From: Minisyncoccota bacterium
GTDB lineage: Bacteria; Patescibacteriota; Patescibacteriia; Patescibacteriales; UBA12465
Assembly (NCBI GenBank): GCA_021734405.1
Contig: JAIPJA010000005.1
Span: 1 to 46,114, forward strand
DNA length: 46,114 nt
Direction of reading: 5' to 3'
Shown: piece by piece, positions 1-46,114 of the stretch
Layout of the letters: each line of letters starts with the position of its first letter
Numbering within the stretch: the stretch's first letter is position 1
Position numbers and translations under genes: made by a program
Notes under the pieces: generated by a model
What the model saw: only the letters and a program-made list of their open reading frames with translations
The model's database searches: none
What the model was told of the DNA's origin: nothing

Positions 1-60
1 GAAGCTACTGAACTTGTATTTGACATAAAATTGAATGATAATATTTTAAAATTATAGTAG

Positions 61-1083
61 CATACTAACTTTAATATTAAAATATCATCAGTTAATTTCC
101 CATATACCCACTGGTTCAGTATATCCAGGACTAATCAAAAGACTATTAGGACAATAATGATCTCGGAAGGACTCTGGAAGCCCAAACAAAAGAAAAAGGG
201 CAAATATCATGCTTGGCGACAAAGAAAAGCTAATCAAGGTGAAATGATTCAATATGATGGTTCATATGAGTACTGGTTTGAAGATAGGGGTGAAAAATGT
301 TGCCTCTTAGCATGTATAGATGATGCTAGCAATAGAGTTTGGTTAAAGTTTGATAAACATGAAGGCGTACAACCTACTTTTGCTTTCTGGAGAGAGTATA
401 TAGAGAGGTTTGGTAAGCCATGCTCCATATACGTTGATAGATTCAGTACATATTCTATGAATAGTAAATTAGCTCAAGAAAATGATGACACACTTACCCA
501 ATTTCAAAGAGCTATGGAGGTAGATTTAAACATAGAAGTAATTCTTGCTAAAACGGCTGAAGCTAAAGGCCGGGTAGAAGTGTTATTTAAAACCTTGCAG
601 GACAGATTAATTAAAGAACTAAGACTAGCAGGAATTAACACGATAGAAGAGGCTAACAAATTTCTAGAGAATGTATATATAGATAAGCATAATTTTAAAT
701 TCATGGTTGAACCAAGGTCTAAGGCTAATTTACACAAAAAATTAAGGCACAAAGAAAGAAATAGTTTAGACGGAATATTTTCTAGACAATATGAAAGAGT
801 AGTTAGGAACGATTTCACTATTAGTTATGAGAAAAAATATTATCAATTAACAAGTAATCAACCAGTGACTATATGTAAAAAGGATAAGGTGGTTGTTGAA
901 GAAAGAATGAATGATGAGATAAAGTTAAGATTAAGAGGTAAATATTTAAATTATGAAGTATTACCGGAAAAACCAAAAAAGATTAACAACAAAATCTGGG
1001 TTATTGCTAAATCTAAAGCACATAAACCAGCACCAAACCATCCTTGGCGACAATATCAAAACAATAGAGTCTTTAATAATTAA
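61..1083 (+). pseudogene. ISNCY-like DDE transposase, N-terminally truncated/decayed
   Basis: Catalytic core (QYDGSYEYWFEDRG, IYVDRFSTYS, EAKGRVEVLFKTLQDRL) and C-terminal PAPNHPWRQ typical of ISNCY-type transposases. The frame extends upstream of the ATG (…NQKTIRTIMISEGLWKPK) but stops at 58-60, so the N-terminal HTH region is missing. Confidence 0.7.
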
Positions 1084-1086
1084 TTA

Positions 1087-1130
1087 AGTGTCCAGTAGGA
1101 CATTTCTATTTCCTCTTTACATTGTGTTTG
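1087..1130 (+). repeat. Probable right end of the ISNCY-like element
   Basis: GTGTCCAGTAGGACATTTCTATTTCCTCTTTACA directly after the transposase stop. It contains the small inverted repeat TGTCC/GGACA and resembles ends common in this IS group. The left end lies outside the window or is lost. Confidence 0.4.
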
Positions 1131-1233
1131 TTTTCTTCTTTTTTCATATGCTTTTATTCTAGCGAATAAAAGTTGCAATTCAAAACGGAAATTGCGTAAA
1201 ATTAAATATTATATTGTTGAACTAAATAATTAA

Positions 1234-3393
1234 ATGATGAAAAAGCAGACAAAGCAAAAACCGCGTTATTTTCCGAATAATGCTGATCTTATTCGCACAA
1301 GTTTTTCTGATGAGGAAAGAATCAGGATTGTTAATCCTGATGACTTCCCTTTACAGGAAATGTTGTCTATTACTCGTCTCAGAGATTATGTTTCAATGTT
1401 AGGCATTACTGATGGTCAGGAAATAAAAAGAAGAACAGAGATGTTTCGTTTTCTTCGTAAACACCCGGAAATTGAGGGATTTCTATACTCTTTAAGAGGG
1501 TATTCTTTAAGTATACCAATAAATCAGCAAGCATTTTTAGATTTTTTTGATCCAAAAAATGAACACAATCCTTATTGGAGCATCTTAATTGAGTTTGTAA
1601 ACTTTTTTAAGAAATACTCAGACAAGCCACGATGTTTAGCAGAGTTTATTTCCAAACTAGAGGAAAATTTTTCTTTGGAAGAATTGGAAAATGATTTTGG
1701 CCGTAAAGTGTCTGCAGAGATACAAAAATCTTCCATGCTAACTGGTTTGGCAAAATTTCGATTATCTTTGTCAGTTGAAAACTATGAGCCGGAGGACTTG
1801 CCAGCAGAAAAAAAGAAAGAGCCAAAATTGCAAGTCAATGTTGAAACGCCCCGCCGAGGCTCCGCTTTAGAGATTGAAGAAGTTAAAGGCTACCAAGCTT
1901 TTTCTTTTGCTTTGAGCAATTTTCAGCCATTAAAGTTGCCTGCCTGGACTGGTAAATGGTGGGCCAAATTGTTGGGATTGAAAAAAATACAAAAAAGCAG
2001 ACATGAGAGAATAAATGCTCAAAGAAAACAGCGCGCGTATAAGTCAATGTTGTTTGAAACATTTGGTGATAAAGAAACGAGTTTTGCTAATGAGTTATTC
2101 TCATTTCTGAAATCATTTTTTAATGACATGGTTTTTCCCGACAACAGAGAAAATAAAGACAATCCTTATGCAGGTTTGGAGCAATTTTTGTCAGAAAGAA
2201 GTGTCATGGTAAATGGTAAGCTTGCCTTTTATTTTAGTAAGGAGGGTCTGAGGTTGCAAGTTGTTGATTTTCAGCTTGAAAATTATATAGAAGGTGTGTT
2301 TCCTGTTCCATACACAGAGGTTGACAATATTGTGCATGATATGAACGATGTTGTCAGGTTTTCTGGTTTTTCAAAAGAAGAGTCAGATTTTTTAGTTGCT
2401 GGAGCCAGTTCTATTTCTAAAAACTGGAAAAATAACTTGCAGCGATCTAATGCCGCTTTTTTATTATTATGGTTAAATCATGTCAATTATGATGTATTTA
2501 AACCATTTACCGCGGAGTCAGAATTTTTGAAAGAAAAATATCAATGGGTATTTTTGGAAAATATTTATAACTCTCCAATCTTCAAAGATTTGCATTCACA
2601 ACTTACTCAATACAGAGAATTTTATGTCTCTGGTTCGAATCAGTTGTTGCAATATTTGACTATAAACAGGAAAGTTGTAAATTTTGCTAAACAGTTTAAC
2701 TGTCCTACTACTGTTCCAGAAATTTTAGACGATGATCAGCATGTTGTTGGATTTCAAAATCTTTTGCCGATGAACATGCTAATTAAGCAAAAGCAAAAGG
2801 AAATTTTGGGGACCAAAGAAGCTGCCTTGCCAATTCTGATTAATAACTTCCCCCAGATAAATGGGAATATTGTATTCCTAACTGGTTTTCATGGTGGCGG
2901 TAAAACTACAGCTGGTCAGAGCGCTCTTTTGATGTCATATTTGGCTTTATCTGGAATTCCGGTATGGGCCAGTAGCTTTAAGATTAATCGTAAAACTGCT
3001 TTAGGCTCAATTGTTAGCTCTGAAGGGGCAGAATCAACAGCCACTGTGTTACTTGAAAAAACCAATGCTTTGGTGAGAACTGCAGATGAATTGCCCAATA
3101 ATCAGGTTTTATTTTTTATTGATGAGATTGGTAAAGGCACTCAAGAGGTGGCTGGCATTGACTTGGGACTTGATTTAATGGAGACTTTTACAGAGAAGCA
3201 AATCAGCTTATTGGTTAATTCTCAGATTATACAATTAGCCGAACTTGCCCAAAAACACTATGGCGCTATTTGCCTTAAAGTTAATGACAAACATCAGTTT
3301 GTTCCAGGCATTGCTGACGGTGGCATGGATAAATTACGTAAAAAAACTGGTATTAACAAGTATTTGAAAAAATCAAAAGTGAGATTGCAGTAG
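1234..3393 (+). CDS. Divergent MutS-family ATPase (MutS domain V-like C-terminus, uncharacterised N-terminus)
   Basis: C-terminal FLTGFHGGGKTTAGQSALL (MutS-like Walker A) and VLFFIDEIGKGTQ (MutS DE[IL]GRGT-like Walker B). No obvious MutS domain I GxFYE motif. Confidence 0.65.
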   Translation: MMKKQTKQKPRYFPNNADLIRTSFSDEERIRIVNPDDFPLQEMLSITRLRDYVSMLGITDGQEIKRRTEMFRFLRKHPEIEGFLYSLRGYSLSIPINQQAFLDFFDPKNEHNPYWSILIEFVNFFKKYSDKPRCLAEFISKLEENFSLEELENDFGRKVSAEIQKSSMLTGLAKFRLSLSVENYEPEDLPAEKKKEPKLQVNVETPRRGSALEIEEVKGYQAFSFALSNFQPLKLPAWTGKWWAKLLGLKKIQKSRHERINAQRKQRAYKSMLFETFGDKETSFANELFSFLKSFFNDMVFPDNRENKDNPYAGLEQFLSERSVMVNGKLAFYFSKEGLRLQVVDFQLENYIEGVFPVPYTEVDNIVHDMNDVVRFSGFSKEESDFLVAGASSISKNWKNNLQRSNAAFLLLWLNHVNYDVFKPFTAESEFLKEKYQWVFLENIYNSPIFKDLHSQLTQYREFYVSGSNQLLQYLTINRKVVNFAKQFNCPTTVPEILDDDQHVVGFQNLLPMNMLIKQKQKEILGTKEAALPILINNFPQINGNIVFLTGFHGGGKTTAGQSALLMSYLALSGIPVWASSFKINRKTALGSIVSSEGAESTATVLLEKTNALVRTADELPNNQVLFFIDEIGKGTQEVAGIDLGLDLMETFTEKQISLLVNSQIIQLAELAQKHYGAICLKVNDKHQFVPGIADGGMDKLRKKTGINKYLKKSKVRLQ

Positions 3394-3408
3394 TTGTTTT
3401 TTTACAAC

Positions 3409-3437
3409 AAAACCCCTTCAAACAAGAAGGGGTTTTT
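3409..3437 (+). terminator. Rho-independent terminator after the MutS-like gene
   Basis: AACCCCTTC-AAACAA-GAAGGGGTTTTTT hairpin plus T-tract. Confidence 0.8.
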
Positions 3438-3452
3438 TATATACCTAAACAG

Positions 3453-3525
3453 TGCTCCGTGCAGGGCTCGAACCTGCGACCATTTGCTTAAGAGGCAACT
3501 GCTCTACCAGCTGAGCTAACGGAGC
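3453..3525 (-). tRNA. tRNA-Lys(CTT)
   Basis: Reverse complement folds to a cloverleaf: GCTCCGT…ACGGAGC acceptor, loop CTCTTAA, T-arm GCAGGTTCGAGCCCTGC. Confidence 0.9.
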
Positions 3526-3533
3526 TTTAGTTG

Positions 3534-3607
3534 TGGCTGGGGAGAGACTTGAACTCTCGACCTCGGCGTTATGAGTGCCGCGCTCTAACCAGCTGAGCTA
3601 CCCAGCC
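3534..3607 (-). tRNA. tRNA with CAT anticodon (elongator Met, or Ile2)
   Basis: GGCTGGG…CCCAGCC acceptor, anticodon loop CTCATAA, no initiator features. Confidence 0.85.
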
Positions 3608-3623
3608 ATATTTTGTTTTAGTG

Positions 3624-3697
3624 CGTGCCTGGCAGGATTTGAACCCACAACCTTCTGGTCCGAAGCCAGATGCTCTATCCAGTTGAGCTACAGGCAC
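3624..3697 (-). tRNA. tRNA-Arg(TCG)
   Basis: GTGCCTG…CAGGCAC acceptor, anticodon loop CTTCGGA, T-loop TTCAAAT. Confidence 0.9.
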
Positions 3698-3720
3698 ACC
3701 TTAAAACAAGATATGATAAA

Positions 3721-4005
3721 CTATTTTGATTTTAAAGCATCTTTGAGATTTTTTCCAGTTTTAAATTTAGCTACTTTTACTTCAGGGATGGTAATCATTT
3801 GTTGAGGGTTGCGAGGATTAACTCCGTTTCTAGCATGTCTAGTTCTGGAAAGAAAAGTACCAAAACCAGCTAGAGTTACCTCATTACCTTTTTGCAGTTC
3901 TGAAGTAACAGTCTCTGTAATTAACTCAATAATGTCGTTAGCTTTATTTTTATTAACGCCTTCAATTTTATTAGAAATAATTTCAGCTAAAGCTTTTTTA
4001 TTCAT
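3721..4005 (-). CDS. hup: HU-family DNA-binding protein
   Basis: MNKKALAEIISNK…VTLAGFGTFLSRTRHARNGVNPRNPQQMITIPEVKVAKFKTGKNLKDAL is a canonical HU/IHF sequence. Confidence 0.95.
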   Translation of the reverse strand: MNKKALAEIISNKIEGVNKNKANDIIELITETVTSELQKGNEVTLAGFGTFLSRTRHARNGVNPRNPQQMITIPEVKVAKFKTGKNLKDALKSK

Positions 4006-4048
4006 ACAATTATTTGGTTATTATATCATAATTTAATAATAAGTCTAT

Positions 4049-5566
4049 TTACCGAGCGTATTCAGTTACTCTAAGTTCTCGGATAACATTAACCTTTATT
4101 TCCCCAGGATATTTTAATTCTTGCTCGATTTTTTCGCTAATATTTCTAGCTAATTTTTGAGCTTCAAAATCACTCACTTCTTCTGGGGTGACAAAAACGC
4201 GGACTTCTCTACCAGCTTGAATAGCGTAACTTTTTTCAATACCATCAAAAGAATTAGCTATTTTTTCTAGCTCTTCTAAACGTTGCAAGTAATTTTCGTA
4301 GTTGTCGTTTCTAGCTCCAGGACGAGCAGAGGAAATAGCATCAGCCACTTTTACTATAACAGATTCTAGACTGGCTGGAGTGTCGTCATGGTGGCTTTCA
4401 ATTGGTGCAATAATATCAGGTGAAAGGTTAAACTTTTTAGCAATATCTCTACCAATTTCAGTATGGTTACCCTTAATTTCATGATCAACTGCTTTGCCAA
4501 TATCATGAAGTAGGCCTCCTTTTTTAGCTACAGTTACGTTAGCTCCTAATTGTTCAGCTAAAAGAGCAGAGATGTGGGCTACTTCAATAGAGTGGCGCAG
4601 AGCATTTTGACCATAACTAGTTCTATATTTTAGCCTTCCTAGGATTTGCACTAATTTAGGATCAAAACCAGCGATACCAACCTCATACATAGCACTTTCT
4701 CCAGCCTTTTTGATATCAACAGCAATTTCTTTTTTAGATCTTTCTACCGCCTCTTCAATTTTAGTAGGGTGAATACGGCCATCCTTTATTAAATACTCTA
4801 AAGTTTTTTTAGCAATATGTCTTCTAATTAAGGAAAAGCCAGAGATAGTTATGGCGTTAGGAGTGTCATCAACGATTATTTCTACTCCAGTAGCTTGCTC
4901 TATAGCTTTAATATTTCTTCCTTCTCTACCAATAATTCTACCCTTCATTTCATCACTAGGTAAATCAACTACGGTAGTAGTTAATTCTAAAGTATAAGTA
5001 GAAGCCAGTCTTTGCATGGCTGTGGCCATGATGTCTTTAGCTTTTTCTTCTAGCTTTTCTTGAGAGTCTTGTTCTAGCTTCTTAAGTCTAATGCTTAAGT
5101 CTTGAGCAACTTGTTCTTCAATATTTTTCATGAGTATTTCCTTAGCCTGATCTTTGCTAAGTTGAGCAATTTTTTCTAATTTTTCAACTTGTTCCTGTTT
5201 AATCTGTTTAATTTTTTCTTTTATAGCTCCAACCTCATTAACTTTATCGTAAAGTTTTTGCTGTTTTTCTTGTAAGGTGAGGAGTTTTTGAGAGAAAGAG
5301 TTTTCTCTTTGCTCTAATCTTCTTTGAGTTTCGTTTATTTCTTTTCTTCTTTCAGACTCTTCTTTTTTAGCTTCTTCGATTATTTTTAAGGCTTTGTCTT
5401 GTGATTCTAACAATAGCTCTTTTTGTTTGGTTTTAGCTTCAGCGATTATTTTTTGTGCTTTTTGCTCAGCATGACCTATTTTTGATTTGGCTGTTTGTTT
5501 GTGAACAAAAAAGCCAATAAAAAAAACTCCAATAGCTATTGCTAGATAAATAAAGTATTCTAGCAT
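4049..5566 (-). CDS. rny: Ribonuclease Y
   Basis: N-terminal TM and coiled coil, KH domain (GRIIGREGRNIKAIEQATGVEIIVDDTP), HD domain (LLHDIGKAVDHE). Confidence 0.95.
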   Translation of the reverse strand: MLEYFIYLAIAIGVFFIGFFVHKQTAKSKIGHAEQKAQKIIAEAKTKQKELLLESQDKALKIIEEAKKEESERRKEINETQRRLEQRENSFSQKLLTLQEKQQKLYDKVNEVGAIKEKIKQIKQEQVEKLEKIAQLSKDQAKEILMKNIEEQVAQDLSIRLKKLEQDSQEKLEEKAKDIMATAMQRLASTYTLELTTTVVDLPSDEMKGRIIGREGRNIKAIEQATGVEIIVDDTPNAITISGFSLIRRHIAKKTLEYLIKDGRIHPTKIEEAVERSKKEIAVDIKKAGESAMYEVGIAGFDPKLVQILGRLKYRTSYGQNALRHSIEVAHISALLAEQLGANVTVAKKGGLLHDIGKAVDHEIKGNHTEIGRDIAKKFNLSPDIIAPIESHHDDTPASLESVIVKVADAISSARPGARNDNYENYLQRLEELEKIANSFDGIEKSYAIQAGREVRVFVTPEEVSDFEAQKLARNISEKIEQELKYPGEIKVNVIRELRVTEYAR

Positions 5567-6019
5567 ATGGTTATTATTGCAGGAGTTTTAGGTTGTTTTA
5601 AGCTGTGAGAATTATATTTTCTATATCAAAAACAAAAATAGACTGAATATCAGTTTAGAAAAACTTTTTAGATAAATTATATTGAGATTTTTGGTTTAAA
5701 GTCATGTAATTTACGGCTATAGTCAGGGGTTAAATAATGTTTTCTGTTATAAATTCTCTAATTTTAGCTAAATATTTTCTATAATCTCTTTAGCTTTAAA
5801 TTCCTAAATTCCTGTTTCAAATTTATTATTATTTTAAGCTATATATATTTTAGCAGGTAAAATTGCACTTGTAAAGACTTTAAAATTAGTTCACTTTTTC
5901 ATTTATTTGAATTATATTTTTACTATATTTCTTAGCTTGGCTTGGTTGACAAAATTGAAAAAATCAATTAAACTTAAAGAAAACCATTTAATTTAGGGCG
6001 AAAGCCCTTATCTATTTTT

Positions 6020-7993
6020 ATGAATTTAACAGAATTAGCTAGAATTTTAAAAATTACCCCACAAGAACTTAAAGACTTTTTGCCTAAGATGGGATTTAAT
6101 ATTGGTCAAAAGGCTATTAAAGTTGATAATCGTACTGCTCAAAAAATTATTAAAGTTTGGCCTAGATTTAAAAGACAATGGGAAAGAGAAAAATTAATAC
6201 AAGAGAAAGAAGAGGCAAAGACAAGTACTGAGTTAATAGAAACTAAAAAAATTAGTGTGCCTAAACTTATAACCATAAGGGAGTTTGCGGCTAAATCTGA
6301 TTTACCGATTAATACGGTGTTAGCTAAATTAATGGCGAATGGTGTTTTTGCTTCTATGAACGAAAAAATAGATTTTGATACAGCCAGTATTATTGGTGAA
6401 GATTTAGGCGTAGAGGTGTCTTTGCAGGAATCTGTAGAAGGAGAGGAAAAAGAGGAAAGAAAGCTTTCTGACCTTATTTCAGCTGAAGATCAAAGCCAAC
6501 TGCAGGAAAGAGCTCCAGTAATCGTGGTTATGGGACACGTAGATCATGGTAAAACTAGACTTTTAGACGCTATTAGAGAAACTAATGTTATTGAAGGGGA
6601 AGCAGGAGGCATAACTCAGCACATAGGTGCTTATCAGGCAGTAAAAAATGATAGAGCCTTAACCTTTATAGATACTCCAGGGCACGAAGCTTTTACCGCC
6701 ATGAGAAGTCGTGGAGCTAAAGTGGCGGATATTGCTATATTAGTAGTAGCCGCTGATGACGGAGTAAAGCCTCAGACTACAGAAGCTTTTAAAATTATTG
6801 AAGCCGCTAAAATTCCTTTTATTGTTGCTATTAATAAAATAGACAAACCAGAGGCTGATGTGGCTAAAACCATGCAAGATTTATCTTCTAAGCTTAATCT
6901 GGTTCCTGAAGAATGGGGAGGAAAAACTATTTGCGTACCTATCTCAGCCAAAGAGAAACAAGGTCTTGATAAGCTTTTAGATATGTTACTGTTAGTATCT
7001 GATACCGAAGTTAACACTTTAAAAGCTAATCCAGATTCTAAAGCAGCTGGTACTATTATTGAGTCTCATATAGACAGGTCTGCTGGACCTGAGGCTACTA
7101 TTTTAGTGCAAAATGGTACTTTAAGGGTGGGAGATCAATTAGTTTTTAATAATATTATCTATGGCAAGGTAAAAGCTTTATTTGATTATCTAGGGCAATC
7201 TTTAGAGTCAGCCGGTCCGGCTATGCCAGCTAAAGTTTTAGGATTGAAGGTTTTACCAGAAGTTGGAGACATGTTAGAAGTTGGTGAAGGAGTTAAAGCT
7301 AAAGCTAATCAGATTAAATTTAAACGTTCTCAGGAGCAATCTGGCCAAAGTCAGGAGTCCGGTGAAGATAAAGCCAAAACTTTAAATGTGATTATTAAAA
7401 GTGATGTTTTGGGCTCAGCTGAAGCTATAGAAGAATCTTTACTTAAAGAAAACACTAAAAAAATAAAAGTAAAAGTTTTAACTAAAAGTCTTGGCAATAT
7501 TAATGAAGGAGATGTAAAAAGAGCTGAAGATTCAGAAGCTATTATCTTAGGCTTTAATGTTAAAACAACCTCAGAGGTAGAAGAATCAATAAGGGAAAAA
7601 AATGTTAAAGTAAAAAACTTTTCTATTATTTACGATTTAATTAAATATGTAAAAGATGAGATGAAGGAATTAGAGGAGGAAGAGATTGTAAGAAGAGAGG
7701 TTGGTAAGATAAAGGTTTTGGCAATTTTTAGAACTGAACATAAGAATCAAATTATAGGTGGTAAAGTCATAGAAGGTCAGGCTGAAAATGATAGTCGAGT
7801 GGAAGTTTTAAGAAATGATCAGTTTGAAGCTGAAGGGAAAATTTCTCAATTACAATCAGGCAAACAAGATGTTTTTGAAGTCGAGGCAGGGGCTGAGTGT
7901 GGACTATATTACGAGGGCAAGCCTGTAGTTGAAGTGGGGGATGTCTTAAATTTATTTAAAGAGGAGGTATTAAAGGAAGAAGATAATGGATAG
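6020..7993 (+). CDS. infB: Translation initiation factor IF-2
   Basis: APVIVVMGHVDHGKTRLLDAIRETNV, DTPGHEAFTAMRSRGA and NKIDKP GTPase motifs. Confidence 0.97.
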   Translation: MNLTELARILKITPQELKDFLPKMGFNIGQKAIKVDNRTAQKIIKVWPRFKRQWEREKLIQEKEEAKTSTELIETKKISVPKLITIREFAAKSDLPINTVLAKLMANGVFASMNEKIDFDTASIIGEDLGVEVSLQESVEGEEKEERKLSDLISAEDQSQLQERAPVIVVMGHVDHGKTRLLDAIRETNVIEGEAGGITQHIGAYQAVKNDRALTFIDTPGHEAFTAMRSRGAKVADIAILVVAADDGVKPQTTEAFKIIEAAKIPFIVAINKIDKPEADVAKTMQDLSSKLNLVPEEWGGKTICVPISAKEKQGLDKLLDMLLLVSDTEVNTLKANPDSKAAGTIIESHIDRSAGPEATILVQNGTLRVGDQLVFNNIIYGKVKALFDYLGQSLESAGPAMPAKVLGLKVLPEVGDMLEVGEGVKAKANQIKFKRSQEQSGQSQESGEDKAKTLNVIIKSDVLGSAEAIEESLLKENTKKIKVKVLTKSLGNINEGDVKRAEDSEAIILGFNVKTTSEVEESIREKNVKVKNFSIIYDLIKYVKDEMKELEEEEIVRREVGKIKVLAIFRTEHKNQIIGGKVIEGQAENDSRVEVLRNDQFEAEGKISQLQSGKQDVFEVEAGAECGLYYEGKPVVEVGDVLNLFKEEVLKEEDNG

Positions 7994-8312
7994 CAGACAA
8001 GACAAAATTAATACTTTATTACAAGAAAAAATAGCTTTAATAATTAATGCTAATTTTGATTTTCCAGAAGTATTTTTAACTGTTTTAAGAGTCAGTGCTG
8101 ATAATAATGTAAGTGAATTAATAGTGGAAATTTCAGTCTTACCACAAAAATTAACAGGCAGTGTTTTAAAAGATTTACGTAGGCAAAGCGCTTTTTTTGC
8201 TAAAGAAATTCAGAAAAAAGCTAAATTAAAAAGAGTGCCTAAGATAAGTTGGAGAGTGGAAGATAGAAATAAAGATGTTTCAAGTTTGGAAAATCTTTTA
8301 AACAGTCTCTAA
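7986..8312 (+). CDS. rbfA: Ribosome-binding factor A
   Basis: Size, RbfA-like sequence, and overlap with the infB 3' end. Confidence 0.85.
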   Translation: MDSRQDKINTLLQEKIALIINANFDFPEVFLTVLRVSADNNVSELIVEISVLPQKLTGSVLKDLRRQSAFFAKEIQKKAKLKRVPKISWRVEDRNKDVSSLENLLNSL

Positions 8313-8324
8313 CTCATTATATCT

Positions 8325-9326
8325 ATGGAAAGCAGTAGACTTAACTTTTTCAAGGAAGCCTATCTTTTAATACAGACTTCTAAAAACATTTTAATTATTG
8401 GACATGTAAACCCTGATAGTGACGCTATTTCTTCAGTAGCTTCACTAGTGGAATTGAGTCTTTTGTGGAATAAAAATTTTACAGCTTTTTGTTTAAATAA
8501 ACCTCAATACGCTTTTAGCTTTCTGCCACATGAAGAAAAAATTTTAAGTCAAACTAACTTTAAAATAAAAGATTTTGATCTTTTAGTAGTGGTTGATTGT
8601 GGATCTATTTCTAGAACTGGATTAGCTAATGAAATTAGGCAAGCTAAAGAAGAGGGTTGGACAGGTAAAATTATTGAATTTGACCACCATCCTAAAGTTG
8701 ATGATTATTCTAATGTTGAGATAAGAAACCCAGAAGCTTCTGCTACTACAGAGGTTATTTACGATTTTTTAGAAGCCAATAAGGTGTTTATAAACAAAAA
8801 ATTAGCCACCCTTCTTTTAGCTGGAATTTTAACAGATACTGCCAATTTTCTTTATTCTTCTGCTAGAGATAAAACTATTTTAATAGCTTCAGAATTACTG
8901 CAAAGAGGCGCTCAATTTCCAAAAATTATGGAAAAAATCATGAATAAAAAGAGTTTTAGTACCGTTAAAATTTGGGGTAAAGTTTTGAATAATTTATATA
9001 TCAATAAAAAATACAACTTAGCTGTAGCTGTTTTAAACTTCGATGACTTAAAAGATTATATAGACGATAAATCTTTTGAAGATGAAGCTTTTGGTGAAAT
9101 AGCCGGATTTTTAAGTAATTTATCAGACATTAAAACTATTTTATTTTTAAGAGAGCCTGAGCCGGGTTATATAAAAGGCAGTCTACGGGCTACCGCTTAT
9201 AATCAGAACATTGATTTATCTAAATTAGCTATGATATTTGGTGGGGGAGGACATAAAAAAGCTGCCGGCTTTTCTTTGTCTGGCAAGCTAATAAAGGTTA
9301 ATAAAAATAAATGGTTAATAGAGTAG
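8325..9326 (+). CDS. DHH-family phosphoesterase (NrnA-like oligoribonuclease/pAp phosphatase)
   Basis: IIGHVNPDSDAISS, VVDCGS, FDHHPKVDDY (DHH), and C-terminal GGGGHKKAAGFSL (DHHA1). Confidence 0.9.
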   Translation: MESSRLNFFKEAYLLIQTSKNILIIGHVNPDSDAISSVASLVELSLLWNKNFTAFCLNKPQYAFSFLPHEEKILSQTNFKIKDFDLLVVVDCGSISRTGLANEIRQAKEEGWTGKIIEFDHHPKVDDYSNVEIRNPEASATTEVIYDFLEANKVFINKKLATLLLAGILTDTANFLYSSARDKTILIASELLQRGAQFPKIMEKIMNKKSFSTVKIWGKVLNNLYINKKYNLAVAVLNFDDLKDYIDDKSFEDEAFGEIAGFLSNLSDIKTILFLREPEPGYIKGSLRATAYNQNIDLSKLAMIFGGGGHKKAAGFSLSGKLIKVNKNKWLIE

Positions 9327-9332
9327 TATTAA

Positions 9333-10007
9333 TTAAGTTTTTTTAGATATTTTAGTGGCTTCCTCTTGGCGCCACTTTTTTATTTTTTGATGATTGCCAG
9401 AGAGTAATACTTCAGGTACGGGATAACTTTTGCTACCGACTTTAAAAGTGGCTGGTTTAGTATATTGAGGGTATTCAGCAGGTAGAGTATCATTAAAAGA
9501 TTCTTCTTCTAGACTAGCTTGATTACCTAAGACTTCAGGAATTAGACGAGAAATAGAATCTACTATAGTCATGGCTGGTATTTCTCCTCCAGTTAGGACG
9601 TAGGGACCAGTAGATATCTCTTGGTCTATAAAGTTAAGTATTCTAGCATCTACGCCCTCATATCTGCCACAGATCATAATAATTTCTTCATATTTTTCTG
9701 CATAATTTTTAGCTAGTTTCTGTTGCCAGGTTTTTCCGGAAGCAGAGAATAAAATTATTTTTCTTTTTTTCTTTGGACGAGGAGCTAACTCTTTTAAAGC
9801 TTGGTAAAGAGGTTCAATTTTTAAAATCATACCAGCGCCACCTCCATAAGGAGTGTCATCTACAGTTTTGTGTTTATCATTAGACCATTTTCTTAAATCG
9901 TGAATCTTTATTTTTATAAGCTTTTGGTCTTGAGCTCTTTTTATTATACTTTCGGAAAAATATGATTTAAATATTTCTGGAAAGATAGTGATTATATGAA
10001 AAGTCAT
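9333..10007 (-). CDS. trmD: tRNA (guanine37-N1)-methyltransferase
   Basis: MTFHIITIFPEIF, DDTPYGGGAGM, ICGRYEGVDARI, GPYVLTGGEIPAM. Confidence 0.96.
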   Translation of the reverse strand: MTFHIITIFPEIFKSYFSESIIKRAQDQKLIKIKIHDLRKWSNDKHKTVDDTPYGGGAGMILKIEPLYQALKELAPRPKKKRKIILFSASGKTWQQKLAKNYAEKYEEIIMICGRYEGVDARILNFIDQEISTGPYVLTGGEIPAMTIVDSISRLIPEVLGNQASLEEESFNDTLPAEYPQYTKPATFKVGSKSYPVPEVLLSGNHQKIKKWRQEEATKISKKT

Positions 10008-10121
10008 AGAATTAATATTTTTTTAATTAATTTTATTACTATAATAATTTATTATAATAAGTTAGAAATTGTAAATTTATTTAATCTGTTTAATATTTTA
10101 CCTTTTTTATTTCCTAAAAGC

Positions 10122-10152
10122 AAAAAGCCACAAACTGAATTGTGGCTTTTTG
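10122..10152 (-). terminator. Intrinsic terminator downstream of the KH-domain gene (hairpin is symmetric)
   Basis: AAAAAGCCACA-AACTGAAT-TGTGGCTTTTT. Confidence 0.7.
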
Positions 10153-10173
10153 TCTATATAGTAACTTTTAAAT

Positions 10174-10494
10174 TTAGATATTCAAGTCATCTACAGAAGA
10201 AGTATCTACTTCTTCTCGGTTAGATCTAGCTGGTCTTTCTCCGGCATTAGGATCGTAAATTTTTAAGTTAACCCTGGAATTGTTTTTAGCTCCTACAATC
10301 TTTAATAAAGTTCTGATTGCTTGAGCAGTTTGGCCTTTTTTGCCAATAACATATCCCATGTCAGAAGGGTCGATTTTTAGTGTTAATAACACGCCCATTT
10401 CATCAATGGTTCTTTCGACCTGCACTGCTTCTGGTGTAGAAACAATGTGCTTGACGATCATTTCTAAAAATTCTTTGTCTCTAGCTTCGTCCAT
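10174..10494 (-). CDS. khpA: KH-domain RNA-binding protein (KhpA/YlqC-like)
   Basis: …DPSDMGYVIGKKGQTAQAIRTLLKIVGAKNNSRVNLKIYDP. Start placed at MDEARDKEFLEMIV, internal to the tracked ORF. Confidence 0.85.
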   Translation of the reverse strand: MDEARDKEFLEMIVKHIVSTPEAVQVERTIDEMGVLLTLKIDPSDMGYVIGKKGQTAQAIRTLLKIVGAKNNSRVNLKIYDPNAGERPARSNREEVDTSSVDDLNI

Positions 10495-10620
10495 AGTGTT
10501 TACTGTTTCTTCTAAATTGATAGAGATGATAACAATAAAGTTCATTCATCAATTTAAAAGAGCATTTAAGAATTATTCTTATATTACATTATAACAAATT
10601 ATCTAATTTTGTCAAGTAGC

Positions 10621-11070
10621 TTATTCTTTTTTTGTCTCTTCCGCAGATTCCTCTTTATTTTCCTCTGTTTTTGTCTCTGCCTGCTTTTCTGTTGGAGCCT
10701 CAGCCTTAGCTTCTTCTTTGGCTTTTTCTTCTGCCTGAGCAGCTTGCTCACTGGCTTTAGCTTTTTCTTCTTTGGTCTTAGCTTTTTTAGCTAATTTTTT
10801 CTTAGTTTTAAGACGACTGTTGCTTTCTTTCTCTCCTTTAATGATGTCTTTATCAATTAAAAGATTATTAACACTAGCAGACATAGTAGCGCCTTGGCTT
10901 AACCAGTGAAGAATTCGCTCTTTTTTAGCTTGTAAATCTTTGGTGTGAGGATTGTATGAGCCTAAAATTTCTAAAGCTCGTCCATAAGGATCTCGGGCTT
11001 TTTCTGAAATTATTAAACGGAAAGTCGGCTTATTTTTCTTTCCTACTCTTGATAATCTAATAGTTAACAT
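10621..11070 (-). CDS. rpsP: 30S ribosomal protein S16 with long Lys/Glu/Ala-rich C-terminal extension
   Basis: MLTIRLSRVGKKNKPTFRLIISEKARDPYGRALEILGSYNPHTK is canonical S16. Confidence 0.96.
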   Translation of the reverse strand: MLTIRLSRVGKKNKPTFRLIISEKARDPYGRALEILGSYNPHTKDLQAKKERILHWLSQGATMSASVNNLLIDKDIIKGEKESNSRLKTKKKLAKKAKTKEEKAKASEQAAQAEEKAKEEAKAEAPTEKQAETKTEENKEESAEETKKE

Positions 11071-11198
11071 CTTTGTTGCTTTAATTATCTTAAAATGCGC
11101 TTAAATCTAATTTTAAGGCACTTTTTTATTATTTTTATATAATATTAATAACTAAATACTAGCTTAACAGCTGTAAAAAGTCAATACTTTATTAGTCT

Positions 11199-13442
11199 TT
11201 AGCGTCTATCTGATGGGCGACGAGAATTCTGACGTTGATTATTGTATCTACCATTTCCTCCGTCTGAACTCATTTTACTTGGTTCTCCTTGCCAATACTT
11301 TTCATTAACACTTAAATCTTTCATGGTTAATTTAACCCTACCTTGATCATCTATTTCTTTTATTTTAACCTGCACGGTATCACCAACTTTTAACAAACTT
11401 TCAGGTTTATTAACTCTATAGGGAGCCATTTCACTAACATGAACTAAGCCATCTTGGTTGTTATTTAATTTTACAAAAGCACCAAAGTCTGCAATTTTAA
11501 CAACTTCTCCATCAATAATTTCTCCTGGTTCAAATTCATGAACAATATCTTGCACCATTTTTTGGGCTAAAAGACATTTATCCTTGTCTTGTCCACAAAT
11601 AATGACTAGACCATCGTCTTCTATATCAATACTAACCTCAGTAATTTCAATAATTTTATTTATCACTTTACCTCCAGGCCCAATTACCATACCAATTTTT
11701 TCTGGATTAATATTTAGAGTAATTATTCTAGGAGCATAAGGAGATAATTCTGTTCTAGGTTCACTAATAGCATTATTTAAAACCTCAAGCACTTGGTTTA
11801 AAGCTTGCCTTCCTTTTACTAAAGTTTCTTTAATTATTTCTTCGTTTAAACCATCAGTTTTGGTATCTAATTGAATGGCAGTAAGCCCATCTTTAGTTCC
11901 AGTGATTTTAAAATCCATACCACCTTTACCATCTTCTAAATCTTGGATATCAGTTAGGACTTTCCATTTGCTCATGTCTTCATTAGAAGCAAGCCCCATA
12001 GCAATTCCAGCTACAGCTGATTTAATTGGCACGCCAGCATCCATTAAAGCTAAAGATGAGGCACAAGCTGAGGCCATTGATGAAGAGCCGTTAGAACCAA
12101 GGGTTTCACTTACTACTCTAATGGTATAAGGGAAGTCTTCTTTTTTAGGTAAAACTGGCATAAGAGCTTTTTCAGCTAAAGCCCCATGACCAACTTCTCG
12201 ACGTCCAGTTCCTCTCATTGGTCTGGCTTCGCCCACACTGTAAGGAGGGAAGTTATAGTGGTGCATGTATCTTTTAGTGGAAGCGCCTTCAATACCTTCT
12301 AAAGACTGTTCTAAACCTGGAGCACCTAAAGTTAAAATTGACATTACTTGAGTTTCGCCTCTAGAAAATAAACCAGCACCATGATTTCTTGGCAGTAAAC
12401 TAACATCAGCAGTTAATTCTCTGATTTCATCTAATTTTCTACCATCAACACGACGCTCTTCCTCAATAATAGCGCGACTAACTTCAGCCTCTATTTCATT
12501 TTCAGCTGTTTTAGATATAGTTAATTTTCTTTCACCAGCGTCTAGTCCTTGTTCAAATAAATATTCGTCTAGTTTGTATTTTATAGCTTTAACTACCGCT
12601 TTCCTTTCAGTCTTACTATGATAGGCTTTATCAAATAACATTTTAGAAACATTATCTTTAAGCCATTTTTTAGCTAATTCAAGGTTTTCTTCCTTTTTTT
12701 GCTTAGCGTTTTTTTCATCAGTAGTTTCTAGAGCTTCCCTGATTTCTTTTTTAGGAGCAGGTATAGCTTCTTTAAATTCTTTAATTAAATCAATAGAAGC
12801 TTGTAGTTCTTTTTGACCAGCTAAAATAGCTTTTTCCATTTCGTCCTCTTTTATTTCCTCAGAAGCAGCCTCAATCATTATTACTTTCTTCTCAGTGCCC
12901 ACTACGATTAAATCTAAATCACTTTTCTCTCTTTCTTCATAGGTAGGATTAAAAACTAAATTATTTTCAATTCTTCCTACTCTAATTCCTCCAATAGGAC
13001 CTTTCCAGTCTACACCGGAAATAGATAAAGCAGCGGAAGCAGCAATTAAAGAAACAATATCATGATCATTTTCATGATCAACAGATAAGACGGTTATAAT
13101 TACCTGAATGTCTTTTCTTTCTTCATCATTAAATAAAGGCCTAATAGATCTATCTATCATTCTTCCGGTTAAAACAGATTCATCAGTAGGACGACCCTCT
13201 CTTTTTATCCAGCGAGAACCTTTAATAATTCCAGCGGCATACAATCTTTCTTCAAAGTCTACCATTAAAGGAAAGAAACTAACATCAGGTCGTTCTTCTT
13301 TAGATTGTACCACTGTAGCCATAACTACAGTTTCTCCATATTGCACACGGACAGCTGCATCAGCTTGCTGTGCTAAGCGTCCAGTGATAATGGTTAGTTG
13401 GCGGCCAAGCCATTCTTTGGTGAAGCTTTTTTCTTCAAACAT
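11199..13442 (-). CDS. pnp: Polyribonucleotide nucleotidyltransferase
   Basis: Two RNase PH domains, KH (IGMVIGPGGKVINKI) and S1 (GEVVKIADFGAFVKL). Confidence 0.97.
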   Translation of the reverse strand: MFEEKSFTKEWLGRQLTIITGRLAQQADAAVRVQYGETVVMATVVQSKEERPDVSFFPLMVDFEERLYAAGIIKGSRWIKREGRPTDESVLTGRMIDRSIRPLFNDEERKDIQVIITVLSVDHENDHDIVSLIAASAALSISGVDWKGPIGGIRVGRIENNLVFNPTYEEREKSDLDLIVVGTEKKVIMIEAASEEIKEDEMEKAILAGQKELQASIDLIKEFKEAIPAPKKEIREALETTDEKNAKQKKEENLELAKKWLKDNVSKMLFDKAYHSKTERKAVVKAIKYKLDEYLFEQGLDAGERKLTISKTAENEIEAEVSRAIIEEERRVDGRKLDEIRELTADVSLLPRNHGAGLFSRGETQVMSILTLGAPGLEQSLEGIEGASTKRYMHHYNFPPYSVGEARPMRGTGRREVGHGALAEKALMPVLPKKEDFPYTIRVVSETLGSNGSSSMASACASSLALMDAGVPIKSAVAGIAMGLASNEDMSKWKVLTDIQDLEDGKGGMDFKITGTKDGLTAIQLDTKTDGLNEEIIKETLVKGRQALNQVLEVLNNAISEPRTELSPYAPRIITLNINPEKIGMVIGPGGKVINKIIEITEVSIDIEDDGLVIICGQDKDKCLLAQKMVQDIVHEFEPGEIIDGEVVKIADFGAFVKLNNNQDGLVHVSEMAPYRVNKPESLLKVGDTVQVKIKEIDDQGRVKLTMKDLSVNEKYWQGEPSKMSSDGGNGRYNNQRQNSRRPSDRR

Positions 13443-13599
13443 AAGTTTTATTGCTTGACCATCAAATTACAGAACCATAAGCTATTCATTTTTTGCTTAT
13501 AGCACTATTTATTTAATGGCCAAACCTTAATTAATTATTTTAATTTATTATAGATCAAAAATATACTATACAAGCTAACTAAAAATTAGCCGTATAAGG

Positions 13600-14094
13600 T
13601 TATTGTAAAAACTTTTTGTCGTCGCTTAAGTTAGTAAAATCATCAGCCTGATCTATGAGACGGGAAGAAGTGGTTTTTCTAAAACCCATAACTTCTATTA
13701 GGGAACCAGTAGTGTTTTGAATGTATTCAATTAAAGGTATATAGTCCCCATCTCCGCTTACTAAAACTATTACATCTAGATTGGAAGAGAGTTTGATTGC
13801 GTCCATAGCAATACCAACATCCCAATCAGCTTTTTTCATACCGCCAGAGAAAATTTGTAATTCTTTCATTTTTACCTCAAAGCCCTGTTGTAGCAGGGCT
13901 TCAAAGAAAGAAGTTTCTTCTTCAGTGTCGGTATGGATAACATAAGCAACGGCTCTGATAAGTTTTCTTCCGGCTACAGCTTTTTCCAAAACTTTTCCGA
14001 AATTAACACGTTTGTTATATAGATTTTTGGCGCTATGGTACATATTGGAAACATCTACCAATACGCCAACTCTTTGTTCTTTATGTTTTACCAT
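13600..14094 (-). CDS. NYN-domain (LabA/DUF88-like) putative nuclease
   Basis: VGVLVDVSNMYHSA, KKADWDVGIAMDAI, DVIVLVSGDGDYIPLIEYI match the NYN/PIN-like acidic motifs. Confidence 0.88.
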   Translation of the reverse strand: MVKHKEQRVGVLVDVSNMYHSAKNLYNKRVNFGKVLEKAVAGRKLIRAVAYVIHTDTEEETSFFEALLQQGFEVKMKELQIFSGGMKKADWDVGIAMDAIKLSSNLDVIVLVSGDGDYIPLIEYIQNTTGSLIEVMGFRKTTSSRLIDQADDFTNLSDDKKFLQ

Positions 14095-14097
14095 ATA

Positions 14098-14487
14098 TTA
14101 TTTAGTTTCTGGCTCTTCTTCATCATCATCATCGGAAGTACTAACAATTGCTTCTAGTTTTTTTTCTTTTAGCATTTCTTTTTCTTCTTCAGCTTGTAAT
14201 TTTTGAGCTATTTTTAAATTTAATTTTTCTGATAAATTTCTAAAAGCCTTACTATCTTCTTTTTGCAAATATTTTAGAAGCTTTCTTCTTTCACCAACTT
14301 TTTTTAAAAGACCTCTTCTTGAGGAGTAGTCATGTTTGTGACTCTTTAAATGTTCGGTTAATTCTTTAATTTCTTCAGTTAAAATAGCAATTTGAACTTG
14401 TGAAGAGCCGGTATCATTTTCATGAGTACCAAATTTTTTAATTAATTTTTGCTTTTTTTCTTTAGTTAACATACTTTTTTTGCTCAA
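14098..14487 (-). CDS. rpsO: 30S ribosomal protein S15 with acidic C-terminal extension
   Basis: [53 protein letters not shown]; extra tail [14 protein letters not shown]. Confidence 0.96.
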
Positions 14488-14539
14488 GCCGAGACATAGT
14501 CTTTAATATAAAGGCTAAGCCAAGCAAGAGTAAAATTAA

Positions 14540-14803
14540 TTATTTAGATGCGTTAGCTTTTTTTTGTAGTCTAGATTTGTAGCGACTAGCAGTATTTTTT
14601 TTAATAACACCTTTTTTAGCAGCTTTATCTAGGCTTTTTATAGTTTTTTTAATTAATTCTTGAGATTTTTCCTTACCAGCTGTCTCTAATGATTTTCTAG
14701 TTTCTTTTAAGCTTTTCTTAAAAGTTTGCTTTACTTTATCATTAGAAGCTTTTAGTTTAGTATTTTTTCTCAATTCTTTTTTAGCCGATTTAGTATTAGG
14801 CAT
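14540..14803 (-). CDS. rpsT: 30S ribosomal protein S20
   Basis: MPNTKSAKKELRKNTK… basic S20-like sequence, correct size. Confidence 0.9.
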   Translation of the reverse strand: MPNTKSAKKELRKNTKLKASNDKVKQTFKKSLKETRKSLETAGKEKSQELIKKTIKSLDKAAKKGVIKKNTASRYKSRLQKKANASK

Positions 14804-14835
14804 ATTTTTTATAATAATTTAATCTTTTTAAGTGG

Positions 14836-14909
14836 TCGGGGCACTGGGACTCGAACCCAGGATCTCATGCTCCCAAAGCATGCGCCTTAGCCAACTAGGC
14901 CATGCCCCG
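14836..14909 (-). tRNA. tRNA-Pro(TGG)
   Basis: CGGGGCA…TGCCCCG acceptor, anticodon loop TTTGGGA, T-arm CTGGGTTCGAGTCCCAG. Followed by an encoded CCA (plus-strand tgg at 14833-14835). Confidence 0.92.
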
Positions 14910-15590
14910 TTTATAATAATCTTTTAGACCATCAATCCATCCTATCATTTTGAAAAATAAATTTACATCATTTACTCTTATATGCACTGTTCCGTAAGTT
15001 AATAAATTTATTTTTCTATTTTTTCTATTTTTTGTGGTGGTACAGTAGGTTTTCCAGAATTGATTTGGCGGTAATTTAGTCGCACAAGACCAAAAACTAA
15101 TTGCTTTATCTATATTAACATTTTGATGAGCTATTATTTGTAATTTTATCTTTTCTCGTGGAATTTTACAAATATTTTCCAAAAAATTTATTATTAATAT
15201 AATCATTTCTTTATCAGAGTTAGCAAAGTCAAAACCTTTCCATTTACTACCATAAGCCCCTTTTTTATATCCCTCAGCCCAGTAAAGGTTTATGGCTGAG
15301 AGAAATAGGTGGTTGTCTTTAAGTTGTAAAAATTCTTTTTTAGCTTTTTCTTTGATATCTAGATGTCTGTCGTGTGCTATTTTTGTTTGTTGTTTATTTC
15401 TTTTGATAAGAGCTTCAGAGCTTTTTTTGTTTCCTTTTTTTAGAATCTGTTTTTTTAATGAATTTGGGATATCTAACTCTTTTAACCAATAACTTAAAGT
15501 GCTTTTTGGTGTGTTCAAAACTTTATTGATTTCATTGTAGCTATACCCCAATTTCCTTAGTTTTATAGCTTCATTTTTGTCTGTTCTCAT
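14895..15590 (-). CDS. HTH plus LAGLIDADG-like putative homing endonuclease / regulator
   Basis: N-terminal HTH (AIKLRKLGYSYNEINKVLNTPKSTLSYWLKEL), then a LAGLIDADG-type pattern (LYWAEGYKKG…FDFANSDKEMI…FWSCATKLPPNQFWKTYC…YGTVHIRVNDVNLFFKMIGWIDGL). Confidence 0.6.
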   Translation of the reverse strand: MRTDKNEAIKLRKLGYSYNEINKVLNTPKSTLSYWLKELDIPNSLKKQILKKGNKKSSEALIKRNKQQTKIAHDRHLDIKEKAKKEFLQLKDNHLFLSAINLYWAEGYKKGAYGSKWKGFDFANSDKEMIILIINFLENICKIPREKIKLQIIAHQNVNIDKAISFWSCATKLPPNQFWKTYCTTTKNRKNRKINLLTYGTVHIRVNDVNLFFKMIGWIDGLKDYYKRGMA

Positions 15591-15638
15591 AAAATTGAAC
15601 TAATAATACAAATATATTATATGATTATGTTCAATTTT
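15591..15638. repeat. Perfect 10-bp inverted repeat immediately upstream of the HTH/LAGLIDADG-like start codon
   Basis: aaaattgaac (15591-15600) … gttcaatttt (15629-15638). Confidence 0.85.
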
Positions 15639-15649
15639 GTGCAAGAAGG

Positions 15650-15962
15650 TGCCGAGGGAGAGAATCGAACTCTCGACACAAGGATTTTCCTTGTTTTTGC
15701 TTAGATTTCTCTAAGGATCGGACTATATCATCTCCGCTTATAAAAAGTACGGAGTCGGGCGCTTTTATGAGATTATTGTTGGGACTCACTCATTAGTCTC
15801 TACACCTTCCTTAACACTTATACCCATTAAGGCTTGGCTCGGAATTGCCTTGTTTTAATTATATAAAATTTAGGTTTTTCCGAATTCACCCGATTTGCAT
15901 ATTATATTACTATAATATGGACCGAAAATCAGTCCTTTGCTCTACCACTGAGCTACCTCGGC
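15650..15962 (-). tRNA. tRNA-Phe(GAA), split by a group I intron (exons 15931-15962 and 15650-15689)
   Basis: Spliced exons: GCCGAGGTAGCTCAGTGGTAGAGCAAAGGACT|GAAAATCCTTGTGTCGAGAGTTCGATTCTCTCCCTCGGCA. Full cloverleaf with anticodon loop CUGAAAA. Confidence 0.92.
15690..15930 (-). other. Group I self-splicing intron (241 nt) in the tRNA-Phe anticodon loop
   Basis: P1 GGACU/GGUCC with U·G at the 5' splice site; P2 CAUAUUAUA-GUAA-UAUAAUAUG; P3 UCGGG/CCCGA; P4 (UUCGG/CCGAG within AAUUCGGAAAAACC…AAUUCCGAGCCAAGCC); P7 from GUGUAGAGACUA and GAUAUAGUCC; P9 CUUAGA-GAAA-UCUAAG; terminal G; P10 GAAAAU with AUUUUC. Confidence 0.92.
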
Positions 15963-15985
15963 TTAAATATTTTATTGTCAATTTG

Positions 15986-16058
15986 TTGCGGGGGCAGGAC
16001 TCGAACCTGCGACCTCCAGGTTATGGGCCTGGCGAGCTGCCAACTGCTCTACCCCGCG
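15986..16058 (-). tRNA. Initiator tRNA-fMet(CAT)
   Basis: CGCGGGG…CCCCGCA with the C1·A72 mismatch, D-arm AGAGCAGTTGGCAGCTC, anticodon stem-loop CCAGG-CCCATAA-CCTGG. Confidence 0.92.
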
Positions 16059-16068
16059 TCGTATAAAG

Positions 16069-16142
16069 TGGGCAATGGAGGACTCGAACCTCCGACCTCA
16101 ACATTATCAGTGTTGCGCTCTAACCAGCTGAGCTAATTGCCC
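16069..16142 (-). tRNA. tRNA-Ile(GAT)
   Basis: GGGCAAT…ATTGCCC acceptor, anticodon loop CTGATAA. Confidence 0.93.
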
Positions 16143-16288
16143 TTTTTAATTTGTGTATTTACATTATAATCAAATAACAAAAAAATCGCTAGTCAAGCGT
16201 CTACAATTGTTTTCTATATTATCAGATACAATAAAAAAAAGCAAGAGAATTAAAAACTAATCATAAGTTTACAAAAAACAATAAAATA

Positions 16289-16963
16289 TTATAAGCCATT
16301 TTTTTTATAATACAAAATAGCTTGATTCATGAATTCATCCATGTTTTTACAAGAAAGCCAAATTTCTAGTAGTTTTTTTCGTAAATTTTTATGAATTTCA
16401 TATCCCTCATCTTTAACATGAGTAATATCAGAAAACTCTTCATTGATAATGACTGTCATGGCTTCTTTTATGTCAGCATGCCCCTTGGCTCCTAATTTAT
16501 TCCAAACGCCTTCTCCAAAATATTGGAAATATTGGAAATGTAACAATTCATGAATAAAAATTTCAAGTTGATAAGGTAAGGTTTTTTTGTCTGAAATCCA
16601 AATATAACCTTTATCGTAAACATAAGGAAGTCGGGGAAATGAAGTTAAAAAAAGAGTGAAATTTTTTTGTAAAATAGGCTTGCCTGTTATTTTTTGTGTT
16701 CTTAAAAAAATTTTATTTGAGTAATTAGTAAAACCTTTCTGTATGTCATTAATATATAATTGTATGTTTTTGGAATAGTAGTATCTTTGCAGGTAGGGTA
16801 ATAAAAAATTAAAAGCTTGCTTTTTAGTTTTGTTAACTATTTTTTTTTGTAAATTTTCTTCAATTCTATTTTTCCAATCAACTCCATTTGAAATCTTATT
16901 ACAAGCATCCCACCAGTTCCAGGCGTCTTTTTCTAAGTCTAATTTTATTTTTATTTTTAGCAT
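16289..16963 (-). CDS. Hypothetical protein with HExxH motif (putative zinc metallopeptidase-like)
   Basis: LEIFIHELLHFQYFQYFGEG contains HELLH, with downstream acidic residues (INEEFSD). Confidence 0.5.
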   Translation of the reverse strand: MLKIKIKLDLEKDAWNWWDACNKISNGVDWKNRIEENLQKKIVNKTKKQAFNFLLPYLQRYYYSKNIQLYINDIQKGFTNYSNKIFLRTQKITGKPILQKNFTLFLTSFPRLPYVYDKGYIWISDKKTLPYQLEIFIHELLHFQYFQYFGEGVWNKLGAKGHADIKEAMTVIINEEFSDITHVKDEGYEIHKNLRKKLLEIWLSCKNMDEFMNQAILYYKKNGL

Positions 16964-17017
16964 AAAAAAATCCCTTAATATAAATTATATCAAGAGGGTT
17001 TAAATTATTAAAGTTAT

Positions 17018-18004
17018 TTATTGTCTATCACTTATGTCCTTAAAAGACATAAACAACCTCAGCCCCTCTTCAGTCTCCAATTTGCCAGTTTTAGAGAGGA
17101 AATCTATTTTATTTAATTCTGAAATTTGATGATCTATTTCTTCTAAAGAAAAGTTATTGCTTTGCATAACTAATTTTTTAGTAGCATAAGGATGCCAAGA
17201 AAATTTTTGAGCTATGTCTTTTTCTGTTATACCTTCTGCTAAAACCTCTTTAACTTGAAACAGTTTTTGTAAGTGTTTTCTAAAGATAGCTAATACATAT
17301 TCAGCTGCTAGCCCTGAAGCTAATTGTAGCTCTAGTTCTTTTAAGCCTTGGCTTGGCTGTTTTTGCCCTAGTTTATCAGTGAGAATAAAGATATTTTCTT
17401 CAATTTTTATAGGAATATTATTTTCAATATCAGCCTCAGTAATTTTTTTGTTTTCACTATAATGAGCAATTTTATGAATTTGCTTAGAAAGCTTCCAAAG
17501 ATCATTACCACTATGAGTGACTAGAAATTGAGCAGCTGGCACTTCTACCTCTTTATTATATTTTTTAAATTCTTTAGCAATAAAGGTGATTAATTGTTTA
17601 TTATCTAAAGGTTTGAATTCTTGAACGAATTTTTGTTTTTTTAAAAAACTTAAAAGAGCTTTAGCCTCTTTACTTAAAGAAGAGATTTTTAAGTTCTCAT
17701 TTTCTAGAAAGACAAATACATTAGTTGATTCATTTTTTTCTGTTTTAATAAAGTAATCTAGCGCCTGACTTAGAAATTGTTGGTTTTTATTTTGCAGTAT
17801 ATTGTCTATAACTAAAAGACGCTTAGAGGAAAATAGGCTGGAAGAAGCAGATTTTTCATTAATAGCTTCTAAATTAGCTTTCTCACCATCTATATCTAAT
17901 ATAGCGCTATAGCCTTCGCTAACGCTTTTTAAAAATTGCTCTTTTATTTCTTTTAATTTTAAGTGGCTACGATAAGTGTCAGAGCCAAAAAGAAAAAATA
18001 TCAT
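17018..18004 (-). CDS. holA: DNA polymerase III delta subunit
   Basis: MIFFLFGSDTYRSHLKLKEI…SLFSSKRLLVIDN…GNDLWKLSKQIHKIAHY is HolA-like. Confidence 0.85.
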   Translation of the reverse strand: MIFFLFGSDTYRSHLKLKEIKEQFLKSVSEGYSAILDIDGEKANLEAINEKSASSSLFSSKRLLVIDNILQNKNQQFLSQALDYFIKTEKNESTNVFVFLENENLKISSLSKEAKALLSFLKKQKFVQEFKPLDNKQLITFIAKEFKKYNKEVEVPAAQFLVTHSGNDLWKLSKQIHKIAHYSENKKITEADIENNIPIKIEENIFILTDKLGQKQPSQGLKELELQLASGLAAEYVLAIFRKHLQKLFQVKEVLAEGITEKDIAQKFSWHPYATKKLVMQSNNFSLEEIDHQISELNKIDFLSKTGKLETEEGLRLFMSFKDISDRQ

Positions 18005-18045
18005 AAGAATGTAAGTTTGATTTTTAATTAAAAGGATTGATTAAA

Positions 18046-19398
18046 CTATAATTTAGTAACTTCTTCTTTAAACAGATTACCTCTTTCTTTGTAGTTTTTA
18101 AATAAACCAAAACTAGCACAAGCTGGAGAGAGAAGGGCTATATCTTTTGCTTCAGCTTGGCTGCTAGCAATTTTTATAGCCTCAGACATGCTATTTACAG
18201 GAAAGCTTATATTTATATAGTTAATTTTCTCTAAAGCTTTTTTTATTTTCTCTGAACCAGCTCCAGGAAAAAGTATTACAGCTTTTACTTTTTGAGAAAT
18301 AGTTTTAGCTAAATTAGAAAAATTAGCTCCTTTATCAGGGCCACCGGCTATAAGGATAAGGTTGTTGCTAAAGGAATTTAAATCTAAGACAGTGCTTTCA
18401 GGCGTGGTAGAAAAAGAGTTGTTAAAATATTTAACTCCTTGTTTTTCAGCTACAAATTCTAATCTATGCTCTAGGTTAGAGAATTTAGCCACAACTTTTT
18501 TAGCTATTTCTTCTTTTATATTTAAAGCCTTAACAGCTTCTAGGGCAGCCCCAATATTTTCTTGATTATAGCCTCCAATCAGCTTACTGTTTAAATTTTG
18601 TTTTTGGTATAACTTGGTTTTGCCTTGATGCTTTTTAATTGTATTAGGCAAATGTTTTTTAATTAGGTTTAAAGTTTCGGTTTTAGTTATAAAGATTCCA
18701 CTTTGGTTTTGGTTTTTAAATAAATTAGCTTTCGCTTCAATATATTTTTTAAAGCTAAGGTGGTAATTAGGGTTGTTAGGGTCAGCTGGAGATAAATGTT
18801 CTTTATATAGGTTGGTTATAATAGCTACTTTGGGGCTATAGTTTAAATCTTCTAACTGAAAACTAGAGAGTTCTAAAACTATATAATCTTTAGCTTGTAT
18901 TTTATCGATAAAACTTAAAGGAGCTATGCCAATGTTTCCACCTAAAAAAACGGTTTTATTAGCTGTTTTTAAAATAGAGCTAACTAAGGTGGCGGTAGTG
19001 CCCTTACCTTTAGACCCAGTTACGCCAATAATGTTTTTACTAGAACAAAGAGAAAAAAATAAGTTCATAGGACTACTTATTTCAACCTTTTTACTCTTAG
19101 CTTCTTTTAAGCCGGGACAATTAAGAGACCAGCCGGGCGAACGGAAAAGTAAATCAAAGTCAGATAAATTTTGATTAAACTTAGTTCCTAGACGATAATT
19201 AAAATTATTAGGATTGAGTTTTAATTCTTCTAATTTTGGACTTAGTATTTCTTTAGCTCTAAAATCACAGATAGTAAAGTCTAGTTTTAGCTTTAATTTT
19301 TTAGATAATTTTAATAAAGACTGATTTTCTAGACCTAGTCCTAAAAGAGCTATTTTTTTTCCTTGAAGTTGAGCTTCAAGTTTTTCTTTTAATGTCAT
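18046..19398 (-). CDS. murD: UDP-N-acetylmuramoylalanine--D-glutamate ligase
   Basis: IIGVTGSKGKGTTATLVSSIL, LELSSFQLEDL, NLYKEHLS, ILIAGGPDKGANF. Confidence 0.92.
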   Translation of the reverse strand: MTLKEKLEAQLQGKKIALLGLGLENQSLLKLSKKLKLKLDFTICDFRAKEILSPKLEELKLNPNNFNYRLGTKFNQNLSDFDLLFRSPGWSLNCPGLKEAKSKKVEISSPMNLFFSLCSSKNIIGVTGSKGKGTTATLVSSILKTANKTVFLGGNIGIAPLSFIDKIQAKDYIVLELSSFQLEDLNYSPKVAIITNLYKEHLSPADPNNPNYHLSFKKYIEAKANLFKNQNQSGIFITKTETLNLIKKHLPNTIKKHQGKTKLYQKQNLNSKLIGGYNQENIGAALEAVKALNIKEEIAKKVVAKFSNLEHRLEFVAEKQGVKYFNNSFSTTPESTVLDLNSFSNNLILIAGGPDKGANFSNLAKTISQKVKAVILFPGAGSEKIKKALEKINYINISFPVNSMSEAIKIASSQAEAKDIALLSPACASFGLFKNYKERGNLFKEEVTKL

Positions 19399-22161
19399 TT
19401 ATTCTAATTCGCCCCAGCTATTGCCAGCTTTTATATCAGCAATTAAAGGGACCTTTAATTTGTATATGTTTTCCATGATTGCTTTAATCTCTTTGGCATA
19501 TGAATTTAATTTATCTTCTTTAACGCTAAAAATCAATTCATCATGTACTTGTAGCAGAAGTTTTATATCTTCTTTGTCTTTATATTTATTATATATCTCC
19601 AGCATAGCCATTTTTATGATATCAGCGGCACTACCTTGAATAGGGGTGTTTACAGCCATTCTCTCAGCGGATTTTTTAATTAAAGAAACTTGAGAGTTAA
19701 TTTCTGGTAAATAGCGTCGTCTGCCTAAAATAGTTTTAACATAATTATTTTCTCTAGCTTCTTTTATAGTATTTTCTATATACTTTTTAATGCCCTGATA
19801 GGTTTGAAAATATTTAGCAATGAATTCTTTGGCCTCAGCAAAAGAAATGTCAGCATTTTGACTAAGACCGTGAGGACCTTGACCATAGAGTATGCCAAAG
19901 TTTATACTTTTTGCTTGTCTTCTCATTTCCGCACTAACCTCTGATTCTTTGATTTGATAAATAGAAGCAGCTGTAGAAGCATGTATGTCTTGACTATCTA
20001 AGAAATTCTTTATCATCACCTTATCTTTAGATAGATGAGCTGCTACTCGTAATTCAATTTGTGAGTAATCAAGAGCTAGAATTTTTTCTGTTGGTTTTGA
20101 AGTAAAAGCGCTTCTAATTTTTTTACCGATTTCATGTCTAACTGGTATATTTTGCAAATTAGGTGAGACTGAAGATAGTCTGCCAGTGGCCGTAACTGTT
20201 TGGGTAAAGCTGGTGTGAAGCTTATTGGTTTTTTTATCTATTAATTTGGGCAAGGCCTCTATGTAGGTATTTTGTAGTTTGTTTAATTCCCGATACTCTT
20301 GAATTAATGAGATTATAGGGTGTTTGTCTTTTAATTTTTCTAATTCTTCAAAAGCAGTAGAGTAACCAGTTTTAGTTCTTTTAATATTATCAGTAGGGAT
20401 ATCAAGTTCTTCAAAAATTACTTTTTGTAATTGTTTAGGGGAGCTTAGATTAAACTCATAAGGGCAATCTTTATATATTTCTTGGCTTATCTGTAAAAGT
20501 TTTTTACTAATTTCAGTTTCTAATTTCTTTAATTTTTCCTTATCAATATATATACCATTATCTTCCATGTGAGCCAAAACTTTAACCATGGGTAGCTCTA
20601 ATTGGTAATATAAGTCTTCTAGAGCATCTTTTTTAAGTTCTTTTTCTAAGTGAGCCACTAACTGGTAAGTGCAGTCAGCATCCTCGCAAGAATAAAGACT
20701 CATTTTTTCCGGCTTAACATCTTTATAGTCTATTTTATTTCTGCCAGTGCCTAAAAGATCGTCACTATTTATTTTTTCCCAATTTAATTCGTGTAAAGAC
20801 AGCGCATCTAAACTATGTTGTCTGTCTCCAGGGTTAATAAGGTAAGCTGCTATTTTAGTATCAAAGGCAAAATTTTCTACCTCTACTCCATAAGCTCTAA
20901 GTAGTCTAATATCAAACTTAGCATTATGACCGTATTTTTTAATGTTTGAGTCGGAAAATATTGGTTTTAATTGGTTAAGCCAGTTATCTTTGCTTGATGT
21001 AAATAAACTATTTTTATTTTGATTTAAGTTAAGGTTTAGATAATAGGCTTTTTTAGGGCTCCAACTAAAACTAATACCTAAAAGAGAAGCTTCAAAAACT
21101 TCTAAAGAGCTAGCTTCAGTGTCAAAGGCAAATTCTGATTGTTTTTCTAAAACAGAAAGAAAATTTTTAAAATCTTTTTCAGTCTCTACTAACTTATAGT
21201 CGCAAAGCTTTTGATTGCGTGCAAATTTATCTACCTCTACTTTAGGATTATTATTCTCGTTAGCTAAAGACTTTATTTTTTCTAATCTATTTACTAGAGA
21301 GCTGAATTCAAATTCTAAAAATATTTTTTTTACATCTTCTATATTAAAACTTTTAAGTCGACAATCTTCAAGTTTAAAATTTATATCAATATCCTTTTTG
21401 ATAGTAGCTAGTCTTTTACTTAAAAAGGCTAAGTCTTTATTTATTTGTAAAGATTTTAATATTTTGGGCTTAATGTCTTCTGTTTCAGGATATTTATCTA
21501 TATGCTCATAAAGATTTTCTAGAGTGCCAAAAAGTTGCAGTAAATCTGTGGCAGTTTTTTCTCCTACTCCAGGAACTCCAGGGATGTTGTCGCTAGGGTC
21601 TCCACGTAGAGCTTTGTAGTCTATGATTTGATTAGGTTGTAAGCCGTATCTGCTTTCTACTTGGCTTTTATCGTAAATTACAGAATCAGACAAGCCTCGG
21701 CTCATAGTATAGACTTGAGTGTGGGCGTCTATTAATTGTAAGGTGTCTAGGTCACCGGTAATAATAATTTTTTCTAAGTTTTTTTCAGTTTCTAATTGTT
21801 TAACAATAGATCCAATTAGATCATCAGCTTCAAAGCCAGACTGGGAATAAACAGGCATATCAAAAGCTTTGGCCACTCTTTTTACTAAAGGTATTTGTGC
21901 GTATAGTTCATCAGGAGCTTTTACTCTTTTAGCTTTATACTCTTTATATTCCTTATGTCTAAAAGTTGGACCCTTTTCATCTAAAGTTAAGGCAATGTAG
22001 TCAGGTGATAAATCGTTTAAGGCTTTTAGAAGAAAGGAACTAAAACCGTAAACAGCATTAACCATAACATTGTCTTTAGTGGTTAGACTCGGTGGTAGAG
22101 CATGAAAACTACGATGTATTAAGGCGTTGCCGTCTATTATAATTAGTTTTTTACTAGTCAT
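19399..22161 (-). CDS. polA: DNA polymerase I
   Basis: 5' nuclease (GDPSDNIPGVPGVGEKTA), 3'-5' exo-like region (FAFDTEASSLE), pol domain (LALDYSQIELRVAAHLS, RRQAKSINFGILYGQG, LLQVHDELIFSV). Confidence 0.97.
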   Translation of the reverse strand: MTSKKLIIIDGNALIHRSFHALPPSLTTKDNVMVNAVYGFSSFLLKALNDLSPDYIALTLDEKGPTFRHKEYKEYKAKRVKAPDELYAQIPLVKRVAKAFDMPVYSQSGFEADDLIGSIVKQLETEKNLEKIIITGDLDTLQLIDAHTQVYTMSRGLSDSVIYDKSQVESRYGLQPNQIIDYKALRGDPSDNIPGVPGVGEKTATDLLQLFGTLENLYEHIDKYPETEDIKPKILKSLQINKDLAFLSKRLATIKKDIDINFKLEDCRLKSFNIEDVKKIFLEFEFSSLVNRLEKIKSLANENNNPKVEVDKFARNQKLCDYKLVETEKDFKNFLSVLEKQSEFAFDTEASSLEVFEASLLGISFSWSPKKAYYLNLNLNQNKNSLFTSSKDNWLNQLKPIFSDSNIKKYGHNAKFDIRLLRAYGVEVENFAFDTKIAAYLINPGDRQHSLDALSLHELNWEKINSDDLLGTGRNKIDYKDVKPEKMSLYSCEDADCTYQLVAHLEKELKKDALEDLYYQLELPMVKVLAHMEDNGIYIDKEKLKKLETEISKKLLQISQEIYKDCPYEFNLSSPKQLQKVIFEELDIPTDNIKRTKTGYSTAFEELEKLKDKHPIISLIQEYRELNKLQNTYIEALPKLIDKKTNKLHTSFTQTVTATGRLSSVSPNLQNIPVRHEIGKKIRSAFTSKPTEKILALDYSQIELRVAAHLSKDKVMIKNFLDSQDIHASTAASIYQIKESEVSAEMRRQAKSINFGILYGQGPHGLSQNADISFAEAKEFIAKYFQTYQGIKKYIENTIKEARENNYVKTILGRRRYLPEINSQVSLIKKSAERMAVNTPIQGSAADIIKMAMLEIYNKYKDKEDIKLLLQVHDELIFSVKEDKLNSYAKEIKAIMENIYKLKVPLIADIKAGNSWGELE

Positions 22162-22220
22162 ATTAAAATTAAATTTAAATTTAAGAGCTAGAGTTTAATA
22201 AGTTCTATTTATATTATAAC

Positions 22221-22257
22221 AAAAAATCAGGTTAAAGATAGGCTTAAACCTGATTTT
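22221..22257 (-). terminator. Intrinsic terminator between the 22277-23557 gene and polA
   Basis: AAAATCAGGTTtAAGCCTATCTTTAACCTGATTTTT hairpin. Confidence 0.6.
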
Positions 22258-22276
22258 ATTATCTTTTTTAAGACTT

Positions 22277-23557
22277 TTATTGTAATTTTCCTGGACCGTT
22301 AGGATTAAAATTATTATCCACTTCTTCTTTATCTGAGTAGCCGTCACCGTCAGTGTCTGTATTTAAGGGGTCGGAGAAATATAGGTATTCTTCTTGAAAA
22401 TCACTTAAACCATCATTATCACTATCCAGGTCAGAGTTCATATCTAACTTTTCGGTAAAAAATTCTTGGTTTTCTTGGTTTTGCCAAAAAGTTGGAGAAG
22501 GATTATTAGTATTTTTTAGAAGATTATTATTAATGTTTTTTAAAAAATTATTGTTCATTCCCATTTTTTCTAATAAAGTTTCTAGATCAATACTTTTTTC
22601 AGGTGCTTGAATATTTTGATTTTTATCTATATTAAAAAGTTCTAGACTAAAAGATAAAGCTTTTATATCTCCTTGTTCTAAATATTCTTCATTTTTTAGT
22701 CCTTGAATTTTTCCAGTTATTTTAGTTAAATACAAACTATTTTTATTTATCCATATTTCTCCTAAAATATAAGAATCTAAGAATTCTACTTCTTCCAATT
22801 CTTTTTCCAATTCTTGCCAATTTTTTTGCCAATCAGGCATTTCGGTAGTTTCTAAATAGGTTTTTATTATTTCTTTTATTATATTTTTAGAATTTAATAC
22901 ATAGCGATAGTGATAATTTTTTTGATTATTTATCTTTTCTTCATTCAGAGTTTCAGTGATTTCTATTAGTTTAACTATTTCCAATTTTTTCCAGAAATTA
23001 TTTTGTAATTTTTCTATAGCTTCTAAATCACGGGAATCAATATTTTTGATCTGGTTGTTATATAAGCTATTATAATTGATCCATTGGTTTTTAATATTAA
23101 AAGTATCTGTATCTAAAAACATAGATATAATAAAGGGTAAAGAATTTATTTTAAGAAAATATTGACTGTCTATTTTTCCTATTTTTCCTAGTTCTAAAAT
23201 TTCTAAATCTATATCACCATTTTCTCCTAAGTTAGTTTTAATATTAAAGTAATTTTTAGGATTAGTTTGGTCAATGTTATCTATTTTTCCATTGATTTCT
23301 AATTCAATACTTTCAATGCCTAAGTCAGTGATTGGGCCATTATTTGGTAGTAGGGATATTTTGTTAACAAAAGAAGCGCTTCTTATTTTTAAAGTTTCGT
23401 TTAAACTTTTTTGAACAATATCTTTAGGTTCAGGTTGGGATAGTTTTTTGTAAGCTAAAACACTGCCAGTTATTACAACCATTCCTATTATAATTAACGC
23501 AGGAATTAAAAAAATAGGTTTTAAAAAATAATTTGATTGCAATTTATTTTTAAACAT
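22277..23557 (-). CDS. Membrane-anchored protein with thrombospondin type 3-like Ca-binding repeats
   Basis: N-terminal TM (IFLIPALIIIGMVVITGSVLAY); C-terminal DLDSDNDGLSDFQEEYLYFSDPLNTDTDGDGYSDKEE. Confidence 0.75.
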   Translation of the reverse strand: MFKNKLQSNYFLKPIFLIPALIIIGMVVITGSVLAYKKLSQPEPKDIVQKSLNETLKIRSASFVNKISLLPNNGPITDLGIESIELEINGKIDNIDQTNPKNYFNIKTNLGENGDIDLEILELGKIGKIDSQYFLKINSLPFIISMFLDTDTFNIKNQWINYNSLYNNQIKNIDSRDLEAIEKLQNNFWKKLEIVKLIEITETLNEEKINNQKNYHYRYVLNSKNIIKEIIKTYLETTEMPDWQKNWQELEKELEEVEFLDSYILGEIWINKNSLYLTKITGKIQGLKNEEYLEQGDIKALSFSLELFNIDKNQNIQAPEKSIDLETLLEKMGMNNNFLKNINNNLLKNTNNPSPTFWQNQENQEFFTEKLDMNSDLDSDNDGLSDFQEEYLYFSDPLNTDTDGDGYSDKEEVDNNFNPNGPGKLQ

Positions 23558-24034
23558 AAGTTTAATTTATATTGATAATTAAATAATAAATAATCTTTTT
23601 CGGTTTAAAGAGAGAATTTCCAGATTTTAAGTATATTGCTACTTTGTTTTTTAATAACAGGCTTAAACATATATTTCTAGTATGTCAAAATAAACTTCTT
23701 TTGGCAACTATATTTTTTTTGAATTATTTTTTAGTTTAAAAGGATTTTTTTGGGTGGCTGTTAGAGTTATAAATCAAATTTAAAAATAATAGGAGAATTT
23801 TAATTTGTGGTAATTTTTAAGATAGTTTCTTGTGGTTGTTAAAAAAAATGGATTTTCAATTATTTTTATAAAATTAAGCATTAGGCGGAGTTTTTAAAAA
23901 AAGGGATTTATGTTCATTAAATAGCCATGTTTTTTTTGGTCTCCATATTATACTGATAATATATCAATTTGCTTAGTACTGTTATATATTTTTTAATATG
24001 TTATTAAACTTCTTATCACAATTTTAATCAAATT

Positions 24035-24067
24035 AAAAAAGACCTGTTAAAAATCAGGTCTTTTTTT
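24035..24067 (-). terminator. Intrinsic terminator (symmetric) downstream of tRNA-Ala
   Basis: AAAAAAGACCTG-TTAAAAAT-CAGGTCTTTTTTT. Confidence 0.75.
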
Positions 24068-24072
24068 GTTTG

Positions 24073-24146
24073 TGGACCATAAGGGACTCGAACCCTTGAC
24101 CCCCTGCTTGCAAAGCAGGTGCTCTAGCCAACTGAGCTAATGGCCC
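24073..24146 (-). tRNA. tRNA-Ala(TGC)
   Basis: GGGCCAT…ATGGTCC acceptor with the G3·U70 alanine identity element; anticodon loop TTTGCAA context. Confidence 0.93.
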
Positions 24147-24164
24147 TTAAATATAATGTTTTTT

Positions 24165-24416
24165 TTATCTTTGCCCAGCTCTGATAAGTGGACCTAACAT
24201 CCAATTAAAAAATAGGCTAGCCATGTTAAACATAGTAACGATTCCTATAAAAATTATCAAGAGGCCAAGCAGTTTATAGCCCAATCTAGATCCTCCATCA
24301 GATCCTAGATATTTTTCAAACATAGCACTTCGGCCAAAATTAGCTAGAACTTTTTCTGTTTTGATAACAATGTAAGTCCCTAAAGCAATCATTAAGGCTC
24401 CTAGGATAATGTGCAT
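24165..24416 (-). CDS. Small hypothetical membrane protein
   Basis: 83 aa with two predicted TM segments. Confidence 0.55.
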   Translation of the reverse strand: MHIILGALMIALGTYIVIKTEKVLANFGRSAMFEKYLGSDGGSRLGYKLLGLLIIFIGIVTMFNMASLFFNWMLGPLIRAGQR

Positions 24417-24423
24417 ACTTTTT

Positions 24424-25842
24424 TTATTTTATATAATTTAAAGGATTCATCAAGCTACCATTTATTATAACCTCAAAGTGTATATGAGGTCCAGTGCTCC
24501 AGCCAGTAGATCCCATAGCTGCCACAGTCTCCCCCTTATCAACTTTGTCTCCTTTACTAACGTATAGTTTAGAAGCATGGGCATAGCGAGTACGCATGCC
24601 ACCACCATTATCAAGTAAAACATTATAACCATAGCCAGTGCTCCAGCCAGCATAAATAACTGTACCTGCTTCAGAGGCGTATAAAGGAGTGCCGGTTTTA
24701 TTAGCTATATCTAATCCTTTATGTTTCCAGGAGTAATATTGAGTAATCCTGTGACCCTCAGTAGGCCAAAGCATATTACTAGCATCAGCTTTAGCAGGAC
24801 TAGGTTTTACTAATTCTTTTATAACCTCTAGTCCACTGGCCGCATTTTGTACTACTTTTTTAGCGGTGCTAGCTGTTTGCACGTTAGATCTACGACTAGC
24901 TCCTGGCATGATAAGTTTTTGGCCAATTTTAAGACTATTGGCATTAACTAAATTATTAGCACTTAAAATTTCATCCACAGAAACATCGTAGTAATTAGAT
25001 AGATAACTTAAACTTTCGCCTCGAGCGACTGTATGAGAAACTCCAGATTCAGGCAATATTCTTAAAGTATCACCAATTTTTAAAACACTGTAAGCGCTTA
25101 GATTATTTTCCCAGAGTATTGTGTTTACACTAATACCAAATTTTTTAGCAATTGAGCTAACTGTGTCTCCAGCAGAAATAGTGTAAGTAGTTGTTTCTTG
25201 GCGTTTCGTGAGGCTTTGATTGTCAGTTTCTTCGTCAGTATTTTCATTATTATCTTGAATATTTGTATGGCTTAATTTAGAGGCGTCGTTTTGTAAGGCT
25301 AAAATTTTATTGGGGTTCATTTCAATAACTAATTGAGTGTTATGGTTATTATTTAAAGATAAGGTCTTTCTTTCGCTAGCACTTAGAGTTGGGTTTTGTC
25401 CTTTTATTTCGCTATAACTTATATCTAAGGCAACAGTTTCTTGGTTTAAAGTCTCTTCTATCAATTCCTCTGCTTGATTCTGTCTAATCTCTCCAAATTC
25501 ACTAGGAATAAAGTTAGTAATAATAGCGTTAGAGAATTTATCCGTACTAGCTTTAGCCTGATAAGCACCTAAGTACTGGTAAGCTATTAAAGAGACAACT
25601 ATCAAAGAAATGATTATTTCTAAGCCATATTTTTTTAATCCTTTTTTCTGTCTATTGATTGATGTTGTATTAACTGCGCTAGGAGCGGGTTTACGATTTA
25701 ATTTTTTATATAAATGGTAAAGTTTAACTAGTCTTTTATATAATAAAAAATTAACAATAAAATAGAGAGGTTTTTTTATTGTGTAAATTAAAATACCTTC
25801 AATTATTTTTTTCAATAACTGAAAAAATTTGGTAGCTACCAA
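24424..25842 (-). CDS. Membrane-anchored LysM + M23 peptidase (cell-wall hydrolase)
   Basis: Two LysM repeats (TYTISAGDTVSSIAKKFGIS…, SHTVARGESLSYLSNYYDVS…) and an M23 domain (HKGLDIANKTGTPLYASEAGTV…GPHIHFEVI). Confidence 0.92.
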   Translation of the reverse strand: MVATKFFQLLKKIIEGILIYTIKKPLYFIVNFLLYKRLVKLYHLYKKLNRKPAPSAVNTTSINRQKKGLKKYGLEIIISLIVVSLIAYQYLGAYQAKASTDKFSNAIITNFIPSEFGEIRQNQAEELIEETLNQETVALDISYSEIKGQNPTLSASERKTLSLNNNHNTQLVIEMNPNKILALQNDASKLSHTNIQDNNENTDEETDNQSLTKRQETTTYTISAGDTVSSIAKKFGISVNTILWENNLSAYSVLKIGDTLRILPESGVSHTVARGESLSYLSNYYDVSVDEILSANNLVNANSLKIGQKLIMPGASRRSNVQTASTAKKVVQNAASGLEVIKELVKPSPAKADASNMLWPTEGHRITQYYSWKHKGLDIANKTGTPLYASEAGTVIYAGWSTGYGYNVLLDNGGGMRTRYAHASKLYVSKGDKVDKGETVAAMGSTGWSTGPHIHFEVIINGSLMNPLNYIK

Positions 25843-26003
25843 AAGGAAGTCGATGATTATTTTTTTGATTCTTATTTTGACTGAAATATATTTTTATGAT
25901 GAATTATAAAATTCAGAGCTATACTAGCAGTATTTATTTTTATAGTCAACTCTTTTCAATTATGTTAAACTTTATTATATAATAATTAAATTAAATTATT
26001 TAT

Positions 26004-26777
26004 ATGTATAAAATTGTATTTATTAGACATGGTCAAAGTCTTTGGAATAAAAAAGGTCTTTTTACCGGCTGGGTTGATTCTGAAAAGCAAGGACAAGAGA
26101 TTCTAGACGTTGATTTAACTCCTAGAGGCGCCAAAGAAGCCATAGAGGCAGGCAGACTTTTAAAAGAAAAGGGTTATCATTTTGATTTAGCTTATACCTC
26201 TGTACTGCAAAGAGCAATAAAGACTTTAGATATTGTTTTAGATGAAATGGATTTAATGTGGATACCAGTAATAAAGTCTTGGAAGCTTAATGAAAAACAT
26301 TACGGCAATTTACAGGGTTTAAATAAAAAAGAAACTGCTAGAAAATTAGGAGAAGAACAAGTTTTTGCTTGGCGCAGGGGCTATAGAGTTAGACCCCCCA
26401 AGATAAAACCGAGTAATAAGTATTATACCAAAAAAGACCCTCGTTACCAAAATTTAGATGCTAAAGAAATTCCTTTAACTGAAAGTTTGCATGATGTAGT
26501 TTTAAGAGTAAAGCCTTATTGGCACAATGTAATTAGTAAACAAATTAAAGCTGGCAAAAAAATTATTATTTCAGCTCATGGTAATAGCCTTAGAGCTTTA
26601 GTTAAGTATTTAGATAAAATTCCTGATGATGAAATATCTTCTTTTAATATACCTACTGGCATCCCTTTGGTTTATGAACTTGATAAGAATTTGAAACCTA
26701 TAAAAAGTTACTACTTGGGAGATCCTAAAGTGATAGCTAAGCTAAAAGCAGAGGTTAAAAATCAGGCTAAAATTTAG
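26004..26777 (+). CDS. gpmA: 2,3-bisphosphoglycerate-dependent phosphoglycerate mutase
   Basis: [22 protein letters not shown]…[14 protein letters not shown]. Confidence 0.94.
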
Positions 26778-26816
26778 TTTAAGGTTATTAACCTTTTCTA
26801 AAACCTTTTCTAAATA

Positions 26817-26845
26817 TTGTCAAAAAAAAGATTTTATTTTATAAT
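26817..26845 (+). promoter_or_regulatory. Sigma70-type promoter for short module 1
   Basis: TTGTCA - 17 bp - TATAAT. Confidence 0.7.
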
Positions 26846-26906
26846 AATATTATAGCCATAATGGCTTTTTAACCGTTCATTAATTAAATATAGGAGACCC
26901 CAAATT

Positions 26907-26939
26907 ATGTTTGTATTTCAAATTTCAGATCTTCGTTAA
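26907..26939 (+). CDS. Putative micro-ORF MFVFQISDLR
   Basis: SD-like AGGAG upstream of ATG; 10 codons plus TAA. Not in the ORF track because of length. Confidence 0.3.
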   Translation: MFVFQISDLR

Positions 26940-27012
26940 ATGCCGGTCCGGAAATCATGGCTTTAGTTAACTAAAAAACGAAAAAGTAAGTTAACTAAAA
27001 ACATAGGTTTAA

Positions 27013-27049
27013 AATGCCCCATAAAATTATTGGGGCATTCTTTTTTAAA
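27013..27049 (+). terminator. Intrinsic terminator of module 1
   Basis: AATGCCCC…GGGGCATTCTTTTTT. Confidence 0.8.
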
Positions 27050-27107
27050 AATAATTGTTTATTAATAATATTTTAAGTTTTTAATTTTGTAGTTTTTAGT
27101 TTTATGT

Positions 27108-27271
27108 TATAATAAAAATAGCCATAATGGCTATTTGTTCATTTACTCACTAAAGCATAGGAGACCCAAGTTATGATTGTTTTGGACATAAGAATTAAGA
27201 TAACATTGTCACAAGAAAAAAGAAACTGAACTTAATCGTAGCAAATGCCCCGCCAAAGACGGGGCTTTTTT
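27108..27271 (+). ncRNA. Short transcription module 2, paralogous to module 1
   Basis: -10 TATAAT, ATAGCCAT-A-ATGGCTAT (27118-27134), GCATAGGAGACCCAAGTTATG, micro-ORF, terminator GCCCCG-CCAAAGA-CGGGGCTTTTTT. Confidence 0.5.
27173..27229 (+). CDS. Putative micro-ORF MIVLDIRIKITLSQEKRN
   Basis: SD-like AGGAG upstream of ATG; 18 codons plus TGA. N-terminus resembles module 1 (M-F/I-V-F/L-x-I). Confidence 0.3.
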   Translation: MIVLDIRIKITLSQEKRN

Positions 27272-27321
27272 ATATTTGAAGTTTGAAAGTTTATTTAGAG
27301 TTTATTAGTATCTCTTGGTTT

Positions 27322-28869
27322 TTATTTTATAATAACTTGCCCAACAGGGATGTCGGCTATTAAATACCAAGGCACTGTTTGTACTTGAGAGAATTTATAG
27401 CCATTAGCTATAAAAGCTTCTTTGCTAAAAAAGGGTAGTTTTTTGCCATTGGCAATTAAATAAACAGTGTTTCCTTCAGGGGATTTAACTAAGCTTTGGT
27501 TAGCTATAGGCGTGTTTTTGGTTAATTGGTTGGAATGAGTTACTAGTTCGGTTGTTTTATAATCTTTAAGATCTTTTTCACTAGCAATTATCACGTCTTT
27601 ATCTTGATAATTTAAATATTTAAATACTAACCAATTGGCTATAGGGCGTTTATATTTTCCATCTATAACATAGACAACGCTTTTATTAGCTTGTTTAACT
27701 ACTTGCCCATCATAGAATTTACCAAAGTAACCCTCAGTCGTTTTATAGGCTGATAAGTCAGTGCTAGAAATAGTTTTTATTTCTTTATCATAAGCTAGTT
27801 TATTTAAACTGTTGCCACTAAAGGGAATTTTTTTATCTTCATAAATTAAGTATTTTTCAGACTTTTTAGAGCTAGTAGTTACAACATCCCCACTTTTAAA
27901 GTATAGGCTTAAGTAGTCTTCATTTAAAGGAAGGGTTTTAAAGCTATAGATGCTACTCTTTAGGGTTTTAGAGTTTAAGTCACTTTTCATTTCTATTTTA
28001 AAATAATAGATAGTGTTTGGTTGTAAATTTTCTAAAACCGCTTTATGCTCTAAAGCTTTAGAGCTTATTTTTTTAGAACTTTTTAGTTTTTCTGGATTAG
28101 TGCCATAAAATATTTTTGATTCAGCTAAAACATTACTTTCCCAAGTAATAATAGCAGTCTTAGGCATAAGTTGTGCTTGTTCATAACTTTCGGGGCTCAG
28201 GTTGCGCATAACTAATTTGTCGTATTCATTAGAAAGTCTAGTGTTTATATTTTTAATAGTAATTAAACTATTAGATTTTTTATCTGTTAGAGTTATTTTT
28301 ATTTCATATTTGTGATCAGGCTCAAGTTTTTTTAGTATGATATCATGGGTAGTTTTATAAGAGTTAGTGCTCCAACTTTTATTTAAAGACTCATCTTTTA
28401 CTCCATATTTAATAGAAACTTTAACTTTTTCATCAGTTTTTATCTTAAAATTAATAGCTCTGTTAGTGGTTTGTAAAATAGAGAAGTCTATAATTTTAGG
28501 TCTTTCTGTATCGGCCATGTTTTCCATATCAATATATTTCATAAAGGACTCTGATTCTTCTCCGTTTTCATTGTAAGCTACAACTTTGTAATAATAAGCA
28601 CTATCACTTTCTAGTCCAGTTAAAGTTAAGCTGTGATAGTTATCATAAAGACTGCTTCCTACTGACATATCTAAATTATTAGCGTTTTTACCAAAATAAA
28701 CTGAAACTCTGGCATCTTGGTCAGTATTGCAAGTCAAAGTTGCCTGATGGTTTTTCAGGTTTTTCATTTCAATATTATATATAGCTGTTTGAGCCTTCCC
28801 CGGCAAAGGGAAAGATAATAAAACAGTTAATAAAGAAAAGATAGTAATTTTTGCTATTATTTTTTTCAT
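27322..28869 (-). CDS. Secreted fibronectin-III-like surface protein with C-terminal repeats
   Basis: Signal peptide (IIAKITIFSLLTVLLSFPLPGKAQ); Fn3-like segments (DSAYYYKVVAYNENGEES, PNTIYYFKIEMKS); C-terminal repeats of type YLI-x-GKK/R-P. Confidence 0.75.
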   Translation of the reverse strand: MKKIIAKITIFSLLTVLLSFPLPGKAQTAIYNIEMKNLKNHQATLTCNTDQDARVSVYFGKNANNLDMSVGSSLYDNYHSLTLTGLESDSAYYYKVVAYNENGEESESFMKYIDMENMADTERPKIIDFSILQTTNRAINFKIKTDEKVKVSIKYGVKDESLNKSWSTNSYKTTHDIILKKLEPDHKYEIKITLTDKKSNSLITIKNINTRLSNEYDKLVMRNLSPESYEQAQLMPKTAIITWESNVLAESKIFYGTNPEKLKSSKKISSKALEHKAVLENLQPNTIYYFKIEMKSDLNSKTLKSSIYSFKTLPLNEDYLSLYFKSGDVVTTSSKKSEKYLIYEDKKIPFSGNSLNKLAYDKEIKTISSTDLSAYKTTEGYFGKFYDGQVVKQANKSVVYVIDGKYKRPIANWLVFKYLNYQDKDVIIASEKDLKDYKTTELVTHSNQLTKNTPIANQSLVKSPEGNTVYLIANGKKLPFFSKEAFIANGYKFSQVQTVPWYLIADIPVGQVIIK

Positions 28870-28948
28870 AAATTTAGAATTTACAAACTTTTAGTTTGAT
28901 ACATTATTATATCATATTATCTATATTGTGTCAATAGATTGAGGTAAT

Positions 28949-29928
28949 GTGCACACACATATTGCACTTTTTGGTAAACTAGAGGCATATGAAAACTATG
29001 CCAAACAATACAATAGAAGAAAAATATCGATGGATTAAACCAATCCTAGATAAAGAAGTGACAATTAAACAAATGGTGAAAGTATCTCCATTTAGTGAGA
29101 GGACCATTAAGTACTGGTTAGCTCGCTATAGGGGCAATGGTTTAGAGGGATTGAGGAATAGATCAACTAGACCTAAATCTCAACCTAATGAGCTTTCCAT
29201 ACGTGTTAAAGAGAGAATCATTGAATTAAGAAAAGAAACCCATCTCTGTGCTAGAAAGATGAACTACAAATTAAAGAAGGAAGGATTAGAGGTCTCTGAT
29301 AGAGTTATTGGTAAGGTAGTTAAAACAGAAGGTTTAGTAAGAAAATATAGAGTAAGAAAATTGAAATATAGGTATGTCAAGATTTTATTAACTCCAGGAG
29401 AGTTAGTAGAGATAGATATTAAGTATGTACCCAGTAAAATTAAGGGTAAAAGATATTATCAATATACAGCCATAGACTGTGCTAGTCGATGGAGATATCT
29501 AAAAATATATGATGATATGGGTAATGGTTCATCTATTAAGTTTTTAAAAGAAGTAATTAAAGTAGCTAAATTTAGAATTAGAGCGATAAAAACAGATAAC
29601 GGTAGTTGTTTCACAAACAGGTACACTGGCTACCTGAAATCAGCTGATCCAATGAGCCCTAGGCTACATCCGCTAGACCTAGAATGTCAAAAACTAAACA
29701 TTATTCATTATCTAATAGACCCGGGCAAACCCGCACAAAACGGTAAAGTGGAGCGTAGTCATAGAACTGATCAAGAGATGTTCTATGACAGAAACAAATT
29801 AAAAACTCTTCCAGAACTGGAAAAGAAAATTAAAATATGGAATAATTATTATAATAACTTAGAACATTGTGCCCTAGATGGTCTCACCCCAAACGAGGCT
29901 TTAGCTAGAGTGCAAAATGTGTGTGCCT
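28949..29928 (+). mobile_element. IS481-like insertion sequence
   Basis: Inverted repeats GCACACACATATTGCAC (28951-28967) and, as reverse complement, GCACACACATTTTGCAC (29910-29926), flanking a single transposase ORF. No clear TSD seen. Confidence 0.85.
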
Positions 29929-29930
29929 AA
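28989..29930 (+). CDS. IS481-family DDE transposase
   Basis: N-terminal HTH (FSERTIKYWLARYRGNGLEGLRNRSTRP); DDE core (LVEIDIKYVP, AIKTDNGSCF, GKVERSHRTDQEMFY). Confidence 0.92.
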   Translation: MKTMPNNTIEEKYRWIKPILDKEVTIKQMVKVSPFSERTIKYWLARYRGNGLEGLRNRSTRPKSQPNELSIRVKERIIELRKETHLCARKMNYKLKKEGLEVSDRVIGKVVKTEGLVRKYRVRKLKYRYVKILLTPGELVEIDIKYVPSKIKGKRYYQYTAIDCASRWRYLKIYDDMGNGSSIKFLKEVIKVAKFRIRAIKTDNGSCFTNRYTGYLKSADPMSPRLHPLDLECQKLNIIHYLIDPGKPAQNGKVERSHRTDQEMFYDRNKLKTLPELEKKIKIWNNYYNNLEHCALDGLTPNEALARVQNVCA

Positions 29931-30028
29931 AACAAAAAAAGTTTTTATATTAACCTCATAATGGTTAGGCTCTTTATTTTTATAAAAAGTTTATAGAAAT
30001 TTTAACTAGCCTTTGTTATACTAACTAC

Positions 30029-30874
30029 ATGATTAAAAAAGACAATAAAATTATATTATTTAATAATAAACAAGTTCGTCGTCACTGGGATGAGGAGAAA
30101 GAGCTTTGGTATTTTTCGGTTGTGGATATTATTGAAATTTTAACAGATAGCCCGAGACCAAGAAAATATTGGCATGCTTTAAAAACTAGATTAATTGAAG
30201 AGGGTAGTGAGTTGTCCCAAAAATTGGGACAACTGAAACTGTTCGCTTCAGATGGCAAAAAATATCTTACAGATGTATTGGATACGGAAAATATTTTAAG
30301 ACTTGTTCAGTCAGTTCCTTCTCCCAAAGCCGAACCATTTAAGCTATGGTTGGCTAAAGTTGGTTATGAAAGAATAGAAGAAACAGAAGATCCTGAATTA
30401 AGCATAAATAGAGCTATGCAGGCTTATTTAAGAAAAGGTTATTCTAAAGCCTGGATCAATCAAAGACTTAAAAGTATCGAAATTAGGAAAGAATTAACTG
30501 ATGAGTGGCAAGAAAGAGGAGTTAACAAAAGAACAGATTTTGCTATTTTAACTGATGAAATTACTAGGGCTTGGTCAGATAAATCTGTAAAAGAGTATAA
30601 GAAATTTAAAAACCTTAAAAAACAAAATCTACGAGACAATATGACTAATTTAGAATTAGTTCTTAATATGCTAGCTGAGGCTTCTACAACTGAGATATCT
30701 AAAAAACATAAACCAAAAGGTTTACCTGCAAACAAAAAAATTGCTAAAAGAGGTGGTGGGGTAGCTAAAAAAGCTAGAAATGAAATAGAAAAAGATATTG
30801 GAGAAAGCATTATTTCTAATAAAAATTCCAAATATTTACAAACAAAGACAAAGAGAAATTTTAAAAAGCCTTGA
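30029..30874 (+). CDS. BRO-N domain / DinD-like protein
   Basis: Bro-N-like start (WYFSVVDIIEILTDSPRPRKYWHALK…); DinD-like C-terminus (ITRAWSDKSVKEYKKFKNLKKQNLRDNMTNLELVLNMLAEAST…AKRGGGVAKKARNEIEKDIGESIIS). Confidence 0.8.
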   Translation: MIKKDNKIILFNNKQVRRHWDEEKELWYFSVVDIIEILTDSPRPRKYWHALKTRLIEEGSELSQKLGQLKLFASDGKKYLTDVLDTENILRLVQSVPSPKAEPFKLWLAKVGYERIEETEDPELSINRAMQAYLRKGYSKAWINQRLKSIEIRKELTDEWQERGVNKRTDFAILTDEITRAWSDKSVKEYKKFKNLKKQNLRDNMTNLELVLNMLAEASTTEISKKHKPKGLPANKKIAKRGGGVAKKARNEIEKDIGESIISNKNSKYLQTKTKRNFKKP

Positions 30875-30894
30875 TTTAACATCAAGACTTTTTG
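30864..30894 (+). terminator. Intrinsic terminator after the BRO/DinD-like gene
   Basis: AAAAAGCCTTGAT-TTAAC-ATCAAGACTTTTTGC hairpin. Confidence 0.55.
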
Positions 30895-30918
30895 CTTTAG
30901 CCACTTTTATTTATAGTT

Positions 30919-31464
30919 TTATATAGCGTTTTTGCCTTTATTTTTAAATAATTTAAAAATTAAAATATAGGCAATAATTCCGCCAATAAAGGCAGTGTAA
31001 AATTGAGGGTAATTAAGCATTTTAACAATAAAGTTAGAAATTTTTAAATCTAATAAATTATTTACAAACTGCCAAGCAAGAGATAAAAATATAAACTTTA
31101 AACTAGCTGAGATAAATAAGGCTAGCCAATAAGAGCTGTAATTTTGGCCTAAACTTTTATAGCTCACGTAGAAAGAAAATATAAATATTAAATTAGCTAT
31201 AATTATTAAAGGAATGGCCGGGGCTAAAATGATAGGCAGTAGCCCTACAGACAAGGCAGAAAGACTAGGAATAAAAGCTAAAGGCCAAACTGATTTAGGT
31301 TTTAGAATAAATAAGGAGATTATAAAGGAGGCATTTGCTAAAGAACCTATTAACCATTGGTTGGAGAAGGTTATAGGTACTAAAAATAAAACAGCTGACA
31401 GCCCTAATAATTTATAGGCTGTTTTTTGTTGAGTTAAATTTAGGGTTTTGATTATAGTCTCCAT
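30919..31464 (-). CDS. Integral membrane protein (ECF transporter S-component-like)
   Basis: About six hydrophobic segments, 181 aa; family assignment tentative. Confidence 0.5.
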   Translation of the reverse strand: METIIKTLNLTQQKTAYKLLGLSAVLFLVPITFSNQWLIGSLANASFIISLFILKPKSVWPLAFIPSLSALSVGLLPIILAPAIPLIIIANLIFIFSFYVSYKSLGQNYSSYWLALFISASLKFIFLSLAWQFVNNLLDLKISNFIVKMLNYPQFYTAFIGGIIAYILIFKLFKNKGKNAI

Positions 31465-31716
31465 AATTTTATTATACTACTTTTAAGCACATTTTTCTAA
31501 TATTAGTGATTATTTAGTTTTTATTTCAAGTTTTTTAAATGTAAAAAATTGTTACTTTTTTCTACAACTTTCGTTATAACTACAAAGACATGTCAATTAT
31601 ATTTTTAACAAAAACTAACCTATTAATATTATGTTAAAAATGAGGTATAATAATAGAAAGGCAAACAAGAAGCAGGATGATTTTCTTGCCGAAATAATTT
31701 TTAAGAAAGGACTCAC

Positions 31717-32277
31717 ATGGAAATCAATGAAACAAAGCTCATTTACGACTGTCAGAAAGGACAGCTAGAGAGCTTCGCGCCTTTATATGATAAATATATT
31801 GGCAAAATTTACGCTTTTTTATTCAGTCGCAGTGGCAGTAAAGAATTATCTGAGGATTTATGCAGTCAGACTTTTCTCAAGGCTTTGCGCTCTATTTCCC
31901 AGTTTAAGGCGGAAGATAATTATTTTTCTGCTTGGCTCTATAAAATTGCTAGAAACAATCTCATAGATCACTATCGTCAAAGTAAAGATACTTTAGATAT
32001 AGATTCTGTGTGGTCTCTGGCTAGTGATCAGAAAATAGAGGAGGAGGCAGATAAAGATTTAAAGTTAGAAAAGGTAAAAAAATATTTATCTGTGTTAGAT
32101 ACTGAGCAACGAGAAATAGTAGTTTTAAAAGTTTGGGATGAGTTAAGCTATCAAGAGATTTCCGAAATTATGGGTAAAAGCGTTAATAATTGCAAGGTGA
32201 TATTTTCTAGGAGTTTAAAAAAATTAAAACAAGAAATGCCTTTATCATTATTTATCTTATTTTTATTAAATTTATGA
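31717..32277 (+). CDS. ECF-type RNA polymerase sigma factor
   Basis: Region 2 (FSRSGSKELSEDLCSQTFLKAL…FSAWLYKIARNNLIDHYRQSK); region 4 (LDTEQREIVVLKVWDELSYQEISEIMGKSVNNCKVIFSRSLKKLKQ). Confidence 0.93.
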   Translation: MEINETKLIYDCQKGQLESFAPLYDKYIGKIYAFLFSRSGSKELSEDLCSQTFLKALRSISQFKAEDNYFSAWLYKIARNNLIDHYRQSKDTLDIDSVWSLASDQKIEEEADKDLKLEKVKKYLSVLDTEQREIVVLKVWDELSYQEISEIMGKSVNNCKVIFSRSLKKLKQEMPLSLFILFLLNL

Positions 32278-33839
32278 ACAATAAAGAGATTAACAAAATT
32301 TTAGAAGAGTTATACATGATAGACAAGGAATTAAAAGCTCATGAAACTGAGCTTAAAAAAATAATTAAAGAATTATCTGAGACTCGTCCAGATATAAAGC
32401 CAGACCAAGCTTTTGTAAGTGAATTACGACAAAAGTTAATGCTAGAAGCTAAAGGTGCTGACAAAAATCCAGCCTTTACTTGGAGTTTATCCAAAAAAAT
32501 GGCTTTAGCAGGAGCAACTTTAATTATCTTAGCTTTGGTTATTATCCCTTATTACAATCTTAAAAATAAAGATTTAAATAGTTTAAAGCAAGCTAACAAA
32601 AATAAAGATAATCGATTTGCTATGGAAGACTTAGGGGATAGGGCTTTTGGTAGTTTGAATTTTACTCCTTCTGACTCTGCTGGTGTTTTTTCAGAAGGAG
32701 CTTCTCCTTTAGAGGCGAGTGTTAGTAGCCAAAGAGTAATGGGTCTAGGTGCTGGCGGGGATATTTCTGACTCAGCCTTATCCTCAAAGATGATTATGCC
32801 TAATCCAATAGTTTATGAGTATAAGTATGTTGGTGATGACTTTGAAATAGATTACGAGAAAGCTAAGGTTATAAAAAGAAAAACCAGTGAAGGTTTTTCT
32901 GGTAGTCAAATTAATTTAAGTGGTTTTAAAGTAGGGAAAATTGATTATAGTAAGTTTAAAAGTTTAACTTTAACCAATGTTAATTTAGTTGAAGATGTTG
33001 ACTTTGGCTATAATCTTAATTTAGATCTTGTGTCAGATAACCTTTCGCTTTATGCTAATTGGGAGAAATGGCCAACAGTTGACTGTCAGGATGAAGCTTG
33101 TTTTAGAAACTGGCAATTAAAAATTTCTGATATGCCTTCTGATGATAAAATAGTGCAGACAGCTGATAAGTTTTTACAAGACTATGGAATTGATATAGGT
33201 GTTTACGGACAAGGTCAAGTTTTTGATGACTGGCGTTATCACTATACCAGATCAGAGGATAAGTCTAATTTCTATATTCCTGAAACCGTTAATGTTGTTT
33301 ATCCATTAGTTATTGATGGGCAAATAGTTTATGATGAACAAGGTAATGTCAGTGGCTTAGGGGTAGATGTTAATGTTAGATATGACAAAGTTTCTAGTGT
33401 TAGAGGTATTATGAGTCAAGTTTATCAAAGCTCTGATTATGAAGCCTTTACTGATAAAGAAGAGATTATAGATATTGCTGAGGAAGGTGGTTTCAGAAAC
33501 TATAATTACTATATTATGGAAAATAGTGAAGTGAGGGAAGTAAAGCTTGATACGCCTTCTTTAGAGTTAGTAAAAATTTGGCAATATGATGAGTCTAAAA
33601 AAAGAGGTGAAGAAATCTTTGTTCCAGCCTATGTCTTTCCTGTAATTTTTGAAGAAAATTCAGATATGTATTACAGGAAGGCAGTAATAGTGCCAGTAGT
33701 AAAGGAAATAATAGAAAAAGAACAAAGGAACCGACCTCAGCCTATGCCCATGCCAGCTGTAAGGGGCGGGGGTGTAGATATAATGGAGGAGCCAGTAGTA
33801 GAACCTATGATTGAGCCTCAGATTATGATTGAGGAATAA
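32274..33839 (+). CDS. Membrane-anchored protein, probable anti-sigma partner
   Basis: ATGA overlap with the sigma factor; single TM (MALAGATLIILALVIIPYY) after an ~80-aa cytosolic segment, large exterior domain. Confidence 0.6.
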   Translation: MNNKEINKILEELYMIDKELKAHETELKKIIKELSETRPDIKPDQAFVSELRQKLMLEAKGADKNPAFTWSLSKKMALAGATLIILALVIIPYYNLKNKDLNSLKQANKNKDNRFAMEDLGDRAFGSLNFTPSDSAGVFSEGASPLEASVSSQRVMGLGAGGDISDSALSSKMIMPNPIVYEYKYVGDDFEIDYEKAKVIKRKTSEGFSGSQINLSGFKVGKIDYSKFKSLTLTNVNLVEDVDFGYNLNLDLVSDNLSLYANWEKWPTVDCQDEACFRNWQLKISDMPSDDKIVQTADKFLQDYGIDIGVYGQGQVFDDWRYHYTRSEDKSNFYIPETVNVVYPLVIDGQIVYDEQGNVSGLGVDVNVRYDKVSSVRGIMSQVYQSSDYEAFTDKEEIIDIAEEGGFRNYNYYIMENSEVREVKLDTPSLELVKIWQYDESKKRGEEIFVPAYVFPVIFEENSDMYYRKAVIVPVVKEIIEKEQRNRPQPMPMPAVRGGGVDIMEEPVVEPMIEPQIMIEE

Positions 33840-33864
33840 TAAATTAAAATTAATAGTTTAATAC

Positions 33865-33897
33865 AAAAACAGCCTTTGATAGAATAAGCTGTTTTTG
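33865..33897. terminator. Bidirectional intrinsic terminator between convergent genes
   Basis: AAAAACAGC-CTTTGATAGAATAA-GCTGTTTTT (ends pair). Confidence 0.65.
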
Positions 33898-33907
33898 TTT
33901 TAAGCTC

Positions 33908-34828
33908 CTATTTTATATTCCCTCTTACTATAACATCAGTAGGTTTTTGTTTGTTAAAAATTTTAGGTTCAACATTTTTACAATAGTTTTCAATATTCTT
34001 TTTGAAGTAGTTTGGTTTAGCTTCTTGTATTTTACCAATAATGTAATAGCTTAAAGCTAGAATAAGGCCAAAGTTTGATGTTTTAGGTAAGTCTACATCC
34101 CAGCGATGACTAGGATGGCCAAAATATTTATTTTTTTCACCAATAGATATAACCAATTCTTTCTGGCAAGGTATGACATATTTAGCGTGTTTAGCTTCTC
34201 CCAGCCCATAAGCTTTTAGGTTTAATTTGGAGCCGAAAAGTTCTCTACCTTTTATCTCTAACATGGGAGCAATAGCACTAAATTTATCAGGCAGGATAAA
34301 GCTAAAGTTTTGGTGACGACTAAAGTTCTTAGGGAATTTTAATTTTTTCAAATAACTTTTTATTTCTTCAGGACTTTCTTTAGTCGCTCCTGTTATCATA
34401 GATAAATAGGTGGAAACGTTATAGGTATAGGGTTCGTCTACTTTACTAAAAACCTGAACTTTATCAGCTAGCTTAGAGGCTGTGGAATTAGCTGAACAAG
34501 TTAAAAGCGTAGTATGTAGCTTGATTTTTTTAGCTAGCTCTATTTGCCAAACTGAATCTTTTTCTCCAGAAGCTGAAATAATTACCGCTTCTTTTATAAT
34601 CTTCTTCTTTACTAAATCACTAAAAGTTTTAGCTTTATCTCTAAAATTATTTTCATTAGCAAAAATAGCTTTTTGCTGTGAAAACAAGATAGTGCCAGTA
34701 TAGTAAGCATTACCTGAACCCACTACAAAAGGAAATTGAAAGCTTTTTAAATTAATTTTTTTGGGAGGATTTTTAGAAATTAATTCTAAAGCATTTAAGA
34801 CTGCTTGGTCTAAGTTTATAATTTTCAT
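33908..34828 (-). CDS. SIS-domain sugar isomerase-like protein
   Basis: FVVGSGNAYYTG…AVIISASGEKDSVWQIELAKKIKLHTTLLTCSANSTASKLAD resembles phosphosugar-isomerase SIS domains. Confidence 0.65.
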   Translation of the reverse strand: MKIINLDQAVLNALELISKNPPKKINLKSFQFPFVVGSGNAYYTGTILFSQQKAIFANENNFRDKAKTFSDLVKKKIIKEAVIISASGEKDSVWQIELAKKIKLHTTLLTCSANSTASKLADKVQVFSKVDEPYTYNVSTYLSMITGATKESPEEIKSYLKKLKFPKNFSRHQNFSFILPDKFSAIAPMLEIKGRELFGSKLNLKAYGLGEAKHAKYVIPCQKELVISIGEKNKYFGHPSHRWDVDLPKTSNFGLILALSYYIIGKIQEAKPNYFKKNIENYCKNVEPKIFNKQKPTDVIVRGNIK

Positions 34829-34956
34829 AAAGTATTTTAAAATTATTTTAAGCCCGTTTGTTTATTATAGGAAATATTGATTTTTATTTCAATTTTAGTT
34901 AAGATAATAAGGTAAAAAGGCAATACCAATTGCCTTCAAATTTTAATTACAAGTAT

Positions 34957-35682
34957 ATGTCAGGACATTCTAAATGGGCAACCATAAAAAGGGCTAAAGG
35001 CGCTAAAGACGCTAAAAGAGGGGCTGTCTTTACTAAACTTAGCAACCTAATAACCGTTGCTGCTCGAGATAAGGGCGGCGATCCAGACACAAATTTTACT
35101 TTGCGTATGGCTATTGACAAGGCTAAAGCTGTTAATATGCCTAAGGATAATATAGATAGAGCTATTAAAAAAGGCACCGGAGAATTAGAAGGAGCACAAA
35201 TAGAAGAATTATATTATGAAGGTATTGGTCCAGCCAACTCCCAATTTATTGTTAAATGTTTAACAGATAACAAAAATAGAAGCGCCGCCAATGTGCGTCA
35301 TCTATTTACTAAATTCGGAGGTTCTTTGGCTTCTGTTAATTGGAACTTTGAACAAAAAAGTATGATTAGTTTTTTAGCTTCACAGCTTGTAGAGCTGAAA
35401 ATAGCTAAAGATGATTTAGAGTTAGAATTAATTGATGCTGGTGCTCAAGATATTAAGAAAGAAGATGAGATGATAGTGGTTGTTGGGGCTATGACTGACT
35501 TGCAAAATTTAAAGCAAGTGTTAGAGTCTAAAAATATTACTACTGAGTCAGCTGAGATTGAATATGTGGCTAAAGAAGAAATTAGTTTGTCTGAGGAAGA
35601 TAGAGCTAAGGTAGATACTTTTATTGAAGCCTTGGAGGATGATGAAGATGTGACTGATTTTTATACTAACATCAAGTTTTAA
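34957..35682 (+). CDS. YebC/PmpR family transcriptional regulator / translation factor
   Basis: MSGHSKWATIKRAKGAKDAKRGAVFTKL…MPKDNIDRAIKKGTGE. Start revised from the ORF track. Confidence 0.96.
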   Translation: MSGHSKWATIKRAKGAKDAKRGAVFTKLSNLITVAARDKGGDPDTNFTLRMAIDKAKAVNMPKDNIDRAIKKGTGELEGAQIEELYYEGIGPANSQFIVKCLTDNKNRSAANVRHLFTKFGGSLASVNWNFEQKSMISFLASQLVELKIAKDDLELELIDAGAQDIKKEDEMIVVVGAMTDLQNLKQVLESKNITTESAEIEYVAKEEISLSEEDRAKVDTFIEALEDDEDVTDFYTNIKF

Positions 35683-35694
35683 AAATAGAGGTTT

Positions 35695-36180
35695 ATGTCA
35701 AAAATAATTTTGGGAATTGATCCAGGTATTGCTGATACAGGTTTTGGGGTGATAGAGTTTTTTTCTCACAGTAAAATGACTTCTTTAGATTATGGTTCTA
35801 TTAAAACTCCGGCTGGCCAAGATTTAGAGAAAAGACTTTTGCAGTTAAGTTTAGAGCTAGAGAAAATATTTAAAAGATATAAGCCTCAAATATTAGCTAT
35901 TGAGCAATTATTTTTTAACAAAAACATTAAAACCGCTTTGACTGTGGCTCAAGCTAGGGGAGTGGTTATGCTTTTTGCCGCTAAACATAGCTTAGAGGTT
36001 CAATCTTACACTCCTTTACAGATTAAGCAATCGGTTTCTTGTTACGGTCAGGCTCAAAAAATGCAAGTACAAAAAATGGTAAAATTAATTTTAGGCTTAA
36101 AGGTTTTGCCTAAGCCAGATGACGCGGCTGACGCCTTGGCCGCTGCTATTTGTGCTTCTTCAACTTTAAAATTTAAGTAA
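35695..36180 (+). CDS. ruvC: Crossover junction endodeoxyribonuclease RuvC
   Basis: ILGIDPGIADTGFGVIE, LAIEQLFFNKNIKTALTVAQARGV, KPDDAADALAAAIC. Confidence 0.95.
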   Translation: MSKIILGIDPGIADTGFGVIEFFSHSKMTSLDYGSIKTPAGQDLEKRLLQLSLELEKIFKRYKPQILAIEQLFFNKNIKTALTVAQARGVVMLFAAKHSLEVQSYTPLQIKQSVSCYGQAQKMQVQKMVKLILGLKVLPKPDDAADALAAAICASSTLKFK

Positions 36181-36181
36181 C

Positions 36182-37636
36182 ATGAAAAAATTAAAAATTG
36201 TCCATATAGCTTCAGAGGTTGCTCCCTTCTCTAAGACCGGGGGTTTAGCTGATGTAGCTCGATCACTTCCCAAAGCTTTGTCTCGTTTAGGTCATGAGGT
36301 TAGAATTATTACTCCTCTTTATGGCAAGGTAATTGACAAGAAAAAGTACAATTTAAAGAAGATATTTTCTGAGGTAGAAGTATTTTTAAATTCAAAAGAG
36401 TCAGTTAAGGTTAATTATTGGCAAGGTTATGCTATGGAAGGACTACCAATTTATTTTATAGAAAATACAAAATATTTTTCTAAACATAAAGATATTTATG
36501 GTTCAGGTAGAGAGAATGCTCGATTTTTAATTTTTAATGTAGCTTCTTTAAAGCTTATTTCTTTACTTAAGTTCGAAGCTGATATTGTTCATTGCCATGA
36601 CTGGCAGACAGGACTTATCCCTTTTTATTTAAAAACTGATTTTCGTTATTCTAAAACTTTAAAACAAGCTAAAACCGTCTATACTATTCATAACCTTATT
36701 TTCCAGTTTGGGCAAAACTGGTGGCAAGTGCCGGCAGAGAAAAAAGATTATGGACGCAAAAGATTGCCTCATATAAGTGATGAAAATATTGAATATATTA
36801 ATTTTGCTAAGAGAGGAATTTTATCAGCTGATATTATAAACACTGTTAGTGAACAGTATAGAGATGAAATCATGACTAAGAAGTTTGGTCAGGACTTACA
36901 TAGAATTTTAAAAAATCGAGACCAGCGTTTATTTGGGATTATAAATGGCATTGACTATAATACCTATAATCCAGATAATGACGATAAGATTTTTAAAAAC
37001 TATAACCATACCAATTTAGAGCTTAAAAGCCTTAATAAAGAGTATTTACAAGATCAAAATAATTTACCTATAAACGCTAACATCCCTGTGCTTTGCACTA
37101 CTTCCAGAGTTACTTTTCAAAAAGGCTTTGATTTAATATTGAAAATTATTGAACCTTTATTAAAGTTAGATATTCAAATAATTATTATGGGAGATGGGGA
37201 TAAAAATTATTTAAAACCACTTAGAAAAATTGCTAGGCATAATCCTAAGAAGTTAGTTTTAATGCCTTTTAAACAAGATAAGGAAACTTTGCTGTATGCT
37301 GGTTCGGATATTTTTCTTTTACCTTCTAATCATGAGCCTTGTGGCATTAATCAGCTAATAGCTATGCGTTATGGTTGCATTCCTGTAGTAAGAGAAGTTG
37401 GGGGTCTATATGACACCGTAGATAATTATTCTCCAGCTACTAAAAAAGGCACGGGCTTTACTTTTACTGACAATAATCCTTTTATGTTTTTTAGAGCTAT
37501 TGTCAGAGCTTTAGAGGCAGAGAAGAATAAAAAAGCTTGGCACAATCTCATTTCTAGAGCTATGCGTCGATCTAACAGTTGGGAAATACCAGCTAAAAAA
37601 TATGTAGAGCTCTACAAGAAAGTGTTAAAAAGTTAA
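36182..37636 (+). CDS. glgA: Glycogen synthase (GT5), copy 1
   Basis: MKKLKIVHIASEVAPFSKTGGLADVARSLP…HCHDWQTGL…SNHEPCGINQLIAMRYG. Confidence 0.93.
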   Translation: MKKLKIVHIASEVAPFSKTGGLADVARSLPKALSRLGHEVRIITPLYGKVIDKKKYNLKKIFSEVEVFLNSKESVKVNYWQGYAMEGLPIYFIENTKYFSKHKDIYGSGRENARFLIFNVASLKLISLLKFEADIVHCHDWQTGLIPFYLKTDFRYSKTLKQAKTVYTIHNLIFQFGQNWWQVPAEKKDYGRKRLPHISDENIEYINFAKRGILSADIINTVSEQYRDEIMTKKFGQDLHRILKNRDQRLFGIINGIDYNTYNPDNDDKIFKNYNHTNLELKSLNKEYLQDQNNLPINANIPVLCTTSRVTFQKGFDLILKIIEPLLKLDIQIIIMGDGDKNYLKPLRKIARHNPKKLVLMPFKQDKETLLYAGSDIFLLPSNHEPCGINQLIAMRYGCIPVVREVGGLYDTVDNYSPATKKGTGFTFTDNNPFMFFRAIVRALEAEKNKKAWHNLISRAMRRSNSWEIPAKKYVELYKKVLKS

Positions 37637-37649
37637 AAACAAGAATTTT

Positions 37650-38813
37650 ATGTTGTGGATTAATTTTATTCATTTATACCAACCAGCTAACACTAAATCT
37701 CAATACATAGAGGAGGCGGTTGATCTTTCCTATCAAAGACTTTTACAGGCTTTAAAAGAAAATTCTAGAACTAAATTTACTATTAATATAAATGGTTGTT
37801 TAATTGAGCGTTTATTTGAGATGGGAAGAGTTGATATAATTTCTGGGTTTAAAGACTTAATTAGTCGAGGTCAGTTAGAAATAGTTTCAACCGCTGCTTA
37901 TCATCCAGTTTTGCCTTTAATTTCTAAACAAGAAATGGCTAGACAAATTAAAGAGCAAGAGAAAATATTACATAAGTATTTAGGCGTAAAAAATAAGCCA
38001 AAAGGTTTCTTTTTACCAGAAATGGCTTATAGTCCTCAAGTTTCTAAAGTTTTAGCAAGTTTAGGATATAAATGGATTATTTTAGATGAGATTGCTTTTA
38101 AAGGTAAAATTGATGAAGCTGAAGTGGACAAGGTCTATCAAGATAAATATAGTGGTTTGAAGATAATTTTTAGAAGCCGAAGGCAGTCTAATACTTATGT
38201 GCCTGATTTGATTATAAAAAATATAAAGTCGAATAATGAGTTAGAGTTTTTTATGACTGCTACTGATGCTGAGCTTTATGGTTTAAGACATCAAGATCCT
38301 ACTGGAGAATTAGAGAAAGTTTTGTCTAGCGCTAAGGTTGAGACTCAAACTATTTCTGAATACTTAAAAAACAAACCAGTTATAGAAATAAAACCTTTGG
38401 CTTGTAGTTGGGAGTCTTTAAAAGAAGAATTACAAGATAATCAGCCTTATATTCTTTGGAATGGGAGAAATAATAAAATTCAGGCCAGTTTATGGAAACT
38501 AGCTAATTTAGCTTTAACTTTACTGGAAAATAATCCTCAAGATAAAAATTACGCTTGGGCTCGTTGGCATTTAGTTAGAGGTTTGGCTAGTTGTACTTTT
38601 TGGTGGGCATCAGCTAAGGATTTTAAGCATAATTTTGGACCTTATGCCTGGAATCCGGATGAGACTGAAAGAGGTTTAGAAGAACTTATTCGTTCAGTGA
38701 GGTCTTTGGAGTCAGAGAGTTTAAGAAAGTATAAATTAAAAGCTGAAAATTTATATATACAGGCTAAAGCCTTGATTTGGAAAAGGCATTGGCAGTATTA
38801 TTGGAAAAAATAA
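37650..38813 (+). CDS. Glycoside hydrolase family 57-like protein
   Basis: MLWINFIHLYQPAN…IVSTAAYHPVLPLIS…GFFLPEMAYSPQVSKVLASLGYKWIILDE is typical of GH57 N-termini. Confidence 0.8.
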   Translation: MLWINFIHLYQPANTKSQYIEEAVDLSYQRLLQALKENSRTKFTININGCLIERLFEMGRVDIISGFKDLISRGQLEIVSTAAYHPVLPLISKQEMARQIKEQEKILHKYLGVKNKPKGFFLPEMAYSPQVSKVLASLGYKWIILDEIAFKGKIDEAEVDKVYQDKYSGLKIIFRSRRQSNTYVPDLIIKNIKSNNELEFFMTATDAELYGLRHQDPTGELEKVLSSAKVETQTISEYLKNKPVIEIKPLACSWESLKEELQDNQPYILWNGRNNKIQASLWKLANLALTLLENNPQDKNYAWARWHLVRGLASCTFWWASAKDFKHNFGPYAWNPDETERGLEELIRSVRSLESESLRKYKLKAENLYIQAKALIWKRHWQYYWKK

Positions 38814-38815
38814 TT

Positions 38816-39853
38816 ATGCAAAAAGTAGAAAATTTATTTGACCCCAATTTTGTTAAGGGTCTATTTGTAGAAAAAGTTTTACCTTTATATCCAGATTTTA
38901 AAGGTATAAAAAGTATAAAAGTCGTGTCTCATAAAAAATTACTTTGGACACAATCATTTCATATAGTTTTAGAATTTAGAACTAAGTTTATTAAAGCTAA
39001 TGGTAAAACAGTTACTTTACCTATATTTTGTTCAGGCCACTCTCATGAAAGCAGAAAAAATGTGTTTGAAGCCTTAACCTACTTATGGAATAAAGGTTTT
39101 AGTAGAGGCTATTTAAGTATTCCTCATCCTTTATTTTATTGGGAGGATTTAAATTGCTCTTTTTACAGAGGAGTGACTGGGGAGAATTTGTATCATTATA
39201 TTAAGCAGGAAAATTTTGCGGTTATTGAAGATGTGGTAGCCAAGACTGCGCGCTGGTTTGCTAAACTTCATAAAATACAGCCTGAAGAACAAGCTAATTT
39301 TAGTCCAATAAATAGCCGTATTCAAACAGTTCTTCCTGGGAAAGAGCATATATTAAATTCAATTGTTAGAAAACATCCAGAACATTTAGATCTTTATCAA
39401 AAAGCCTACGATTATTTTATTAGTGCTGAAGAGGATTTTTTAGCTAGCACTGACAAGCGTTGGTTAGTGCATGGAGATGCTCATCCAGAAAATGTTATTA
39501 AAATGGGAGCTAAAAAAATAGCTGTTATAGATTTTACAGATTTGTCTTTAGGAGACTTTGCTCGAGATTTAGGTTGTTTTTTGCAACAAGTACAATATAT
39601 GGCTAAAAGAAAGATAAACGATGATGATTATGGCCTTAAATTACAACAAATCTTTTTGGATAATTATTTAAAAAATGCTAAAATATCTTTAGATTATAGC
39701 TTAAAGCAACGAATTAGTAATTATTATTATTGGACTTCTATTAGAACAGCTACATTTTTACTTATAGGTATTTATTATCGCCCAGAAAGAGCTAAGCTAC
39801 TTTTAGATCGCCTAGAGTCTAATTTAGGTGGACAAATTAGTTTATTTAATTAA
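38816..39853 (+). CDS. Aminoglycoside-phosphotransferase-like (APH) kinase
   Basis: WLVHGDAHPENVIKMGAKKIAVIDFTDLSLGDFARDLG (kinase catalytic and DFG-like motifs). Start revised to 38816. Confidence 0.8.
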   Translation: MQKVENLFDPNFVKGLFVEKVLPLYPDFKGIKSIKVVSHKKLLWTQSFHIVLEFRTKFIKANGKTVTLPIFCSGHSHESRKNVFEALTYLWNKGFSRGYLSIPHPLFYWEDLNCSFYRGVTGENLYHYIKQENFAVIEDVVAKTARWFAKLHKIQPEEQANFSPINSRIQTVLPGKEHILNSIVRKHPEHLDLYQKAYDYFISAEEDFLASTDKRWLVHGDAHPENVIKMGAKKIAVIDFTDLSLGDFARDLGCFLQQVQYMAKRKINDDDYGLKLQQIFLDNYLKNAKISLDYSLKQRISNYYYWTSIRTATFLLIGIYYRPERAKLLLDRLESNLGGQISLFN

Positions 39854-39863
39854 GAAACACATT

Positions 39864-40724
39864 ATGTTAATTGATTTGCAGGTACACTCAACTTATTCTG
39901 ATGGTTATTTAACTCCTACTCAGTTAATTAAATTTTTGTCAGAAAACAAAATAGAGGTAGCAGCTTTAACTGATCATAATACTGTTTCTGGTTTGGCTGA
40001 GTTTGAAGAAGCTGGTAAGAAAGCTAAAATTAAGACCATTCCCGGGATTGAACTTTATTGTAGTCTAGGTCATCGTCATTTTAATATATTGTGGTATAAC
40101 TTTGATTACAAAAGTCCAGAGTTACATAACCTGCTTAGGGAAACGCAGAGGAGAAGGCGAAGAAAGGTTAGAAAAATTTTAGAAAATTTAAAAGCAAAGG
40201 GCTATAGGGTGGAGGTGGAAAATATTTTAGATCAATATAATCATTATTTGGCTATTAATAAGGTAGGTGGAGCTTTTTATAAACAGAATAGAACTAAAAT
40301 TAATAGAGAACTAGGTTTAAACATGCCCAGAGAAGAGGATATATTAGGTGCTTATTTTTTTAGTAGAGAATTTGGTGTTTTAAAGGAAAGTTATATTAAT
40401 ATTGAAAGAGTAATTAAATTAAGAAAAAAGATTGGTGGTCAATTGATATTTTGCCATCCAGGCAAACACAATAAATATGCTGGAGTTTTACCTGCGAAAT
40501 TAGCTAAATTAGGAATTGATGGTCTTGAAGTTTTGTCTCCACATCATTCTATTGGCTCTATTATTTATTGCCAGTTTTTAGCCAGAGAATATAACTGGAT
40601 AGAAACTGGGGGTTCAGACTTTCATTTATATGCTGGCAATCGTTTTAGCTTACAACATGCTTGGCAGTGGTTTAAAATTGATTCCAAGAATTTACGTAAA
40701 ATTAATCAGATTATAAAGCCCTAA
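39864..40724 (+). CDS. PHP-domain metal-dependent phosphoesterase
   Basis: MLIDLQVHSTYSDGYLTPTQLI…ALTDHNTVSGL…GIELYC…FCHPGKH…GGSDFH. Confidence 0.9.
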   Translation: MLIDLQVHSTYSDGYLTPTQLIKFLSENKIEVAALTDHNTVSGLAEFEEAGKKAKIKTIPGIELYCSLGHRHFNILWYNFDYKSPELHNLLRETQRRRRRKVRKILENLKAKGYRVEVENILDQYNHYLAINKVGGAFYKQNRTKINRELGLNMPREEDILGAYFFSREFGVLKESYINIERVIKLRKKIGGQLIFCHPGKHNKYAGVLPAKLAKLGIDGLEVLSPHHSIGSIIYCQFLAREYNWIETGGSDFHLYAGNRFSLQHAWQWFKIDSKNLRKINQIIKP

Positions 40725-40735
40725 TAATATAATTA

Positions 40736-41755
40736 ATGAAAATAGCCATTATTTCTAAGTTGTGGGAGAATACTGAGCCAGAGTCTACTGGTGGCACTGG
40801 AGCGGCTTTAGGTTATTTAGTTAACGCTTTAGCTAAAAGAGGCCATGAGATTACCTTGTTTGCTACGGGAGCTTCTAAAGCTAAGGCTCAAAAATTAATA
40901 GCAGTTAGAAAGAATCCTTTTAAAGATGATTATTCTGAGATTGAGGAAATAGAAAATATTGCCAATGCCTTTAGAAGAGATAAAAACTTTGATATTATCC
41001 ATGCAGCTGTAGAGCATAAGAGCCTTTTTTTTGCCAAGGTTGCTTCTGTACCAGTATTACACTCTATTCGTTATGGAGAGTTTTTTCAACAAGAATTAGA
41101 TCTTTTAAAAAAGCATTCTCAAGAAAATTTTGTAGGAATTTCTAAAGCAGTGTGTAATAAGTTTAATTTTTTAAACTTTCAGGGTATGGTTTATAATGGA
41201 CTTGATTTATCATTTTTTCCTTTTATAAATAAACCAGGAAATTATTTAGTTTTTTTAGCTAGAATATCTCCGTCTAAAGGGGTTCACACTGCTATAGAGG
41301 TAGCTAAAAAACTTAATCAAAAATTAATTATTGCGGGTAAAGTTAGTGCTGTTGATAAAGACTATTTAGATAAATATTTTTGGCCTCAAATTGATGGCAA
41401 GCAGATTGTATATAAAGGCGAGCTTGCTTTCAAGGATAAAGTAGATTTGTTAAAAAACGCTTATTGCTTACTTCATCCTATAGAAAATATTTTTGAAGCT
41501 TTTGGCATGTCTTTAATTGAAGCTCAAGCTTGCGGAACTCCGGTTGTGTCTTACGACAGTGGTTCTCCTAAAGAAGTAATAAGCCCAGGGAAAACTGGTT
41601 TTGTAGTTTCTAGTTTTAAGGAAATGCTAAAGGCGGTTAAAGAGCTTAAAAATGTTTCGCGCCAAGACTCTAGAGATTGGGTAGAGAAAAATTTTAATTC
41701 AGACCTTATGGCGTTAAACTATGAGAAGTTATATAATAAAATAATAAATAAATAA
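40736..41755 (+). CDS. Glycosyltransferase, GT4 family
   Basis: ESTGGTGAALGYLVNALAKRGHEITLFATG…EAFGMSLIEAQACGTPVVSYDSGSPKEVI. Confidence 0.9.
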   Translation: MKIAIISKLWENTEPESTGGTGAALGYLVNALAKRGHEITLFATGASKAKAQKLIAVRKNPFKDDYSEIEEIENIANAFRRDKNFDIIHAAVEHKSLFFAKVASVPVLHSIRYGEFFQQELDLLKKHSQENFVGISKAVCNKFNFLNFQGMVYNGLDLSFFPFINKPGNYLVFLARISPSKGVHTAIEVAKKLNQKLIIAGKVSAVDKDYLDKYFWPQIDGKQIVYKGELAFKDKVDLLKNAYCLLHPIENIFEAFGMSLIEAQACGTPVVSYDSGSPKEVISPGKTGFVVSSFKEMLKAVKELKNVSRQDSRDWVEKNFNSDLMALNYEKLYNKIINK

Positions 41756-41761
41756 AATAAT

Positions 41762-43183
41762 ATGGATAACTTAAAAGTATTAATGGTAGCAGCAGAAATT
41801 TCGCCTTTTGCTAAAGCTGGGGGTTTAGCTGATGTTACTGGCTCTCTGCCTCCTGCTTTGTCAGCTTTAGGTGTCGATGTTAGATTAGTTATGCCTAAAT
41901 ATGGGAGTATTTCCGAGAAAAAATATGCTTTAAAAAGAATTCATAAAGACATTGATGTTCCTACTGGCGGTAAGATTATAAAAATTGATATTTATCAAGG
42001 AGCCTTACCGCGCACTGATATTCCAGTTTATTTTATTGATTGTCCAGAGTATTTTGGTGATAAGGAAATTTATTTAGGAGAAAAAGATACACAAAGATTT
42101 ATTTTCTTTTCTTTATCTATTCTCTATATTTTACCTATTATAGAATTCAAGCCTGATGTAGTTCATGCTCATGATTTTCATAGCGCCTTAGTGGCTAACT
42201 TTATTAACCTTTCTAATTTTACCTACTCTAAAGACGCCAAGACTCTATATACTATTCACAATTTAAATTATCAAGGTCAAGCTAGCCCAGATGTTCTCAA
42301 AGAAGGAAATTTAAGTGCTAGCTCTTTAGAGTCTTTAGCTACAGATGCTAAAGATGGAGATATTAATTTCATGGTTCAAGGTATTTTTAATTGCCAAGCT
42401 TTAAATACTGTTAGCCCTACTTATGCTAAAGAAATCATGACTAAAGAACAAGGCAGTGGTTTGCACAGAGTCATTAAAAAAAATAAGCATAAACTTTTAG
42501 GTATTCTAAATGGTTTAGACATTTCTAAGTTTAATCCTGAAACGGATCCTAATATTTGTTGTAATTTTTCTGTGGAGTCTTTAGATAAAAAGTCTGAAAA
42601 TAAATTAGCCTTGCAAAGAGAACTTGGTTTACCAGAAGATAAAGATAAACCGCTTTTAGCTATAGTGAGTCGTTTAGCTTGGCAAAAAGGCTTTGAGCTT
42701 ATAAACTCAGAATTACTTGAAAAATTAGATTTCCAGTTAATAGTTTTAGGTACAGGGGAAGAAAAATATGAAAATCACTTTAAAGATTTAGCTGAAAAAT
42801 TTCCTGAAAAAGTTAGTGCTCAGATTAAATTTGATCTTGGTTTAGCACAAAGAATTTATGCTGGTTCCGATTTCTTTTTAATGCCTTCTCGTTACGAACC
42901 TTGCGGTCTGGGACAAATGATTGCTATGCGCTATGGTTCTTTGCCTATTGTCAGATATACTGGAGGCTTAGCAGATACTGTTAATAAAAAAGTGGGTTTT
43001 AGTTTTAAGACTTTTTCCCAAAAAGCCTTTTATTTAGCTGTAAATAGAGCCTTAAAAACTTATTATAATAAAAAGAAGTATCAAAGCATGCAGGCCAGAG
43101 CGATGAAAGTAGATTTTTCTTGGAGTCGTTCTGCTAAGAAATATTTAAATATTTATAGAAAACTAACTAAGCATAAGAATTAA
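41762..43183 (+). CDS. glgA: Glycogen synthase (GT5), copy 2
   Basis: MVAAEISPFAKAGGLADVTGSLPPALSALGVDVRLVMPKYG…AHDFHSAL…SRYEPCGLGQMIAMRYG. Confidence 0.93.
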   Translation: MDNLKVLMVAAEISPFAKAGGLADVTGSLPPALSALGVDVRLVMPKYGSISEKKYALKRIHKDIDVPTGGKIIKIDIYQGALPRTDIPVYFIDCPEYFGDKEIYLGEKDTQRFIFFSLSILYILPIIEFKPDVVHAHDFHSALVANFINLSNFTYSKDAKTLYTIHNLNYQGQASPDVLKEGNLSASSLESLATDAKDGDINFMVQGIFNCQALNTVSPTYAKEIMTKEQGSGLHRVIKKNKHKLLGILNGLDISKFNPETDPNICCNFSVESLDKKSENKLALQRELGLPEDKDKPLLAIVSRLAWQKGFELINSELLEKLDFQLIVLGTGEEKYENHFKDLAEKFPEKVSAQIKFDLGLAQRIYAGSDFFLMPSRYEPCGLGQMIAMRYGSLPIVRYTGGLADTVNKKVGFSFKTFSQKAFYLAVNRALKTYYNKKKYQSMQARAMKVDFSWSRSAKKYLNIYRKLTKHKN

Positions 43184-43229
43184 TTAAAATTTCACTAACA
43201 CTCAGTCTTAATTAAGTTTGACTAAATCT

Positions 43230-45971
43230 ATGGGAAGAAAAAAAAGAGGAAGACCGAAACAACAAAAAAAAGAAGCTTTAGAATATATTGCTTTACCTAA
43301 GATAAATTTAGATTCTAGCTTAAAAGCTAGTTTAGCAGTTATTTTAATTTATATTATCGGATTATTAGCTCTATTGGGTCTATTTGATGCCGGTGGCCAA
43401 GTGGGTAATTATTTTAAGCAAATGCTAGCTATAGCTTTTGGTTGGGGCAAGTGGTTATTTCCCTTTTTACTTTTAGCTTGGGGAGCTTTTATATATAAAG
43501 GAAAAAAATCTCAAATTAAATCTATTCATTATATTGGTCTATTTTTAATTTTTTTAAGCTCAGAGTCTTTATTGCATTTCTTTATTTCTCCAGATAAATG
43601 GTTTCTTATGGCTGAAGCTGGTAGTGGTGGAGGTTATTTAGGGCTTTATTTAGCTTTATTTTTTAGCAAGTTCTTCGGTTTTTTAGGAGGTTTATTAGTT
43701 ATTTTAGCTCTATTTTTAGTGGCCTGGCTTTTGCTTTTAAACAAACCTTTAAGCCATATCTTGCCTAAAACTAGCTGGCTTTTATATCCAGCCAAATTAT
43801 TATTAAGGCTTTTTTCTAGAAAGAGAAAAAATACAGTTGAAGCTGATTATCAGGAAATAGAAGAAGAAAATGACCCCTTATATTTACAAGTTGGGGATGA
43901 CTTAGAGACTGATGAAGCGGAAACTGGAAAAGAAGGCCTGCCTTTTGATTTTTCAGAAAAGTCATTAACTCAGACTGAGTCTAAACTAGACAGGCCTAAA
44001 GCTGAAACAAAACATACTAAAACATCAGCTACTGACTGGAAGAATAAAGGTTTAAAGATAGATTTGCCTTTAAACTTATTACGCCAAGAGGACAGCAAAG
44101 CTACTGGGGAAAATATAGAAAAAAATAAAGAGATGATCAAAAAGACTTTAGAGAACTTTGGTATTTTAGTAGAAATGAGAGAATCTTTTGTAGGTCCAAC
44201 AGTTACCCAGTACACCTTTAAGCCCATGGAAGGTATTAAACTTTCTAAAATTACTACTTTAAGTAATGACTTATCTTTAGCCTTAGCTGCTCATCCCATC
44301 AGAATAGAGGCTCCTATTCCTGGAAAATCATTAGTTGGGATTGAGGTGCCTAATAAAAATAAAGCGGTGGTAGGTTTAAAGAAAATGTTATCTTCTAAAG
44401 ATTTTAAAACTAGAAATAATAATTTAATGGTAGCTTTAGGTGAAGATGTTACGGGCGAGAGTTGGTTTTACAGTGTCTCTAAAATGCCCCACTTATTAGT
44501 AGCTGGAGCTACTAATTCAGGCAAATCAGTTTGTTTAAATTCTATTATTATTAGTTTGCTTTATCAAAATAATCCTGATGATTTACGTTTTATTATGGTT
44601 GATCCTAAAAAGGTAGAATTAACCATTTATAATAATATTCCTCACCTTTTAACCCCAGTTATAACAAATGTAAGCAAAACTATTAATGCTTTAAAGTGGT
44701 GTTTAAATGAAATGGATAGGCGCTTTGAAATTCTCTCTAGTGCTCACAAAAAAAACATTAGTTCATATAATGAGGCTATGGTAGCTAAAGGAAAAGAATC
44801 GGAAAAAATTCCTTATTTAATTTTTATCATTGATGAATTAGCAGATTTAATGGTAGCAGCAGCTAAAGACATAGAAGCTTCAGTTATTAGGTTAGCTCAA
44901 ATGGCTAGAGCTGTGGGCATTCATTTAATTTTAGCTACACAGCGTCCTAGTGTTGATGTTATTACGGGTCTTATTAAAGCTAATATTCCGGCTAGAATTG
45001 CTTTTTCAGTTGCTTCAGCTATAGATTCGAAAACAATTTTAGATATTTCTGGAGCAGAAAAGCTTTTAGGCCAAGGTGATATGCTTATAACCACTCCCGA
45101 TACTAGTAAACCTAAAAGGCTACAAGGAGCGTATGTTAGTGATAAGGAAATAAAAAATATTTGTAATTATTTAATTTCTAAAACTGGTGGAGCTGATTAT
45201 TTAGATGGTATTACCGATAAGCAACAAGTTAAAGGTATGGGAGCAATTGGTTTTGATGGCGAAAATGAACACGAAGATGATTTATTTGAAGAAGCTAAAG
45301 AGATTATTATAAATAATCAGCGTGCTTCCACTAGTTTTTTGCAAAGAACTTTAAGAATAGGTTATGGCCGAGCAGCTAGTATTTTAGATAGTTTAGAAGC
45401 AGCTGGTATTATAGGCCCTTCTAACGGCTCTAAGCCTCGTGAAATTTTACTTAGTCGAGAACAATACGAAGCTATGATAGATCAAGGCACAAGCTCTGTT
45501 AGTCTACATGATCGTGCCAGTTCTCAGGCTCCTGATAGTTATTTAGGTGAGGACGAAAATGAGGAAACAGAAGACTCTCAAGAAGATGAGGCAACAGAAG
45601 ACTCTCAAACAGATGAAGTGACTGTTGCAGAAAAAAACAGTGATAAAACTAATAGTAATGAAGAAAAGGAGAAAGTAGAGGAGCCTGAAGCCTTAGCAGA
45701 AGTAGAAGAGGAAGAGAGCGAAGAATATGACGAAGAAGTTGAAGAAGACAAGATAGAATTTGTTGGTCAAAACGATGATAAAAGCCAAGAAAAGGCTAGA
45801 GATTTAAAAGACAAAGAAAGTAAATTTTCAGACAGTCAAGAAGTGGAAGGTGAATATGAAGATGATAATATTGAAGAGAAAAATCAGGCAAAGAAAAAAA
45901 CTACTTCAAACAAAAATGAAAAAGATGATCAAAGCGATTGGTTTGATGATGGTATTTATTTTTCTAAATAA
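43230..45971 (+). CDS. ftsK: FtsK/SpoIIIE DNA translocase with long acidic C-terminal tail
   Basis: N-terminal TM segments; HLLVAGATNSGKSVCLNSI, FIMVDPKKVEL, IIDELADLMV; gamma winged helix (ASTSFLQRTLRIGYGRAASILDSLEAAGIIGP); about 140 further residues rich in D/E/K. Confidence 0.93.
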   Translation: MGRKKRGRPKQQKKEALEYIALPKINLDSSLKASLAVILIYIIGLLALLGLFDAGGQVGNYFKQMLAIAFGWGKWLFPFLLLAWGAFIYKGKKSQIKSIHYIGLFLIFLSSESLLHFFISPDKWFLMAEAGSGGGYLGLYLALFFSKFFGFLGGLLVILALFLVAWLLLLNKPLSHILPKTSWLLYPAKLLLRLFSRKRKNTVEADYQEIEEENDPLYLQVGDDLETDEAETGKEGLPFDFSEKSLTQTESKLDRPKAETKHTKTSATDWKNKGLKIDLPLNLLRQEDSKATGENIEKNKEMIKKTLENFGILVEMRESFVGPTVTQYTFKPMEGIKLSKITTLSNDLSLALAAHPIRIEAPIPGKSLVGIEVPNKNKAVVGLKKMLSSKDFKTRNNNLMVALGEDVTGESWFYSVSKMPHLLVAGATNSGKSVCLNSIIISLLYQNNPDDLRFIMVDPKKVELTIYNNIPHLLTPVITNVSKTINALKWCLNEMDRRFEILSSAHKKNISSYNEAMVAKGKESEKIPYLIFIIDELADLMVAAAKDIEASVIRLAQMARAVGIHLILATQRPSVDVITGLIKANIPARIAFSVASAIDSKTILDISGAEKLLGQGDMLITTPDTSKPKRLQGAYVSDKEIKNICNYLISKTGGADYLDGITDKQQVKGMGAIGFDGENEHEDDLFEEAKEIIINNQRASTSFLQRTLRIGYGRAASILDSLEAAGIIGPSNGSKPREILLSREQYEAMIDQGTSSVSLHDRASSQAPDSYLGEDENEETEDSQEDEATEDSQTDEVTVAEKNSDKTNSNEEKEKVEEPEALAEVEEEESEEYDEEVEEDKIEFVGQNDDKSQEKARDLKDKESKFSDSQEVEGEYEDDNIEEKNQAKKKTTSNKNEKDDQSDWFDDGIYFSK

Positions 45972-46114
45972 GATTAATATATCTATAAATTAAATCAATA
46001 CCCTTTAAAATTAGACATAATATTAAGGTTCATTTACATTCTTTAGTGTTTAAGCACCAGTTAAGAAACGATAGGACAATCTAGGGTTCTATCGTACGAT
46101 GTACGATCAGTTAT

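Follow-up and report, generated by a model that had tools for sequence, protein, structure and literature searches.

The DNA window analysed here, a stretch of 46,114 nucleotides from a genome of about 1 Mb, contains a 544-nt gap (26778-27321) between gpmA (26004-26777, plus strand) and a convergent gene on the minus strand (27322-28869). The gap lacks open reading frames of at least 60 amino acids and is filled by two units that follow each other head to tail on the plus strand, 266 nt apart, one at about 26817-27046 (unit 1) and one at about 27100-27272 (unit 2). They are built to a common plan consisting of a 5' hairpin, a strong Shine-Dalgarno (SD) sequence, an ORF of 10 or 18 amino acids and an intrinsic terminator; a complete promoter-like element is present only in unit 1. 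Two consecutive units in this gap without ORFs had been noticed in an initial annotation, and the elements described there were all recovered in place. Near the site after gpmA, which is variable among relatives (see below), an IS481-type transposase gene is followed by a gene with a Bro-N domain (window positions 28989-30874).

Unit 1 starts with the promoter-like element TTGTCA-17-TATAAT (26817..26845; 11/12 matches). In unit 2 the -10 box TATAAT is present (27108..27113) and a -35 box is not recognizable, the best candidate at a spacing of 17 nt matching in 2/6 positions. The claim of a promoter-like element in each unit is thus upheld for unit 1 and not for unit 2. The region has 9 promoter-like sites against an expected 9.1 and is therefore not enriched in them. 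About 4-6 nt past the -10 box, near the inferred +1, begins a block of dyad symmetry. In unit 1 (about 26852..26868) this block includes the perfect 13-bp dyad AGCCATAATGGCT, which can fold into the hairpin AGCCA-UAA-UGGCU (26854..26866, its first base 8 nt past the -10 box), a weak structure of -5.0 kcal/mol that was equalled by 29 of 200 shuffled sequences. The corresponding hairpin of unit 2 (27116..27136) has 9 bp, corresponds to the 21-bp dyad AAATAGCCATAATGGCTATTT and reaches -8.7 kcal/mol.

Both units carry the motif AGGAG 9-10 nt upstream of an ATG, within the segments ATAGGAGACCCCAAATTATG in unit 1 (26890..26909) and ATAGGAGACCCAAGTTATG in unit 2 (27157..27175). Micro-ORF 1 (26907..26939) specifies the 10-aa peptide MFVFQISDLR, and the ATG of a further ORF of eight codons, MPVRKSWL, lies directly 3' of it. 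Micro-ORF 2 (27173..27229) specifies 18 amino acids, MIVLDIRIKITLSQEKRN. The tiny ORFs are therefore present as initially described; the similarity attributed to their N-termini proved marginal, with 9/15 nucleotides past the ATG alike and 107 of 2000 shuffles scoring as well. The micro-ORFs differ in length and their first codons agree weakly. Neither is a convincing candidate for a conserved peptide.

The body of unit 1 contains an inner hairpin with 16-nt arms including TTTAGTTAACT/AGTTAACTAAA (26957..27004) that is absent from unit 2. Each unit ends in a strong intrinsic terminator, as had been proposed: AATGCCCCA...TGGGGCATT plus a T-run in unit 1 (27013..27046; -14.5 kcal/mol) and GCCCCGCCAAAGACGGGGC plus a T-run, with a GCCCC stem, in unit 2 (27247..27271; -12.0 kcal/mol). 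Both fold better than nearly all shuffled versions and they resemble each other to a degree reached by 1 of 2000 shuffles. Folding of the complete units also exceeds that of shuffled sequence (z = -2.7 for unit 1 and -3.5 for unit 2), an excess that is in large part supplied by the terminators. The stretch GGTCCGGAA in unit 1 was considered as the apical loop of an SRP RNA and dismissed, its 3' side being unpaired and Rfam reporting no SRP RNA at this position.

When compared with the whole genome by blastn, the leaders of units 1 and 2 match each other with an E value of 3e-11. This similarity is confined to islands, i.e. the -10 region (13/14 identical), the 5' dyad or hairpin (15/15), the segment from the SD to the ATG (18/20) and the terminators. 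In alignment the intervening stretches do not surpass shuffled sequence: 386 of 2000 shuffles were as good for the spacer between hairpin and SD, 531 of 2000 for the body past about codon 6 and 507 of 2000 for the sequence 5' of the promoter. Because identical islands alternate with stretches at shuffle level, the units are best interpreted as old, diverged tandem duplicates, neither fresh copies nor evenly decaying relics, in which, on the evidence of a single pair of sequences, the control elements have probably been kept selectively. Such a mosaic is expected if promoter, 5' element, translation start and terminator were under selection, and uniform decay would not leave it. The 5' hairpin and the near-identical ribosome-binding and start region of the initial annotation are hence found in both copies, and the selection that it suggested for them gains support from these blocks amid otherwise shuffle-like sequence.

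Strong SDs are the exception in this genome. In genome stretches totalling about 436 kb (about 43% of the genome), on which the SD and target statistics rest, AGGAG stands ahead of a plausible start in 6 of 355 genes of at least 100 amino acids. The same 436 kb contain 13 intergenic sites of the form AGGAG-N4-10-ATG, two of which are units 1 and 2. Several of the others mark the beginning of recognizable genes, namely genes for accessory proteins of 80-148 amino acids and one for a peptide of 28 amino acids. The latter belongs to a third unit that follows this plan (16780-17000 of L268, contig C13 of G000), which combines TTGACA-17-TATAAT, AAGGAGG, an ATG and a terminator and encodes the hydrophobic peptide MVIFTVIGIIAILSFSAWLANKLEANKL; a search of 109 genomes of the order returned no match to it. 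Since strong SD sites also start accessory genes and this 28-aa microgene, units 1 and 2 share the expression plan of these genes.

Some further small genes of the genome were noted. Small accessory proteins of 113-148 amino acids are encoded at 1144-1540, 1819-2270 and 6302-6660 of L276 and on the minus strand of L080; they look like paralogues with a common C-terminal pattern (FW....L, R..W.I/V), and each of their genes is equipped with a terminator and a strong SD, in contrast to the majority of genes in this low-SD genome. An orphan unit at 5742-5953 of L267 (G000 contig C28), for which no convincing homologues were detected, comprises a promoter-like box, a 5' hairpin, the 17-aa ORF MKNKLKSRKAGFNLNSS and a strong terminator. 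Another orphan region resembling a transcript (11690-11884 of L072, G000 contig C4) has a TTGACA promoter, a terminator at its end and near-repeats of AAAGAAGAGGTATTTTTCAA(A/G)ACTATGCTACACTTT.

Searches for relatives of the two units returned very little. Neither pattern searches nor blastn revealed further copies in the genome itself, and a leader profile (R1) retrieved no convincing relative from 111 genomes of the order; its leftover matches (0.006 per genome or worse) were mostly AT-rich promoter-like or coding stretches and were put down to chance. When unit 1 was compared by blastn with 192 relatives and unit 2 with 381 genomes of the class, only a terminator-like match in G025 emerged. 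Rfam reported no family at its gathering score for positions 26778-27330 and, at a loose threshold, nothing near any gathering score; phages and plasmids contained no match to the units. The combined hairpin and SD pattern occurred across all genome contigs in one sequence from Propionibacteriaceae, which was likewise regarded as accidental. The SD pattern by itself is common ahead of unrelated viral ORFs among the matches listed and is therefore not diagnostic. This bears on L008 of G013, a gene for a 156-aa protein that has the same 18 nt, AAATATAGGAGACCCCAA, ahead of its ATG. AUAGGAGACCC followed by AUG precedes many unrelated viral ORFs among the matches listed, so that the L008 match need not indicate homology; it is more readily explained by an SD context that recurs and does not prove common descent. 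The protein family to which L008 belongs is also represented in L024, L026, L027, L029, L030, L032 and L037 and occurs in 23 of 145 relatives, in several copies in some of them. Its seed has no Pfam match, the variable C-terminal tail (NANVLDYLLAHPELIPEEWKGK..FFWGTIYR...) looks like a putative hypervariable target region, and the genes often possess long structured leaders of the type TTGCCACAGC(A/G)GAAAG...CTGTGGCAAAATCA.

In the closest relative found (G002, gpmA 76% identical) the gene 5' of gpmA is kept and other genes follow on its 3' side; the site is therefore variable. The units have so far been found only in this species, and the absence of homologous copies, which the initial annotation would have taken as speaking against its proposal, holds for the genomes searched within the family, order and class. 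As the relatives searched did not include a second genome of the same genus, this absence does not refute a function, nor is it unusual for genes of this size given that the 28-aa microgene was likewise found in no other genome searched. Genome size and the character of the relatives point to a member of the candidate phyla radiation. Literature searches turned up nothing of direct relevance to SD use or small RNAs in this group. The feature is real, composed of ordinary parts and unmatched in the libraries searched.

Several known systems resemble the units in part. Stabilizing 5' leaders of the ompA type (5' stem-loop) and the cryIIIA type (STAB-SD) combine a 5'-terminal stem-loop with a strong SD situated in a short leader close to its 5' end. 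This strong SD has its counterpart in the AGGAG of both units, a motif rare in the genome, and the dyad block near the inferred +1 may correspond to the stem-loop. These leaders precede long coding genes, whereas the units measure about 155-195 nt in total and carry an ORF of 10-18 amino acids. Dual-function small RNAs such as SgrS/SgrT, VcdRP and AzuCR share a short transcript (a predicted one here) that includes a small ORF and ends in an intrinsic terminator; the ORFs of the units are smaller and come without homologues in the genomes searched, an Rfam match or, among 355 start regions, a target scoring above shuffled controls. Type I toxin-antitoxin loci in tandem (Ibs/Sib, Ldr/Rdl) also consist of paralogous units between genes, with a conserved leader ahead of a tiny ORF, but the peptides considered here have no hydrophobic membrane segment, inspection by eye revealing no membrane-spanning run in MFVFQISDLR or MIVLDIRIKITLSQEKRN, and no antisense promoter stands out: promoter-like sites on the minus strand across the units, as far as consensus-type promoters are concerned, are weak and not above chance. 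Transcription-attenuation leaders (trp, his, erm) have a promoter, an SD, a leader peptide and a terminator in common with the units, which differ in lacking a downstream gene on the same strand. As both units end in a terminator of their own and the next gene (27322-28869) is convergent, nothing downstream could be attenuated and the attenuator or decoy-leader part of the initial interpretation finds no support, in contrast to its suggestion of selection on hairpin and start region.

The explanation that we favour, and to which we give about an even chance of being correct, is that the units specify stable, ribosome-engaged short RNAs in which the 5' hairpin and the strong SD are under selection and which yield a peptide of 10-18 amino acids, act at the RNA level, or both. 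It is suggested by the nature of the conserved features: a review identifies occlusion of the 5' end and/or a strong SD, whether or not a start codon is present, as the determinants shared by stabilizing leaders (PMC3997798). The tandem duplicates would be transcribed and terminated independently, with transcription beginning at the hairpin or immediately beside it, so that the stem-loop at or next to +1 would close the 5' end. The strong SD about 40 nt further in would recruit a ribosome to the tiny ORF, where a short peptide could be made or the ribosome might merely occupy the RNA, and the terminator would release a transcript of about 155-195 nt. Translation of the micro-ORFs is likely. 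The islands of identity, the rarity of strong SDs and the third unit in the genome also speak for this explanation; the unrecognizable -35 box of unit 2, the unequal lengths and weak initial agreement of the two ORFs, the lack of homologues in the other genomes searched and the weak hairpin of unit 1 speak against it. We infer transcription, stability, translation and selection from the DNA, the last from the comparison of one pair of sequences.

The main rival, unlikely in our view although it deserves the most weight among the alternatives, holds that the units are relics, i.e. promoter, ribosome-binding site and terminator of duplicated genes for small accessory proteins, the coding parts of which have been deleted or eroded. 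Genes with a strong SD, here and in relatives, are otherwise largely accessory genes for proteins of about 80-150 amino acids with their own terminator (L276, L080, L072), the site after gpmA is occupied by other genes in the closest relative found, and the 18 nt shared with L008 may be seen in the same light, although many unrelated viral ORFs have a context of this type. Decay would not spare the hairpin and the SD yet randomize the spacer between them, and fragments of a gene resembling either body were not found in the genome. The island pattern thus disfavours erosion of a longer gene, which the initial annotation had named as grounds for abandoning its proposal.

Only slightly less probable is a pair of base-pairing regulatory RNAs, non-coding or with a dual function, in which the SD would stabilize the RNA or belong to the segment that pairs. 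There are precedents for dual-function RNAs with small ORFs, such as VcdRP with its 29-aa protein (PMC8672173), and the better-than-shuffled folding of both transcripts, the strong inner hairpin of unit 1 and the Rho-independent terminator at the end of either unit would fit. However, the best duplexes with 355 start regions were no better than those of shuffled controls in the sample, which covered about 43% of the genome; beyond the leader, the bodies of the two copies are not conserved, and an Rfam match is lacking. A still smaller probability is attached to the idea that the conserved 5' element acts mainly as a DNA operator and that the units are repressor-controlled microgenes. It arises because AGCCATAATGGCT forms a perfect dyad at +1 (13 bp, extended to 21 bp in unit 2), the symmetry of which runs through the bases of the would-be RNA loop, the central bases being identical in both copies. 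Against it, these two are the only sites in the genome with fewer than three mismatches, sites with three mismatches are about as frequent as those of the control, and no recognized regulator gene adjoins the pair; a single pair of sequences cannot separate an operator from a hairpin.

To return to stable, ribosome-engaged RNAs, a bolder and very improbable proposal is that the ribosome-engaged leader itself, consisting of 5' hairpin, strong SD and start codon, could be the selected product with the peptide free to vary, and that the units may represent a lineage-specific class of micro-genes of very small genomes, for example a ribosome-binding decoy or a reserve RNA in a genome otherwise hardly using SDs. 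Tandem micro-gene units with strong expression signals do occur in this reduced genome, in which a strong SD is seldom seen, and standard gene-finding programs would overlook them. Should the pair be transcribed, it would offer a compact test of whether the initiation of translation, and not the peptide, is under selection.
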